Assembly: GCF_029714325.1 (NCBI RefSeq)
Contig: NZ_CP121666.1
Span: 7,657,001 to 7,721,000, forward strand
Origin: Bradyrhizobium sp. CB1717
GTDB lineage: Bacteria > Pseudomonadota > Alphaproteobacteria > Rhizobiales > Xanthobacteraceae
Direction: 5' to 3'
DNA: 64,000 bases
The notes under the pieces are model-generated. The model ran no database searches and had not been told where the DNA came from. It saw only the letters and a list, made by a program, of their open reading frames with translations. Each line of letters starts with the position of its first letter. Position 1 is the first letter of the stretch. Position numbers and translations under genes: made by a program. Positions 1 to 64,000 of this stretch are shown in pieces.

Positions 1-480
1 AAACAAGCCCTGCGCCAACAGGATCGGGGCCACCAGATTGAGATGGAACACCTTCATCCAAGTTTCGATTGACGTCGTCAACGACGTCATCCGATCGCCA
101 GCGGGCGTTTTCGGCGAAACACCGGCATTGTTCACAAGCGCGTGCAGAGGTGCACCGGCCAAGCGTTTCTTGACCTCAGTGATCGCGCGCGGCAGCATTC
201 GATGATTGCTGAGGTCGATCTGGACATGATCTTCGTTCCCTGCCTCCCAGGGGCATCGCTCGCCGTCGAACGGTTGACGCGCGCAAGAAATGATGCGCCA
301 GCCCGCCTCCGAGAACAGCTTGGCAGTGGCATGACCAATTCCGCGCGATGCTCCGGTGAGCAACATCGCCTTCTGTTCTCCGCCATGAACACGGGCTTTA
401 TCGACCTGATAGGGGCAAGCCAAATGTGTTTCGGGCAGCGGGCCTCTGATTAGATCGTCATTTGGCAGATCCAGACCCAC
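1..480 (-). CDS. fixR: FixR-like short-chain dehydrogenase, N-terminal part (runs off the window start)
   Basis: The minus-strand frame encodes a short-chain dehydrogenase with the Rossmann motif TGASRGIG and, further on, the NNAG motif (LVNNAGVSPKTP). It stays open to base 1, so the C-terminal half with the catalytic YxxxK lies outside. The GTG at 480 is chosen because GGGGAGGAGG lies five bases upstream. In Bradyrhizobium, fixR follows nodZ and is co-transcribed with nifA, the master activator of nitrogen fixation, and here the gene sits just downstream of nodZ in the same direction. The FixR substrate is not known and the gene is dispensable in B. japonicum as far as I recall. The name rests on the fold, the position after nodZ and the RegR plus sigma-54 promoter upstream. 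Confidence 0.85.
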   Translation of the reverse strand, partial: MGLDLPNDDLIRGPLPETHLACPYQVDKARVHGGEQKAMLLTGASRGIGHATAKLFSEAGWRIISCARQPFDGERCPWEAGNEDHVQIDLSNHRMLPRAITEVKKRLAGAPLHALVNNAGVSPKTPAGDRMTSLTTSIETWMKVFHLNLVAPILLAQGLF

Positions 481-514
481 GCCCGCCTCCTCCCCTGTTG
501 CGCGCCGCACGCGT

Positions 515-530
515 AGCAGGATTTGGGCCA
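515..530 (-). promoter_or_regulatory. sigma-54 (-24/-12) promoter of fixR-nifA
   Basis: The minus strand reads TGGCCCAAATCCTGCT. GG and GC are separated by exactly ten bases, as required for RpoN promoters (TGGCAC-N5-TTGCA). A start about 12 bases downstream would leave a short leader containing the strong ribosome site of fixR. The B. japonicum fixR-nifA operon is known to have such a promoter. Confidence 0.75.
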
Positions 531-560
531 CTGCGATGCATGTAAATCCGCTTCCGTTTT

Positions 561-575
561 GCGTCCTAATGTCGC
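561..575 (-). promoter_or_regulatory. RegR box upstream of fixR
   Basis: The minus strand reads GCGACATTAGGACGC, which fits every defined position of the RegR consensus GNGRCRTTNNGNCGC as I know it. It lies about 65 bp upstream of the inferred start site, where the fixR upstream activating sequence is known in B. japonicum. A second copy with one mismatch lies at 641-655. Confidence 0.7.
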
Positions 576-580
576 GCACG

Positions 581-1316
581 CGGAATGCTTGGCGGGTTCA
601 AGACACGCTGCGTGTGTTTTGTGACAGCGCTGGTGCATCAGCTACGCAATGTCGCGAGCACACTCGCCTTCGTGAAGATAAGGCGACGAGCCGCGCTCTC
701 CTTCCTGATCGCACAACTGGAAGAGCCAAGAAATGGCCAGCGCCTCTCGTCAGGCAACGATCGACTAGATAGCGGCCGCCGCCAGTAGCCGCTTCAACTC
801 GAAAGCTGACGTTACCAACCTGTACGTTAGATTTGTCCGCAACTGCGGCCGACTTCATCGCGCCCTGCTCTGTTGTGTCCAGCACTGGCACATCGCCGGG
901 CGGATTGATCCCGGAGCACGACCTCGCGCACTGAATGCTTTCTTCAAAATAGTGAATCTCCGAGAGCGCCCGTTCAACCAGCGAGTACCGACCGTAAGAC
1001 GGAACTCGCCGGCTGAACGGAGACGCTTTCGATATGTCCATCCGCGACCGACCACCGATTAGCTTCGACTTGCGGCCTGCCCGAGTCGAAGACGAAGACG
1101 TGTTACCACCTGTTTACCGGGGCGGCAGCATGTTAAGGTCACTGTTGTCGACGTCGAGCTTCAGCGGAAGACATTCGCACCCCGCGTCGCGCTGTTCTTC
1201 GGTGGAAGTCCGCGACAGAGATTCACATTGGACAGACAATTGCCGCCCCGAAAAGATCTGCCAATACTGCTGGATGCAAAAAGCGGCAATCAGATCGATC
1301 AGGCGGGCTACGACTT
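581..1316. other. Gene-poor stretch between fixR promoter and nodZ
   Basis: I recognise no gene here. Apart from a second, one-mismatch RegR-like site at 641-655, the only notable frame is a 68-codon minus-strand frame (1114-1320) whose ATG overlaps the nodZ stop as ATGA, a layout seen in translational coupling. Its product resembles nothing I know, so it may be chance. Confidence 0.4.
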
Positions 1317-2423
1317 TCATGAATCCACGAGCTCTCGCGAGGTTTGTTCAATCAGGATCAATCGGCTCGGATCCTTCAAATCGAATTCTATAACGCGTGG
1401 GGCAAAGAGACGCGCATAGCGCGTAAAGGCGCTCGTCGGGGGAAAACGGATCACGGTATCGCAGCGCGCAAGGAGGTACATATCGATGAGCGCGGAAACG
1501 CCGCCCTCGGCTCCGAGCGCGGCGTTGTGCAATGGGCCGGCCTGAGGTGCCCGGAACTGTTTTGGAATCGTGAAAACATCAGGAAATATAGTCGAAACCT
1601 TCTCAACGACGATCGCGCTGTCCGTGCACAGGAAAGCCTTCATGGGTTTTGCGTGGGGTAACCCCCTAGCCTTATCAATGGCATTACAGACCTGTCGCAA
1701 GGCGCGCTCCGGGTCAGCCCAGTAGGGAGCATGCCCCATAATGTCCTCGCCGTTGCCATGTCGGACATGGATGCCGATTACGCTGTACGATTCAAAGTGC
1801 TCGCGGTAGATAGCATCAATCCGAGATTGAATTTCAGGTCGTGGCCTGATGCTCCGAAAGATTTCTCGTTCGGCCTCCTGATCGCAGCGCCACATCAGGC
1901 ACGCATCACACACAACCGTGTTGGCGTCACTATCTTTGCGACTTTGGAACAGTTGATCGAGTTCGTCGCGCTCCCGGAAAATCTGCTCGTCCGGGCGATA
2001 GACGCAATCGATGGATGGCTTGTTCCACCATGTCGGGAAGAATGGTCCCGGAAATGAACATTGATTGATCTTGTCGTCGCAAATCACCCGCACGCCAGCA
2101 ATGTCTTGAACCGGTTCGAAGAAGACTGGAAAGGCGTTGGTGGATGGCTCATCGAGATAGCAAGATCCCCTCCAATCGATGGCTAGCGTCCGTCCTGTCT
2201 GCTTTGCAAAACGCCAAGCTGCCGCCAGTGACCACAGGCAGTCGCCGAACCCCGTGCGTCGCCGGGAAACTACGAACCTATCATTCTTCGAACCGCTCTG
2301 CATTGCCTCTTCCCGGGCTACTGGTTGGACAAGAGACGTCATTGCAGACATCTCACGTATCATCTTGTCCGACGTTACGGTCTGAAATCGCGGTGCCGGC
2401 GAGCTGCGTCGGTAGAACTTCAT
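1317..2423 (-). CDS. nodZ: Nod factor alpha-1,6-fucosyltransferase NodZ
   Basis: NodZ transfers fucose from GDP-fucose to the 6-OH of the reducing-end GlcNAc of the Nod factor in the cytoplasm. The 368-residue product has the family features: RRRTGFGDCLWSLAAAW near residue 55, a nucleotide-sugar-binding segment IGIHVRHGNGE in the middle, and a C-terminal FPPTSAFTRYA. It is the last recognised gene of the nod operon, 170 bases after nolO, and the host-range gene next to fixR in Bradyrhizobium. The start is uncertain: no ribosome site precedes the ATG at 2423, and in-frame ATGs follow at residues 21, 25, 28 and 41. The function is firm because length and motifs match the family. Confidence 0.92.
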   Translation of the reverse strand: MKFYRRSSPAPRFQTVTSDKMIREMSAMTSLVQPVAREEAMQSGSKNDRFVVSRRRTGFGDCLWSLAAAWRFAKQTGRTLAIDWRGSCYLDEPSTNAFPVFFEPVQDIAGVRVICDDKINQCSFPGPFFPTWWNKPSIDCVYRPDEQIFRERDELDQLFQSRKDSDANTVVCDACLMWRCDQEAEREIFRSIRPRPEIQSRIDAIYREHFESYSVIGIHVRHGNGEDIMGHAPYWADPERALRQVCNAIDKARGLPHAKPMKAFLCTDSAIVVEKVSTIFPDVFTIPKQFRAPQAGPLHNAALGAEGGVSALIDMYLLARCDTVIRFPPTSAFTRYARLFAPRVIEFDLKDPSRLILIEQTSRELVDS

Positions 2424-2592
2424 AGCAGCGCTATCCGTGATGGGCCGCGTTCTCGCAACACTTTCCGTCTTTTCTTGAGCGGTGTTGCGTCGACGTGCCC
2501 GATTTCAGTCGGATGCCCGATGACCCCCGGGCGTCGGATGGGCTGGCCTCCTCACATGCAGGCATAGGCATGACCATGCTCATGAGTTCCGG

Positions 2593-4620
2593 CTATGTTT
2601 CGCTTTGCACTTTATTGCAGCCGCAAGCCGCGCGCGGCGGATGCAGCCGAACGCCCCGCAGCTCCCACACGAGCCGCAGTTCCTTCACGAGATCTTCACG
2701 CTTGGCCTGGTCCTGCATGGTTGCGTCGAGAAGCCAGCCGAGCGACGCCTCGCCCTCGATCCGCATCAAGATCTCGAAAAGCTCATGTGAGATACGCATA
2801 CTGTCGTGGGCGGAACGTCCCGTGCGGATCTCGCAGACCGTTTCCTGACGATCTGGCGCTGTGTGGGAGCGAACACGATGAAGGGATGCATACGGCGGCA
2901 ATGAAACGCCCAGTACACTCCAATCCTGCAGTGATGCTGGCCGCTTTCTGACGAGGAACGGCCCAACAACAAGTCCGTCCAGGTCAGTCGTCAAGAACGT
3001 GGTGATCGCATCTGACACGGACTCCACGATCGGCTCGGCATTGTTGTTAAATGAGGTATTCAGAAGAACTGGGATGCCCGTTCGCCTCTTGAACGCATTA
3101 ATTACATCCCAGTAGGTGGGGTTTGCCTTGCGCGATACTGTCTGCAGCCGAGCGGTCCCATCAACGTGTGTGATCGCACCGAGCACGTTACGCTTGGCTT
3201 CCCGCACACGAACCACGAAGTTCATGAAGGGGAGCTGCCGCGTGCCGTCCGGGAGCTCAAAGAACTCGCTCGCATCCTCCTCCAGTACAGATGGCGCAAA
3301 GGGGCGATAGCCCTCGCGCTTCTTGACCATCGCGTTGATGCGGCCCTTGTTTCCCGCAGGCCGCGGGTCCGCAAGAATGCTGCGGTTACCAAGCGCACGT
3401 GGGCCGAACTCAGAGCGGCCCTGAACCCAGCCGATTACATCGCCATTCGCCATCCAGTCTGCCGCACTGGATGCTATGTCATCACTTCGTTGAATGTCGA
3501 GGTGGCCTGACCATGCGTTGAGCTCATGCTCAACGGCTTGCTCGTTGCCGAGATCGGGCCCCCAATAAACGTCCGGCAGTCGCTCCCGCGGCGCCGGCCT
3601 GCCCAGCTCGTTTGACAGCATCAACGCAGCGCCGAGCGCGCAACCGGCGTCGTGCGCCGCGGGTTGAACAAAAATGTCGTCAAATAGCCCGGAATAAAGC
3701 AGCTTACCATTCAGCGTGCAATTATGGGCTACTCCCCCAGCCAAGCACAAGCGTGTAATGCCCGTCGCTTCACGATGGTGCCGTAGGATGTGAAACACGA
3801 TCCGCTCCAGCGCCTCCTGCAGCGAAGCGCTGACATCTCGATGCTGTTGGGTGAATGGCATTCCTTTTCGCCGAACCTCGATGTTGCGGACCAGGGCCGG
3901 ACCGATCCGATCAAGGTGAACGCGATAGCCACCGTTTTCCAACAACTCGTAGAACTGCGCGAAGAGCTCGCGATAGGGAGCGGGATCACCATACGGGGCA
4001 AGCCCCATCACTTTGTACTCGTCGAACAACCCGTATCCGAGATATCGGATCGTCTCGAGATAGAACAGCCCCAGGGAGTTATGTTCTGGGAAGCTTGCAA
4101 GTTGCGCAATTTCGGTACCAGACCCCACCGCCAATAAGCCGGAGAGAAAATCACCACCGCCGTCGATCGCAAAAACGAGACTTTGCTCGAAGCCGGACAT
4201 GGCAAACGCGCTCACAGCATGCGCTTCGTGGTGGTTCACGAAGGAAAGCCGCGACGGATCGATCTCAGCGCCGAACTCCCGTGCCAGCAGCTGGCGCAGC
4301 AACAGTTTGGCGTCCAACGGAACGGGCTGAGAAACAGAAAGACGCTCGAGCATGGTGTTGCAGTAGGCTTCAGTCGCGTAGAACGCGATACGGTCGATCT
4401 CGCCGAGCTCAACTCCTGCGGTAGAAAGGCAGTATTGGATCGAATTGCTCGGAAACTTGTTGGAGTGCTTGACGCGGTTGAGGCGCTCCTCTTCGACAGC
4501 AGCAATCACGCGGCCATCCTGCACAAGAACCGCAGCGCCATCGTGAAGAAATGTATTCGGCAGCTCCGGCGAGCTTTCATAGATTCTGTCAAGACCGCCA
4601 CTCACTCCCAGGCACAACAT
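2593..4620 (-). CDS. nolO: Nod factor O-carbamoyltransferase NolO
   Basis: The product is a 675-residue member of the NodU/CmcH carbamoyltransferase family. NolO adds a carbamoyl group (mainly 3-O) to the non-reducing end of the Nod factor using carbamoyl phosphate. The N-terminal kinase-like fold shows LGVSGG at the start, a VNHHEAHA metal-site segment and AIDGGGD; the C-terminal part shows GWVQGRSEFGPRALGNRSIL, typical of the family. The ATG at 4620 is preferred over earlier ones because GGAGAACGGG lies directly upstream. Some bradyrhizobia (B. japonicum) have the region as nolM-nolN-nolO; here there is one long frame, as in B. elkanii. About 320 bases separate it from nodJ, and I see no gene in that gap. 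Confidence 0.92.
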   Translation of the reverse strand: MLCLGVSGGLDRIYESSPELPNTFLHDGAAVLVQDGRVIAAVEEERLNRVKHSNKFPSNSIQYCLSTAGVELGEIDRIAFYATEAYCNTMLERLSVSQPVPLDAKLLLRQLLAREFGAEIDPSRLSFVNHHEAHAVSAFAMSGFEQSLVFAIDGGGDFLSGLLAVGSGTEIAQLASFPEHNSLGLFYLETIRYLGYGLFDEYKVMGLAPYGDPAPYRELFAQFYELLENGGYRVHLDRIGPALVRNIEVRRKGMPFTQQHRDVSASLQEALERIVFHILRHHREATGITRLCLAGGVAHNCTLNGKLLYSGLFDDIFVQPAAHDAGCALGAALMLSNELGRPAPRERLPDVYWGPDLGNEQAVEHELNAWSGHLDIQRSDDIASSAADWMANGDVIGWVQGRSEFGPRALGNRSILADPRPAGNKGRINAMVKKREGYRPFAPSVLEEDASEFFELPDGTRQLPFMNFVVRVREAKRNVLGAITHVDGTARLQTVSRKANPTYWDVINAFKRRTGIPVLLNTSFNNNAEPIVESVSDAITTFLTTDLDGLVVGPFLVRKRPASLQDWSVLGVSLPPYASLHRVRSHTAPDRQETVCEIRTGRSAHDSMRISHELFEILMRIEGEASLGWLLDATMQDQAKREDLVKELRLVWELRGVRLHPPRAACGCNKVQSET

Positions 4621-4943
4621 CCCGTTCTCCATTTGACCATGACGGGAACGCCAACTGCGTCCCACCTATCCAATCTTTACAGTCACGCTCCGTCGGGTGC
4701 GCGGGCCAGGCAGCACACACAACTTTGCAAAGTCCGTCTCGGCGCCTAGCGACAGGCGCTCAGAAAGTACCGGTGCTGGCGTCCGCACCGATCGACCGAA
4801 CAGACGGCCGTAGACCTTGCTCGATCGGGGCCTCTTAAGGCCATTGAAGCAGCTGCTGTGACAGACCGGGTCATCCCGAGCTGCCGCAGAACGCATCGTG
4901 ACATTGCATCGATGTGACTTTCTCCATTTTCGCTGAAATCACG

Positions 4944-5732
4944 TCAACGCAGCAGGCGGCGTCGAAATAGTGCTGTCGACGCGAAAAAGGGCAAGACCGC
5001 ATAAACGCAGAGCGCACCTACGTGCAGGGCAGCGCTGTCGGCGCCGCGCTCGAGCATCGCTGGGCGAATAAGGTCGACCGAATGTGCGAGAGGCAACAAA
5101 CCGGCGAACTGCTGAAATGAGCCGGGCAGTTGGCTCGCCGGAAAGACCACGCCACACAAAAACACCATAGGAGTGAGAACAAGTGTCTGGTAAAACACGA
5201 AGTAATCGTAACTTGGCGCAAGAGCTATGACGACCATAGCAAGGCTGGCGAAGACAAGGCCAGTAAGGGCGATTGTTGGCATCGCATACAGAATGGATGG
5301 CCATGACGCATAACCCAGCGTGGCAGCGACGATCCCGATCGCTGTTCCGGCCAGAACGGACTTACTGGCCGCCCACACCAGTTCACCCAGAACGATGTCG
5401 CCAAGCGTGAGCTGAGTGGAGAGGATTGCTTCCCAGGTGCGCTTGGCGTCCATGCGTGCAAAGGCTGCATACATGGTTTCAAAGGTGGCGGACGTCATGG
5501 CGCTGGTCGCGACCATGCCGGCTGCCAGGAACGCTATGTACGACGTCCCCTCAACGCGCCCCACGATCAGTCCAAGGCCAAAGCCGAGGCCAAACAGATT
5601 GGTTATGGGATCTGCGAGGTTGCCGAGAATCGATGCAAGTGCGACTTTCTTCCATGCTAGGAAGTTCCGACGCCATACCGCAATCCAATTGTACGCGTTC
5701 GCGGGCATCACCGCCGCAAAACTTTCACCCAT
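4944..5732 (-). CDS. nodJ: Nod factor export ABC permease NodJ
   Basis: This 262-residue ABC-2 type permease forms the membrane channel of the NodIJ exporter, which moves Nod factors out of the cell. Several hydrophobic stretches are visible, including [16 protein letters not shown] near residue 45, [12 protein letters not shown], and a C-terminal [14 protein letters not shown] segment typical of ABC-2 permeases. The ATG at 5732 follows the nodI stop by three bases, so translation is probably coupled. The usual family length is about 262, so the gene looks intact. Confidence 0.94.
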
Positions 5733-5735
5733 CGC

Positions 5736-6650
5736 TCACTTCTCCATCTCGCGCCCGGTCAGCCGCAAAAACACGTCCTCGAGATTAGGGGGGCGCTGCA
5801 GAATACGAAGGCCCGCTCGCCCGCGCAGTTTCACGCGTACCTGGTCCGGATATGGTGTATAACAAAAGAGCGTCTCTCCACTCACTTCGATGTGGCGTGC
5901 ATGCGGCCTGATCAACTCGCAGAGCTGATGTGGATCATCGCCATAGATTTCGACCACGTTGCAGCCAATATGCTCATCGATCAGGCCGTCCGGCTTGCCT
6001 TCGGCGATCTTGCGTCCACCCTCGAGGACACACAGCCGATCGCACAGGCGTTCGGCCTCTTCCATGAAGTGAGTGGTCAAGAGAATCGTCTTGCCCCGCG
6101 CAAGCAGAACTCGCAGACGTTCCCAAATCAGGTGGCGGGCGTGCGGATCCAAACCAGTCGTCGGCTCGTCCATCACGAGCAGATGCGGGTCATTGATTAG
6201 CGCACGCGCCAGCGTCAACCGCCGTTTCATGCCGCCGGACAACTCGGAGACGCGCACGTCGGCCTTGCTTTCGAGGCGCGCAAACTCGAGCAGCGATGGC
6301 GCGACCGCCTCGATCTTGCGAGCGCTCATGCCGAAATAGCGACCAAACACGAGCAGGTTCTCTCGAACGGTGAACTCGAGTTCAAGGTTATCGAACTGCG
6401 GCACCACGCCGATGCGCACACGCGCCACACGAGCGCGGGAAGGCACAGGCTCATTGAGGACCGTAATCGTGCCTGCGTCCGGCGAAATCATGCCGAGGAG
6501 CATACGCGCAATCGTGCTCTTGCCAGCTCCATTTGGGCCAAGCAGGCCGAAGCATTCTCCGCGCGCAACCGAGAACGATAGTTCATTGACGATGACCTTG
6601 TCGCCAAATGACTTTTTCACGCCGGCAAGCTCGATTGCTACGGTGGACAT
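5736..6650 (-). CDS. nodI: Nod factor export ABC ATPase NodI
   Basis: The product is the 304-residue ATP-binding subunit of the NodIJ exporter. Walker A is GPNGAGKST, the ABC signature is [10 protein letters not shown], and Walker B is [12 protein letters not shown]. The start is set at ATG 6650 ([10 protein letters not shown]), eight bases after the nodU stop. The frame stays open upstream inside nodU, but that part does not look like an ABC protein. With nodJ it follows the biosynthetic genes in the same operon. Confidence 0.95.
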
Positions 6651-6658
6651 GGTCACTC

Positions 6659-8368
6659 TTAGGCTGACAGAAGTCGCTCGGCCGACAATGGCTTCCTTAC
6701 CACCTTGTTGGTCCAGAGCTCGCCGTCGCACCACACATGCTCGACACGCCCCCATTGGCAGGCCGCGGCAGCATCCGGGAAAAATCCCCGTCCGTGGAGG
6801 TTGGCGCTCGTGTTGCAGAGCAGCGGTATCCCCGTGAGTTGCTCAAATTCGGCGAGAAGCGCGGCGATTTTGTGCGGAGAGTTGCGGGAGATTGTCTGCA
6901 GCCGAGCGGAGCCGTCAAGATGGACCACAGCGGGGACCTTGTCGCGCCATTCCGCCCGGGTCTGGTGATCGAACAGCATGTAAGGATCTGGCGTACCTGG
7001 GCTGAAAATTTCTGGCGCGCGATCCTCCAGACAGATCGGCGCCACTGGCCGGAAGTGCTCGCGCCGCTTGATGTCGTTGAGATGATCCTTCATCGCCGTG
7101 GAGGTCGGCGCTGCAAGAATGCTTCTGCCGCCCAACGCCCGCGGCCCAAGCTCGGCGCGCCCGGAAAGGAAGATGACCGGCTTGTTGTCGGCCAGAATCG
7201 CCGCAAGTTCACGCAGACTGCATGGCGCCGCCTCCCAATCCGGCGGAAGCTCGCTGTCCTGCAGGTCCGGACCACTGTAGACTGACCATTCCAATGGCCC
7301 GAAGCCATTTTGCGCCGCCATCGCCCCGCAAGCAGCGCCGATTGCCGAGCCGCTGTCATTCGGAAACGGCGGCACCCAAACGTCATCGAACAATCCCGCC
7401 GCACGAAGCGCGCTGTTCCACTTGATATTGAGACCGCAACCTCCGGCGATACATAGATTTCGCGCTCCTGGAAGCGACGAATATCGCAGCAGAACCATTG
7501 CCATTTCCTTGACAAGAAGACGTTCCACGAACACATGAAACGACGCAAGGACGTCCTCCGCTCGCTTGGCCGTCAGGCGCAAGGAGCTTGCCTCGAAGAA
7601 GTCGTGCACAGCTGCAAGCGACGATTCTGCATTGTTGATGTGAGCGCGGTAGCGACGAGCCTGCTCCGTGTCAGCGGCGAAGCGCTTTTCATAGAGCTCC
7701 TGAAACACTGCCACAATGCTTTCGTCGACAGAACCAAGTGCGATATAAGCCATCAGCTTGCCGGCGATGCCTAAATCCCAACTGGAGCGGTTCGGCTGCC
7801 TGTAAGGGCCGAAGTGAAGGCCCGCGGCAGCATAGGCATGGCCGATCATCGGAAACAGGGATGCGATGAACCGTGCCCCCCGGGGTTCCACATAGTAAAG
7901 ACGCGGAAAGATGCTGCCGTCCCATACCAGACAGAACGCGGGTTTTCCCGCACTGGCAAAGGGACTGGTGCTATATGCTGACGCGACGTGGCCCGTGACG
8001 TGCGGGTAGCTCTTATAGGGAAACACCTTGCCTCCGAGGATCAGGCCAAAGCCGTCGACGGAATCAAGAAGGCCCTCAGCATGGCGCTCGACATACGGCG
8101 CCCCTTTCAGCGCGATCGGCACAGCGCCACTTAGGACCTGGAACTGCGACTCAATCTCCCCATCCCAGCCGTCGATGACGAACTGATCGATATCCCGCGG
8201 ATCCAGGCCATGCTCCGCCAAGGCGAGCACGACTGCATCGAGATTCTCGACGGATTGATAGCGTGGACTGTTGCCGCGCTTCTCTTGCTCGGTGCAAAAG
8301 ACAAGCCGCCCGTCCTCGACGACAGAAATTGCCCCGTCATGTGTCAACTTGATGCCGCAGATGCGCAT
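6659..8368 (-). CDS. nodU: Nod factor 6-O-carbamoyltransferase NodU
   Basis: NodU carbamoylates the 6-OH of the non-reducing terminal GlcNAc. The 569-residue protein begins with [19 protein letters not shown] and carries the C-terminal family motif [17 protein letters not shown] followed by REHFRPVAP. It is related to nolO in the same operon, so the cell has two carbamoyltransferases acting on different hydroxyls. It lies between nodS and nodI, the usual place in Bradyrhizobium. Confidence 0.95.
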
Positions 8369-8381
8369 ACGATCCCCTGGT

Positions 8382-9005
8382 CTAGTGGCCGACGTTTGAT
8401 TGTTCTGACGAATGACCCGGCTTCCGGAACCGGACGATCAAGCAGTCTTCGTTGACCGACTCGGTGTGGCAATGCAGACGCTCCACCTCCGATAGGCTCT
8501 CGTTGAAGAGAGCGATCACCGTTTCGGCACCAGCAGCATGGCCCCATCGTTGACATGTGGCATCAGACCCGAAAATCAGAGCGCCATTTGGCGCAAGAAT
8601 ACTCACTAGGTTGCGGATAGCCGCATGCATCTCGACAATGTCCTTGAGGTAGTAAAGAACTTCGGCCACGACAATCAAATCGAACCGCTCGGTGGTCCAG
8701 AACCGCTGGATGTCGGAGGTCACCCACGTGATATGCGACCACTTCCTGGTCCGTCGTCGCGCTCGCTCGATGGCCTGCGGCATGACATCGACCACAGTGA
8801 GTCGTGCGCATAGCGGCGCCAGCATGCCGGTGAATGCACCGGCTCCACATCCCACTTCGAGGGCACACGCAACGCCTCCATTGCAACGCGACATCCGGAG
8901 CATTTGCGCGTATCGCTCCTGCTCGAAGGAACTACTGTCGAGGCGCCATGGATCGTCGGCAGACAACTCTCGCTCCAATAGCTGATGGTTTGCGTCCGGG
9001 ATCAT
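8382..9005 (-). CDS. nodS: Nod factor N-methyltransferase NodS
   Basis: NodS is an S-adenosylmethionine-dependent methyltransferase that methylates the amino group freed by NodB, before acylation by NodA. The 207-residue product has the SAM-binding motif ALEVGCGAGAFTG and the following acidic VVDVMPQAIERA, then VVAEVLYYL. I place the start at ATG 9005 (MIPDANHQLLEREL) because NodS proteins begin with this QLLEREL block; the longer frame overlaps nodC. It sits twelve bases after the nodC stop. Confidence 0.93.
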   Translation of the reverse strand: MIPDANHQLLERELSADDPWRLDSSSFEQERYAQMLRMSRCNGGVACALEVGCGAGAFTGMLAPLCARLTVVDVMPQAIERARRRTRKWSHITWVTSDIQRFWTTERFDLIVVAEVLYYLKDIVEMHAAIRNLVSILAPNGALIFGSDATCQRWGHAAGAETVIALFNESLSEVERLHCHTESVNEDCLIVRFRKPGHSSEQSNVGH

Positions 9006-9016
9006 GCGCCTATCAC

Positions 9017-10393
9017 CTACTTGCAGGCGGTCGAACGATCGCAACCGCAAACACTCTTCGCTGCCGTCCGGCTCGATTCAGGGCTCGAAAGCCCCGCCTT
9101 ATGAATTGTTCCAGACATTCCCCTTTTGCTTGCAGCATGTCGTCCAGCGTTCGGGTGCAGGATGACAGACTGCTTTTCCCCTTCGGCCGGCACATTGGCG
9201 ACCTTGCGCGATAGCCAATCGCTGTTGCTCAAGGTACAAAGCGCATAGGCCTTCAAAGGAAGTAAGAGAAAGATATTGATCGGTGTGTGGAGCGCGAAGC
9301 CGAGAAACCGCAATTCGCGAGCACGAAGGGCTGCCACACTGCAGCGGACCATTGTCATTGCTGCAATCGTCAATCCCGTCCACCAGGGTACAGAGCCGGC
9401 GATTAGGAGCTGTGCGAGCGCAGCCAGTGATGACAGGGCGAGAAGTAACGGGCCGAGATTTTGCCCGACAACGTCTAGCGTCAGATAGCCATCGAGCTCT
9501 GGCAGCAGGCGTAATGCAAGGAACGTGTCCCGGAAGGTACTGCGCGCCCAGCGGAGTTGCTGGCGTAGATATGGCCCAAGGCTGTCCGGGACGACTGTTG
9601 CTGCGATCGCGTCCGGGACGTATTCCGTTCGAAATCCCGCCTTGAGCATGAGGATCGTTAGATGGCGATCCTCGCCGAAATCGCTCGGCTTCCCACGAAA
9701 GAATTGGGCTTCGTATTGATCGAGAAGCAAGGCGAGCGCCGAGCGACGATACATGGCACATGGGCCGCAGCAGCACATGACGGCACCGAAACGCGCCTGC
9801 GCCGCGCGCTCCTCGTTGCATGCCAACCAGTATTCCATATCGATCAGCCTGGTCAGCCAGGTTTGGCTGCGGTTGCTCGCTACCAACTGACCCATGGCCG
9901 CACCGACTTCCGGGTCGTGCATCTTCAATACAAGCTTCGTGACGACGTCGGCGGCAAGTATCGTATCCGAGTCAACGTTGAGGACCAAGTCACCGGATGA
10001 GCTGCGTATGGCGGCGATCTGCGCCTTGCGTTTTCCAACGTTATTCGCCAGCAAGATGATGCTGAACCTCGGATCGTTCGCATAGATTTTGTGTACAGGC
10101 GCGACAAGGTCGCGATTTGCAGATCCGTCGTCGACTACATAGACCTGTAGCTTTCCGGTGTAGTCTTGACTCGCAAGCGACTCCAGACATTGGGCGAGCG
10201 TGATTGGATCCTCGTTGAAGCACGGTACGATGACGTCTACACTGGGAAGGACCGCTTCCGATCGTCCCAGGTTGTCCTGCAGCGATGAATTCGCCGGCGG
10301 TTGGGCATAAAGCGCCTGCGCGCTCTTGTAGATCGTCGAGAGCAGCGCATAAGACGAAACAGCGACAGCACTGGTTGTAGCGAGCAGGTCCAT
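9017..10393 (-). CDS. nodC: Chitooligosaccharide synthase NodC
   Basis: NodC is a membrane family-2 glycosyltransferase that polymerises UDP-GlcNAc into the chitin oligomer backbone. The 458-residue product has an N-terminal membrane segment, VIVPCFNED, YVVDDGS, NVDSDT, GEDRH and QLRWARS (the QxxRW product-site motif), then C-terminal hydrophobic segments. The C-terminal tail after about residue 400 is polar and Ser/Arg rich, a variable region in this family. nodB ends 15 bases upstream. Confidence 0.96.
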   Translation of the reverse strand: MDLLATTSAVAVSSYALLSTIYKSAQALYAQPPANSSLQDNLGRSEAVLPSVDVIVPCFNEDPITLAQCLESLASQDYTGKLQVYVVDDGSANRDLVAPVHKIYANDPRFSIILLANNVGKRKAQIAAIRSSSGDLVLNVDSDTILAADVVTKLVLKMHDPEVGAAMGQLVASNRSQTWLTRLIDMEYWLACNEERAAQARFGAVMCCCGPCAMYRRSALALLLDQYEAQFFRGKPSDFGEDRHLTILMLKAGFRTEYVPDAIAATVVPDSLGPYLRQQLRWARSTFRDTFLALRLLPELDGYLTLDVVGQNLGPLLLALSSLAALAQLLIAGSVPWWTGLTIAAMTMVRCSVAALRARELRFLGFALHTPINIFLLLPLKAYALCTLSNSDWLSRKVANVPAEGEKQSVILHPNAGRHAASKRGMSGTIHKAGLSSPESSRTAAKSVCGCDRSTACK

Positions 10394-10408
10394 AAGGTCT
10401 CAGTTTTT

Positions 10409-11068
10409 TCAGTGAAGTTGAGGGAGTGGACGGATTACAAACCCGCGCCGTTGTAGTGCCGGGATCAGATGTGACAGCGCGATCGTGGTCTGATCGCGCA
10501 GCGTGGCACCAGTGCACGGTCGATCCTCATCAGGAGGATATCCGTCGTGCAAGAGCACAATTGCACCCGGGCGAACGCTCGCCAGCACTGAATTCACAAT
10601 TCTATCAACCCCGGGGCGGGACCAATCTCTCGGATCGACCGACCAGTGCACAGCTGTGAGACCAGCGCTCGCTGACACAGCGAGCACCTCTTGTGTCCAT
10701 TTGCCGTAAGGTGCTCGCATGTGCCTGGGTGAGGCCTGCGGGCAGCCCGAACGGATCGCCTCGCTCGCCGCCAGAACTTCATCGCGTACCTCCGCTGGTC
10801 CGCATCTGGATAGATCCGGATGCGTCATCGTGTGGTTCGCAACCTCGTGCCCTTCCGCGATCATTCGTCGAATGAGTTCAGGTTGTTCGGCCGCGTACGT
10901 GCCGATCACGAAGAACGTCGCCGGAATCCGATGTTGCGCCAGCACATCGAGCACCTCTGGCGTGCAAAATGGATTTGGCCCATCATCAAAGGTCAAATAG
11001 ACGGGGCGACTTCCACTCACGTCAGCGTAGTCGCAACGGACGGCAGATAGGGGGAAAAGCTCTTTCAC
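10409..11068 (-). CDS. nodB: Chitooligosaccharide deacetylase NodB
   Basis: NodB removes the acetyl group from the non-reducing GlcNAc. The 219-residue product has the NodB homology domain with TFDDGP (metal-binding Asp), HTMTHPD (metal-binding His pair), RAPYGKWT and LLHDGYP. I choose GTG at 11068, which overlaps the nodA stop as GTGA; this gives the normal family length, whereas the longer frame reads into nodA. Overlap implies translational coupling with nodA. Confidence 0.95.
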
Positions 11069-11697
11069 AACTCGGGCCCGTTCCGATCGATGATCGTCCC
11101 GGCCGGCCACTCGCTTATCGAGCGTCCAACCGGAAAAACCACCACGATCACGTCTTCGATGCGGATCGGCGACAAATTGGGATAGACATCCGGATGCGTG
11201 GAGCGGACGCGAATGCCAGATATGAGGGTTGCGAGCCTCTGCCTTTCGACCAGTCGGGTCATATGTTTCTCGAGCGCAGGCCGAACCGTGCCAAAGCCGA
11301 ATGGAATCCCAAGCTGCTGCAGCATGGGATACATCACGCGCATTGCCTGGCTAATTCCCAGGCCTTCAAGATCCGGACGCACCGCATATAACCCCAGTTC
11401 CCCCACGAGAAGATCGACCCCACCAACATTGATGAAGCGGCGTAGTAGCCCGATGTGAGCAGCTACCCCGCGCGCGTCGTAACCGATTCCGCGGACCTCA
11501 GGTCTTGCACCGGCCCAACTTCGGTTGCCCTCAAATGGCTGCGCATTGAACGCACCGGTCGGCCCGTAACTCTTGCGGAAGAACTCGGCGAGCTCGGCAT
11601 GATCAGCGAGCCGCAGTTCGCTTTCCCAGCGAAGGCTCCACTGCACTTGAGCGCGCGCAGTAGGAGCTTCCGCAGTCCGGGATGCGGCAATGTTCAT
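11065..11697 (-). CDS. nodA: Nod factor N-acyltransferase NodA
   Basis: NodA transfers a fatty acyl chain to the free amino group made by NodB. The start at ATG 11697 ([12 protein letters not shown]) follows GGAAG by six bases and gives 210 residues, the usual Bradyrhizobium length, while the longer frame adds an unlikely N-terminus. Characteristic segments are [31 protein letters not shown] and [18 protein letters not shown]. The C-terminus overlaps nodB by four bases. Confidence 0.96.
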
Positions 11698-11751
11698 GGC
11701 GGGCTTCCTTGCGCCAGTGGAATTAAGAGCGGAGATGGTCACGAGAATTCG

Positions 11752-12420
11752 CTAGTCGCCGAACCGCTGATCAATACTGAAAAGCGCTGCCATGCCCCCT
11801 CGGAGCGCGGCGCTCCTCGCCTGCACCGTGCCGTGCGCCTTCACTCGCGACGAAGCGATCTCATGGTTCGCACTCGTCATCCGGCCAATGCCCTGCGCGA
11901 GATATCCCGGAAGATGCCGACGAGGCGATTGGACTAGCCAGAACCTGTCTGCACCACGGAGCTTTTCCGCCTCGTCCAGCATCTCTGTCGACGTTTTGAC
12001 GTCTGCGGGCAGGCCTTCGATGCGCGGCGCCTCATCGATGGCGTAACCGAGTGGCATCAGATCACACTGGTTCTTATACATCTTCGACACGCCCTGAATG
12101 CGGTGGACAGGCGAGCCATTTGGAGAGTCGCCTGAATTCTTGGGCATCCGCAATCTGCGCCTGCCGCTATTTCCCGACACTAGAATGCGGCTGAACGCGC
12201 TCTCAAGTGTACGCGGGTAAACCTGCAATATGGAAACGGATGAAACACGCATACCAAGGTTTATGGAGATCTGCCTGGCGTCTCGATCGAACGAGCTTCG
12301 TACCGAGAAGAAGCGACGCGGCTCGCACGGCGTGCCCATAGCCGCCCTCGAAGCGGATGCGCCGGCTGCTCGCACCTCCAGGAGCTTTTCTCTGAGCCAG
12401 CGTGAGCGAGCAGCAGCCAT
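11752..12420 (-). CDS. nodK: NodK/NodY, first gene of the nod operon
   Basis: The frame between the nod box and nodA corresponds in position to nodK of B. elkanii or nodY of B. japonicum, a gene of unknown function that heads the operon. The frame is open up to 12513, but its first part is the nod box itself, so that start cannot be right. ATG 12420 (after TGAGG) is my choice; ATG 12147 is an alternative giving a protein of about 131 residues. The part from MPKNSGDSPNG onward looks more protein-like, with acidic and hydrophobic stretches, than the Arg/Ser-rich start. nodA follows 54 bases after its stop. Confidence 0.7.
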   Translation of the reverse strand: MAAARSRWLREKLLEVRAAGASASRAAMGTPCEPRRFFSVRSSFDRDARQISINLGMRVSSVSILQVYPRTLESAFSRILVSGNSGRRRLRMPKNSGDSPNGSPVHRIQGVSKMYKNQCDLMPLGYAIDEAPRIEGLPADVKTSTEMLDEAEKLRGADRFWLVQSPRRHLPGYLAQGIGRMTSANHEIASSRVKAHGTVQARSAALRGGMAALFSIDQRFGD

Positions 12421-12475
12421 CGTGGTATGCCTCATTACTTTTTTCAAACTTATGTTTGCTATCCAACATCCCGCA

Positions 12476-12523
12476 ACTTGGTAAAATCGATAGTTCCGAT
12501 GGAACACATCCACACGATGGATA
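12476..12523 (-). promoter_or_regulatory. nod box driving nodK-ABCSUIJ-nolO-nodZ
   Basis: The minus strand carries all conserved nod-box blocks: TATCCATCGTGTGGATG, then CCATCGGAACTATC, then CGATTTTACCAAGT. It lies between the divergent nodD1 and nodK genes, where NodD with flavonoids activates the operon and can affect its own gene. The match is close to the full 47-base consensus. Confidence 0.95.
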
Positions 12524-12533
12524 GACTTACAAC

Positions 12534-13478
12534 ATGCGGTTCAAGGGACTTGATCTAAACCTTCTCGTTGCCCTCGATGCTCTGATGACGGAGCGCAACC
12601 TCACAGCGGCGGCGCGCAAAATTCACCTGAGTCAGCCTGCTATGAGCGCTGCGATCGCGCGGCTGCGCACCTATTTTCGCGATGAACTATTTACCATGAG
12701 AGGTCGCGAGCTCGTCCCGACACCTGGCGCAGAGGCGCTTGCGGGTCCGGTTCGCGAGGCCCTGCTGCACATCCAACTCTCGATCATATCGCGGGACGCG
12801 TTCGACCCTACTCAGTCGAGCCGACGCTTCAGGTTCATTCTCTCCGATTTCATGACGATCGTCTTTCTTCGCAAAATTGTCGACCGTATTGCACAGGAAG
12901 CTCCCGCGGTACGCTTCGAATTGCTGCCATTTTCCGATGAACCCGATGAGCTGCTGCGCCGGGGCGAGGTGGACTTTCTCATTCTGCCGGAGCTGTTCAT
13001 GTCGAGCGCGCATCCTAAGGCGACGCTGTTCGACGAGACCCTCGTATGCGTGGGATGCCGCGAGAACAAGCAGCTCACGCGGCAGCTGACATTCGAGAAA
13101 TACATTTCGATGGGACACGTTACGGCGAAGTTCGGACGGGCGCTCAGACCAAACATCGAAGAATGGTTCTTGCTTGAGCACGGCGTCAAGAGACGCATTG
13201 AGATCGTTGTGCAGGGCTTTAGCCTGATTCCGCCCATATTGTTAGACACAGGCCGTATCGGCACAATGCCTTTACGACTCGCCAAACACTTCGAAAAGCG
13301 GATGCCACTGCGGATCGTCGAACCGCCGCTCCTCCTGCCCACATTCACAGAGGCTGTGCAGTGGCCTGCGTTCCACAATACCGATCCGGCGAGCATTTGG
13401 ATGCGGCGGATATTGCTGGAGGAAGCATCCAACATGGCATCTGGGCATCAGGAGCGTCCAACTCGCAGGCGCTGCTAG
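12534..13478 (+). CDS. nodD1: LysR-type nodulation regulator NodD1
   Basis: NodD senses plant flavonoids and activates nod-box promoters. The 314-residue product starts [20 protein letters not shown], followed by the LysR helix-turn-helix ([18 protein letters not shown], about residues 21-38) and the C-terminal ligand-binding domain. It is transcribed divergently from nodK across the nod box, the position of nodD1 in Bradyrhizobium. The ATG lies only ten bases from the nod-box end, so its promoter must overlap the box. The second nodD downstream is clearly paralogous over its whole length. Confidence 0.95.
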
Positions 13479-14120
13479 GCTCACCGTAAGCCACTCTCGG
13501 CACGTTCCAAACACGCTAACAATCCTTCGACCTGCTCGGCCGCTTTCGTCACTTCAACGTCTCTGAGGCCAAGCTGCCAGCGACGGACGATCGGCTGCGA
13601 AGACTTGCCGAGTGTGAGCGTGGTGACCTCGCAGGTGAGGTTTGGTGCGCTTGCACCGCAAACAGGCGGCGCCCGACGCTATCGCGGCACAACACGTCTC
13701 CTCCAGTACAATAATGTTTGGCTTGCCCCATAAAATCGCTTGAACCGCACACTGCGTCAGGTTGTAGGTTGGCCGCCGTGACTAACGCTGCGCTATGCGG
13801 CCCTCGACTGGGCGCTTTGGCGAACTCACGGCACCGGCCGGACACTGGGTTGATCTGCCGTTAACCAACCGACCGCGTCTTGTTGCGTGGCTCGCCGGAA
13901 GCGGCCAGACCGATCAACTTCGGGACTCCTGACGGATTCCGGCCGCTGCTGGTCGGCCTACCGCCTTGCTCTCCATTGTTGCGCTCATTTCACGAGCGTC
14001 CTTTTCGCGATCGCAGGATGGAAACGATGTCCATTCGGGCGAGCCAATAGGACCTCCCCAGACGCAGCCGTCACCGCTCGTTGTATGCGCCGCAACTACG
14101 TTCATGCCGGATAAGAAGAC
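13479..14120. other. nodD1-nodD2 intergenic region
   Basis: No credible gene is visible. The region holds the first NolA-type promoter motif (13739-13770), so the leader of a transcript reaching nodD2 would be about 340 bases. Confidence 0.5.
13739..13770 (+). promoter_or_regulatory. Predicted NolA-dependent (MerR-type) promoter upstream of nodD2
   Basis: TTGAAC (13740-13745) and TAGGTT (13765-13770) are separated by 19 bp, the long spacer typical of MerR-regulated promoters. The spacer contains the block CRCACnnnRCGTCAnRTTG that is shared with the sites at 15961, 16869 and 28887. NolA is known to raise nodD2 expression in B. japonicum, which fits this position. Confidence 0.6.
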
Positions 14121-15113
14121 ATGCGTTTCAAAGGTCTGGATCTAAATCTTCTCGTCGCGCTGGATGCTCTAATGACTGAGCGCAACCTCAGCGCAGCGGC
14201 TCGCAAGATGAATCTTAGTCAGCCGGCCATGAGCGCAGCCGTTGCCCGGCTGCGCTCCTACTTCCGTGATGAGCTGTTTGGGATGAGGGGGCGGGAACTT
14301 GTCCCGACCTCACGCGCGGAAGGACTCGCAGCCCCTGTACGCGAGGCTCTAACGCACATCGATCTTTCAATTATCGCGCGGGACGTGTTCGATCCAGCTC
14401 GATCGAACCGGCGATTCAGGATCGGCCTTTCTGACTTTATAACAGTCGTATTCTTCCGAAATGTCGTGGAGCGCGTCGCGCGAGAAGCACCGGCCGTCAG
14501 CTTCGAACTGGTCGCGCTCACCGATGAGCACGATGAGCTTCTTCGCCGCGGCGAAGTCGATTTTGTTATCTTGCCGGAATTATTCATGTCCGGCGCGCAC
14601 CCCAGGGCGGCCCTATTCGAGGAGAGACTCGTCTGCGTAGGTTGCTGCACGAACAGCCAACTACTACGGGGGCTTACATTTGATCGGTATATGTCGATGG
14701 GCCACGTTGCGGTTAAGGTCAAAGGCGCGCGCAAGACGCCGGTCGAAGAATCCCTTTTACTCGATCTCGGTCTCAATCGGCGCATCGACATTCTCGTGCA
14801 GAGCTTCAGCATGATGCCGCCCCTGCTGGTAGGCACCAACCGCATAGGGACGATGCCATTAGGGCTCGTAAAGCATTTCCAAAGAACAATGCCCCTTCGC
14901 ATTGCGGAGCTCCCGCAGCCATTCCCCGCCTTCACTGAGGCGGTTCAATGGCCCGTGCTTCACAATAGCGACCCGGAAAGCCTGTGGATGCGAGAGATAT
15001 TGTTGCAGGAAGCTACCCGCATGGCAATTGGGCAAGAGGCCTCCATCATCTGCACTTCGGAACGGGCTGATACTGCCGGGGATTTCGCACGATCTGTCTC
15101 GCCGTTGTCGTAA
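14121..15113 (+). CDS. nodD2: LysR-type nodulation regulator NodD2
   Basis: The 330-residue product is a full-length paralogue of NodD1, starting [20 protein letters not shown] with the HTH segment [18 protein letters not shown]. In B. japonicum, NodD2 represses nod genes at high cell density and is controlled by NolA. The C-terminus is slightly longer than that of NodD1 ([19 protein letters not shown]). A predicted NolA-type promoter lies 350 bases upstream. The numbering D1/D2 follows from the first copy being the one divergent from the nod operon. Confidence 0.93.
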
Positions 15114-15675
15114 GGACGTTCGCAAGATCTGCGAACCTCATATCCCAACGAATGTCTCAACGCATACAGTTTTGGCTCGCCTCGCTCGAATTCATGGTCG
15201 CTCTATCAAGATCGTCGCAAAAGACGGCTGTCATGACGACGTTGTGTAGGTCTTTCGCACGTTGGCAATAGGCTCGACGTGCGAGCGGCGGGTCAGACTG
15301 TTGGCCTGGTTTTAGAGACAGGGACGTACGTTGCACCCGGCCGCCGGGCGCACCTGCTGCAGAACCGGGGCTGGGCTGCCCTCGTCAACTCTCCGAATCA
15401 GTAGCGGCTCCCGAAGTGCGGAGACGCTTCAGCTTCTTCGGAAGCCGTACCATCACGCACCGTGAGCGCGATGGTCATCGATCATGCACATGACCACGAT
15501 CTCTTGCGCCGTCGAGGCAAGCATCGCGCACGCATGTTGCCCTGTCGCATCACATGGGAGTACATCGCATCTTCGTCGCTCCGCGCCGCGGGTCTGACTT
15601 CTTTTGGCCCTATCGCAGCCAAACGTCTTGACGACGTGCGCTGCCATGACGCAATGACAAACAAGGAGCTGAACG
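15114..15675. other. Gap between nodD2 and the small gene
   Basis: No gene or clear regulatory site is seen apart from the AAGGAG ribosome site just before 15676. Confidence 0.4.
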
Positions 15676-15885
15676 TTGGAGCAATGCAGCGGCGTGTTCG
15701 ATCCGGAAGAGCTTTCCGTCCTGGGACGCCTTTATGATAGTGCGATCACCGCGCTACCCCCATCGATGCGAAGTCCGGAAAATCGCACAGCAATCGCCAA
15801 ACTCATCCTGGAGCGTACAGCGGCTGGCGAGGCTCAACTGGCAAGCCTGACGAACTTGTTGATCACCATTTCCCCTCAGGGTTGA
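15676..15885 (+). CDS. Small conserved protein, paralogue of the product at 21541
   Basis: This 69-residue product has no function I recognise. A TTG start is supported by AAGGAG eight bases upstream. The core FDPEELSVLGRLYDSAITAL matches YYPEDLQVLGRLLDQAVAAL in the gene at 21541, and both continue with a Pro/Arg-Asn-Arg segment and IAKLIL. The pattern Leu/Ile with charged residues suggests a helical domain. It ends about 110 bases before nolA and shares its direction. Being duplicated argues that it is real. Confidence 0.65.
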   Translation: MEQCSGVFDPEELSVLGRLYDSAITALPPSMRSPENRTAIAKLILERTAAGEAQLASLTNLLITISPQG

Positions 15886-15959
15886 TCCCCCGCCATTCTG
15901 AGGATAGTCACCAGTCTCGCGCTGGAATGGAAGACGATCCAGCTAGAGCTTTGAAATAG

Positions 15960-15992
15960 CTTGAATCACACGTGACGTCAGGTTGTAGGCTT
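15960..15992 (+). promoter_or_regulatory. Predicted NolA autoregulatory promoter at nolA
   Basis: TTGAAT (15961-15966), a 19-bp spacer with the shared CAC-N3-ACGTCAGGTTG block, then TAGGCT (15986-15991). The implied transcript would start about at the first nolA ATG (15997), so it could not carry a leader for NolA1 but could encode the shorter NolA forms made from internal starts. Confidence 0.6.
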
Positions 15993-15996
15993 TGAA

Positions 15997-16719
15997 ATGA
16001 ACAACATGAGCAAAGCTATACCACGAAGGCGTCGATGGCGCATTGGCGAACTTGCAGAGGCGACCGGAGTAACGGTACGCACGCTGCATCATTATGAACA
16101 CACCGGGCTCCTAGCAGCTTCAGAGCGTACTGACGGCGGCCACCGGATGTACGACCGCGAAAGCGTGCAACGGGTTCACCAAATTCGAGCGCTACGTGAG
16201 CTTGGCTTCTCCCTTGTCGAGATCCGTAAAGCTATGGAGGGCACGACCTCACTCACCGATCTTCTGCGCAAACATTTAGAACGGATAGAACTTCAAGTCG
16301 CTCGAGCAACTCTGCTGCGAGATCGCTTGCGCAACATGACCATCGACAGTGATATCCAGGTAAGTGTGGATGAGCTGCCTGCCACCCTCAATGCCATGTC
16401 GCGGGTCGAGACGCATAATCAGACGTCCCGATGCACCTGCAAGTTAGCTGCAGATCGCGAGAAGCGGTGGCGGCGGATCCGCGACGACCTGCGTGATTGT
16501 ATGGATCGAGGGGAGCATCCTTGCGGCGAGCGGGCAAAGGCTGTCGCAGTCGCAGCACGCTTGCTGATCGGCGAAATCGCTGGCGCCGATTCACGCGTTT
16601 CGACGATCCTGAAGGTACTTGCACGATTAAGCGCCCCCCGTAGTCTGGCTGGTTGGGATCCCTGCCTCATGCAATATCTCGATCTGGCCCTTGGCGGGTT
16701 GGAGGATCAGCCGTACTGA
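15997..16719 (+). CDS. nolA: MerR-family nodulation regulator NolA
   Basis: NolA controls genotype-specific nodulation in Bradyrhizobium and activates nodD2. The 240-residue product has an N-terminal MerR winged helix (RWRIGELAEATGVTVRTLHHYE, about residues 13-34, then HRMYDRESVQRVHQIRALRELGFSL), a coiled dimer helix and a C-terminal domain (end LALGGLEDQPY). NolA is known to be made in three forms from alternative ATGs; internal in-frame ATGs are present here (residues 4, 50 and later), though I cannot say which are used. An upstream in-frame TGA rules out an earlier start. A MerR-type promoter ends six bases before the ATG. Confidence 0.93.
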   Translation: MNNMSKAIPRRRRWRIGELAEATGVTVRTLHHYEHTGLLAASERTDGGHRMYDRESVQRVHQIRALRELGFSLVEIRKAMEGTTSLTDLLRKHLERIELQVARATLLRDRLRNMTIDSDIQVSVDELPATLNAMSRVETHNQTSRCTCKLAADREKRWRRIRDDLRDCMDRGEHPCGERAKAVAVAARLLIGEIAGADSRVSTILKVLARLSAPRSLAGWDPCLMQYLDLALGGLEDQPY

Positions 16720-16868
16720 CGTCCTCCGGCCGGCTCCGCACGGCATTGCCGATAGGCGCTCGTCGGCTCTGATGCGGGCCAACAGTTTTATGGACTGAAC
16801 CGGACAGTCGTCGTGACCTCGTCGATCCGCGCTCCCTGACGCACCATCGAGGCTCCTTCAAAACGGCC

Positions 16869-16899
16869 TTGAAACGCACCTAACGTCAAATTGTAAGTT
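16869..16899 (+). promoter_or_regulatory. Predicted NolA-type promoter of the binding-protein gene
   Basis: TTGAAA (16869-16874), 19-bp spacer containing CGCACCTAACGTCAAATTG, then TAAGTT (16894-16899). It lies about 125 bases before the ATG at 17024 and is colinear with the other three copies without any gap. Confidence 0.55.
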
Positions 16900-17023
16900 C
16901 TACCGTGGTCGCCAATCTGGCCGACCAACACAAGCTTCGCTTTGACAGACAATCTAAACGTGTAGACACGTCTGATTACAGCTGCTCGCGCTTACTCTTC
17001 AGGTGAACATTGGGAGCTCTACA

Positions 17024-18133
17024 ATGTTGAATCGTTGCGCGTCTGCTGCGAGTGCAGCGCTTCTCTTCTGCGCCCTCGCCTCTGTTGCGCGCGGCTCCGA
17101 CGTCAATATTGCCGTGGCTGGCCCAATGAGCGGAAGCAGCGCTGCGTTCGGCGCACAAATGCGCGATGGCGCAGCTGCGGCAGTCGAGGCGTTGAACGCT
17201 TCTGGCCTATTTCTCGATACCAAGGTGATATTGACTGTCGCCGACGACGCGTGCGACCCGAAGCAAGCTGTCGCAGTCGCGAATAAGCTCACGACAGACC
17301 GGGCCCGGCTGGTCGTTGGCCATTTTTGTTCTTCTGCGTCGATCCCGGCCTCCGAGATCTACGCCGAAGCAGGCATTATTCAGGTGTCACCAGGCTCGTC
17401 AAATCCTCAGCTAACAGAACGGGGCCTTGAGACTGTCTTTCGTATCTGCGGCCGCGACGACCAACAGGGCATCGTTGCCGCAGAGTATATTCACCGGACC
17501 TTCCCTAACGACAAGATCGCAGTGCTCGACGACAAGAGCACCGCAGGCAAAGGTATCGCCGACGTCGTTGAAGCACAGCTTCGGAGATTCGGTGAACAAG
17601 TCATTCGCCAAAGCTATGTAGCCGGTGAAAAGGATTACAGGGCGCTGGTCTCAAGGATGAAGAAGGAACGGGTGCGCGTCGCCTATATCGGCGGTTATCA
17701 TACCGAAATCGGATTGTTTGTACGCCAGGCGTCAGAAGCAAGAGCAGAACTTATGGTCATGGCGAACGATCCTTTGATGACCTCTGAATTCTGGGCCATT
17801 ACAGGCAGCGCCGGCAATGGCACGTTGTTTACCTTCATGCCGGACCCCACCAGGAATGCCAATGCGGCCGGCGTGGTGGCCGAACTCCAAGCTTCCAACC
17901 TGTCCGCTGAAGGCTACACGCTTTACGCCTACGCGGCCGTGCAAGCATGGGCAGAGGCGGTGAACCGGACCGGTTCTTTCAATGCTGTGCGCGTAGCTAG
18001 GGCACTTCGTTCACGGCCGACCGATACCGTGATTGGCCCAGTCCGGTTCGATAGAAAGGGAGACAATGCGGCTCCTGGCTTTCTGGTTTACCGCTGGCGA
18101 GACGGCCGTGTTGAAACTGTCGAGCAGAACTGA
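17024..18133 (+). CDS. Branched-chain amino-acid-type ABC substrate-binding protein
   Basis: The 369-residue product is a periplasmic type-1 solute-binding protein of the LivJ/LivK kind. It has a signal peptide (MLNRCASAASAALLFCALAS, cleavage probably after ARG), then VNIAVAGPMSGSSAAFGAQM, VGHFCSSASIPASEIYAEAG and AAEYI-type blocks of the family. ATG 17024 follows GGGAG by seven bases; a GTG at 17003 is the only upstream alternative. No permease or ATPase genes are next to it, so it is an orphan binding protein whose ligand cannot be told from sequence. A predicted NolA-type promoter upstream would tie it to nodulation control. Confidence 0.85.
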   Translation: MLNRCASAASAALLFCALASVARGSDVNIAVAGPMSGSSAAFGAQMRDGAAAAVEALNASGLFLDTKVILTVADDACDPKQAVAVANKLTTDRARLVVGHFCSSASIPASEIYAEAGIIQVSPGSSNPQLTERGLETVFRICGRDDQQGIVAAEYIHRTFPNDKIAVLDDKSTAGKGIADVVEAQLRRFGEQVIRQSYVAGEKDYRALVSRMKKERVRVAYIGGYHTEIGLFVRQASEARAELMVMANDPLMTSEFWAITGSAGNGTLFTFMPDPTRNANAAGVVAELQASNLSAEGYTLYAYAAVQAWAEAVNRTGSFNAVRVARALRSRPTDTVIGPVRFDRKGDNAAPGFLVYRWRDGRVETVEQN

Positions 18134-18173
18134 TTGGCGGCATCGCCGCCTCTCCAGATCCAAAGTGAAACGG

Positions 18174-18326
18174 ATGATGGGACGCAGTCAGGTCGTTGGA
18201 GCAGCGATACTCGCAAGCTCTCTTATACTTGCAGCTTTCGGAGCGTTTTTCGCGTTCGTTGCAGCGCTCGCAGAGCTAGCCGATGTCGACCTGACGGAGA
18301 CGCTACGTCCGATGATAGACAGATAG
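18174..18326 (+). CDS. Small single-span membrane protein
   Basis: Fifty codons begin at ATG 18174, forty bases after the binding-protein gene. The product has one clear hydrophobic helix (VVGAAILASSLILAAFGAFF) followed by an acidic stretch. The frame is open further upstream inside the previous gene. I do not recognise it; it could be a real small membrane protein or the remainder of a longer gene. Confidence 0.4.
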   Translation: MMGRSQVVGAAILASSLILAAFGAFFAFVAALAELADVDLTETLRPMIDR

Positions 18327-18610
18327 AGCCGTACCGAGCTGATCTGGCACGCAAGGCACAGGACCTCTGAAGCGGCTAACGATGCTTCTGGTCGAGCACA
18401 TCCTCGCTGTGGAGGCGCTTCGGGAACGTCTGTCAATGGTGCGACCGGACCGCCATTTGCGCATTCTCGTGATCCACTCACATGGTGCAAGCTCAGATCC
18501 ACGCCAAGAGAAACGGCCTAAGTGGTCAAACGACGAACGAGACCTCTTTGAGCGCGACGGTATGAAGCAATCAGGCCTCGCCATCTGCCCCATCATCGGA
18601 GATTAATCGA
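18327..18610. other. Gap before the monooxygenase pseudogene
   Basis: A 74-codon frame (18382-18606) lies here but shows no family features. I see nothing else. Confidence 0.3.
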
Positions 18611-19570
18611 GTGAAGAGTGGCCTTCCAAGACTAAGGTGCGGTATTTTCGACCATTTGGATGACGACGGCCGAGATGCCGCACGACAATATGAAGATCGT
18701 CTCAAGCTGACCGAGGCCTGCGACTCGCTCGGTTTCTACGCTTATCACCTGGCCGAACCCGGCGATTACGCTTCGGTCCGCTCGTCCTGTTGCTCAACCT
18801 TTATCATCCATTGCGCGCATTCGAAGAGATCTGCATGCTTGACCAATTGAGCGGCGGCAGGCTCGAGGTCGGGATAGGCCGCGGCTCCCAGCCGATGGAA
18901 TGGGGTTATTTCGGCATCACTGCCGACGCTGCACCAAGCCGTTATACGGAGGCCAGTGAAATCCTCAATATTGCGCTGAAGGGACATACGCTATCTTATC
19001 AGGGACACCACTTCGAGTTCAGCGAAGTACCCCTAATGTTGAGGCCTCATCAACGTCCATATCCGCCTATCTGCATCGCGAGCAATCGGGCTGAGACGGC
19101 GCAGTGGGCCGCGGCAAATGGCGCCAATCTGGCGTGCATAGGTCCCGCCTGTGTTGTCCGGAACGTTACGGATGCCGACCGATCCCATCGAGACCACAAT
19201 ACAGCCGCACACGGCCGCGAGCCCTTTCTCGGGCTGGCCCGCATGGTCGAGATTGCGAAGTCTGATCAGGACGCATACGACGGCCGAAACTGCGTATCGG
19301 CGATGGCTGGAGAGCTTTAAGTTCCTTTACGAGCTTAACGCCATTCCGACACCGTCCGCCCTTGCGCTGACCTTCGATGCAGCACTTGAGAGCGAATTGT
19401 GCGTCGTTGGAACGCCGGCTTCCGTCCGACAGCTTCTTCTTCAGCAGATGGAAGTGGCAGGTGCCAACTACTTACTTTGCCAGCTTGCATTCGGAGACCT
19501 TCCGCTGGAGGTTTCCCTGTACACCGCAACCGCAATCAAAGCTGAAATTCTCGATAGCTTTGACGAATAA
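18611..19570 (+). pseudogene. Luciferase-like (F420/FMN) monooxygenase, frameshifted
   Basis: Three pieces in different frames together make a bacterial luciferase-type protein. The first has LRCGIFDHLDDDGRDAARQY and LGFYAYHLAEP. The second, from about 18780, has FEEICMLDQLSGGRLEVGIG, the family signature, and GYFGITADAAPSRYTEA. The third, from about 19280, has YRRWLESFKFLYELNAI and ends ATAIKAEILDSFDE. At least two frameshifts break the gene, so no active enzyme is expected. It lies inside the gene-poor part of the island. Confidence 0.8.
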
Positions 19571-19736
19571 TGTCTGCATTGGGGGATCGTATGCGTGGCA
19601 AGTAGACCGACGCACTGAGGTTAACCGAAGGTGGTCGCGATTTTGGTTGTCGTTTGCCCGGGACGAAGGCGACCGTCAGCCTCAATGGCCGCGATATCTG
19701 ACCACCTGGCGCCCCTATTTGGGGGCGAGCTTTGGC

Positions 19737-19916
19737 TTAGCGAGCGTTTGCGAACCGCTTTATCAACTCATCCGCGGCCGAACGCTCTTCGTTCGCTTCG
19801 ATCTCCCGGGCCTTTTCAATGAAGGCGCGGCGGGAGGCCGGAGCTGGTCGGATAGTCGCCGACGAGACTCCATGACCCTGTCTTCGGCTTATGGGATCGA
19901 GGGGTGTTTCTGGCAT
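19737..19916 (-). CDS. Small basic/helical protein (59 residues)
   Basis: A minus-strand frame of 59 codons starts at ATG 19916 (MPETPLDPISRRQGHGVSSA) and ends with a TAA at 19737. The second half is a strongly charged helix (RAFIEKAREIEANEERSAAD) followed by ELIKRFANAR. This composition is unlike the noise around it and resembles small conserved proteins of rhizobia, but I cannot name a family. No strong ribosome site precedes it. Confidence 0.45.
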   Translation of the reverse strand: MPETPLDPISRRQGHGVSSATIRPAPASRRAFIEKAREIEANEERSAADELIKRFANAR

Positions 19917-21540
19917 CTTCGTGACATCTGGCGTCCAATTTAGAGGTATTCGCCAGCGATCAGAGCTGCGACCTTTCTGTCTTCTCCATCATGGCCACCC
20001 CTCCATCGACGAATCAGCAGGCTGGCCTAGAGTGCCCATAAGATCACCGCAGCAAGACGGCGGGAAACACTAACTCGCTTTCGAGGTAAGAGAACGATTA
20101 CGCGCGTGCGCGATCCACGAACTGGATACATCCCATCAACACTTTCGATTTTACCAATTTCAGACAAATACCCCATAAGTCGATCGCCGGTTTTCCGGAA
20201 AGCACATTTCACGAATGTCGTGTGAGCAATGGACCCTTTTTGCTTTCAGCATAGTCGCAGGCAGATTCAAGGTTCTCGCGGCTGCATCGCCAACGAGACC
20301 CATCAATCTTTGGAATCGACGCACGTGCGGCGCAAATGCGGTCGGGTGGCTAATCGCAACGTCGGGCGCGCAACCTATCGCGCTAGCGCCTCCCCTTTTG
20401 AAATCATACTAAGGCCCTCCAAGAAGATCGGCTCTCACGCACATCGGTTGGTCAAGGTAAATGCGTGCGCTGCATAGAATTGGGGCAGGCGAACTGCCCT
20501 CTACGCCGGTGCGGGCTGGACTCTTTGCCCTGACCAGGCGGGCGTCGCCGACAATCCGACGCTGTCGCAGCCTTCAAAGAAAGCAGTGCGGTCAGCTATC
20601 TGACCACGCTACGTGCAAGCCGCATATCCTCCGGCCAGGACGAGGCAATGATGTCGATCGGTGTGATGAGACCAGCCTAGCGATCTTACTGCCCGCCCCT
20701 GTACGCCGTGTGACCCTGGTGTCTCACTCTGCTCGCGTCCTCAGTCTTCGTCGGCAGGCGGCTTCCACACCCATTTCCTACAGACTGACGCTACCCCATC
20801 TCATTCTATGCGCTGGCGCTGTTCGACCATATCCCGGCGCGGTTATCCCTTCTCAGCAATTCTTACATCACCATCGGAACGAGGGGTGGAGATACGCGAT
20901 CTGCCGGTCTTGTCTCTTAGCGCCCCCACCTTCCAGGAGCCCATCCGCACCCTCGTCGGACCAGGCATCGCCTGTCAACGAATGGAGAGAGAAACCGCAG
21001 ACGTATGTAGCGGATGTTATTTCTGAGTTGCCTGGCATGGGCTGGGATTTAATTTTCTGGCATAATGAGGAGGCCGGTCTGGACCAGTTGACGGCATGCC
21101 TTCAGCAACAGCTTCGTCCAGCGACAAGCGCTCTTTATGGCACTCTGCCTCGCGAGGCCTCAGGTTATGTCTGGATCGCTATGACAGGCGGCAAGCAATC
21201 CCGCAGCAGTTCGGGCCGCACTTCTCTCGACCTGCCGTCATCAGCGGTGTCCCCACTGGCTGGAGTCACTGTCACTGTCCGTCGCGCTGCACCGGCTCGG
21301 CCGTCGAATCAAATGACGGGCCATCTACAACGCAGTTCGCAGCGTTCTATAGTCGTTTCCGCCTTTGCGGCCCTGTCGCGGCACATGCTGCCACCCTCAC
21401 CCTTCGGCGACCGTGCGTGCGCACCTTGCCTTGTGCAGCAGCCATTCGTTCTATCGCCCGTCTGCCGTCCCGCGAACGGGAAAGCACGACACAACCGTTC
21501 TCAGCCTGCTGCCTGCATTCAACTACTTTGGAGCAACACC
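19917..21540. other. Gene-poor stretch with an orphan nod box
   Basis: The nod box at 20113-20159 is the only clear feature. The plus-strand frame from 20461 stays open into the gene at 21541, but its 360 extra codons are Ser/Arg/Pro rich without domains, so I treat them as non-coding or a degraded gene. Confidence 0.45.
20113..20159 (+). promoter_or_regulatory. Orphan nod box
   Basis: The block ATCCAC-GAACTGGAT, then CCATCAACACTTTCGATTTT and ACCAAT matches about 40 of 47 consensus positions with correct spacing. No intact gene starts within the next 1.3 kb. In B. japonicum the nod-box gene nolY lies near nolA, so this may have served a lost nolYZ. Confidence 0.8.
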
Positions 21541-21912
21541 GTGGAACTTGACCCTTCCAATTCACGTTCAGAGGACCTCAAGCATCGCATCGACCTGCAA
21601 CTCGACATCGTGGCCGCCCTCATACGCGAAGAGGGGAACGAGCTCGAAGCGGTCCGACTGCTAAATGCACTCACAAATCAGATGATTACGGCGGAACTGG
21701 AGCTCGGCCGGCTCGGCGATACGAGAACCCGCGCCGGCGACCGGCAAACGACGCGACTGTCGCGAGACCGTGGCGTTTACTACCCAGAAGACCTTCAGGT
21801 TTTGGGACGCCTTCTCGATCAGGCCGTGGCGGCATTACCGGCAGTGCTCCGAACCCCCGCCAATCGAATGAAGATCGCGAAACTAATTCTGTCACGTGCA
21901 GCAGCGGACTGA
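21541..21912 (+). CDS. Conserved small protein, paralogue of the product at 15676
   Basis: This 123-residue product starts at GTG 21541 with GGAG eight bases upstream. The N-terminal half (VELDPSNSRSEDLKHRIDLQ) is helical and acidic; the C-terminal half (YYPEDLQVLGRLLDQAVAAL, then IAKLILSRAAAD) matches the whole of the 69-residue protein at 15676. So the short gene corresponds to the C-terminal module of this one. I do not know its function. The orphan nod box lies 1.4 kb upstream in the same direction. Confidence 0.65.
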   Translation: MELDPSNSRSEDLKHRIDLQLDIVAALIREEGNELEAVRLLNALTNQMITAELELGRLGDTRTRAGDRQTTRLSRDRGVYYPEDLQVLGRLLDQAVAALPAVLRTPANRMKIAKLILSRAAAD

Positions 21913-22577
21913 GATTTCAGTTGATGGCGCGCTTATCGAACGTTTATCGCTGGGCGGACTGCTACGGCCGTACGCACCAGGGATCGACGAGTTGGCGTTT
22001 ATGGCTCACCGCCCCGTAATCGCGCCGGTGCCGCTGGCTTTTCCATGTCACGACTGATCGTCGCGATGCTCGAAAGCTGGAGCCCGCACCGAGAGCAGGA
22101 GGCCGCGCAGGGTCGAGCAAAGGACGACGTCACGCGGACACATGTCAGAAAGCAAACAAGCAGTGACGGGAAAACGCCACATGCTTCCAGAAACTAGAGA
22201 CTGCGAAAGGAGCGGAACGATCTATTTTCATCGATGTGCGGCTTTAGTCGTGAATGGCATGGCGCCGATCTTCCAATTGCAGGAAGAAGAGCCACAATTA
22301 TTGACCGATACCGAGTAACAAGAGCACTTCGGCAACGAAGCCGTGAAACGCGAGCTCGTCTCAACCGCTTCAGAATTATTTCGAATGGGCCCGGAAATAC
22401 AACATTCGGGGTCATCTGAACTTCAACAAACATCTATAAATTCGTCGAAGCACCGAGAGCAGCTCGATGTCCGAGCGTACTGCGGCTCTGATATCTTATT
22501 TGCTGGGACAAGCCACAGACTCTCGGTTTGCTTTTGCGAAGGTACTTCCTTGTATCAGGACGTGGTGGAGTGTTGAG
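21913..22577. other. Gap with no recognised gene
   Basis: I see no gene here; the short frames lack ribosome sites and family features. Confidence 0.35.
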
Positions 22578-22823
22578 ATGGATCAGTTGTTATCCGAGCA
22601 AGTGCAAATACAAGATGCTATCGTAAGCGCAGCCTTTGATAAGGCCTGGCGCTTTGTGGAGAAGGATCCGTTGCTGGCGCATAATCGCAAGACGATCCTC
22701 TATAGCCGGTTGTGCACTTTTCTTGAGTCTTCGATAAAGAAGGGCGAACGGAATACTTTGAATCTGGCTAACGGGGCGATACGCAGCTTGCGGGCTGAAC
22801 TGGCGCCGTCGACCGCGCAATAG
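22578..22823 (+). CDS. Small conserved hypothetical protein (81 residues)
   Basis: ATG 22578 follows GGTGGAG by seven bases. The product (MDQLLSEQVQIQDAIVSAAF, then DKAWRFVEKDPLLAHNRKTI) is amphipathic and probably all-helical, with no cysteines or signal. Similar short proteins occur in Rhizobiales as far as I recall, without known function. The longer frame from 22467 lacks a ribosome site. Confidence 0.55.
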   Translation: MDQLLSEQVQIQDAIVSAAFDKAWRFVEKDPLLAHNRKTILYSRLCTFLESSIKKGERNTLNLANGAIRSLRAELAPSTAQ

Positions 22824-23704
22824 GGCGCTTGAACCTCTACTGTCACATGAGTTTGGCTTGTCAAGTCCTTGGGAGGGCCTTATGCGGCGGCCAAACAACC
22901 GGGGCAGAGCGTGGTGGTGATGACCTTAATCCACTCATGTTCAGCCCCGCTGAAGACGAGCACGTTCACGAGGACTGTCGCCTTTGCAGCTCTTCTGGTG
23001 ACCACAGACCAATCACCTGGAAAGCAGAGCAAGTCGGCGACGAGACGGGACAGCCGAGCTAATAGTCGCCGACGGCAGGAAAAGCCATACCGTTTCCTCT
23101 CCTGACTTTTGGCTCGGCACGAGCTTGCATGTTCAAGCAAGATCCTCATCAGGCACAGCCGCATCGGCTCCTTGACACCCGTCGATCGAGGTCGAGCTTG
23201 AGGATCATCGTGCTGCACTTGCGATAGGTCCTGGGTCAAACGCGATCCAGGCCTGTGATCGATCATCGCCGCATCGCTCACGATTGCAAGCGGCAGCACG
23301 ACGGTGCTGACGGGAGAATGAGGTTGAGCGCACAAGACGCGTCCTTCGATCGGCGGTCTTCATTTACCGAACTCTCTGAATAGCGAGCATGCACGTGACG
23401 TGTTGGTTCAGCCTGGCTTTGTCGCTAGTCAGCGACAGAGGGAGCCAAACAGCTCGCAGCGCGGCGTCCCGTCACAGGTCATCACGAACGGACCGTATTC
23501 GAAGAAGCATCTGCGCGAAGCGACCAGCGTCAGGCCCAGCATTTCGGTCGAGGCAGTGCATGGCACGTTGCGCGCTCCACAATCTGACGCGGCGTGCGAT
23601 TGGACCCATTTCTTTCGAAGACATGTTGTGCGGCAGTTACAGCAATTCGCGTTCATATTGTTAAAGGCACGACGCCGGGGGCACCGAAAGGAAACGACAC
23701 TCGA
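22824..23704. other. Gap with no recognised gene
   Basis: A 151-codon minus-strand frame (22880-23335) and short plus frames are present, but none shows family features. The region may be an eroded insertion. Confidence 0.35.
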
Positions 23705-24433
23705 ATGAAAAAGATTCTGATTCTGACTGCAAGCATTGGCGCACTCGGCGCCGCCGCTCCCTCATTCGGCACGGACTTGGCCGGACAGCCCGTCAAGGTC
23801 AAGGCGCCACTGCTGCCGGTCGCAGCCCCGATTATCGACTGGTCCGGCTACTATATCGGTATCAATGGTGGTTGGGGAACGAGCCACAATTGCTGGGATT
23901 TCAATGGTGTTACTCCCGAGGGCTGCCATAATTCGACCGGCGGGACCATTGGCGGCCAGATTGGCTATCGTTGGCAGATCTTCAACATGGTCTACGGCAT
24001 CGAAGGTCAGGGCAACTGGGCCGACTTCAGCGGCTCCAATGTCAGCACCGCCTTTCCGGCAAACACCGTTGGCACCACGACAGACGCATTCGGTCTACTC
24101 ACGGGACATATCGGCTACGCGTTCAATGCCGTCCTACTTTACGGAAAGGGTGGTGCTGCGGTGACCAGCAACAACTATGTCCTCAATTCGGTCGCTTCTG
24201 GCACCGAGCTTGCCAACAGCAATGATGTGCGTTGGGGTGGCGTGCTGGGGGCCGGTGCCGAAGTTAGCCTCACGCCGACCTGGTCAGCTGGCGTCGAGTA
24301 TAATCACTTGTTCATGCAGCGCAGCAACATAAGCTTCCCAGGGTTTCTCGGCACGGACCGCGCCCACCAGGACATTGATCTCATCACGGCACGGCTCAAT
24401 TACAAGTTTGGCTCGCCCTTTGCCAAATACTGA
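23705..24433 (+). CDS. Omp25/Omp31-like outer-membrane beta-barrel protein
   Basis: The 242-residue product starts MKKILILTASIGALGAAAPS with a signal peptide, then a short linker and WSGYYIGINGGWGTSH, the typical start of the 8-stranded barrel family (OmpA-like/Omp25) of Rhizobiales. Alternating strands follow (YGIEGQGNWADFSG, VLLYGKGGAAVTSNNY, SAGVEYNHLFM), and it ends LITARLNYKFGSPFAKY with a terminal aromatic, as barrel proteins do. ATG 23705 follows AAAGGAAA; the frame open from 23594 adds nothing meaningful. A terminator hairpin follows the stop. Role: envelope structure. Confidence 0.88.
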   Translation: MKKILILTASIGALGAAAPSFGTDLAGQPVKVKAPLLPVAAPIIDWSGYYIGINGGWGTSHNCWDFNGVTPEGCHNSTGGTIGGQIGYRWQIFNMVYGIEGQGNWADFSGSNVSTAFPANTVGTTTDAFGLLTGHIGYAFNAVLLYGKGGAAVTSNNYVLNSVASGTELANSNDVRWGGVLGAGAEVSLTPTWSAGVEYNHLFMQRSNISFPGFLGTDRAHQDIDLITARLNYKFGSPFAKY

Positions 24434-24456
24434 TCTCCACGCGGTTGCGTGAATCG

Positions 24457-24485
24457 GAACCCCGACCCCGGTCGGGGTTCTTTCC
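24457..24485 (+). terminator. Intrinsic terminator after the Omp gene
   Basis: A perfect 11-bp stem GAACCCCGACC / GGTCGGGGTTC with a two-base loop is followed by TTTCCT, about 25 bases past the stop codon. Confidence 0.8.
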
Positions 24486-24586
24486 TCAGCTGCTCCTCTC
24501 CCCGCCGGCGCCCAGTCCAGTTCCGAAGCACCAGGTGCGAGCTCGTCTGAGTAATGGATTCAGAGGCTGGCTGGAGTGTAGCCGAG

Positions 24587-24703
24587 ATGCCGCCAACACA
24601 CTGGGAGAACAGGTCAGTCATTCGACAATTCATCGATCTCGTGAATTCCCACAACCTCACGCAGCGTGAGATAGCGGACTTGCTCCAAGGAGCGCATCGG
24701 TGA
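24587..24703 (+). CDS. Short helix-turn-helix-like fragment
   Basis: Thirty-eight codons from ATG 24587 contain IRQFIDLVNSHNLTQREIAD, which looks like the first helices of an HTH domain, and then stop. It is probably the remainder of a truncated regulator. No ribosome site is seen. Confidence 0.3.
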   Translation: MPPTHWENRSVIRQFIDLVNSHNLTQREIADLLQGAHR

Positions 24704-24781
24704 GCTCGCCGAAGGTGCCATGCTCAACATGCCAGAAGCTGGAAGCCGAAGATTTGGCTGTTAGTGCCCCGTTCACAAATT

Positions 24782-25507
24782 TCAAAGAACATTGAGGCGA
24801 ATAGCTATAGCGACCGCTTGAATTCGGCTGGTCGCATCCAGCTTGCGCATCGCGTTCTTGACATGAAAGTTGACTGTATTGTAGCTGATTCCCAGGATCT
24901 TCCCAATTTCCCATGACGATTTCCCCTCTGCCACCCACCGCATGCAACTGATCTCCCGCTGCGATAGTGCAACTTTTCTTTCGCAACCATTATCGCAGGG
25001 ACGAGCGATGTCGCCATAGGCGGTGTGAAACTGCCAAGCCAGCGCCTTGAGATGACCGATGCGGTCCTGAGGATCAGCATCGTCGAACGCAGATGCAAAC
25101 GACACCACAGATATCCGACCCAACGGCCCAAACAACGGCACGCTCATGCCATGCTTCAGCCCCGCCTCTCTCGCCTCGTCCAGTACGCGTCTTTCGTCCG
25201 GTCGAAGCTGATAGTGGTCGGCGAGTTGATCCCACAAAAACGGCCGCGTAAGCATCGGCGTCCGCCGAACCACCGGATCGATAGTATGGTATTTGCGTTT
25301 GAAGTATCGATCGCACCAGTCTGGCGGCCACTTCACAGCCACTGTCGGGGGTGGATACTCCGCCAGCCGAAGTGGCTCAACGAAGTTGAGAGCGCCGTAT
25401 GCGACTTCACTGAAACCTTCCTTGGTGGCACAGCCTACAAGAAGCTCGAATAGCGCTCTGAGTGAATGCGTTTGGTTAGCGCATTCGGTGAAGCTAAAGA
25501 GGTCCAT
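24782..25507 (-). CDS. LuxR-family quorum-sensing-type regulator (solo)
   Basis: The 241-residue product has an N-terminal autoinducer-binding domain with the family residues (WPPDWCDRYFKRKYHTIDPV, then PFLWDQL and GLKHGMSVPLFGPLGR) and a C-terminal LuxR helix-turn-helix (LSQREISCMRWVAEGKSSWE, then IGKILGISYNTVNFHVKNAM). ATG 25507 has GAGG nine bases upstream and gives the normal LuxR length; the frame is open to 26212, but the extra part is not LuxR-like. No luxI-type synthase is present in the window, so it is a solo receptor that may answer a signal made elsewhere or by the plant. Confidence 0.85.
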   Translation of the reverse strand: MDLFSFTECANQTHSLRALFELLVGCATKEGFSEVAYGALNFVEPLRLAEYPPPTVAVKWPPDWCDRYFKRKYHTIDPVVRRTPMLTRPFLWDQLADHYQLRPDERRVLDEAREAGLKHGMSVPLFGPLGRISVVSFASAFDDADPQDRIGHLKALAWQFHTAYGDIARPCDNGCERKVALSQREISCMRWVAEGKSSWEIGKILGISYNTVNFHVKNAMRKLDATSRIQAVAIAIRLNVL

Positions 25508-26855
25508 GATGGGCGCCTCAGGACGACGATCGAGCTTCCCGTCATCGTGTTCGGTTGCGCTTGTTTCAGGCGGAGCCAAATTCCAGTCCATGAGCTGAAC
25601 TCGAGAGTTAGTTATTCGTGCAGTCTGAACGCTAGCGCTGTGCCGGGCGCCATTCGCCGAATTCGTTGCCCTGCCGCCGAATGCGCCGGCATGATCGCTT
25701 GAAAAACCGGAGATAGCGCCATCATCCCTGCCCCTGAGGCTGAGCGGAAGTGATCGGTCCAGTTCGCCGATAGCGCACTGGCCAGATCGGAGATCATCGC
25801 CCTCATCGGTGTTGAAGGATTGTGCCATCGATACGAAGCCAACGGTGTCCTGTTTGATGATGCCGACACCGATAGAAGGTCCGCGGGTCCTAGACTGAGC
25901 TTCGAAACAGCTCCACCGGCTAGAGGCTTGGCTCTGTTGAGCTTGCATGGCGGGAAAACGAAGCCGAACGACGCTTTGATTTGTCTCGAGGCCGAGCACG
26001 ACGAGATCCTGGGCTCTGATCTGCGCGATACAGCTAAGCTCAAGCGGCTTGGGCGCTCGGGACTCGAGGAGCGTCTCAGCATCCATTCTCTGCTTGGAGA
26101 CGAAGACAACGGGAGAGTCATGTCTTTTCCCAATCTTGAGAGATGCCATCGCTAACCGTTCGCCGGTTCTCCGCCGTGCGACGGCGCCGGCGACGCGATC
26201 GATGAGCAACACGAAACAGGCGGCGCAAAAGCCATACGCCTCGCATCATTGTGCGGCGTCTCATCGACTCCGTCCGGCAGGCTTGGCGCAAACGGACCGA
26301 ACGTGCAGAAAGGGGCCACCTTAAAGGCGCAACGAGAGATACTCGTAACGGCGAGATCTGCTTGATGCGAAGGAAACTTTGCATGCGCTTCTCCAGCAGG
26401 GAGAGGACCCGCGCCAAACCAGCAAGTGTCATACCAACTGTTGATTTCACCAAATCAAACGTCGCAGAAAGGGCTTCGAACGCCCACGTTTGGTTGCGAC
26501 GTAGGACTCTCGAAGCATTTATGACATGCGGAAGAAAGGCGACAACACCATTGCCAGGCGCGGCACGAGGTGAGCTACAGCAAGAAATGCAGCTCACCTC
26601 GGCGGCCCCCTCGAGTGCCGCCCCCTTAGGGCCCAAACGCAGCCCTATTCCAGCCCAGTCAAGTGCCAAGTTCGGCAATTGATGGGACGGTCCAAACATG
26701 GCACCCGTTAAGAAAATTGAACTGACTGCACCTCCGGCCAGCGATTCCGGCGAAGCGTTTAGATCCGTCCCCAAGCAGAAACACGGTTAGCTGATGCACG
26801 AATCATGATGGGCTCGGTGGAAAACGGCGAAGATTGTCGCCAGGGTCGGTGAAGC
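25508..26855. other. Gene-poor stretch upstream of the LuxR and TauE genes
   Basis: Frames on both strands (for example 26118-26774 minus, 218 codons) are open but show no family signature. I see no repeat, RNA gene or IS end. Confidence 0.35.
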
Positions 26856-27572
26856 ATGGCTTCTCTGCTCTTCGCGATCATCTCACTGCTCTATGCGAGC
26901 GTTGGCCAGGCTGGTGGGACTGCATTCGTCTCGCTAATGGCATTTTTTGGTATGTCATCGACAGAGATGCGCCCGACGGCACTTGCTCTCAACATTGTCG
27001 TCGCGACTTATTCTACGTGGGTCTTCAACCGCAACAAGGTCGTTGACTGGGCACTCCTGCGCCCGCTTCTCTTTTCGTCGGTGCCAGCGTCGCTTGCCGG
27101 TGGCTTGATTGTGCTCGAGGACCACGCGTACAAGACGCTGACGGGGCTCGTTCTTCTTCTGGCGAGCGCAGTGATGATCATGCAGCGGGGACGAGCTGCC
27201 GATCGTCTTTGCGAAACTCCACTCACGGCAAGCGTGAGCATTGGCGCAACCCTTGGCCTGGTTTCCGGCCTGACCGGCGTGGGCGGCGGAGTGTTCCTCG
27301 CGCCGACGCTCATCACACTGAATTGGGCATCACCGAAGCAGGCCGTCGCGTTATCACCCGCTTTTATTCTGGCCAATTCCACAGTTGGCTTCGTCGGAGC
27401 TCTTTTCAGCGGCCAATTTCCCTCTCCGGATTTGGCTCTTTACGCTATCTCTGCGCTGGCGGGTGCGGTCGCTGGAACGGTAGTCAGCCTGAACTGCCTG
27501 AACCCGGCAGGCATCAGATTTATCCTAGTGGCGGTTCTGGTCGTTGCCGGCATCCAATTGGTTCTCACTTGA
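26856..27572 (+). CDS. TauE/SafE-type sulfite/organosulfonate permease
   Basis: The 238-residue membrane protein has about seven hydrophobic segments arranged as two repeats, the layout of the TSUP (TauE/SafE/DUF81) family. The family-type repeats are ISLLYASVGQAGGTAFVSLM near the N-terminus and LGLVSGLTGVGGGVFLAPTL in the middle (the GxGGG core). These permeases export sulfite, sulfonates or related anions. The start ATG 26856 has GGTGAAGC just before. No neighbour suggests a substrate. Confidence 0.88.
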   Translation: MASLLFAIISLLYASVGQAGGTAFVSLMAFFGMSSTEMRPTALALNIVVATYSTWVFNRNKVVDWALLRPLLFSSVPASLAGGLIVLEDHAYKTLTGLVLLLASAVMIMQRGRAADRLCETPLTASVSIGATLGLVSGLTGVGGGVFLAPTLITLNWASPKQAVALSPAFILANSTVGFVGALFSGQFPSPDLALYAISALAGAVAGTVVSLNCLNPAGIRFILVAVLVVAGIQLVLT

Positions 27573-28886
27573 AAGTCTCAACTCCCATCTTTCGTGAGAT
27601 CGGCAGGAGATCCAGCACGGTCAGAACATGATGGAGGCCGCAGCTTAAGTTCTGGTCCGCGCGCCTTGCCTAACTCTGAAAGCCGCCGACGCGACCACGA
27701 AAAGCTGTCGGGCCGAGCGGCGATGGGGCGGATCACCTCGCGCATCCCAGCTGATTCTTATGAGCCGAGCGGTCCGTACCTAGTCACATCCCGTTCGCGC
27801 TTTCAATTTGGCGGGAAGCTCAATGTTGGCGGGGCGCGCGAGCAGGATGAGGCCTACCTCGATCTCGTCTATGGCTTGCGCGGCCCTCTAATCTAGGGCG
27901 CAGTAACGGAGGAAGAAGAGCATCTGATGGGCGAGGATCGAGCACGACCACGCTAACCTGCGGATCGCGCCAGGGGGCGTCTTCGACTTTCTCAAGAGCG
28001 GTGGGGAGCCTGGAAGATCTACTTCAATGTAGAACCGGCACGCCGCGCAATTTCCTTTCCCGCGCGTGTGTCGGTTACGTTCTCATGGAGAATATCACGG
28101 AAGGTGATGTGCTGAGCGCCAAAAGTCGCAGGCAAATTCGAGATGCATGGATGCGAAGGCGCGGCAATCAGCCGCCTCGGCCACGAAGCCGTCAAAATAT
28201 CGCGCGTGCAGCCTTTGAAATCATCCGCGCCACAATAGTCATCCTTTTACCGGTCCCCGATGAGTTCGATGCCTTCGGCGTTGTACAACAGAAATTGTGG
28301 GGCGCCCACTTTCGACTGATCACGCTGTTTGGCCGCAATCTCCTTGTTGCCTGGCTAGGCTCAGCTCTCATTTCCGGGAGACGAGCTCCAGGTTTGATTG
28401 GGGCCTACCACACTTCCTCGATCCGCTGTGAATGGACTGAAATGGCAGGATGCGAAGGCTAATTTCATGCAATGAACAGGCGCAAGATCTCCCAGCCGGC
28501 TCCTGCATAGACGGCTCCAGCTCGGAGCATCGAGAACATAGTGACGGGATGGTCGACGCCTGACCAAGCAATCTATGTGAAACTGACTGCGATCGCATCA
28601 ATGCGACGCCAAGGAAGGCTAACGGAATAGACATGCGGGATCTGGCGAAGGACCGATAGCTCCATTGTGAGTTGGTGAGCTACATTAGACAGCGACGAGA
28701 CGCCGCCGAACCAAGGCGCCCCGACGCACTTCGCCGGGGGGCAGAAAGTGCGCTGGGGTCGCCCCAACATCATCAGTACATCCGTGATGATGCTTGTGGC
28801 AATGAGACAAGCAGCGTGGCGGAATTGAGGCTTATGCGTTCAATACTAGAGATCAAAACTCGTTTTCGTCGCCCGCGCCAAAGGAC

Positions 28887-28917
28887 TTGAATCGCACGTC
28901 GCGTCACGTTGTGCGAT
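28887..28917 (+). promoter_or_regulatory. Fourth copy of the NolA-type promoter motif
   Basis: TTGAAT, a 19-bp spacer with CGCACGTCGCGTCACGTTG, then TGCGAT. The spacer block agrees with the other three copies, but the -10 element is the poorest. The next intact gene is hemN, 470 bases downstream. Confidence 0.45.
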
Positions 28918-29318
28918 TGCGCTCCTCGCGCTCTCATCTGGCAACCAACTCATCTTCCGTGGCGCGCCGGCCTTGAACGGGAGGCATCCGTTGAACTCTG
29001 TGAGCAACCAAATCGGCTTTTTCTTCCGGTTTGAAGATCCGGGGAAGCTCAGCTGCTCCTGGTGGGACCTACAGCCCATGTTCTCGTCGCAAAAATAAAT
29101 GGCGACCAGCAAATGCGAACCGAGTTGATGGGCGATTGATCGTTCGCGCCGGCTCGTCGGGCACGACTAGCCGCTTCAACCGTGCACGCCCGAGAAAATT
29201 CATACCTAAACGTCCAGATAATCGCCAACGAGCGGCTCTCACTCCCCTGCTCTGCACCTAAGCTGCGTTGGCAGTAACATCGAAAACCGGACTAGATCTC
29301 AGAAACCACTAGCCGGGT

Positions 29319-29332
29319 TTGACATAACGCAA
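29319..29332 (+). promoter_or_regulatory. Weak FixK/FNR-like site upstream of hemN
   Basis: TTGACATAACGCAA keeps the left half (TTGAC) and CAA of the right half of TTGAT-N4-ATCAA, with two mismatches. hemN genes of B. japonicum are controlled by FixK2, so the site is plausible but weak. Confidence 0.3.
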
Positions 29333-29390
29333 AGACACAAGAGAGGGCATCGGTCAGCTTCATGCTGTTCGAGTATGGGAAAGTTAAGCC

Positions 29391-30728
29391 TTGCAGACCT
29401 CCCTCCTTAACAAGTATTGCGATGCTCACCTGCCTTGGTACACCATCTATCCAACCGTGCCGGATTTCTCCGCGATGGTCGGTGCCAAGACTTGTGAGAC
29501 ATGGCTGAGGCGGCTGCCGCCCCAGGAGCCCGTTTCGCTCTACATCCATGTTCCGTTCTGTCGCTCTATATGTTGGTATTGCGGCTTCCCTACAAGCCTC
29601 ACTCGCGGCGAGCGACCGGTCGGCAATTACTTGGCAGCAGTGCGGGACGAGATCGGCTTGGTCGCAGAGCAAGTGCCGTGCGCTCTGCCGGTGAGCGACG
29701 TGCATTTCGGCGGCGGGACGCCGACCACCATTGCACCGCGCGATTTTCTCACTTTGATGGAACTCCTGCGCCACTGCTTTGCATTCAGTAAATCAGCTAC
29801 CATCGCGATAGAAATCGATCCGCGCGGAGTCACGGCCGAGATGGTCGAAACGTTACAAGCGGCCGGGATCAGCCGCGCGAGCATCGGCGTGCAAAGCTTC
29901 GATCCGGTGGTTCAAAGGTCGGTCAACCGCGTGCAGAGCGAGGAGCTCACAGCTTCGGTCGTCGAAAGTCTACGCCAGCATGGCATAAGCCGCATCAATT
30001 TCGACCTTCTCTTCGGACTGCCGCATCAGACGGTGCGGTCCTGCGTGGACTCCGCGCGGACGGCCCTGGCCATGCGGCCAGACCGGCTTGCGGTTTTCGG
30101 CTATGCTCACGTCCCCTCCTATATGAAACGTCAGCGCCAGATCGACGAGACGGCGCTGCCAGATAATGTCGCCCGCGGTGAGCAAGCCGCGGCTATTGCA
30201 GACACGCTGGTCTCGGCCGGCTACTGCCAGATCGGGCTCGACCATTTCGCCCTGCCCAATGACGAGCTCGCGCAGGCGCAGAAAGCTGGTCGGCTGCGCC
30301 GCAACTCCCTGGGGTATTCGGCTGATACCTGCAAAGCCGTGATCGGCTTAGGTCCGTCAGCCATCGGCCGTCTGCATGACGGTTACGTCCAGAACGAGAT
30401 CGAAACCGCTTCCTATCACCAACACATTCAGACTGGCCGTCTGGCAACCTCAAAAGGCTACTGTCTCACCGCCGAAGATCGCCTCCGCGCCGCAATCATC
30501 GAGCGTCTGATGTGCGATTTGCAGGCCGACGTACCAGCGATCTGTGCTGCTCACGGATTTGATCCGATTCCTCTTCTCGCTTCGGCCGACCGCCTGGGAA
30601 TGCTTGCAGAAGACGGGATAGTGGAGATTGAAGAGGGATTCATTCGAGTCAAGCAGAAGCACCGGTTTGTCATTCGCGCTGTTGCTGCCGCGTTCGACAC
30701 TTATCTCGACCGCATTCCTATTAACTAA
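29391..30728 (+). CDS. hemN1: HemN-like radical SAM protein (HemN1 type)
   Basis: HemN catalyses oxygen-independent decarboxylation of coproporphyrinogen III in heme synthesis. The 445-residue product has the family start YTIYPTVPDF, the radical-SAM cluster motif CRSICWYC (Cys57, Cys61, Cys64), FGGGTPT and GVQSFDP, and a full C-terminal domain. The position of the further conserved Cys of E. coli HemN (CxxxCxxCxC) is Phe66 here. The start is TTG 29391, right after an in-frame TAA, with only a weak ribosome site. B. japonicum has hemN1 in its symbiotic region and hemN2 elsewhere, and only hemN2 was found essential as I recall; this gene fits hemN1. Confidence 0.82.
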   Translation: MQTSLLNKYCDAHLPWYTIYPTVPDFSAMVGAKTCETWLRRLPPQEPVSLYIHVPFCRSICWYCGFPTSLTRGERPVGNYLAAVRDEIGLVAEQVPCALPVSDVHFGGGTPTTIAPRDFLTLMELLRHCFAFSKSATIAIEIDPRGVTAEMVETLQAAGISRASIGVQSFDPVVQRSVNRVQSEELTASVVESLRQHGISRINFDLLFGLPHQTVRSCVDSARTALAMRPDRLAVFGYAHVPSYMKRQRQIDETALPDNVARGEQAAAIADTLVSAGYCQIGLDHFALPNDELAQAQKAGRLRRNSLGYSADTCKAVIGLGPSAIGRLHDGYVQNEIETASYHQHIQTGRLATSKGYCLTAEDRLRAAIIERLMCDLQADVPAICAAHGFDPIPLLASADRLGMLAEDGIVEIEEGFIRVKQKHRFVIRAVAAAFDTYLDRIPIN

Positions 30729-31127
30729 GCCACCATGTGAGCAGATCCCAACCTCTAAGCTCTTCGCGAGGAGCGATCCGAAGAAGCGCCTCGGGCAGAC
30801 AGGCCAGATTTCGAAGATGCAGCCGCGGTGCGATGACACGACCTTTCAGATATGATCTCAAAAAGTGGCGGGGCTGACTAGAAGAGAGCTGATTTAAGGG
30901 AAAGGTTCAGCGGATTCCGCCGTTCAGGGCCACGGCTCGATCATGCGGAAAATGCTCTGCGCCACCTGTCCTGGAGTGCGCTCGATGATAGTGACGGCCT
31001 CAGCGACATGCCGCTGGAGACGAGGGCGCCCGCACAAGCTTCGTGTATTTTACGGCGGCAGGCAGCTTTGCGAAGCTACGGTCCACCTCATCGAGCAAAG
31101 TTGACCACGCCTGCAGCGTCTCAGACC
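30729..31127. other. Gap between hemN and the coiled-coil gene
   Basis: I see no gene, repeat or hairpin of note here. Confidence 0.35.
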
Positions 31128-31646
31128 TCAAGGCTCGGCTGTCTTCGGTCCGGCGATCACCGGCGCGCCTCCGACGGAAACAGGCCCCTGTGGTTTGGAC
31201 CGCCTGAAGCGTTTCCTGGCGACGCTCGAAGCAGCCCGGGCTGGCGACAAAGGTGGCTCGGACGCAGCAGAAGGGACAGGTGTTAAACTCTGCAGCGAAT
31301 CGATCCGCGAAGTCAGCATGGTGATCTGATCCAGGATCCCTTTGAGGTCATCCCGCAGGGCATTGATCCGGCTGTTGAGTACTGCGATCTCGTCGCCAGT
31401 TTTCTGCTGTGCCCAGTTTATCTCAAACAAGGCTGCCCTGTCTTCCAGTGACAGGCTCATCGTTGAAGCGACGTCCCGGGCTTCCGGCTTCTCGACGAAC
31501 GCTTCAAGGTTAGCCCAAAGCCAGACGCCAGCAGCACACGAGCTGACGAGGACAAGCGGGAGCACCAAAACCGGGAGAATCCGTCTTGACGGACCGCGCA
31601 AGAGCGGCCGCAAGTCTGAAGCGGCCGCTTGATCAATCAAGTCCAT
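31128..31646 (-). CDS. Membrane-anchored coiled-coil protein of unknown function
   Basis: The 172-residue product begins MDLIDQAAASDLRPLLRG, has one transmembrane helix (ILPVLVLPLVLVSSCAAGVW), then a heptad-type region (EIAVLNSRINALRDDLKGIL, DQITMLTSRIDSLQSL) and a Pro/Ala/Arg-rich tail ending VIAGPKTAEP. This reads as an inner-membrane anchored coiled coil with a disordered end. I do not recognise a family. ATG 31646 has GAGGGA just upstream. Confidence 0.6.
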   Translation of the reverse strand: MDLIDQAAASDLRPLLRGPSRRILPVLVLPLVLVSSCAAGVWLWANLEAFVEKPEARDVASTMSLSLEDRAALFEINWAQQKTGDEIAVLNSRINALRDDLKGILDQITMLTSRIDSLQSLTPVPSAASEPPLSPARAASSVARKRFRRSKPQGPVSVGGAPVIAGPKTAEP

Positions 31647-32727
31647 TGTCCCTCGCCAAGATCCCATTCCAGCAGGCTTGTTTTGTCGACGCGATAGGCT
31701 GCGATGCTCACGCGCTGCAGGAGCTGCCAGCGTCGACTATAGTCAATCTTGCCGAGCTTCCCGATCGGCTGCCCTGCTCCTATGAAACGCTACTTCTTGA
31801 GCAACGCAACGCGACAATTTGCGCGCGTTCTCCATGATAGCGTCACCAGTAAGCAACGGTACTCATCTTCGCCGGCGAAGGCGCAGCATTTTTTCACCAT
31901 TCAGAAGAACCCTGGAGATTTTCTTTCCCACGGCACGAATGCAAATCGTTCACTCATTCCTGCAGTGTGTTCGATGGAGCCCCCTCACGGCGGCGAGACC
32001 ACGGCAATGGTCGATTGGAATGGCAAACACTGTACCTGGTCAACTACCAATTCCGGCAGATTGTTCGAGATGACGGGGACGTGGCAAGCGTGACCAACAA
32101 GCGACGCACACGTCAAGGATTCGGATGCAAGACAGGTTTTGCCGCGCTCACGGCAGCCAGCAACTGTTCGCCGATACACGCGAAAGCTGCTCGATGGCTG
32201 ATTCCTGCGGTCTCCGCGCCGATCGCGTCGGATGTTGTGGTGAGGTTGCCGCGCGCGCAACTTCAAGCCTGGCGATTGTCTCGTGTTTCGCTGACAACCA
32301 TATCGCTAAAGCGCGTCGTGAATGCAAGCCTCTTGCACGGCGAGCCTTGCTTTCCGGAAGCTGCCGTTTAGTTCAGAAAGCCGCCTTCGATGCAGATGCG
32401 CGACAGCGCCAGACTCGCTCCACTCACAGTGAGCAGGGCGGACATTCGCAATGTTCGGCGGCCCGGACAGCAAGCGCCCGCGCGCTCATCGTGAGCATTT
32501 GCCGAGCCAGCCCCGTCCTCTGGCCCTGGGCGCACCGGCGTTATGCACCAGCAGAGTTTCGGACCAGATCATCATCGCGCCGCGAGCTGAGAGGTTCAGC
32601 AAGCCTGAGTGACTCGCTTCGGATGAATCGTGTTCTGGCTCGTCGCCCTCGCCCTCGGACGCGAAAACGCCGGGAGCTCACTGTGGGCCAATCAGGCCGC
32701 AGTCCAATTTAATCATGGCCGGCAGAC
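31647..32727. other. Gap with no recognised gene
   Basis: About 1.1 kb with only short frames lacking family features; possibly an eroded insertion. Confidence 0.35.
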
Positions 32728-34335
32728 ATGGACCCGAAGCACGCCATGCGTGATTGCCTTCTTGCGACGAGCTCGCGTCGGACATACTCGGCTGCGGCGG
32801 CACTTTCTTTCAATTTCAGACCACGGGGAAAGCGATCTGGGCTCGTTATCGCCTTTTCGCTAGCGGCTTGTCTGGTCGGCAATTCCGTCCTGGCCCAAAC
32901 CGCAAGCGGACCTGATCCTAGTAACCACCCTGTGGATCAGACCGGCAAGAAAGGAAACACTTCCGATCGGGCCGCAAAGCTCCCGATCGACCTGGTTCAT
33001 CAGGCAATCCGCCCTCCTGCCCCGGCGCCAGCAGCAGGTCCCGGAGTGCCTTTCGAGAGGCGCGGCAATGCGGGCAGGCGTGCTCAGACGAGACCGCAAA
33101 AGACGATCAATCCCTTCGAAAGGTACGACAAGCTGCGTGAAAACGGGTTGTGGTTCAACATACCTGGTCCTGCGGACACGATTGATCAGGACAAGGACGG
33201 CGTTAGATCGGCGCTGGCAGATGTCGGCATCGGCTACATCGGCTGGACACACAACAGCTTTGTAAACAACCAGCTGCCGAATGCGGCCAGAAGCACTATC
33301 GCAAACCAGCTCTATATGGGCCAGAATCCGACCTTCGCGTCGGTAAACCTCATGATCGTCACCTACGATCTCAGCCGGTTTGGCATTGCCGACGGACAGA
33401 TTGTCGTAGGAGCCGAGCAGCAATACTGGACGTGGGATCGCCCGGGACCAGATCGAGTGGGAATCAATACGCTCGCCTATTACCAGACTTTCTTCGACAG
33501 GACGCTAGAACTCAAGCTTGGCTACCTCAGAAACCAAAATGAGTTCACCGGCACATTGTTCGGAGGGATTACAGGATCGAACATGTCTGCCTTGTTCCAG
33601 GCAGGGATGAGCACCAATGCTGCGCCGACGCCGGCGGCCAACTTGAAGTACAATTTTGACGATCGCTTGTACAACAAGGTCTCCGTCCAGCGCTCAATCA
33701 GCCCAGATGGTGCCTATGCCCACATAATCGAGAATCCCACCGGCCTGAACTGGAGCACGGCCAATGCAGGCATCCTTCTCGTTGACGAAGCCGGCTACAA
33801 GAGCAAGGCGGCTCCCGGCGTACCCGACACGTGGCTGCGGGCGGGCGTTGGTTTCAACAATAGCCGCTATACGAATTTGGCGGACCCCAAGCAACAAAGG
33901 GAGACTGGGAATCATTTTCACTACATCGCTGCGGACAGGCAGCTCTGGCAGAGCGACGCCCTTGGGTTGCCGTCTCGCGGCATCTATGGCGGCTTCTCCA
34001 TCATGGGAGCTCCGCCTGACCTCAACAGGATCAGCCAATATTGCGAGCTTCGTCTTTATGCGAAAGGCCCCTTTGATAGCCGGCCCAGTGATCTGATTGC
34101 ACTCGTTGCTAGCAAGACGAGCTGGAGCAAATTTGCGGTGGATGCTGCTCTGGCTAAAGGCCAGCTTGCGCATCGTGAGACCACGGCAATCACCGGAACA
34201 TATACCGCCCATCTTGCTCCGGGAATATATGCAGGCGTTGGATTATCATACATTCATAACCCCACAAGCATCACGCACACGCCCCAAACGGAACACGCGC
34301 TCAATCTGTTGGTATCTACGTTGATATTCTTCTGA
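32728..34335 (+). CDS. OprB-type carbohydrate-selective porin
   Basis: The 535-residue product has a hydrophobic signal segment around residues 38-57 (SGLVIAFSLAACLVGNSVLA), a Pro-rich linker, and a barrel domain typical of OprB porins: GIGYIGWTHNSFVNNQLP, QLYMGQNPTFASVNLMIVTY, LELKLGYLRNQNEF, GIYGGFSIMGAPPD, and a final NLLVSTLIFF ending in Phe, as needed for outer-membrane insertion. It would let sugars diffuse across the outer membrane. The start is uncertain; the N-terminus before the signal is unusually long, so the ATG at 32743 or a later start is possible. Confidence 0.82.
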   Translation: MDPKHAMRDCLLATSSRRTYSAAAALSFNFRPRGKRSGLVIAFSLAACLVGNSVLAQTASGPDPSNHPVDQTGKKGNTSDRAAKLPIDLVHQAIRPPAPAPAAGPGVPFERRGNAGRRAQTRPQKTINPFERYDKLRENGLWFNIPGPADTIDQDKDGVRSALADVGIGYIGWTHNSFVNNQLPNAARSTIANQLYMGQNPTFASVNLMIVTYDLSRFGIADGQIVVGAEQQYWTWDRPGPDRVGINTLAYYQTFFDRTLELKLGYLRNQNEFTGTLFGGITGSNMSALFQAGMSTNAAPTPAANLKYNFDDRLYNKVSVQRSISPDGAYAHIIENPTGLNWSTANAGILLVDEAGYKSKAAPGVPDTWLRAGVGFNNSRYTNLADPKQQRETGNHFHYIAADRQLWQSDALGLPSRGIYGGFSIMGAPPDLNRISQYCELRLYAKGPFDSRPSDLIALVASKTSWSKFAVDAALAKGQLAHRETTAITGTYTAHLAPGIYAGVGLSYIHNPTSITHTPQTEHALNLLVSTLIFF

Positions 34336-34371
34336 TCATCGCAGGTGCCGTTTTGGTTCCACCTTCTCGAG

Positions 34372-34576
34372 CCGCATGGGACTTCACGGTGGTGTGCTTG
34401 TGATTGCCACTCATGCGCTGATGCGCGGCAATCCGCTCGCCCTTGTGGAAGATCTCGACGGTGCGGGCGGTGAACCGCGCCTCGACCTCGGCACGCGCGA
34501 AGCGATGTGGAACGCTGTAGTGATGCTTCTCCACCTCGACGTGGTAGTCGAGGCTGACGCGGCGGATAGGCGATCA
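34372..34576 (-). mobile_element. IS21-family IstA transposase fragment
   Basis: The minus strand encodes RRVSLDYHVEVEKHHYSVPH followed by RFARAEVEARFTARTVEIFH, the beta-barrel part of IS21-family IstA transposases. It begins after a stop codon and its end degenerates, so only about 65 codons remain. Confidence 0.8.
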
Positions 34577-34902
34577 TCGCCGCGCGTTTATGGAGACGGC
34601 AACAACATGAGTGGTCTGATTTCGGTGATTGTCGACAAACCGTTGACCGACTGGGGCTTTCGTAGTCGGATCAACGGACTAACTCCCCGGTTATAAGCGA
34701 TTCCCATTCTTCACTTCTGGAGGCGAGAGGCGGTGCTTCGGAGCGTTGTCGCCATGGTGCCCATGGGATTGTCGAAGCACGGCAAGGGCCTACCTCATGT
34801 GTTCGCTCTGCGGAATACAGGTGTTGTTCAACAAAGGCCGACGGAGATCGTCGACCGAGCAAGCTCATCCGGATCGACACCGCGTTCATCCGCGGGCATT
34901 TT

Positions 34903-36072
34903 CTAATGAAGCTCTGGCAGGACTGGATCGAGTTCTTCCTGCTCGAGCGTCTTGGCTCCATCTTCCGCCAGATACGCTGCCAGAGCCGCGATACCGGAGG
35001 CCGGTGGACACCGAGCGGGTGCCGATTTTTTGAACGGCACTTGCCCCAAGCGCTCGGCAACTTCGACGCTCATGAGGTGGGGACGGATCGGTCGATCGAC
35101 GGCGCGCTCGATGGTGTGGAAGATCCAGGTGCCGTCCGGATCGATGTCCGACCAATGAAAGATCGGCGTCTGTTCGGATACCAATCCTGCGATCGTCCGG
35201 AGCGCCTGCTGGGTGGCAAGCGAGGGGTACCCGCCGACATACATGGTCGTTCCTAATCGGCCGGGGTCCGCCTCGGCGATGTGCCGGTTGAAGCTTGCGA
35301 AGTTTTCGATCGTCAGAACGTAGGCCGGTGGCTCCCGGAAGCGGACGCGATCTGCTTCCTTGGGAGCGATTCCGAGATAGTGCGGAGATATGCTGGAAAG
35401 ATCGGCTCCGTCGAGGTCGATCTTGCCCGCGATCAGCAGCGGCGGCGCGAAGCGCTCCAGTCCGATCGCTCGCAGTGCCTCGCGGGGACGGGCGCCAGGT
35501 GGAAAGTCCATTATGCCGCTCAAAAGCCGGACCACGGCACCCTCGATGCGTTCGAGTATCTTGCTGTGCCCCACCGTACGTCGCGAGAAAGTTTTGTAGT
35601 CGACGTCCAGATGCTTGTTATCGAGGATCGCCTGCGCGAGAACGAATGCGTGGCGCAGCGTGTCGACGTCGGACGAACCGAATCCGTGCCACGTCTTACC
35701 CCGCGCCCACACCTCTGCGATTTGAGAGCCGGTGTTCTTCAGGGACTCGTGCAGCGCCACTCCGGCTACAAGCCGCGCGGCGGCGTCCTCCGCGATGCGT
35801 GACGCCGGGGTACGGCCGAGATGTCGGTATAAGATCTCCGCCGAGGCCAACCGCACGTGTGCCACTTGGTCTCGTTGGGCGCCGCGCCCCCAGCCAATGG
35901 ACACCGCGCCGGCACTTTCGGCTTTCCTGATCTGCTTCAGGAAAGCGTCCGCCGCGACGACCGACGAGAAAGCGACATAGTCCGGGTGGGCGATCGGACT
36001 TGCGGCCCCGGCCTCGAAGCGATCGAGCAGGTCGTTAAGCAGGCCGATCGCGTCCGTGAAACGTCGCGCCAT
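34903..36072 (-). CDS. jetD: Wadjet protein JetD (Toprim-type nuclease, DUF2220)
   Basis: JetD is the DNA-cleaving subunit of the Wadjet anti-plasmid system, related to topoisomerase VI subunit A. The 389-residue product has the C-terminal Toprim-type motifs: a Glu in VLTIENFASFNRH, the GGYPSLATQQALR segment, and FHWSDIDPDG with the D-x-D pair. It starts two bases after the jetC stop and is the last gene of the four-gene unit. Length and order match known Wadjet operons. Confidence 0.85.
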   Translation of the reverse strand: MARRFTDAIGLLNDLLDRFEAGAASPIAHPDYVAFSSVVAADAFLKQIRKAESAGAVSIGWGRGAQRDQVAHVRLASAEILYRHLGRTPASRIAEDAAARLVAGVALHESLKNTGSQIAEVWARGKTWHGFGSSDVDTLRHAFVLAQAILDNKHLDVDYKTFSRRTVGHSKILERIEGAVVRLLSGIMDFPPGARPREALRAIGLERFAPPLLIAGKIDLDGADLSSISPHYLGIAPKEADRVRFREPPAYVLTIENFASFNRHIAEADPGRLGTTMYVGGYPSLATQQALRTIAGLVSEQTPIFHWSDIDPDGTWIFHTIERAVDRPIRPHLMSVEVAERLGQVPFKKSAPARCPPASGIAALAAYLAEDGAKTLEQEELDPVLPELH

Positions 36073-36074
36073 AG

Positions 36075-39000
36075 CTACTCGGCGGCCAGACGGGTGGCGA
36101 GCTCATCTTCGGACATCAGGTCCGGATCGATGGCCATCAGCTCGCGCTTGGCCTTCTCTTTCAGTTCCACCACGGTCGCCCTGGACTGCTCGCCGATCCG
36201 GTCCACCTCCACGATCGTGTCCATGTGCTCGAGCACGGCGACCCGCTTCTCGAACGGCGCCGCGATCACGAACTGCAGGCCGAGTTTTTTGTAAAAGCTC
36301 ATCATCTGCCGCTGGTTCTTGCCGTCCATTTTGGAGAAGGCCTCATCGAACATGGCCAGGGCGAAACCGGCGGGCTTGCCGGCACGACGCTCCGCGCTGC
36401 CGTAGACGGCGGCCAGCGAAGCGCCGATGGCGACGTAGATAGGCACCTGCTGTTCGGCGCCAGACCCGGTCCCGCGCCGCTGCTCCCAGCGCGTCGAGCG
36501 GCCGGTGGCGACATCCTCCATGTGAATCTCGAAGGTGTAAAAATTCCGGTAGTCCTCGAACTGGGTGAAATCCTTGTCGGAGTCCTCAAGCAGCGCCTCG
36601 AGTGCGACGATCGTATCCTTGTGCGGAAAGTCGTCGGGCACGTCGCCCCGGAACAACATGTCGAGCGCCTCCGGGGACGTCTTGGCGATCTCAATGATCT
36701 TCAGGATGGGCTGGAACTCCACGACCTGGGTGCGGTGGAATGAATAACGCTCGTTGTGGAAGGGATGTGCGTAGAGACTGCGGTTCAACGATTGCAGCTC
36801 CCGCTCCATCTTGCCGATCCGGGCCGTGAGCGCGTTGATGAACTCGCCGCGCAGCAGGGTGGAGGCCTTTTCCGCCGCTTCCCGAGCCTGCCGTTCGTAC
36901 TGGCGCAGCTCGTTGGATTCGATATCCGCGATGAGCTGCTCCATCCAGGGCTTTACCTCTCTCAGCGGCTCGCTCTCGGCGCCGACTTGCGAGCTCATCC
37001 CGAACTGGTCGAAGTAATCGTAGAGGAGCTCGCGGACCCGCCGCTCGATGCGGGCGCGCTCTGCGTCGGAGGCGTCCGCATCCTTTAGTGCCCTGTCCGC
37101 GATGGCGCGGTGTTTCTCCGCGAAGCCCTTTTGGAATGCGGCATTGAGGCGCTCGCGGTACACGATCCTACCCTTTGCGGCGGAGTAGAGCGGGAAGGTC
37201 TTGCGATAGATCGACCGGGCGACCCGCAGGTTAAGCTCGGAGCCGGGTACGTTTTCGCCCTCTCCGAGCCTCCTCTCTGCCGATCTGACCTCACCGTCAT
37301 GTTCGCCGAACGCCTTCTGCTGGATCTTTCGCTCATTGAGCCTCTTCTCCTTCAGCTTCTGCTGCGCTCGTTTCTTGTCGCGAAGTCCGCCGTCGCCCGC
37401 CCCGTCAAGCGCTTCGAGCCTCGCCTGGGCTTCGGCGATCTCGGTCTGCGCGGCTGCGAAGGCAGCGGCGCTAGCCTTCAGATCGTCACGCTCCTCGCAG
37501 ATGTTCTTCAGAGCGGCAAAGGCCTGCTCTGCCGCCTGGGCCTCCTTGCTCTTTTCCGTTTGGAGCCGATCCAGTTCCTCGGCCTGATCCTGCAGGGAGC
37601 GCAGGGCGTTCGCCTGGGCCGCCTTTCCAATCTTGTGCTGCGAGGCTTCGATCCAGCGATGGGTCCTTACGAGTCCGTCGTCGTAGAGGCCGTCCTTCAT
37701 GATAGCCCGCCCCGGCCTGTTGAACTGGTCGAGCGTATCCGCGAGGCGGACCGTGCCGTAGCGGCGCATGATGAAGGCCATCGCGTCCGGATCCTGGCTC
37801 CGGAAGATCGAGGGGAAAGTACCGCGCTCCGGCTTGGCCCTGAACTGCTCGAGCTTGTTTAGGCTCACTAGCGATGCATGGCGAAACTCGCGGCGACCTT
37901 CCTTGAAGATCGACGTGGCGGCGCTGATATCTCCTCTGTCCACGAACACGGCTTCTCGGTCGCGGCCGAGGAGCGCCTCGGCGGCTCCCACCCACTCGGG
38001 TTCGGCGACTTCGATGATCTCGCAGAGCACGCGCGGGACCATTCCGCTCTGCCGCAGCCTGCGGCAGAGGAGTTCAGTGTCATCGCCGAGATAGGCCCGC
38101 GCCCCTCCGGCGGCGTGCTGTCGAATCCGTTCGAGCACCTCGTCGCGGCGGCCTCGGAGCCCGGAAAGCTCCGCGATGATCCTTTGGCGCGCTTCGTCGA
38201 TCTTCGGCAGCCATTCCTGGCCGCTTGCCGCGAAGGACTTCTCGGCCGCGGAGAGCTCGTCGGAGACGCGCCCGATGTCGGCCCCGGCGGTGGCGGTCAG
38301 AAGACGCTCAAGGACAGGAACGAAGTCCTCGAAACCGTCCACGCACATCGCGCGGAGCGGCTCCAGGCGGCGGATGTCCTCCAGACGAGCCTTGAAGTCC
38401 GCCGAGGCGCGGTGCGCCGTCTGCCCGGCCGCATCGGCGGTCTGCTGCAGGGACTTTCTGCCGGTCTTGGCATCGTGCTCGGCGATCGCGGCCGTGAGGC
38501 GCTCGATCTCGTTATCGATGGCCTTGACGTCGTCGTCGATGAAATCGAGCTCTTTTGCTGCGGCGTCCCGGCGCGCCATCTCGGTACGCCGCTTGGTCTT
38601 GAAGTCCAGGTTTATCGCGCGCGCCGCGAGCCAAGTCGCGCGTTTTGCGATCCACTCCTCCCTGAACTTGGTCTCGAGCGCTTCTTCAAGAGTGCCGAGG
38701 ACGACCCGAAGCGCCCTCAGGGCTTCGAGCCTGAGGCGCATCTTTCTGATGGTTTCGCTGATGTTGCGGTATGTCTGGATCGACTCGCGCAGCTCCTTGA
38801 TGCCGATCGGGCTGTCTTCGAGGATGTAGTTCCGCACGAACTGCGTGGCCGTCTGGTTGTGGTCGAGCGTCATCGCGTTGACGATTGATTTCTGAAGGGC
38901 GCTGGCGTTCTGCTCGCCATAGGGCGAATGCGGCAAAAGATGGCGCATGTACTCGCGGACATAGTCGCTCGCCCGGTCGCGATGATTGACGAAGTTGCCT

Positions 39001-39509
39001 TCGCCGACCGCCGCGACGATCCGGGCGCGCACGTCCTCCCACGGCGCCGGGAATTGCGACTTTCCGCGCTGCTCGATGAAGTCCTTGGAGCTCAGAACGG
39101 TACCAACGGCGACGAACAGTGCCAGCACGGTCTCCCTGCTGTCGGACTTGCGCGCCTCAAGCGCCATGCCGATCGTGACCGGCGGTCGATCGCCTTCCTT
39201 GTCTTCGAAGCCTAGCGCCACGTAGGTGCGCGCCTCGTCGCGCCGGCGCTGGTCTTCGCCGAGCGTCCCAAGGCAGTAATCGACGACGCTGCGCTTCGAG
39301 CCGCTGCGCGATTTTCCGCTGTCGCCGGCGACCGCGTTCAGGCGCAAGAACCGCCGGCTCCCGCCGGTGAGAACGACCTGTGCCATGTCGAGGATTGTCG
39401 ATTTTCCGGACCGGTTCTCGCCCAGGACCCCGACGTGTCCTGTCACGTCGATGTCGGCGAGGTCGAACAGATGCCAGTTCACCATCGTCAGGTGGCGTAG
39501 CTCCATCAT
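36075..39509 (-). CDS. jetC: Wadjet protein JetC (SMC-like ATPase)
   Basis: JetC is the SMC-like motor of Wadjet, which extrudes loops on plasmid DNA and licenses its cleavage by JetD. The 1144-residue product has Walker A GENRSGKST (residues 30-38), long charged coiled-coil stretches in the middle, an ABC signature in GTGSGAEQQVPIYVAIGASL, and Walker B ALAMFDEAFSKMD near the C-terminus. Its ATG overlaps the jetB stop as ATGA, so translation is coupled. It was probably acquired as a block with jetABD. Confidence 0.88.
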   Translation of the reverse strand: MMELRHLTMVNWHLFDLADIDVTGHVGVLGENRSGKSTILDMAQVVLTGGSRRFLRLNAVAGDSGKSRSGSKRSVVDYCLGTLGEDQRRRDEARTYVALGFEDKEGDRPPVTIGMALEARKSDSRETVLALFVAVGTVLSSKDFIEQRGKSQFPAPWEDVRARIVAAVGEGNFVNHRDRASDYVREYMRHLLPHSPYGEQNASALQKSIVNAMTLDHNQTATQFVRNYILEDSPIGIKELRESIQTYRNISETIRKMRLRLEALRALRVVLGTLEEALETKFREEWIAKRATWLAARAINLDFKTKRRTEMARRDAAAKELDFIDDDVKAIDNEIERLTAAIAEHDAKTGRKSLQQTADAAGQTAHRASADFKARLEDIRRLEPLRAMCVDGFEDFVPVLERLLTATAGADIGRVSDELSAAEKSFAASGQEWLPKIDEARQRIIAELSGLRGRRDEVLERIRQHAAGGARAYLGDDTELLCRRLRQSGMVPRVLCEIIEVAEPEWVGAAEALLGRDREAVFVDRGDISAATSIFKEGRREFRHASLVSLNKLEQFRAKPERGTFPSIFRSQDPDAMAFIMRRYGTVRLADTLDQFNRPGRAIMKDGLYDDGLVRTHRWIEASQHKIGKAAQANALRSLQDQAEELDRLQTEKSKEAQAAEQAFAALKNICEERDDLKASAAAFAAAQTEIAEAQARLEALDGAGDGGLRDKKRAQQKLKEKRLNERKIQQKAFGEHDGEVRSAERRLGEGENVPGSELNLRVARSIYRKTFPLYSAAKGRIVYRERLNAAFQKGFAEKHRAIADRALKDADASDAERARIERRVRELLYDYFDQFGMSSQVGAESEPLREVKPWMEQLIADIESNELRQYERQAREAAEKASTLLRGEFINALTARIGKMERELQSLNRSLYAHPFHNERYSFHRTQVVEFQPILKIIEIAKTSPEALDMLFRGDVPDDFPHKDTIVALEALLEDSDKDFTQFEDYRNFYTFEIHMEDVATGRSTRWEQRRGTGSGAEQQVPIYVAIGASLAAVYGSAERRAGKPAGFALAMFDEAFSKMDGKNQRQMMSFYKKLGLQFVIAAPFEKRVAVLEHMDTIVEVDRIGEQSRATVVELKEKAKRELMAIDPDLMSEDELATRLAAE

Positions 39510-40144
39510 GCCTCGTCTCCTGCGGGCTGCGGAAACCGCGCCTCCTCGCTACGGACGTAGCGCTCAAGCCGTTGGAGGGCATCGCCGCCACTGATCAGCT
39601 TGATCATCGGGCGGATCCTGATCTCGCAGTCCTGCTGCTCGTCGTCGAAGTCCCCGATCTCAACCAGGTTGCGCTGGGCGGCCTCGCGCAGGACGTCACG
39701 GAAACGGGCGGCCGAGATCGCGCCTCCGCCGCCATGTTGCGCCATCTCACGGTAGCGATCGAACAGGTCGTTCAAGGTGGCGACAACGACGGCCCGGTCC
39801 TCGACCGCTCCGACGTTCACCTCCTGCTGCCAGTATGCCGCCAGCACCAGCATGACGATAGTTTCGTCGAGCTTCATCCGGGGTAGCGGCACATCCTCGT
39901 CCATGGCCACGATGCCCGCCCATTGCGCTTCCGGATCGCGATGGACGCGGTATCCGCAACTATCGAAGAAGCCGTCGACCACGTCGCGGAAGCGGCCATC
40001 CATGATCATGTTGTAGACTGTCCCAGTCCGGGGATCTCCCGCGAACACGAACTGCCGCCGTAGCAGGAAGTGAAGCGCTTTGCGGAGGTCAGCTGCCTTT
40101 TCCGCGCCGAAGGATCGCTCGACGTTTTCGAACTCACTGAGCAC
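39506..40144 (-). CDS. jetB: Wadjet protein JetB (KITE subunit, DUF4194)
   Basis: JetB is the small winged-helix partner of the Wadjet SMC complex. I start it at GTG 40144 (VLSEFENVERSF), preceded by AGAGG, giving 212 residues and an 11-base overlap with the jetA stop; the frame extends to 40246, but that part lies in jetA and is Arg/Thr rich. Features include ALHFLLRRQFVFAGDPRTGT and an acidic DEDVPLPRMKLDETIVMLVL segment. It ends overlapping jetC. Confidence 0.8.
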   Translation of the reverse strand: MLSEFENVERSFGAEKAADLRKALHFLLRRQFVFAGDPRTGTVYNMIMDGRFRDVVDGFFDSCGYRVHRDPEAQWAGIVAMDEDVPLPRMKLDETIVMLVLAAYWQQEVNVGAVEDRAVVVATLNDLFDRYREMAQHGGGGAISAARFRDVLREAAQRNLVEIGDFDDEQQDCEIRIRPMIKLISGGDALQRLERYVRSEEARFPQPAGDEA

Positions 40145-41690
40145 GGGCTGCCTCTGCTTTCCGGAAGTGGCCGGATCGCCTGACCACGAAGTTCGCGCAC
40201 CGAAGCCATTGGCTGTCGTGCGGCGGCGTGTCTGGGCGCGGCTCAAGATCGAACCCGGCCGCGACCTGCGCCGGAACCTCGCCTGTCAACGCATATCGGC
40301 GGGCGCAATCGAAGGCGAGAAAGTCGTCCACGGTCTCGATTTCCATGAAGCGGGCTTCCCTGGTCGCGAAGGGCGGCACCTGGCCCTCGAGGAATCGTCT
40401 GACATCCTCGGGCCGGGGCGCGATGCGAGCGATGTACTCGAGGCGGAGCTTCTTGCGCAGTTCGTACAGCGGGTCCGATGGCGGCTCGGCGAGCTCCCTT
40501 GCTTCGAGGGGACGGCGCGGCTGCCTGGCCGGCGCCTGATGGTGCTCCGACCAGGGGGACCACAGCGGCTCGATGCTCCATTCGATAGTTGCCTTGTGGT
40601 GTCTGCCGTCCCGCAGTAGGGCATCCAGGCGCCGCACCAAGTCGCCGGCCCGGCCGACCAGTCCCTGCCCGCCCCGCTCGGCGTACTTAATGGTGTTGCG
40701 GACCCGGGCTTCGAGCTGCCTGCGGAAGGCCTCGATCCTATCGAACATCTCCCCGATCTGATCGAAGATGCTTTCGATGGCCAGCAGGTCGTCGGCCGCG
40801 GCCATTCGACCGTCCTCGATATCGGCTGCCATGCTGGAAGCTGTGTACTCCTCTGCGAGGACCTGCATGGTTTGCGGGGTGTAGGAGATCCTCCGCGCGA
40901 GATCGACGATGGCGTCGCGGAAGCGGTACGGATGGTTGACGGTGAGAATGGACTCGAAATCCTTCAGCAGGAGCTGGTCGACGAACTCCTCGAAAAAGGC
41001 TTCCAGCCGGGTAGCGACTGTTTTCGACTCCATGACGGTCCGCCGGACGCGCTTCAGGTCGGCGAGAATGGCCCGCAGGCTCTTAGTGAACTGATCGGCC
41101 TGATTGCGCGCCTCGCGGACGGCGAGCGCGGCTTCGCGCTGCTTGCGGTCGGTGATCTCGGGCCTCAGTTTTTCAACGGCCTCCAGGTTGAGGCGGATTT
41201 GCACGATCAAGCCGCCGAATCGCTGCGAGAGATCCTTGTTGAGGCTCGCGAGCCGCTGGATCACGAGCAGCGGTCCCATAGCCATGTCCACGGTAACGCG
41301 AAGCCCGTATTCCTCCTCTTCGAGCCATCCCCAGGCGAGCAGCCTAGCGTACAGTTGTCGGGCAAGACCGAGCGCCTTGTCGCCCTTCTCGGAAGCGAGC
41401 GCGACGTCGGCCTTGCGGATCCGGCGGCGTCCCGCGGAGATCAATTCCGGAAGGCTGCCGAAATCATCGCCCTCGTTCCAGAGGGCGGGGTTGGCGCGCA
41501 TGACATCGTAGATGGCATGGACGACCTGCTGCGGGGTCGGAAACGACGGTGCGCCTGAAAAGAAGCGTTCGTGCAGATCGAGCAGACAGGCCGCGTACAG
41601 GTGCTTGTGATCGCGCGAGAAGGCCAAAAACGCGTCGTCATGCAAATGGCGGAACAAGGTCAATGACGCGGCTCCTGGGCCCGACTTCAT
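40134..41690 (-). CDS. jetA: Wadjet protein JetA (kleisin-like subunit)
   Basis: JetA is the kleisin-type subunit that links JetB and JetC. The 518-residue product opens with LTLFRHLHDDAFLAFSRDHK and is mainly helical with heptad-like segments (AVREARNQADQFTKSLRAIL). It heads the operon jetA-B-C-D, all on the minus strand with overlaps or near-contact. I assign it by position and length; I cannot tell from sight whether it belongs to the type I (DUF3375) or another Wadjet type. Confidence 0.75.
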   Translation of the reverse strand: MKSGPGAASLTLFRHLHDDAFLAFSRDHKHLYAACLLDLHERFFSGAPSFPTPQQVVHAIYDVMRANPALWNEGDDFGSLPELISAGRRRIRKADVALASEKGDKALGLARQLYARLLAWGWLEEEEYGLRVTVDMAMGPLLVIQRLASLNKDLSQRFGGLIVQIRLNLEAVEKLRPEITDRKQREAALAVREARNQADQFTKSLRAILADLKRVRRTVMESKTVATRLEAFFEEFVDQLLLKDFESILTVNHPYRFRDAIVDLARRISYTPQTMQVLAEEYTASSMAADIEDGRMAAADDLLAIESIFDQIGEMFDRIEAFRRQLEARVRNTIKYAERGGQGLVGRAGDLVRRLDALLRDGRHHKATIEWSIEPLWSPWSEHHQAPARQPRRPLEARELAEPPSDPLYELRKKLRLEYIARIAPRPEDVRRFLEGQVPPFATREARFMEIETVDDFLAFDCARRYALTGEVPAQVAAGFDLEPRPDTPPHDSQWLRCANFVVRRSGHFRKAEAARAQ

Positions 41691-42017
41691 GCTGAGATGG
41701 CGACGCTAAAGGCATGATGTGCCGGACAACATTGTTATTGAGAGTGGGTCTTGAAAATACAACCGGAAGATCGATTCGTTCTTAGTATGTTCTAATATAG
41801 CTTTCCAGCTCAATCGCTGTCGAGGCTCCAAAAGTCGGATCGGAGTTTGTGTCCGGTCTTTAGATACGGAACAATCCGGCCTCAAGTCGTTGAATCTATT
41901 TGTGTAACTCTTCCGGTACGAGGAGTTGCTGGCGCGAGAGATACAACCGTTTTGTTACCATTAACAAACATCTACGAAGCATTTTTCCATCATCGACCGA
42001 ATCCATGCTCTCCATTC
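41691..42017. other. Divergent promoter region between jetA and hipB
   Basis: No gene. It must hold the jetA promoter on the minus strand; I cannot define it precisely. Confidence 0.4.
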
Positions 42018-42114
42018 ATACGCAATCGCGTATTAAGCGTAAATATACGCGAAGGCGCATAATTGATAGATATTCGCGAACGCGCATATTGACGTCATAT
42101 ACGCACTCGCGTAT
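42018..42114 (+). promoter_or_regulatory. Four evenly spaced hipBA operator palindromes
   Basis: Four 16-bp palindromes of the form ATnCGC-N4-GCGnAT lie at 42018-42033, 42045-42060, 42072-42087 and 42099-42114. Copies 1 and 4 have perfect ATACGC/GCGTAT arms. The repeat step is exactly 27 bp. They end nine bases before the hipB ATG, so bound HipB would cover the promoter. Confidence 0.8.
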
Positions 42115-42123
42115 CGTGATTTG

Positions 42124-42375
42124 ATGGATACGATCGCCCGCACCCCGCAACAAGTTGGCGCTGGAATCAGGCGCTTCCGGCGGCAGAAGAAGCTTACCCA
42201 GCGTGACCTGGGTGAGAAGATGCATGCGCGTCAAGCGACAGTCTCGAAGCTCGAGGCCGGCGAACCTGCAACGCAGCTGCGCATCCTGATGGATGCGCTG
42301 GCCGGGCTCGACCTCGAGCTCGTCATCCGGCCGCGCACCAGATTAACGGCTGAAGCGATTGAGGATCTCTTTTGA
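42124..42375 (+). CDS. hipB: HipB-type antitoxin and repressor
   Basis: The 83-residue product has a central Xre/Cro helix-turn-helix (IRRFRRQKKLTQRDLGEKMH, then ARQATVSKLEAGEPATQLRI) and the HipB-like C-terminal LDLELVIRPRTR. HipB neutralises HipA and represses the operon. ATG 42124 is used; a TTG at 42121 is adjacent. The stop overlaps hipA by one base (TGATG). Four operators lie directly upstream. Confidence 0.88.
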   Translation: MDTIARTPQQVGAGIRRFRRQKKLTQRDLGEKMHARQATVSKLEAGEPATQLRILMDALAGLDLELVIRPRTRLTAEAIEDLF

Positions 42376-43694
42376 TGGCGCGTCGTCCTGCCCGGGCGCC
42401 GCTCAATGTTTACCTCAACACGCGGCTGGTCGGCCGGCTGCGACGCGAGAGCAGCGGCGCAATCGATTTCCAGTACGACAGGCAGTGGCTCGCGTGGGAA
42501 AATGCCATCCCTGTTTCGGTGTCGCTGCCTCTGCGCGAGGATCGTTATATTGGCGATCCAGTCGTCGCTGTCTTTGACAATCTTCTGCCCGACAATGACG
42601 ACATTCGCCAACGCGTCGCTGAACGTGCGCATGCTGACGGCCCCGACGCTTACAGCCTGCTCTCCGCCATCGGCCGCGACTGCATTGGTGCGCTGCAGTT
42701 CCTGCCCGATGGTGCCGCGCCCGGAGCCGCTGGCGCTATTGATGGCCGTGCCGCCAGCGATCAGGAGATTGCAGCCATTCTCGGCAATCTTGCCAGCAAT
42801 CCACTCGGCATCGGCCCCGACCAGGATTTCCGTATTTCTCTGGCCGGTGCGCAGGAAAAGACAGCGCTGCTTTACTGGAAAGACAAGTGGTACGTTCCTC
42901 ATGGCACGACCGCAACTACGCACATCATCAAGCCGCAGATCGGGAAGTTGCCGAACGGAATCGACCTGACCAGCAGCGTTGAAAACGAGCATCTGTGCCT
43001 CGAGCTGGTTGCCGCACTCGGCTTGCCGGTCGCCAAATCAAGCATCATCGATTTCGCCGGGCGCCGCGTGCTCGCAGTTGAGCGGTTCGATCGCATCTGG
43101 ACGCGCGACGGCCGGCTGTTGCGGCTGCCGCAGGAAGACTGCTGCCAAGCACTATCGGTTCCGCCCGCGCGCAAGTATGAATCCGACGGCGGACCTGGCA
43201 TCCGCAAAATCTCGGATTTCCTCAAGGGCAGCGATACGCCTGAGGACGACCGGGCCATTTTCTTCAAGGCGCAGATCGTGTTCTGGCTGCTTGCCGCCAC
43301 CGATGGCCATGCGAAGAATTTTAGCATTCATTTGGCGCCGGGCGGACGTTTTCATCTTGCCCCGCTTTACGACATCATCTCGACCCAACCGAGCCTGGAC
43401 GCTGGACAGATCAGCCAAAACCAAATGAAGCTGGCCATGGCGATCGGTAGCAACCGGCATTACGTCGTCCACAGGGTTCTCGGCCGACATTTCGTGCAGA
43501 CTGCTAAGAGCTGCGGTCTATCCGACAAAACAGTCAAGGCTGTCATCCAGCAGCTCGGCGATACAGCCGCAAAAGCCATAGATCAGGTGCTGAATGCGCT
43601 TCCAAAAGGATTTCCGGAGAAGATGGCCATATCGATTGCTGATGGCGCGAAGCGCCGTGTGAATTCGCTGGCTGGTCTCAAGAGTAGTGAATGA
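42375..43694 (+). CDS. hipA: HipA-type serine/threonine kinase toxin
   Basis: HipA phosphorylates translation factors (glutamyl-tRNA synthetase in E. coli) and causes growth arrest. The 439-residue product has the HipA N-domain (LNVYLNTRLVGRL, then FDNLLPDNDDIRQRVA), the activation-loop region ISLAGAQEKTALLYWKDKWY, LAVERFDR, the catalytic segment ATDGHAKNFSIH and LAPLYDII. All kinase motifs look intact. It forms an operon with hipB by a TGATG overlap. Confidence 0.9.
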   Translation: MARRPARAPLNVYLNTRLVGRLRRESSGAIDFQYDRQWLAWENAIPVSVSLPLREDRYIGDPVVAVFDNLLPDNDDIRQRVAERAHADGPDAYSLLSAIGRDCIGALQFLPDGAAPGAAGAIDGRAASDQEIAAILGNLASNPLGIGPDQDFRISLAGAQEKTALLYWKDKWYVPHGTTATTHIIKPQIGKLPNGIDLTSSVENEHLCLELVAALGLPVAKSSIIDFAGRRVLAVERFDRIWTRDGRLLRLPQEDCCQALSVPPARKYESDGGPGIRKISDFLKGSDTPEDDRAIFFKAQIVFWLLAATDGHAKNFSIHLAPGGRFHLAPLYDIISTQPSLDAGQISQNQMKLAMAIGSNRHYVVHRVLGRHFVQTAKSCGLSDKTVKAVIQQLGDTAAKAIDQVLNALPKGFPEKMAISIADGAKRRVNSLAGLKSSE

Positions 43695-43888
43695 TCCGCG
43701 GCCAGTCGGCGCGGCGCGTAGGTAGGCTTTTCTGACCGAGCCGGCGTTGCAGCCAAGATCTCGGGATCATAAATTTGCTATGTGTCGCCTTGATGAAAGA
43801 AGTCGCTCTCCGCGTCCCATCTTTCAAGGCGGCCTTCATCGAAGGAGCCCAATCCGCCACCGCCGCACTCAATTCGTGCCCGGCGCGT

Positions 43889-44170
43889 TCACCGCATGAG
43901 GCGCCGCTCCAGCGCCTCTAGAACGGCGTTGAAAGCAAGTCCGATCATCGTGATGCTGATGATGCCCTACATCTGAGGCATCAGGAACGTGTACTGACTG
44001 TTGATGATGAGACAGCCAAGATTTGCCTTCGCCCCAACCATCTCGGACGGCATCAGCACCACGTAGCGGACGCACTGCCAAGAGGAGTGCATAAAGATGG
44101 TGGCAAGCAGGCAGGATCACCCTCCGGATCAGTTTCTGCAGCGTCGCGCCCAGCATGGTGATGCGGAAGA
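43889..44170 (-). pseudogene. ABC-transporter permease remnant (NitT/TauT type)
   Basis: Read on the minus strand in pieces, the segment gives a C-terminal permease with LGATLQKLIRRVILPA (EAA-loop-like), then, after a frameshift, ANLGCLIINSQYTFLMPQM, an in-frame TAG, and ISITMIGLAFNAVLEALERR. The stop after RRLMR lies at 43889-43891. Only the last third remains, with a frameshift and a stop codon, so it is dead. It lies between hipA and herA. Confidence 0.75.
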
Positions 44171-44187
44171 GGCTTGCCGGAAGGCAA

Positions 44188-45930
44188 CTATTTGACAAGC
44201 GTCTGACGGCGCCAGCTCTCGACAGCCTTGTCGAGCGTCGCCGCAGCCGCTGGGTCGGCCCAACGATCCCAGAACTGGATCGTGCCGCTAAGCGGTTCGT
44301 TTATCGGTTTGGCAATGCGGATACGCGTGGGCAGTAGAATCGCATCGCCAACGACGAGTGCTTCGCCCGTGTCGAGGACCGGAAGCAGGTCGCCGAAGCC
44401 GCCGAGGCTGTCGGGCAGCAGCCGTCGCACGACAGCTTGGTCGTCACCGTTGGTTAGCCGCATCGCGATGAGATTGTTGCACTGGCTGGCAACCGTGCGG
44501 TTCACTTCGGCGGGGCGCTGGCTGATCACCACCAGCCCGACGCCATATTTCCGCCCCTCCTTGGCGATGCGCTCGAAGGTAGCGATCGCATTCTCCGCGG
44601 CGCCCGAAGTCGGATCCTGTGGAATATAAAGATGCGCCTCGTCACAGAACAGGGCCACCGGATGGCGAAGCCCCTGCGTGCTCCACTGCTGCACGTGGAA
44701 GGCCATGCGCGCGACCATGCCGACGATCAGCGGCAAAATGTCGGATGGAACTTCAGAGAAGTCGATGATCTTGACGCCACCGTGGCCGCCTTTGGCCGCC
44801 CTGCCACCGAGCAGCAGCTCAACTGCGCGATCGAGCCAATCATAGCTGTCCGCCACGCCGGACGCAGGGAATAGGAAGCCGAGGCGTCGATCGGTGCGTT
44901 TGCCCTCGAGGCGCTGGATTAGACGGCTGAGCTTGCCGTGGAAATCGCCCTGCTTCTCAGTGCCCGCCTTGGCTCCCGGTACCATCTCGGCGTTGAGCCG
45001 GTTGAGCTCGCCTAGCACGGTTTCCATCCTGAAAGGCACCGGACTGTCGATCGTGAAGTTGGCGAGCACCTCGACATGACCGCCGGCTTTCAGGAAGCCC
45101 GTCTTGGCGTCAACGACGGTACGCGACATGATCATGGCCTGGTTTGGGGCGTTCTGATCGGAGCGGTCAACAAACATCGAGACAAGCGCCTCGTAGCTCA
45201 TGAGCCAATAGGGCAAATGCAGCACACCATCGTTCAACCCCTTCCCCGCTTCGATGTCGCTTGGGCCTGCGACGCGAAGATGGACGAAACCGTCGCCAGC
45301 CATCGACGCATATTCTCCGTGCATGTCGAACACGATGGCATTGGCGCTGTCGAGCTCGGCGATTTGCTCGAGCAGGCGCGCGGTCGTCCACGACTTGCCC
45401 GAGCCGGTGCTGCCCACGATGAGCGCGTGACGCTGGAACAACCGATTGCCATTGACGAACGCCTGAGCGTTGGGATCGAGCGTATAGGCGCCAAGCGACA
45501 GGCGCTGCGCGCCGCCGGTCACCTCCGAAATCACCCCCATGAAGCGCGTAAGGCGCTCGCCTTCGAGAGCGAAGCAGCAGGCATCGATCTCCGGGACGGT
45601 CTCGAGCGTCCGGCGGAAGACATTGGCGCGCGGTCCGTCCCGATCGAGCAGCGTGCCGATCAACATAATCCGAACCAGATTGACTTCGGGATGCGCGGCC
45701 TCGCCTAGCTCGACATCGGCGATCTTCGCTTCACCGAGCGCGGTACGGATGATCTTTTGGATCACCCCAATTAACTTATGGCCGGCAAGGCTGCTCTGGA
45801 GCGCAACCAGCCGGTTCACCTGCAGCGCCCGCAGCGCCTCGACATCATCGACGTGGACGATCACCGTGGTCGTGTCGACCGATTGGACGCGACCCAGCGC
45901 TTCTGCGTCCGCAAAATTCAGAATGCTCAC
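44188..45930 (-). CDS. herA: HerA-type hexameric ATPase (partner of SIR2)
   Basis: The 580-residue product is a FtsK/HerA-type DNA translocase. It has an N-terminal HAS-barrel region, Walker A VGSTGSGKS (about residues 172-180), a Walker B VALFCDEAHLYIP near residue 430, and a sensor-type VVISQRPAEV. It starts at GTG 45930, overlapping the SIR2 stop as GTGA, so the two are translated together. HerA paired with SIR2 is a known antiphage system in which the pair makes one large complex that depletes NAD. Confidence 0.87.
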   Translation of the reverse strand: MSILNFADAEALGRVQSVDTTTVIVHVDDVEALRALQVNRLVALQSSLAGHKLIGVIQKIIRTALGEAKIADVELGEAAHPEVNLVRIMLIGTLLDRDGPRANVFRRTLETVPEIDACCFALEGERLTRFMGVISEVTGGAQRLSLGAYTLDPNAQAFVNGNRLFQRHALIVGSTGSGKSWTTARLLEQIAELDSANAIVFDMHGEYASMAGDGFVHLRVAGPSDIEAGKGLNDGVLHLPYWLMSYEALVSMFVDRSDQNAPNQAMIMSRTVVDAKTGFLKAGGHVEVLANFTIDSPVPFRMETVLGELNRLNAEMVPGAKAGTEKQGDFHGKLSRLIQRLEGKRTDRRLGFLFPASGVADSYDWLDRAVELLLGGRAAKGGHGGVKIIDFSEVPSDILPLIVGMVARMAFHVQQWSTQGLRHPVALFCDEAHLYIPQDPTSGAAENAIATFERIAKEGRKYGVGLVVISQRPAEVNRTVASQCNNLIAMRLTNGDDQAVVRRLLPDSLGGFGDLLPVLDTGEALVVGDAILLPTRIRIAKPINEPLSGTIQFWDRWADPAAAATLDKAVESWRRQTLVK

Positions 45931-46976
45931 GCGGAAACTCCTGTCATCTCATTGAGGAAGCGGTCGAGCCGCCAGATCGGTTGATCTACGTCGAACCCGT
46001 TGGGCACGTCGTGCATGTAGGCGCGCGCGCCCATCGTCCCCTCCTCGATCGCGAGGTAGCGCCGGCAGCGTCCGCCGCCCAGGAAGGTCCGGGCGGACGT
46101 GGTCAGCTCTTTGGTAATCACGACAAGCGGGACGGAATCGCGGTCGCAACGCTCGATCAGCTTGGTCTGAAGGTGTTCGTCGTTAAAGCCATAACCAACG
46201 CAGAAATAGGCGCGGGCGTTCTCCAGCGCGTCGTCGCTCCAGCCCAAGATCGTTCGGAACGGCTCGCCATGTGTCAGCCGGTATTTATCGATGCCCGGCG
46301 TGATCATCAGCGGCGAGTATCCGGCCGGCACTTCGGGCATTCCGCAAACGCCGATGATCTGGCCAGCAGAATCCTGGAACCAGTCGAGAGAGCCATGCAC
46401 TTTCCAGACGGCAACGGTACGGGTCACCTGCCGATTAACGAAAACGCGCGTGTTCGAATCGCGGGCGCGCGATCGCAGATAACCGTGGTTGAAGCCGGTG
46501 AACGTGCTTACATCGACGGCATCCGCGGCATATTCGGCAAGCCGGTCATAGTTAGGCGTGACGACATGGACGGTCTTGTGCGTGCTGTCGAAGAGATGGC
46601 GGTACAGCCGCGAAAGGGGTAGCGCGCGTCGATCCGCCACAAGCGTCTGGAGGACGCGAAGATCGTGCGGCAGCAGGACAGCGCGGGTCTCGGTGGCGAT
46701 GAACTGGGTCTGGCGTTCCGTCGGGCGCGCGGCCTGGAGGGCGCTTTCGAGATCATTGCCGGCCGCAAGCTGCGCGACGAACTTACCCCATTCGCTCCTC
46801 TCGTCTGCTGTCCAGCTCGTGGGAGGCTTGATGGCGGAAAGCTGCAACGCCAAGCCGCCCATGCCGGGCACACCGTGTGCAGCCGAGGCGCCGCTGCCCA
46901 GAATGATCACCGGTGTGGCGCTAAGCGCCGCCTGCGCGAATTCCTGCGCCATCTCCGGCGCGCTCTTGGCCGCCAT
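45927..46976 (-). CDS. SIR2-domain NADase-type defence protein
   Basis: The 349-residue product has the SIR2 motifs: nucleotide-binding GSGASAAHGVPG (about residues 28-39), TPNYDRLAEYA, and WKVHGSLDW with the catalytic-type His. In SIR2-HerA systems the SIR2 protein degrades NAD upon infection. I start at ATG 46976 because GGAAGGGGA precedes it by a few bases; the frame extends to 47054 without a better start. It precedes herA with a four-base overlap. Confidence 0.86.
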   Translation of the reverse strand: MAAKSAPEMAQEFAQAALSATPVIILGSGASAAHGVPGMGGLALQLSAIKPPTSWTADERSEWGKFVAQLAAGNDLESALQAARPTERQTQFIATETRAVLLPHDLRVLQTLVADRRALPLSRLYRHLFDSTHKTVHVVTPNYDRLAEYAADAVDVSTFTGFNHGYLRSRARDSNTRVFVNRQVTRTVAVWKVHGSLDWFQDSAGQIIGVCGMPEVPAGYSPLMITPGIDKYRLTHGEPFRTILGWSDDALENARAYFCVGYGFNDEHLQTKLIERCDRDSVPLVVITKELTTSARTFLGGGRCRRYLAIEEGTMGARAYMHDVPNGFDVDQPIWRLDRFLNEMTGVSA

Positions 46977-47272
46977 ACAGTCCCCTTCCCGGCCAGCGCG
47001 GACTGTATCCACTACAGCCGTCGTCATCCCCATGAGATTTAGTGAATGGAACAATTTCGGCGAGGATTGTGCCCTCGCTAGATCTGAAATTAGCCCTTAG
47101 CCGATCAGGTTACGCTTGGTGTCGCGGCGACGAAGGGCCTGCAGGACCGTGAACTTTCCGGGATTGATCATCCTCAAAGGAAGTCCGAGAAGCATATCGA
47201 CGCAAACTCCGCGTCGCGGACTGCGTTTGAACTTAGCGATAATGATGTCGAGACATGCATTTTGTAATCCAT

Positions 47273-49300
47273 CTAAGCAACATTCTTCATTTGATGTGGG
47301 CGAGGCTCAAGCGTTGCCGTCGAAACACTCCTGCCAAACGCAGTAGACGCCACATCAAGCAGGTGCTGGTGATGGGTGAAGAAAAGCACCTGCGTTTTCT
47401 CCGCAAGCAGTTGCAACACCCTGAAACCGGCCGAGGCGCGCGCATCGTCATAATTGATGAAAAGATCATCGGCGATAAATGGCACCGGCGCAGCATGCAT
47501 CAGATACTCTTCAACGGCAGCAATGCGCAGCGCGAAAAAGAGCTGATCGGCGGCGCCTTCGCTGAGACCTGATACGGGCACCGCTCCACCGTCCCCACGC
47601 ACGCCCGCCAGATGTGGCAGATCTTTTTCGTCGTATTCGAGCGTAAGGCGTTGGAACGAGCCGCCGGTCAGAATAGAGAACAGCTCCCCTGCCCGTTTGA
47701 GCAATGGCGCCTGCTTTTCGCGCCTAAACCGCTCGATCGCCCACCTCAGGATGATGGTTGCGGAGCGAACGCGCGCATACTGCGCCGCCACCTCCTTCAT
47801 CTCGGCCAAAGCCAGCTGACGATCACCAGCAGCTTTGGCCGCAGCGGCGTCGCCGCCGACGGCTTCGAACAAACGCTCAGTATCATTGCGACTCTGAATT
47901 GCGATCAGCTGGCGTTCCCTGACATCTTTGAGTATTGCCTTTAGCGTTTGCTCCCGAGCCGTTGTTTGATCGGGATCGGCGCTGCGACATTCCTCGGCGA
48001 GTTGTTCGACACCAAGCCCATCGCCATCAGCCTCAAGCGTGGTCCGCAAGCGCGATCGCTCATCCCGAAGCGCGCGTTGTAGATCGGACTGAAGAATAGC
48101 CGCTCGCAATCCGTCGATCGAATCGACGGCTGCGGCCCTTTTAAGGCGATCCATTACGGCCGCGGCGTCCGTCCTGGACTTGTCGCATTCTTCCAATTTC
48201 TTCTGGAGGCCCCGCATCGCCTCAGCTTTTTCGTCGCGGGAGACGACAGTCTGCCTCGCCGCATTCAATTGCGCATGGAGTTGGAGGATTGCTTCATCTG
48301 CATTCTGCCCGGAAAACCGTGGCGCGATCGCATTTACGAGCTTTTCGACATCCTCCGTAAACGCCGTGATGTCCCGCTCGATCTTTCCAATGCGCTCGTG
48401 CTTCAAATCCGCGATCTTGGCAGACGTCTCCCGCATCTGATCGATTGCTTCGATTTGCTCTTGAACGGTCTCAAGCGGGGCTTCGGGTAACAGATTGAGC
48501 CCCCTCAGGGCCTCCTTCCATTGCGCGTTCCAGACATCACGCTCTTTCGCAGCGTTTTCAACGGCCACGCGCCTGCGTTCGACTTCTGTTGCGACCTTCC
48601 GTTCCTCGAGCGCGAGTTCATTCCTCTTTTGTGTGTTGCCCTCCTCCGTGCGGAGGCGCGCTTCGGCAGCCCCAAGAATTCCGTTCAGCGGCAGTATATC
48701 TGCCGAGGCTGCGATTGCCGTGTCCGCCATCAAGCTGGCGAGCTGTTGTTTGGCTTTTGCAATTTGCTCCTGGAGCGAGGACCCTGCATGAAGCGCGCCG
48801 TCACGCTTTGCGATTTGATCGAGCACGCCAGCCCTCGCATCGAGCCAATCCAGCATTTCGTCCGGAGAACGCGGGTCATCGGTAACCTGTTTCCACAGGA
48901 TCGCCCAAGCCTCGGCCAACGCTTTCTGCTCTTCGGCGAACGAAAAAAGCTCCTGCTTGGCGGATTCAAGGACGTCTTGCTCATCAGCGATTTGCCGCGC
49001 CAGCACCATGGCCGCAGCCGTCGACTGCGCATTCTGAAAGCGACGGTCCGCCGCGGTGTCGGCGTCTTCGATGGCCTTCACATAGGCATTGAGCAGCGGC
49101 TCGCCGCTTGTAAAAGCGAGCTCCTCCGATTCTGGCACCATGATCTTGTCGACATGTCTGCGCCTGATGATAGACCATCCGGCATCTCGCCGTTCGCGCA
49201 GTTTCTTCAACTCCTCAACGCCGACAATTCTTTCATCTGACACAAGACGAGCATAAGACTTTCGATTGTTTTCGACTGTACGCGTCAGCTCACGCGTCAC
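47273..49300 (-). CDS. YhaN-like SMC ATPase, C-terminal part after an in-frame stop
   Basis: This 675-codon frame is the continuation, in the same frame, of the gene at 49304: only a TAA and one codon separate them. It has long coiled-coil stretches and the second ATPase half with GLSEGAADQLFFALRIAAVE (ABC signature) and PVPFIADDLFINYDDARASA (Walker B), then QVLFFTHHQHLLD. The first possible start is GTG 49300, with no ribosome site. Together the two frames would make about 1180 residues, the usual size of YhaN-type proteins. Alone, this part lacks Walker A. Confidence 0.75.
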   Translation of the reverse strand: MTRELTRTVENNRKSYARLVSDERIVGVEELKKLRERRDAGWSIIRRRHVDKIMVPESEELAFTSGEPLLNAYVKAIEDADTAADRRFQNAQSTAAAMVLARQIADEQDVLESAKQELFSFAEEQKALAEAWAILWKQVTDDPRSPDEMLDWLDARAGVLDQIAKRDGALHAGSSLQEQIAKAKQQLASLMADTAIAASADILPLNGILGAAEARLRTEEGNTQKRNELALEERKVATEVERRRVAVENAAKERDVWNAQWKEALRGLNLLPEAPLETVQEQIEAIDQMRETSAKIADLKHERIGKIERDITAFTEDVEKLVNAIAPRFSGQNADEAILQLHAQLNAARQTVVSRDEKAEAMRGLQKKLEECDKSRTDAAAVMDRLKRAAAVDSIDGLRAAILQSDLQRALRDERSRLRTTLEADGDGLGVEQLAEECRSADPDQTTAREQTLKAILKDVRERQLIAIQSRNDTERLFEAVGGDAAAAKAAGDRQLALAEMKEVAAQYARVRSATIILRWAIERFRREKQAPLLKRAGELFSILTGGSFQRLTLEYDEKDLPHLAGVRGDGGAVPVSGLSEGAADQLFFALRIAAVEEYLMHAAPVPFIADDLFINYDDARASAGFRVLQLLAEKTQVLFFTHHQHLLDVASTAFGRSVSTATLEPRPHQMKNVA

Positions 49301-49303
49301 AGC

Positions 49304-50815
49304 TTACTGGCGCTGAATACGCGCCTGAAGCTCGCGGGCGGCATCGCGATGCGCCCTTACCGCCTCTTCCGCCGGGCTTTTCAAGGCCTGCAAACTCGTT
49401 TCACTCACGATAGGCGGATTCATATCAGCCATTTGCCGCTGACATGATCTATCGGCATCCTGATGCTCTTGGTGGATACTCAGGAGACGCGCATCGAGAT
49501 CGCCAAAAGCGCGAATGGACTCAACGACCCCAGCCAGCACCGAAAGGTCTTTCTGCGCTCCGAGCGCTTCAATCCGTGCATGAATATCGGCGAGTTTTTC
49601 GCTGGCATCCTCTAGCGCCGCTTCAGCGCTATCAACGGCGGCAAATCGGCTGCCACGCGATGTCAACAGTCCGCGGACTGCTGCAACCTTGGCCCGCGGC
49701 GGAACTCTCTCGACCAGGTCGGCGACGGACCCTGTCCACCCCAGTTCAATCGCCGCGCGCTTCAGGACTTCTTCCGCTGCGGCGAGTTCGACCCGTCGCT
49801 TCGGTAAGTCCGCCCGGCCCGAAGAGAGTTGTATGCTGCGCTTCGAAAGTCGTTCAATCTCCGTTTGGTGGAGCAGAACGCCATCGTCAACCACAAGTCC
49901 GGAAATTTCCGTGCCGATTGTTGCGATCTGTTCGTGGAATGCGCTTATACGCACTTCTGCAGCAGCGTTATCGCCCGAGGCCTTCTCAAATTGGCTAGCC
50001 GCGTCGGGAAGTAATTCGACCACCGCGCCGAGGTCCACTATCTCCGTTTCAATCTCTTGAAGCCGACGCACACCGCGATTTACGCGCCGGACTCGAGAAA
50101 TCTTCGCAAGTTCGGAAACGTGCTCTTCGATTTCCTTCTCGATCTGATTGCAAAGGCCGCGCGCCTCTTCAAATGCGGATTTCAATTCCTGCCATTTGTT
50201 TACGCTCACCGTGTGTTGACGCAACGAAGCATCAGCCTCTTTAAGGCGGTCTTCCGCTTGGTAGTATTTTCGGTGTCCCGCCTTGCGGCTGGCCCAGAGC
50301 CCATCCGCCTCTGCCTGCATCGCACCCAGCCGATCGCGGAGACCTGACACGCCGGCCCCGGCGGCGAACAATGCCGCGCCGATATCATCCTTGGCCTGGG
50401 TGATATCCCGCCCGCCAGCCCGCAGGCGCTCATGGTCAAGACAGAACATCCGGCAGAAAAACGCGCGGTCCATCCCGCCGAGCAAAGGAGCAAGCATGCC
50501 ATCGCCAGCCGCAAGCGGCAGATCGTCCGGACCGAGAAGCGTGTCCTTGTTGCCCTTGCGACGCCGGACCGAAAGCAGCGCGCCGTCGCGTTCTAGGGCG
50601 GCGCCGATGCGCAGCGCCGCATTCTCATGCAGGAAATTACGGGATGATTGCCCGGGAATACCGAAGAGAAGATCTTCAATCGCCGACATCGTCGTCGACT
50701 TTCCAGCCTCATTCTCGCCGTACACGACATGAAAGTCAGGTTCGCCTGACGGAAAATGAAGCGTCGTGTCGGTGAAATGTCCGTAACGGATCAGGTCAAG
50801 AGAACGAATACGCAC
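49304..50815 (-). CDS. YhaN-like SMC ATPase, N-terminal part ending at an in-frame TAA
   Basis: The 503-residue product starts at GTG 50815, three bases after the nuclease gene. It has the AAA/SMC N-terminus with Walker A GENEAGKSTTMSAIEDLLFG (residues 33 onward) and a coiled-coil region, then stops at TAA 49304-49306 where the frame continues directly into the C-terminal part. YhaN-type ATPases work with SbcD-like nucleases (YhaO). Either the gene is a single-mutation pseudogene, or the stop is read through, or the halves assemble. Confidence 0.75.
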   Translation of the reverse strand: MRIRSLDLIRYGHFTDTTLHFPSGEPDFHVVYGENEAGKSTTMSAIEDLLFGIPGQSSRNFLHENAALRIGAALERDGALLSVRRRKGNKDTLLGPDDLPLAAGDGMLAPLLGGMDRAFFCRMFCLDHERLRAGGRDITQAKDDIGAALFAAGAGVSGLRDRLGAMQAEADGLWASRKAGHRKYYQAEDRLKEADASLRQHTVSVNKWQELKSAFEEARGLCNQIEKEIEEHVSELAKISRVRRVNRGVRRLQEIETEIVDLGAVVELLPDAASQFEKASGDNAAAEVRISAFHEQIATIGTEISGLVVDDGVLLHQTEIERLSKRSIQLSSGRADLPKRRVELAAAEEVLKRAAIELGWTGSVADLVERVPPRAKVAAVRGLLTSRGSRFAAVDSAEAALEDASEKLADIHARIEALGAQKDLSVLAGVVESIRAFGDLDARLLSIHQEHQDADRSCQRQMADMNPPIVSETSLQALKSPAEEAVRAHRDAARELQARIQRQ

Positions 50816-50818
50816 CGA

Positions 50819-52090
50819 TCAACGCCTTTCCGCAGTCAGACGTGCGCTCAGATATTCGCCAGCCTGCTCAATCACAACCGAGTATTGTTTCGCGATCACC
50901 GCTTCGAGAAGAAAATCGTCAATATCAAGTGCCGCGTCGTGAGGAAGCCTGCGGACAAGGTCGCCCAGATCGTTCGCGATTTCTGCCTGGAGATCGGAAT
51001 CCCCCGCAGCCTGAGCTAGCAGGACATTGAGATCGTTGATCGCGCTGCCCTCTGGCTGGTTAGAAACTGCCGTCGCAGGCACGGTCGCATTGATCACACG
51101 TTCGATCCATGCAACCTCTTCGCCAAGAGCCAGTGCTGCGGCCCTCGCTTCAGCCAACAATTGCGGCGCAGACGCCATCAGTTCGGCGTGAAGAGCGGTC
51201 GGGCCAGTTAGTTTGATGCGACAAGCCAGCAGTCGGCCTTCTGCGTTCTTGGCCGCCTCGTCGATCGAGCGTTTGATTTGATCTACAACATCCCCGAACC
51301 GCGCGCTACCACTGACCGGTACATCGACATGCATCCACCGCACGACATCCGTTTGGAGCAGCTCAGCGCCTTCGATCGCTCCGTCTTGGACCGTAACGAG
51401 CTGCGCCGATTTCGGGCCGGCTTCGCGGATGTGGCGCCCCTGTAGATTGCCGCAGAACACCACGTGCGGATTTCGATGCAGTACGCCGCCCTGATGCACG
51501 TGCGCGAGCGCCCAATAGTCGTACCCCTTGTTGACCAACTCTTCGAGCGTGCAAGGGGCGTAGTTCTCGTGAGAACCACCCGTTCCGCCGAGTGCAGTAT
51601 GCAGCACGCCGATGTTGAAATAGCCTTTGATCGGCGCGGGATAGGCTGCCGCCAGATTTTCCGTCGTCGCCTGCAGGCGGAAGCTTTGACCGTGAAGGGC
51701 GACGCGGCAATCATCGAGCTTGAAAGTTTGAGGCTTTCGATAGCTAAACACCTCAACATTGTCGGGAAGCGTCAGCCGTTTCGTGATTTGGCTTTCGGCG
51801 TCATGATTGCCGTGCAACACGAAGGCGGGGATTTTCGCCCCCCGCAAACGACCCATCTGCCGAACGAAAAACAGGCCGGTGTGAAAATCGCGCCAATCGC
51901 CGTCGTAGAGGTCTCCGGCGATGACCACGAAAGCCGCCTGTCTATCGATTGCCTGAGTAATGAGGTCCTCAAAGGCAGTTCGGGTCGCCGTTCGAATACG
52001 CTCGGCCGCTGGCCCCTCCTGTCCGCTCAGGCCTCTCAGGGGGCTGTCCAGATGTATGTCGCCGGTATGGATAAATTGGAAAGTGCTCAC
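50819..52090 (-). CDS. SbcD/YhaO-like metallophosphoesterase nuclease
   Basis: The 423-residue product has all calcineurin-like nuclease motifs: TGDIHLDSP (D11, H13), VIAGDLYDGDW, VLHGNHDAE, LHTALGG, and the C-terminal ALAHVHQGG. This is the SbcD/Mre11 fold, and the order with an SMC-type ATPase matches YhaO-YhaN. The start is GTG 52090, with a weak ribosome site. Such pairs process DNA ends or hairpins and occur in defence islands. Confidence 0.85.
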   Translation of the reverse strand: MSTFQFIHTGDIHLDSPLRGLSGQEGPAAERIRTATRTAFEDLITQAIDRQAAFVVIAGDLYDGDWRDFHTGLFFVRQMGRLRGAKIPAFVLHGNHDAESQITKRLTLPDNVEVFSYRKPQTFKLDDCRVALHGQSFRLQATTENLAAAYPAPIKGYFNIGVLHTALGGTGGSHENYAPCTLEELVNKGYDYWALAHVHQGGVLHRNPHVVFCGNLQGRHIREAGPKSAQLVTVQDGAIEGAELLQTDVVRWMHVDVPVSGSARFGDVVDQIKRSIDEAAKNAEGRLLACRIKLTGPTALHAELMASAPQLLAEARAAALALGEEVAWIERVINATVPATAVSNQPEGSAINDLNVLLAQAAGDSDLQAEIANDLGDLVRRLPHDAALDIDDFLLEAVIAKQYSVVIEQAGEYLSARLTAERR

Positions 52091-52856
52091 AACAGGACTC
52101 GCTTAATTCCAATCAGAACAAACTAGTAAAATCCTCTTATCGCAATCTTGCGCGGAGTGTTGTCACCAAGTATCGGCAAACGCTGAAAGGGATTGTCGAT
52201 GAGGGCTCGAAGGGGCCGCCGAATTTGAGGGCGACGCGAAGATTCGTCGGCACCTTTAACATGAGTATCGCGTCATCCATGTTGCGGACCGTGTGTCTTT
52301 GGGTAGGGTTCGTACAGGTCGAATCTGAGCCAGCTCCTCAGTCCTGGGAGCCGCTTTCCTCGCGACCTTGCGTCGAAATTCTGGCAAATGCGGCGATCGG
52401 CTGGGAACACACACCGTGCCGCGCTGACGCTTTGGAGAGGACCAACTTTGGTCACTCTCACGGACCCCGATCGAAGCGAGCCGAAATGCCGAGATGCCCG
52501 ATCACTCCCAGTTGTCGCTCCTGGGAGAGACTTAAAGCCTTCGCGACGATCCCACGCCTTCATCTTCCGCAACTCCGGAGTCAGAAACCCTGGTGTGCAG
52601 CACCCGAAGCAGCCTAGCTGCTCGGTATCGATAGAAAAATGCTGCTGCGGCGTGAGCTCATTCGGCTTGAGCCTTCATCCGGACCCGGGCCCTTCGACCG
52701 GACACCGTCGACAATTGAAAACTTACCTCGTCATGAAGAGGAAAATTCGCCAATTTCTGCCGGGCACCGCAGATATCAAGCGAATTTTCTCATTTCGCGC
52801 TGGAGTTCATCGAAGAAATCAACCGCATCGATGTACCCATGCGGTACTGCAGATAC
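52091..52856. other. Gap before the IS630 fragment
   Basis: No credible gene; probably includes worn-down IS sequence. Confidence 0.3.
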
Positions 52857-53166
52857 GCCAAGTCTATGTCGAGAAGGTTCTCATCGCCGACCTTACGCCA
52901 GACGCCATCGTCGTCATGGACAACCTCTCCAGCCATAAGGGACCAAGGGTGCGCCGGATGATCGAGGCTGCGGGTGCACGCCTGCTCTACCTGCCTCCCT
53001 ACAGCCCCGGCTTCAATCCCCATCGAGAAAGCCTTCGCCAAGCTCAAGCCACTCTTGCGTAGAGGCCGCAAAACGAACCGTTCACGGCCTCTGGAGCGCG
53101 ATTGGTCGCATCACAGGAACCGAATGCCGTAACTACTTCATCGCCGCAGGATACGCTGCAACGTGA
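52857..53166 (+). mobile_element. IS630-family transposase C-terminal fragment
   Basis: VYVEKVLIADLTPDAIVVMD, then NLSSHKGPRVRRMIEAAGAR and LPPYSPGFNP are the catalytic C-terminus of IS630 transposases (DN, DDE-type ..NPIE). A frameshift at the NPIE (read as NPHRE) and another later break it; the last piece reads GRITGTECRNYFIAAGY and ends TGA 53164. It is a fragment. Confidence 0.8.
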
Positions 53167-53560
53167 TCGGCGGATGCTCTAGAGTTGGAATCGTACCGAG
53201 CGGCGCATCGTCATCGTTCCGGTTGCGAGGCATCGGACTCCTAGGATAGGCGATGTGCCAGTCAATCAGTCCGCTTCACCCCCGGATGGATGCCCTGATG
53301 CCAAGCAGCAATTGCGCAACAAGCGATAGTGTCGGTCAGCTGCGAAGCTGATGAATTGCATCTTCGTCGCTGCCGCGCGCCCCTGCGGCCATCTTTCGGG
53401 GAGATCGAGCGCCCATGCGCTTAGATCCGCGGCCGAGCGTTTTCAACAAACGACCCATTCAGCGCGCCGGCATCCGAAAACAACATGACGTAAAATGGGA
53501 CCTATATATCAGTTGACACCAAACAAAGGTCTGATTCCTTAGCCTATCAGGGAGATAGGC
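53167..53560. other. Gap between IS630 and IS1595
   Basis: No gene seen; it probably includes the left end of the IS1595 element. Confidence 0.35.
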
Positions 53561-54470
53561 ATGTTTTAAGACCTTGAGCGACCTGATGATTGCGTTTCGG
53601 GACCCGCAAACCGCAATCGATTGCGTCAAGGCGATCCGTCGGCCGAATGGGCCGGTCTGCCCTTACTGCGCCAGGGCCAAGGCCTACACCCTGAGTCGCA
53701 AGAACATGCACCGTTGCGCTGAGTGCCGCCGGAACTTCTCGGTGACGGTCGGGACGATCTTCGAGGATACCAAGCTCCCGCTCCGCATTTGGTTCGGGGC
53801 AATCTGGCTGATTACGAACCATCCCAAGGGCATTGCTTCCACGACGCTCGCGAAGGACTTGGGCATCACGCAGAAGTCGGCTTGGTTTGTCCTGCATCGC
53901 CTGCGGCACGCGGCCCGGACTCGCTCTTTCAACCGGCCCATGACCGGCAACGTGGAAGTTGACGAGACCTACATCGGCGGAAAAGGCGATCAACCGTCAT
54001 AAGCGTCGCAGCGGCACGCAGGGTGGACCGAAGGACAAGACGCCTGTGATTGGGGCTGTTGAGCGTGAGGGTGAGGTCGTCGCCAAGGTGTTGCCGGTTG
54101 CCAATAAGGCGACCATGCATGAGTTCGTCAAAGAGACGGTAGCGCCGGAAGCCAAGATGCTGGCGACCGATGCTCACCCGGTCTACTAGCGCCTTGAGGG
54201 CTATCCGTCGCACCAGATCGTGAACCATCAGGCGGGCAAGTATAAGAAAGGCGAGGCACACACCAATTCGATTGAGGCGGTTTGGGCACTCCTCAAGCGC
54301 CAGATCGTCGGCACCCACCATTGGGTGAGCGCGAAGCATCTGCAACAGTAGGTGCGGAAATGGCTTGGCGGTTGAATCGGCGTAGCACGAGCCCCGCCGA
54401 GCGCATGAACGCCCTGTTCGACTGCGTCGTCGGTCCTCTGCCGTACAAAGTGCTGATTGCCGATGAGTAA
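53561..54470 (+). pseudogene. IS1595-family transposase, frameshifted and interrupted
   Basis: An ATG at 53561 after GGGAGATAGGC begins MF, and then an extra T shifts the frame to KTLSDLMIAFRDPQTAIDCV. A zinc-ribbon follows (CPYCARAKAY, then CAECRRNF), then ISXO2-type core motifs (GTIFEDTKLPLRIWFGAIWL; VEVDETYIGGK). A second frameshift near 53990 moves the gene to NRHKRRSGTQGG, DKTPVIGAVEREGEVVAKVL and ATDAHPVY, followed by a stop, then HTNSIEAVWALLKRQIVGTH and further stops. The last codons are VLIADE. So the transposase is dead. Confidence 0.82.
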
Positions 54471-54705
54471 GAAGATTAAGAGCACGCCGCCAGAGCCGCG
54501 GCTTGGCCTCGATATGCCGTTTGACGAGGCACTGAAGCGCTTCATCGGAACGGACCCGAGAGAGGTGGAGGCTGGCGTCACGCGGTCCAAAAAGAAGAAG
54601 CCGCCGGGCAGGAAGCGGAAGCTCCCGTCCGACGGCGAAGCCAGTCAAGAGAACGTGGTGTCTCTACGCGACCGACGGATGCGGAAACGGAATAACGGTC
54701 GCTGA
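54463..54705 (+). CDS. IS1595-associated passenger protein
   Basis: An 80-residue product (MSKKIKSTPPEPRLGLDMPF, then DEALKRFIGTDPREVEAGV and a Lys/Arg-rich tail) overlaps the end of the IS1595 transposase by eight bases. Small proteins of this kind follow IS1595 transposases in Bradyrhizobium. Function unknown; its frame is intact, unlike the transposase. Confidence 0.6.
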   Translation: MSKKIKSTPPEPRLGLDMPFDEALKRFIGTDPREVEAGVTRSKKKKPPGRKRKLPSDGEASQENVVSLRDRRMRKRNNGR

Positions 54706-54972
54706 GGTGCGGCGACGCGGCAAGCGTCGCCAATGCCCGCAAACCTGCTGAATCTTCCCATCGCGAATGCGATTGTAGGTATCGATCCAGATAAAGCCGT
54801 TCATGCGTGTGTTTCCTTTTCATTCCGTTGAGGGGGACGCAAAGGCGCACGCGCGATGGCGCGGCCGGTCGCAAAAGGACCGGCGTGCTGTCGCGGCCTC
54901 GAACTGAGATTGAGGGCTTGGGGAGGCGCGCCGAACCTGGTTGTGGCGGGCTCCTACATCCGGGCATGAAAA

Positions 54973-54994
54973 AACCCGGCGCGATGGCCGGGTT
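54973..54994. terminator. Hairpin, terminator-like
   Basis: AACCCGGC / GCCGGGTT with a six-base loop, preceded by an A-run, so on the minus strand it is followed by a T-run: a likely terminator for leftward transcription. Confidence 0.45.
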
Positions 54995-55078
54995 CGGACG
55001 CAGTTAGCGAGTTTGCATTTCGAGAGTGATGTAACTCTCCTAATAGGGAGTGAATCGACAGCATTACCGTCATAAGCA

Positions 55079-55106
55079 GCGAAGCCCGGCGCTGGCCGGG
55101 CTTCGC
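55079..55106. repeat. Perfect 12-bp inverted repeat
   Basis: GCGAAGCCCGGC and its exact complement flank the loop GCTG. No T-run follows, so its role is open; it resembles the hairpin 85 bp upstream. Confidence 0.5.
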
Positions 55107-56007
55107 ATCTCGGTTGCATGGAGGGCAACCCAAGCTACCGTTAGCAAAGCCAGTTTTGCAGACTGGCCTAGAAGTCGAAGCTGAGTTGGTTCGGCCAAGA
55201 GCGCCAGTGCTCGCACACATGCTCTAGGCGACCGAGCCGCTTCCGCGTGTACGAATTCACGTGCACGCGCTTCGACTCCGAAGTGGGGTGCATTCCCATT
55301 TCGGTTCTCTGCACTTTGGGCGGGTGGAAGCCCGCTTGCTCCGGACTGCATTATTGCAGCCGCGCGGCGTGGAGCCCGACCATTGTCGGTTGTGGAGAAG
55401 CCGCTGACGGTAGCTTGGGTGTTCTATCTGATTTGGGTTGCGGCCGATTCTCCGGGCAATTACGGGGTAATTCTTCCCAACGGGAGAATGAATCGACTCG
55501 ATCCATTCTCTTTAGTGAGCAAGCGAACTTGCCGCCGAGCAGACCAGAGGTAGGAATCCCGCCAATCGCGGGGCCTTGGGTGTACGTAATCTGCTCAGTC
55601 CAGGCACGGGACGTTTGACCGTGGCGTGCCCTACACCTGCGTTGAACTCGACACGCAATACCAGTTGCGTGGATAGACCGTTTTCTATCCCGTCCGCCAA
55701 GCCTTCAGCATCCAGTGCATCTGAAGGGTGACTTCGCGGGCTTGTCCCGCGCATAGGTTTAGTCAACGCAAAGACTCCGGGTGGCCGGAGGGTGGCTATA
55801 AGAGTGGCTGCACGCAGGACACAATACCAGCTTCGTGAACAGACCATTTTCTGCTCAGTCCGCCATCTCGTTCCTCATGCGGCAACGCCGCCGGTACTAG
55901 CAGAGGCTCGGCACGAATCGATATTTGCAAGACTAAGCCGCCAGTTACGCTGTGTCACTGAGATATAGGTCCCCGTAAAATTGACGCTCCTCGCAAGGAT
56001 GGCCATT

Positions 56008-58386
56008 TCACAGCTCAAGCCCGCGGTCCCCAAGCACCTGGCGCATCAGAGGACCCTTGATCTCGCGGGCGATCTCCTCGCGAATCTGGGCTCCGAGTTG
56101 CAACTCGGCATCGCTATCTCCGGTTAGCTGATGGTCGGCGAGCCGTTGCTCAAGGCGGCTCGGAAACTCCTCGTCCATCGCCTCCCTGAGCCGGCCCTCC
56201 ATCTGTGCATGAGCTTGTGGGGCAATCCGACTCACCACCATCTCCCAGGGTTGCCAGCGAGTTGCCAGATAGTCGGCGAACCCCGTCGCCTCCTCGTTGC
56301 GCACCTGGATCTCGGCTGCGGTGAGGTCGTCTTCAGTGACGTGGGCGATATCAAAGAATCGCATATCCGGAGCGATGAGCTGTAGATCCAGCCGCTCACG
56401 CAGCTTGACCTGATAGGCGAGATAGACCTCGACCTCGTCGACGAACCCGAGCGAGTCGACCTTCTGACGGGCGATCGGCTCGAGCGCGTTCAGGCGGAAC
56501 AGGATCCGCGCCTGCTGGATGAGTTCGCCGAGCCGATCGTCATAGGCTCCGTCCTCGACATCAGCGTTCAGACGTGCGGTCTGCATGCCGTTCCAGGTCA
56601 AGGTGACGCGATCCTGGCAGGTCTCGCTCGCCCCGTAGGCCAGCTCAAAAAACTGCCGCCGCACTTCCGGCCTGATCGCCGCCTGCCGTAGATCCTCGGC
56701 CACCGCCTCTCGGAATTCGGGATTGTCATAATTCACAGTCTTCTGCAGCTTGTCGAGGAAGAGCGCGTATTCCGGGGCACCCTCCTCGTGGGCGAAGTTC
56801 TGCCAGACGGCGATCGCCTCCGGCTCGCCCTTCAACCAGTCCGCGACCGCATTGGCCAGCGGCCGTTCCTGGTCCACCATCGTTCCTCCACCCATTGAAA
56901 AGAAGACCCGCGGGCCGGCATAGCTCGGCGCATTCAGGGCTGCCGCCAAATTCGTCCGCACCTGCTCGGGCAGCGCATTATCCTCCACATAAACCATGCA
57001 CCCAGAACCTAGCCGGGTCAGCAGGGTCTCTGGCAGGCTGGTGAGCCGATTGTTGCGTGCCTCGAGCATCTGGAGCTCGGTCGGGAGGTTCTCGGGCAAG
57101 CTCGACAGGCTGTTGCCGCTGACGTGGAGTCTCTGGAGCTCAGTCGGGAGGGTCTCGGGCAGGCTGTTCAGCCGGTTATCGCGGGCGAAGAGCAACAGGA
57201 GCTCGGCCGGGAGAGTGTCGGGCAGGCTGGTCAGCCGGTTGCCGTCGGCTTCGAGCTCTTTGAGTTCGGGCGGGAGAGTGTCGGGTAGACTGGTCAACCG
57301 GTTGCTACCGAGGGCAAGCGACTGAAGTCCGGTCGGTAAGGTGTCGGGTAGGCGGGTCAACAGGTTGCCGCGGACATCGAGGTCCTGGAGCCCGGCCGGC
57401 AGGTTGTCTGGCAGGCTGGTCAACCGATTGCTGCAGACGGCGAGTGTCGAAAGGCTCTCCGGAAGCGTTTCAGGCAGCCCGGTCAGCTGGTTGCTGCCGA
57501 TGACCAGAGACTGGAGTCCGGTCGGCAGAGTGTCCGGCAGGTCGGTTAACCGGTTGTTGCTGGCGCCAAGCGTCCGGAGGCCGGACGGAAGGGTGTCAGG
57601 CAGGCGCACCAGCTCGTTGTCGCTGACGTTGAGCGACTGGAGCCCGGGCGGAAGGGCGGCAGGCAGTGTCGTCAGGCCCAGATCATGCAGCTCCAGCCCT
57701 GCATAGACGTCGCCGGCCTCTGCCCAGGCTCTTATTCGTCTTACGGCCTCTTGGCGGTCTTCGTCTTGCGTCTGCCCCTCCTCGCCGGCCCAGGTGTCCA
57801 AGACGTGGTCGAGCCGCGATTGCCTGAGGACGGGGTCCTCAAGGTCCGTCGTACTGCCATCGCCCGGCCGAGGCTGTCGGCCGAGGATTGATACTCCGAG
57901 ATCTTGCTGCCAAGGAATTGCCGCGGTCGTTGGCCACTCAGGCACCACATCACCGGGCTCCGCCCACCAATGCTCCTCCTCATCGAAACTTTGCGTCGGC
58001 CAATCGGCAGCTGCATCCACGCCGTGCCAACCATCCGTCAGACTGAAACTGCCGGCTGGCAACTGGCCACTCCGATCCGCGCCCGGAAAAAGCAGATCTT
58101 GATTGACGCCTTGTCCAGAGAAGGCGGACGAATCCGAGGGCAACCGCGAGGTGCCTTGTCCGACGCGATCCCCGTGCGGCATTCTCAAAAATTCCGCATC
58201 TCTGTTCGACACAACGTCGCGGTCGCTGAGGTTATTTGAATTCTGGGGCGGGCGCTCGTGCGGATGCAACTCGTTCAGGTGCTGCTGAAAGCCCGCTTGG
58301 TAATCCTGCTGCTGTCCCAGCTCGTCGTCGTACGCCCGCTCGACATCTGGGGCCTCGACGGGGTGGAGGTGGTTGAACGCATCCAT
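56008..58386 (-). CDS. nopM: NopM-type type III effector (LRR-NEL E3 ubiquitin ligase)
   Basis: The 792-residue product has three parts: a polar N-terminal region (about 1-230) with the secretion signal; ten 21-residue leucine-rich repeats of the form LPxxLxxLxxxxNxLxxLPDT (about 245-454); and a C-terminal novel E3 ligase (NEL) domain with the catalytic Cys590 in ETCQDRVTLTWNGMQ. In rhizobia NopM ubiquitinates plant proteins inside root cells and can help or block nodulation. A tts box 55 bases upstream shows control by TtsI. The 63-bp DNA repeat of the LRR region may expand or shrink. It appears intact. Confidence 0.9.
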   Translation of the reverse strand: MDAFNHLHPVEAPDVERAYDDELGQQQDYQAGFQQHLNELHPHERPPQNSNNLSDRDVVSNRDAEFLRMPHGDRVGQGTSRLPSDSSAFSGQGVNQDLLFPGADRSGQLPAGSFSLTDGWHGVDAAADWPTQSFDEEEHWWAEPGDVVPEWPTTAAIPWQQDLGVSILGRQPRPGDGSTTDLEDPVLRQSRLDHVLDTWAGEEGQTQDEDRQEAVRRIRAWAEAGDVYAGLELHDLGLTTLPAALPPGLQSLNVSDNELVRLPDTLPSGLRTLGASNNRLTDLPDTLPTGLQSLVIGSNQLTGLPETLPESLSTLAVCSNRLTSLPDNLPAGLQDLDVRGNLLTRLPDTLPTGLQSLALGSNRLTSLPDTLPPELKELEADGNRLTSLPDTLPAELLLLFARDNRLNSLPETLPTELQRLHVSGNSLSSLPENLPTELQMLEARNNRLTSLPETLLTRLGSGCMVYVEDNALPEQVRTNLAAALNAPSYAGPRVFFSMGGGTMVDQERPLANAVADWLKGEPEAIAVWQNFAHEEGAPEYALFLDKLQKTVNYDNPEFREAVAEDLRQAAIRPEVRRQFFELAYGASETCQDRVTLTWNGMQTARLNADVEDGAYDDRLGELIQQARILFRLNALEPIARQKVDSLGFVDEVEVYLAYQVKLRERLDLQLIAPDMRFFDIAHVTEDDLTAAEIQVRNEEATGFADYLATRWQPWEMVVSRIAPQAHAQMEGRLREAMDEEFPSRLEQRLADHQLTGDSDAELQLGAQIREEIAREIKGPLMRQVLGDRGLEL

Positions 58387-58441
58387 CCGATTCTCCTGAC
58401 ATCTGAGCAGCTAACGTCGAACCTGGATAAACACGTTCTTG

Positions 58442-58470
58442 CTACGAGGCTTAGCTTTCGAGAAGCTGAC
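58442..58470 (-). promoter_or_regulatory. tts box (TtsI binding site) of nopM
   Basis: The minus strand reads GTCAGCTTCTCGAAAGCTAA followed by GCCTCGTAG, matching the tts box consensus in every conserved block. It ends 55 bases before the nopM ATG. Confidence 0.9.
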
Positions 58471-58499
58471 GAAGAATCTGAATGATTGTAACTGCCCTG

Positions 58500-58655
58500 T
58501 TAGGTGTTTAGTCCCGGCATTTGCTGGAGCGGATTGAGTTTGAATCGTCCTGGCTCGGACGTCCAGCATTTGCAGATGTGCTCGTAAGGCGTGAGGCCCT
58601 TCAGGGTCTTTAGCCGCCGTGCATAGTTGTAGGCGATGAAGTCGGCGAGATGAGA
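58500..58655 (-). mobile_element. IS481-type transposase C-terminal fragment
   Basis: The minus strand encodes HLADFIAYNYARRLKTLKGL, TPYEHICKCW and RFKLNPLQQMPGLNT before a TAA, the C-terminus of IS481-family transposases. About 50 codons remain; the rest of the element is missing. Confidence 0.75.
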
Positions 58656-58873
58656 GCTTCGAGCTGATCATGTCGATGATAATGATAGCGTTGGACGGTC
58701 GCTTGCGGAGCCGGCATTATTGACCTGCACACTACTGCCGCGCGAAGTCACCGTTACGGCTGTCATTCCGCCTGCAATAGTTGGAAACGATGACGTAATT
58801 GCGGTCAGCGCTCTGGGCACGAGAGCTCCGTTATCGTCCATCTCTCGCAATCAAGCGATTCGGAGGAGCTGTC
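58656..58873. other. Non-coding 5' part of the IS110 element
   Basis: About 218 bases without a gene, directly before the transposase. In IS110-type elements the region beside the gene encodes a guide (bridge) RNA; I cannot fold it here. Confidence 0.35.
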
Positions 58874-59899
58874 ATGCGGCAATACGTCGGGCTAGATGTC
58901 TCGCAGAGAGAGACTGCGGTTTGCGTAGTCAATGAGACTGGTGAAGCAATTTTTGAAGGAAAGGCCAAGTCTCATCCTGGAGATCTGTCAAAGTTACTTC
59001 GTAAACATGCGCCACTGGCGGAGCGTATCGGCTTTGAGACGGGCGCAATGGCGAGCTGGCTTTGGCATGAGCTTCGTAGGGTCGAACTCCCCGTCGTTTG
59101 CATCGATGCAAGGCATGCACACGCAGCACTGTCGGTCCGCATGAACAAAAGCGATCAGAACGATGCTCGGGGCCTTGCCGAACTGGTGCGGGTTGGTTGG
59201 TATCGAGAAGTCAAAATCAAGAGTGAGGAGAGCCAGAAGGTTCGAGCTATCCTCGTCGCGCGATTCCGCCTTGTGTCCATACGCCGGGATATCGAGAACC
59301 AGGTCCGGAGTCTGATCAAGGAATGTGGGTTGCTATTCCCTCGCGCCATTGGCCAACAGTTCCGTAACCAGGTCGGCGAGCTATTGGGCGAAGATCATCA
59401 ACTCCTCAGCGTGATCGCGCCGCTCCTGTCGATTCATGAGCACATCTGCCAGCAGCAAAGCAAATTTGACGACGAGGTCCGCCGATTGGCCAAGTCGGAC
59501 GAGACGACGCGTCGCCTGATGACAGTTCCTGGTGTCGGCGTGGTCACCGCCTTGACGTTCCGCCATACGATCGATGACCCGTCTCGCTTCCGATCGGCCT
59601 CGACAGTCGGCGCCTATCTCGGCCTCACACCTCGGCGCAACCAATCTGGTGAAACTGACACCAATGGCAAGATATCCCGATGGGGCGACAGGCTCCTCCG
59701 AACCTACCTTTACGAGGCGGCGACCGTTCTGCTTTATCGAACAAAGAAATGGTCCTCCCTCAAAGCCTGGGGAATGAAACTTGCGAAGCGGATCGGCATG
59801 AAAAAGGCAAAGGTCGCTATCGCCCGCAAGATCGCTGTCATCCTCCACTGCATCTGGGTCGACGACACGTCATTCGACTGGGGCAACGCGCCGGCCTGA
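58874..59899 (+). mobile_element. IS110-family transposase, intact
   Basis: The 341-residue protein from ATG 58874 (GGAGGAG five bases upstream) has the N-terminal DEDD domain ([13 protein letters not shown] with the first Asp, GFETG with Glu, [14 protein letters not shown] and [14 protein letters not shown] with the Asps) and the C-terminal Tnp20 domain ([20 protein letters not shown], then [17 protein letters not shown] with the catalytic Ser region). No break is seen, so this is the only apparently complete transposase of the window. The ends of the element are not marked by inverted repeats, as usual for IS110. Confidence 0.88.
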
Positions 59900-60544
59900 C
59901 CTTATTTTGCAAGTTCCTGGCCCGGTTCGCCGGGCTGGCGATGTCCCGCTGGGACGGTGGTCGTGGTGACCTCGGTCAATCGGCTGGTGGCGGCTCGTCC
60001 GCACCCCGTTGCAAACGATGAGGCACCCGATCCGGACATCATCATGAGGCGCTTGCGACCTCGGAAAGGACCATGACCCCAGCGACGGGCAACTGATCGC
60101 ATTGAAACCAGGTGACAGCTAATCGGCCCACTACTACGAGCTGGCTATAGATCCACCAGCCGCGCTCGCCCCGTCTGCGCAACCCCGACCTGCTCCGTCG
60201 GGCCGAGCGCTACCACTTTGCCGAATGGCTTCAAGAAGAGAGTTGACAACAACCCGCAATTAAAGGGCCGATTGACAGAAGACCTCATGGCGTACTTGCG
60301 ATGGAAGCCCGTGATGGTGGCGAAGCCTTCCAGAATTCGCATATTCTCCGCGAGGTCTGCCGATCTGTAACGCTCGCCAACAACTCTCTGTCAGCATCTC
60401 GTGCGTCGACATCCAAAGCCGCCTCATCGCTGTCCCTACTCCGTCACTTTCGGAGGAAGCAAATCACGTGGAGCAAAGACGCAATCTTCTGGAACATTTT
60501 TCGGCGAGGCACCCAGATTGGGGCGCCATGAATGGACAGCAGGT
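59900..60544. other. Right flank of IS110 and gap before nolL
   Basis: No gene with family features. Short minus-strand frames (59902-60102 and 60145-60342) may be remains of an older element. Confidence 0.35.
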
Positions 60545-61651
60545 TCACAAGTCCCGCAAGCTACGATCTTCTGCGAGAGCCTCCTGATTGATTTGGCTGC
60601 CCGACAAGGAGCGGGGTGGCACTCCGAGCACGAGCTGGGAGAGATAAGGAATGTCGCGCACGGCCCAGCGAACCGTTAGCGCGGCGGCAACAATCATTGT
60701 CCCGAGAAATGCAGCCGCGGCCGACCTCATCGTGGCGTCCCAAGATTCTCCATATTGTATCGAATCCATGAGACGGAATACCGTACCCTGGATCAAGTAC
60801 AGCACCAGCGTGCTGGGTCCCAGTTTCGCGGCGATAAAGCGGACCACCCGATTTGAACGACCAATATTCCAGGATCGAAGCAGGACCTTAATCATCACCG
60901 CTGAGGCAGCTGCGGAGCCAAGAAACATCAGAAGCACATTTTTTGCCGACTGCAAATCCTGGACCAAAGCGAGATTGTTGTAGACATAAGTATCCTTGCG
61001 CCAGATCGGAAAGCACATCATAGCCGCGATTGTGACAGACATAATGAAGAACGGCCTGTGAGAGCGCATCATGCTCGTCCACCGTTCTCTCGACATTGCA
61101 AATGAGAATCCCAGGCAGAAAAACGGGTACGTATACTTTATGAGAGGGAATATGGAAAAGGTCACAGGTGCAAGGACCACCAGAATGACCGACACGAACA
61201 AGGCCCATGGTGACGAATGACTGAAGATCGAAATAGTTTTAGCGAGAAGAAAACAAATGAACGCGGCCCAGACGAACCAGTATGTGCCGGCGAAATCATT
61301 CAGGAACTGCAAAGCGTTGTCTGGTGCGCTCGCCAGTCGGGGAAACACGGTCAACTTTAATGTCGCCAGGAGAGAGAACCAAAACAGCATAGGCACCAGG
61401 AGCTGCATCGCACGATCGCCCATGGCTTGCATGAAGGACTTTTCCAGCAGCGCTCGGCAGGAAAGATAACCGCTTATTCCCATAAAGAGGGGCATGTGGA
61501 ACATGTAGATCCATTTGAAACTTGCCGAATCCCAAAACCCTTCATTTCGGTAGAGGATATATTGGATCAGGTGACCGACGATCACTAAAATGATGAGCAC
61601 TCCTTTGGTGAAGTCCAAAGCGAGATCGCGATCGTGCGCTGTCTCAGGCAT
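60545..61651 (-). CDS. nolL: Nod factor fucose O-acetyltransferase NolL
   Basis: NolL acetylates the fucose added by NodZ on the reducing end of the Nod factor. The 368-residue product is an acyltransferase-3 membrane protein with the family start RDLALDFTKGVLIILVIVGH, then YMFHMPLFMGISGYLSCRAL and about ten hydrophobic segments. It resembles NolL/NodX enzymes. ATG 61651 (MPETAHDRDL) is preferred; ATG 61681 is ten codons longer. It lies 49 kb from the nod operon and I find no good nod box upstream. A related acyltransferase acting on another glycan is the alternative. Confidence 0.8.
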   Translation of the reverse strand: MPETAHDRDLALDFTKGVLIILVIVGHLIQYILYRNEGFWDSASFKWIYMFHMPLFMGISGYLSCRALLEKSFMQAMGDRAMQLLVPMLFWFSLLATLKLTVFPRLASAPDNALQFLNDFAGTYWFVWAAFICFLLAKTISIFSHSSPWALFVSVILVVLAPVTFSIFPLIKYTYPFFCLGFSFAMSRERWTSMMRSHRPFFIMSVTIAAMMCFPIWRKDTYVYNNLALVQDLQSAKNVLLMFLGSAAASAVMIKVLLRSWNIGRSNRVVRFIAAKLGPSTLVLYLIQGTVFRLMDSIQYGESWDATMRSAAAAFLGTMIVAAALTVRWAVRDIPYLSQLVLGVPPRSLSGSQINQEALAEDRSLRDL

Positions 61652-62197
61652 AATCTTTGCTGTTAGATGATGTATCAACATCTCGGCACACTTTTCCGAT
61701 CAGCCGAATCCATAGCTCGCGACAAATCCTGTCCGACGACGGCGGAGACAAGTGCCACGGAGAGTCTACGCTCCAATAGCCGACTGTGCGATAAATACCG
61801 AAAAGGAAAGGGCGAAACGAGCTATATGATGGTTTATCGATTTCTTTCCCACCAACCTTGCTTCAATCGATTCCAAGATCCGGCGGGCACTTGCACCCTG
61901 CACTGAGCGGAAGGCAAGGCATCGCGAGGATACTTTCCATAGCGCAGTAACTGAACTGCCCATGAAGACTTAAACGAATGCAGGTTGCGAAGTACCGCGC
62001 TCGCGGAGGAATTTGGCCCGCGCATCAGGAAAAGCAGCCTTCGTCAGCAAACCTTTGTCTGGTATCCATGTTCTTGGTCCTTGTTCCGTCGAGTGCGCTC
62101 CGCGCTGTGCTCCGTCGACTACGAATGCGTTCGATCTGCAGCGCTAGCTCACGCGAGCTGCCCGCCGATAGACTGAGATTGCAGCCCTGCTACCTCT
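61652..62197. other. nolL upstream region
   Basis: No gene seen. A weak, one-base-short nod-box-like element near 61861-61883 is not convincing. Confidence 0.35.
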
Positions 62198-64000
62198 TCA
62201 GCCACGATCAGGATAAATGCGTACGCGCTGGCGGCCCTCGCTTTCCACCAACTCGCCCCTGTAAGGCACTCCGCGGATCTCGAAATAGGTGGGCCGCCCG
62301 GGCTGGGGCATGAGGCGCTCGCCTTCCAAAACGCGCACGAGGTAAGGCGGCAGGAACCGCTCCCTATGCTCCCAGCCGCCCCGGATAAGATAGCCAAGAT
62401 CGACTGGACCTTCCCCGGCTTGCCTTGCGCTTACGATTGGCGGTGGGCGATGCAGCGGCCGGGATGGCCCGGCTTCGTTCATTCCACCGGCGTGCGGGTG
62501 ATGGATCAGGCGAATATCCCTGCGACCGCGCGGCCCAAATGTCGACGAATAGCGCTCCCCATTGATCGTGAACTGACTTGGCCCGAACTGGTTTGGCAGC
62601 AGATTGATGTTGCCCAATACATCGATCAGCATGTCTGAAGCCGCCTGGGAGCCGTGCCGCCAGTTGGCGCCAACGATCGCTCCAATGTCCCGCAGCTCCC
62701 AAGCCGCCCCCGGCGGCCCTGCGAACGGCGAGGCGGCCGTGAATTCAGGTGCTGGCGCGGAGCGCGCATCGTCACGCAAGTCGTGGGGTGTGGGTGGATC
62801 CAGATCAACAAAGGAGTCGAGACCGCCGTAGATGTTTGACGATCGAGGCCTCACGGACGAAGGCGATGCGGGTTCTTGCATCTGTTGCCCAAGCCAAGCC
62901 CAGGCTCCGTGGCTCGGGGTGGCTGGAGTGGCAGGAAGCTCGAGCGGCAGATGAGCTTGCGCTGCCCAGTGCGGCGCCGGCGCTGGTGAGGCAGGTTCAT
63001 GGATTTGGTCGCCGAGCCAATCCCAGGCTCCCGCGCTCGGCGTCGCAGGCGTTGCGGGAAGCAGCTGGGACGAGCCGGCCCGCCATCCGCTTTGCGGCGC
63101 CGGCATCGATGAGCCAGATCCGTGCATTTGCTCTCCAAGCCAATCCCAAGCTCCCGCGCTCGGCGTGGCTGGCGTTGCGGGAAGCTCCTGTGGCGAGTGG
63201 GCCTGCCGAGCAGCTTCCGCAGAAGGCTGACCCGGGTCCTCAGGAGGCGGCAATCCCAGTGCCCTGTTCGCCTCAAGGATTTGCTGGAAGAGCCCAAGCC
63301 TGACCAGATCAGCGTTGATCTTGCTGTCCCCGGTCTCGTGCTTGTACTCCTCGACATCCTCAGCGAGCCCAGGGGTGGAAAGTCGGCCGGCGATCGGCTG
63401 TCTATCATGCGTCAGCAGCCACTCACTCAGCCTGAACATGCGGCGAGTTTGCCTGTCGATCGTCTTTGGGTCGATCCTGTCTGTTGCCTTTTCCGCCGCC
63501 GCCCACATGCGGATGAGGGTTGCATCCTCAGCATGAGGAGCCAGCCGGCGGGCATCGGCTGCCAAGGCGTTTCCCGCACCGACTTCGCGAAGCTTCTTCA
63601 GGGCCGCCTTGATGCGCCTGCCGCGGTCCTTTGCGTAGGTGTCGACGTCCTCATCAAGCTCCGCTTCGAGCTGGTGGTTTTCCACATCGGGATTTTCCAG
63701 CTGCGCATTTTCAAATTCGCGGCGAATTCGATCGGCAATTGAGGGCCTGCCGGCGTCGCGCAGGCGCGCGCTCAAATGGCGCAAATCGGCTGCCGCATTC
63801 TTGATGGTGCCATCGCTGAGATTACCCGTCGCCTTGTTTCGGAAATCTTCAATGAGCTCCTCATCGGCCGAATTGACCCCGCGCGTCCGGCCGGGCTGCC
63901 TGGCGTAATCAATTCGCAAATTTGTCGAAGAAACGTCAGATTGCCGCGCGTCGCGCGACGACTTTCCGCTGCTGCTCCCGCCAAGGGCCTTGCCGATTCC
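62198..64000 (-). CDS. Modular type III effector-like protein, 5' end outside the window
   Basis: The frame is open past base 64000, so the N-terminus is missing; at least 600 residues are encoded. Counting from the TTG at 63919, residues 18-113 and 131-213 look like two copies of a helical module (ELIEDFRNKATGNLSDGTIK / TLIRMWAAAEKATDRIDPKT, each followed by an acidic EDV-type helix). Residues 246-350 hold three 41-residue repeats starting LPATPATPSAGAWDWLG. Residues 411-475 and 507-570 are two copies of a C-terminal domain (DIGAIVGANW / DLGYLIRGGW). Helical modules of this type remind me of the N-terminal parts of Bradyrhizobium effectors such as NopD/Bel2-5, but no protease domain is present. 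Secretion and function are inferred from the context beside nopM. Confidence 0.6.
   Translation of the reverse strand, partial: GIGKALGGSSSGKSSRDARQSDVSSTNLRIDYARQPGRTRGVNSADEELIEDFRNKATGNLSDGTIKNAAADLRHLSARLRDAGRPSIADRIRREFENAQLENPDVENHQLEAELDEDVDTYAKDRGRRIKAALKKLREVGAGNALAADARRLAPHAEDATLIRMWAAAEKATDRIDPKTIDRQTRRMFRLSEWLLTHDRQPIAGRLSTPGLAEDVEEYKHETGDSKINADLVRLGLFQQILEANRALGLPPPEDPGQPSAEAARQAHSPQELPATPATPSAGAWDWLGEQMHGSGSSMPAPQSGWRAGSSQLLPATPATPSAGAWDWLGDQIHEPASPAPAPHWAAQAHLPLELPATPATPSHGAWAWLGQQMQEPASPSSVRPRSSNIYGGLDSFVDLDPPTPHDLRDDARSAPAPEFTAASPFAGPPGAAWELRDIGAIVGANWRHGSQAASDMLIDVLGNINLLPNQFGPSQFTINGERYSSTFGPRGRRDIRLIHHPHAGGMNEAGPSRPLHRPPPIVSARQAGEGPVDLGYLIRGGWEHRERFLPPYLVRVLEGERLMPQPGRPTYFEIRGVPYRGELVESEGRQRVRIYPDRG

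Follow-up and report, generated by a model that had tools for sequence, protein, structure and literature searches.

The window analysed here, a stretch of 64,000 nucleotides from the genome of Bradyrhizobium sp. CB1717, contains nodD2, nolA, a periplasmic binding protein gene and hemN, all on the + strand, together with copies of a repeated promoter-like motif. The features are as follows.

13740..13770, +, predicted NolA-dependent promoter of nodD2 (-35 TTGAAC 13740-13745; dyad 13743-13763; -10 TAGGTT 13765-13770)
14121..15113, +, nodD2, LysR family
15961..15991, +, promoter through which NolA is predicted to control its own gene (-35 TTGAAT; -10 TAGGCT 15986-15991)
16006..16719, +, nolA, regulator of the MerR family (TipA-like), 237 aa when read from its conserved ATG
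16869..16899, +, promoter predicted to drive the binding-protein gene and the genes after it (-35 TTGAAA; -10 TAAGTT 16894-16899)
17024..18133, +, gene for a periplasmic binding protein of the branched-chain amino-acid type (match below the NCBIfam cut-off)
18790..19320, +, ORF for a luciferase-like (LLM) oxidoreductase, 3′ of the binding-protein gene
23578..23604, -, weak fifth site, inverted and with a poor -35, about 100 nt upstream of a + strand outer-membrane beta-barrel gene
23705..24433, +, that outer-membrane beta-barrel gene
28887..28917, +, fourth site (-10 TGCGAT 28912-28917), with hemN as the next clear gene
29391..30728, +, hemN, oxygen-independent coproporphyrinogen III oxidase, a possible distant target

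The original prediction described four aligned copies of one motif in the window, and this was borne out: TTGAANCRCACNNNRCGTCANRTTGTRNG occurs with 0 mismatches at 13740, 15961, 16869 and 28887, always on the + strand, and the neighbours named at that time, i.e. nodD2, nolA, a Peripla_BP_6 protein and a HemN, were correct. The weak fifth match, at 23576-23604 on the - strand, has 3 mismatches. Dinucleotide-shuffled windows gave a mean of 0.00 matches (100 shuffles, up to 3 mismatches). Weight-matrix scores of the four sites were 37.2–41.9, whereas 1 Mb of simulated sequence reached 16.3 at most, but the matrix was built from 16 sites of this genome with the four window sites included, so that the dinucleotide shuffles are the fairer test. 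Transcript starts are predicted at about 13777 for nodD2, with a leader of about 344 nt, and at about 15998 for nolA, 8 nt ahead of ATG 16006, the start conserved in a 12-sequence alignment, which replaces a start at 15997. For the sites at 16869 and 28887 the predicted starts fall near 16906 and 28924, so that all four would be about 7 nt beyond the -10. A B. japonicum transcript-start map (PMC4842269) is neutral on these predicted starts, nolA appearing in the accessible part of that paper only in the reference list. The binding-protein gene likely begins at ATG 17024, the listed ORF beginning with GTG 17003, and 3′ of nolA a further site was present in 63/67 loci. The target of the site at 28887 is uncertain, and hemN, with about 467 nt between predicted transcript start and gene, is the least secure of the named targets; HemN-like genes also lie downstream of sites in genomes G001 (about 980 nt) and G009 (about 1850 nt). 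On plasmid p53363, an outer-membrane beta-barrel gene has in front of it a weak inverted site (score 20.9) similar to the one in the window; the stretches of that plasmid that were searched contain seven sites, one of them weak.

Over the whole 9.23-Mb genome there were 16 strong sites and one weak site, all 17 inside a single 510-kb stretch (7.388–7.898 Mb), and a reversed-pattern control over the same genome gave 0 matches. The earlier suggestion of a predicted NolA regulon is supported, its size of four sites having been set too low. The motif takes the form C-TTGAAtC-gcACGTnGCGTca-grTTG-TAnnnT. The 19 bp first noted between TTGAAN and the -10 held for the genome, TANNNT being found at a spacer of 19 in 14/16 sites and at the other spacers from 14 to 23 in 0/16. 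Several conserved bases fall outside the core that was searched, namely the C ahead of TTGA (15/16 sites), the final T of the -10 (15/16, the TA being inside the core) and an A-rich stretch upstream, and their conservation supports a promoter. Repetition within this genome only in the island stretch would also suit a mobile or duplicated DNA element with no regulatory function, but we give that explanation almost no credence, since conservation fades over about 40 bp, and sites in different strains mostly share their orientation and their distance from nolA and nodD.

The -35 recognized by RpoH resembles CTTGAA, and the sites could belong to an ordinary promoter class, e.g. one served by a special RpoH-like sigma factor, with no operator in the spacer. 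A sigma-70 reading of the nolA promoter, TTGAAT-N16-TTGTAGGCT, has likewise been published (PMC5596368). We regard an ordinary promoter as very improbable, however, because the spacer positions are strongly conserved and form a dyad, and because the motif is restricted to one genome stretch and missing from almost every genome of the genus that lacks nolA; such genomes would be expected to share the same housekeeping sigma factors. That conventional nolA promoter with a 16-bp spacer was dropped as well. The spacer holds an imperfect dyad with its centre at position 14, where mean complementarity was 0.65 compared with 0.11–0.44 at other centres tried.

In the MerR family it is common for the regulator gene to have its own operator. 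Features of MerR type present here are the over-long spacer of 19 bp, a palindromic operator within it (an imperfect dyad, and a perfect palindrome in genome G622) and, on sequence evidence, a regulator gene carrying the same operator, at 67/67 nolA loci. The distance given for MerR-family promoters is 19–20 bp between -35 and -10 (PMC9909328). The CueR-type promoter of E. coli copA is alike in its 19-bp spacer and in its dyad (positions 4–24, centre at position 14), as read by eye from a box of 31 letters that lies 40–70 bp ahead of copA's annotated start, but its half-site letters are unlike those of the NolA site and CueR is a metal sensor. We know of no island-wide set of sites for CueR. 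In rhizobia the nod box with NodD and the tts box with TtsI are promoter motifs governing scattered symbiosis operons, and the present sites resemble them in that they would place such operons under one promoter motif; they differ in motif, in regulator family and in the MerR spacing of the NolA site. We consider it highly probable that the repeat is the operator-promoter of NolA, a MerR/TipA-like regulator activating by distortion, and that it controls nolA, nodD2 and scattered island operons. The CTTGAA -35 and the TANNNT -10, 19 bp apart, would be too distant for sigma-70 polymerase without help; the 21-bp spacer dyad would be bound by a dimer of NolA, and activated NolA would distort the DNA such that both -35 and -10 are engaged. 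NolA would in this manner activate its own gene, nodD2, whose product represses nod genes, and a number of operons at scattered places in the symbiosis island.

Among solved structures, TipA of Streptomyces comes closest to the DNA-binding domain of NolA (2vz4, E 4.2e-15). Three forms of NolA have been reported (PMC5596368), as have two forms of TipA (PMC9909328), while the two proteins differ in setting, NolA being involved in symbiosis and TipA in antibiotic response. NolA gave no match to a TipAS domain up to E 10, with filters that drop most matches above 0.1, and in a NolA relative from G622 the domain matched weakly (E 1.7e-4), a little short of the Pfam cut-off. Outside the genus, the sole exact motif match among 382 genomes was in G622, a member of another family, and lay beside this relative, which is 54% identical to NolA; the site is a perfect palindrome and starts 62 nt before the ATG. 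The NolA relative (E 1e-25) and an exact site co-occurred in the same 4/397 genomes. A wider spread of the relative was not found, either in the genus of G622 (only 1/14) or in a sample of the class (2/367, both in the genus of the window). A truncated nolA, 61% identical, retains a site starting 38 nt upstream.

Among 265 genomes of the genus, sites occurred in 137/137 with nolA and in 3/128 without it (Fisher p 1.8e-73, ignoring kinship), a co-occurrence that partly reflects co-inheritance, since nolA and the sites are carried on the same islands. A site lay ahead of nolA in 67/67 related loci and ahead of a NodD-type ORF in 57/64, with five such ORFs short or broken; on each of these counts, the results went in favour of the original prediction. 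Sites separate partially from nod genes: genomes G184, G186, G188 and G216 lack nodC but have nolA and 10–18 sites, and G037 and G133 have nodC, lack nolA and carry one strong site each. The remaining nolA-less genome with sites, G079, has six, and contained no nolA relative better than E 4.5e-14. These nolA-less genomes, along with six MerR-like matches to NolA in G079 alone, could suggest that another MerR-family protein serves these MerR-type promoters, in place of NolA or together with it, nolA being a target and not the master. Such an arrangement is unlikely in our judgement, as the site precedes nolA in every locus, the truncated nolA and the G622 relative, 0/7 MerR-like loci from G079 and G133 had a site at score 12 or more, and 125/128 nolA-less genomes were without sites. 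The idea of another MerR gene in G079 with its own site was dropped, none appearing among those loci.

Published expression and binding data bear on NolA as the regulator in several ways. NolA is stated to activate itself and nodD2 in USDA110 (PMC9927474). The same source reports 11 genes as altered in a nolA mutant, with 10 showing a decrease, and names X268_RS37710 as one of them. X268_RS37710 comes after hisC in the same orientation, in an apparent operon with a site in front of it, 319 nt ahead of hisC. Four of the 11 changed genes were named, and 1/4 is behind a site. For virK and X268_RS35990, both reported as NolA-dependent, the surrounding stretch searched held no site, and virK was rejected as a site-bearing target for that reason. 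We also rejected nopP, which had no site in 50 kb around the gene and whose promoter gave no shift with NolA in the published assay (PMC9927474). In the strain of the X268_ genes, which has only one nodD, nod genes were reported to be outside the control of NolA. Under elevated CO2, the accessible data for USDA110 give nolA at 1.7 on the array and list no change in nodD2, qRT-PCR being flat for both, and in strain SFJ4-24 nolA and nodD2 both fell.

Although nolA was reported in 1991 (cited in PMC5596368), no description of the motif as a NolA site was found in the literature searched, most subscription papers lying outside it. The current model assumes a NolA site before nodD2, for which Garcia 1996 and also Loh and Stacey 2003 are cited, and a 2017 preliminary screen found no conserved element upstream of nodD2 (PMC5596368). 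The same site may have been proposed earlier in those two cited works.

A broader reading, which we offer tentatively and doubt slightly more than we believe, is that NolA is master of an island-wide regulon of 4–28 promoters per genome, derived from a TipA-like drug or metabolite sensor that symbiosis islands captured along with its palindromic, autoregulated operator. The operator would then have spread to nodD2, to a binding-protein/hisC/LLM operon and to acyl-CoA carboxylase, trpD, AMP-binding, ATP-grasp, pilus-type and XopAD-like genes, and products of the enzyme genes may synthesize or import the small signal to which NolA responds. The literature searched defines neither a DNA site nor direct targets of NolA, and the motif is a concrete candidate operator that yields a candidate target list for any Bradyrhizobium genome and offers a route from NolA to nodD2. 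It also suggests that host-specific effects of nolA may act via metabolic and secretion genes besides nod genes.

The four sites from which a NolA regulon was predicted (13740, 15961, 16869 and 28887, all on the plus strand) lie where they had been placed and show no mismatch to the proposed consensus, and dinucleotide-shuffled windows gave no consensus matches. A looser 27-base pattern, allowing up to two mismatches, found 17 places on the 9.23-Mb CB1717 chromosome, all between 7.388 and 7.898 Mb, a stretch we term the symbiosis island because nod genes lie inside it; the same pattern read backwards found none in the whole genome. Mismatches numbered zero or one at 16 of the 17, the other being a weak site within the window. 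Site-to-gene distances ran from about a hundred bases to more than 1 kb, and therefore the identity of the first target gene is not always sure; at one locus (L091) no clear target was found downstream of the site.

Fifth window site and candidate targets downstream of sites in the CB1717 genome
23576-23604, minus strand: fifth, weaker site; consensus match and one of the 17 places
L085: biotin carboxylase, carrier and carboxyltransferase
L086: trpD and a 272-aa ORF resembling trpC (trpC by eye only)
L087: hisC and LLM oxidoreductase
L088, near 7.489 Mb, inside the island stretch: amoC and amoA, the site lying some 780 nt before amoC
L089: PhnW/sulfhydrylase fusion
L090: nuclease-like gene and carbonic anhydrase
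L092: second trpD and flavin reductase, two sites
L093: AMP-binding and ATP-grasp-type ORFs
L094: response regulator and secretin
L095: small ORF with no family match

Across the other genomes sampled, the families repeatedly seen downstream of sites included the binding protein, response regulator/secretin, small Cys-rich ORFs, trpD, AMP/ATP-grasp ORFs and XopAD-like proteins, the XopAD match falling below NCBIfam's cut-off. At four loci (L149, L163, L118 and L140) sites stand upstream of one ORF family, whose L149 member shows similarity to the XopAD/skwp type III effector family, with a score under the model's cut-off. In two lineages a weak inverted copy precedes an outer-membrane beta-barrel gene by about 100 nt, at window 23578-23604 (minus strand) and at 629905 (minus strand) of p53363, a plasmid of B. 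guangxiense CCBAU53363, and such a copy may indicate repressor-type use of the operator.

Across Bradyrhizobium, sites (at most one mismatch) occurred in 140 of 265 genomes, with the reversed control giving no more than one per genome, and nolA, including truncated and stop-bearing copies, in 137 of 265 (NolA at E 1e-20, best 10 candidates per genome scored). The expectation that sites track nolA was borne out: all 137 nolA-positive genomes had sites, 4 to 28 each, as did 3 of the 128 nolA-negative ones (G037 and G133 with one, G079 with six), and full rescoring of these three found no NolA relative closer than E 4.5e-14. NodC (E 1e-100) was found in 135 of 265. Two NodC-positive genomes without nolA, G037 and G133, each had one strong and one degenerate place with a longer pattern at up to three mismatches (reversed control 1 and 0), and four nolA-positive genomes without a NodC match at E 1e-100, G184, G186, G188 and G216, had 16, 18, 16 and 11 places (control 2, 0, 0 and 0). 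Sites therefore go with nolA more than with nodC, just six genomes telling the two apart. The main exception to the link is G079, which has six sites (L099, L106, L112, L118, L123) and lacks both a close nolA and a NodC match; none of seven MerR-like loci from G079 and G133 carries a site. Several nolA matches contain one in-frame TAG and several lineages have an N-terminal-only match (G201, G130, G261, G143, G243 and the short-nolA lineages). Sites were retained in all genomes with TAG-bearing or short nolA.

Conservation at nolA and nodD was likewise as predicted. In all 67 loci recruited with nolA, all from Bradyrhizobium, a site starts 29–38 nt before the equivalent of window 15997, where the query nolA ORF used as reference for these distances begins. 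In an alignment of 12 sequences the conserved block is the site and the conserved nolA start codon is at window 16006; the longest nolA ORF begins at 15997, and the only conserved start is the ATG at 16006. A site 1.2–4 kb upstream of nolA was present in 64 loci and absent from L058, L066 and L067, and was followed by a NodD-type ORF in 57 of the 64, short or broken in five (L037, L049, L055, L062, L063). The seven loci without a NodD-type ORF after this site were L050–L054, L056 and L057, the sites of L051 and L057 being weak. A site downstream of nolA was found in 63 of 67 loci (exceptions L035, L047, L066, L067).

With the -35 TTGAAN beginning at position 1, a logo built from 142 distinct 27-mers of the sampled loci, each with a score of 30 or more and many of them orthologous and hence not independent, reads A-rich at -6 to -4, then GC, TTGAATCGCACGTnGCGTCAGrTTGTA, and T at position 31 (0.80), the end of the -10 TANNNT. 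The 16 strong CB1717 sites, which are different places in one genome, have C ahead of TTGA in 15, T at position 31 in 15, and A at -6, -5 and -4 in 11, 12 and 11, all outside the searched pattern; the TTGAAN-TANNNT spacer is 19 bp in 14. The best dyad centres on position 14, with complementarity of 0.96 (pair 4-24), 0.85 (5-23), 0.68 (7-21), 0.91 (10-18), 1.0 (11-17) and 0.75 (12-16), and weak pairs 6-22, 8-20 and 9-19 complementary in 0.40, 0.30 and 0.11 of sites. Read by eye, spacer and dyad centre equal those of the E. coli copA promoter, located 40–70 bp ahead of the annotated copA start. In its geometry the site corresponds to promoters that MerR-type proteins activate by distortion (PMC9909328). 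The predicted 5' end of the nolA transcript lies about 8 nt ahead of the start codon. Around window 13777-14121, the site-to-nodD2 distance is about 355–395 nt in most measurable loci, and a long nodD2 leader is therefore implied, predicted at roughly 340 nt with its length largely kept across loci.

For the CCBAU53363 nolA mutant, the published study reports 11 changed genes, 10 lowered, and names four (PMC9927474). One changed gene, X268_RS37710 (LLM), its direction not given in that text (PMC9927474), lies behind hisC X268_RS37715, and a same-strand site scoring 33.5 stands 319 nt upstream of hisC. The nopP promoter did not shift with NolA in the same study (PMC9927474), and no sites were found in the scanned stretch surrounding nopP or in that surrounding virK and its neighbour X268_RS35990, the latter placed from locus-tag order and absent from the gene table shown. 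Six pieces of p53363 (25–50 kb each) held seven sites, one weak. Genome G046, identical to p53363 over the 3-kb nolA stretch, had 22 places at up to three mismatches versus 6 for the reversed control; eight had zero to two mismatches, seven on a plasmid-sized contig and one on a large contig.

At the level of the order, 397 genomes (382 outside the genus) yielded seven with a match at up to one mismatch. Three belong to the genus, and of the remaining four only G622 matched exactly. Its site is a perfect palindrome with a TTGA that begins 62 nt upstream of the start ATG of a MerR gene, and the encoded protein is 54% identical to NolA. This protein family (E 1e-25, best seven candidates per genome) was found in the 397 genomes only in G622 and the same three genus members, in one of 14 genomes of G622's own genus, and in two genomes from a class sample of 367, both Bradyrhizobium. 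A protein search with it gave 151 matches at E 1e-20; the 120 listed included MerR proteins, a TipAS domain being present in many of them. Overall, the repeat represents a genuine and conserved class of promoter linked to NolA, which very probably binds it as its operator.
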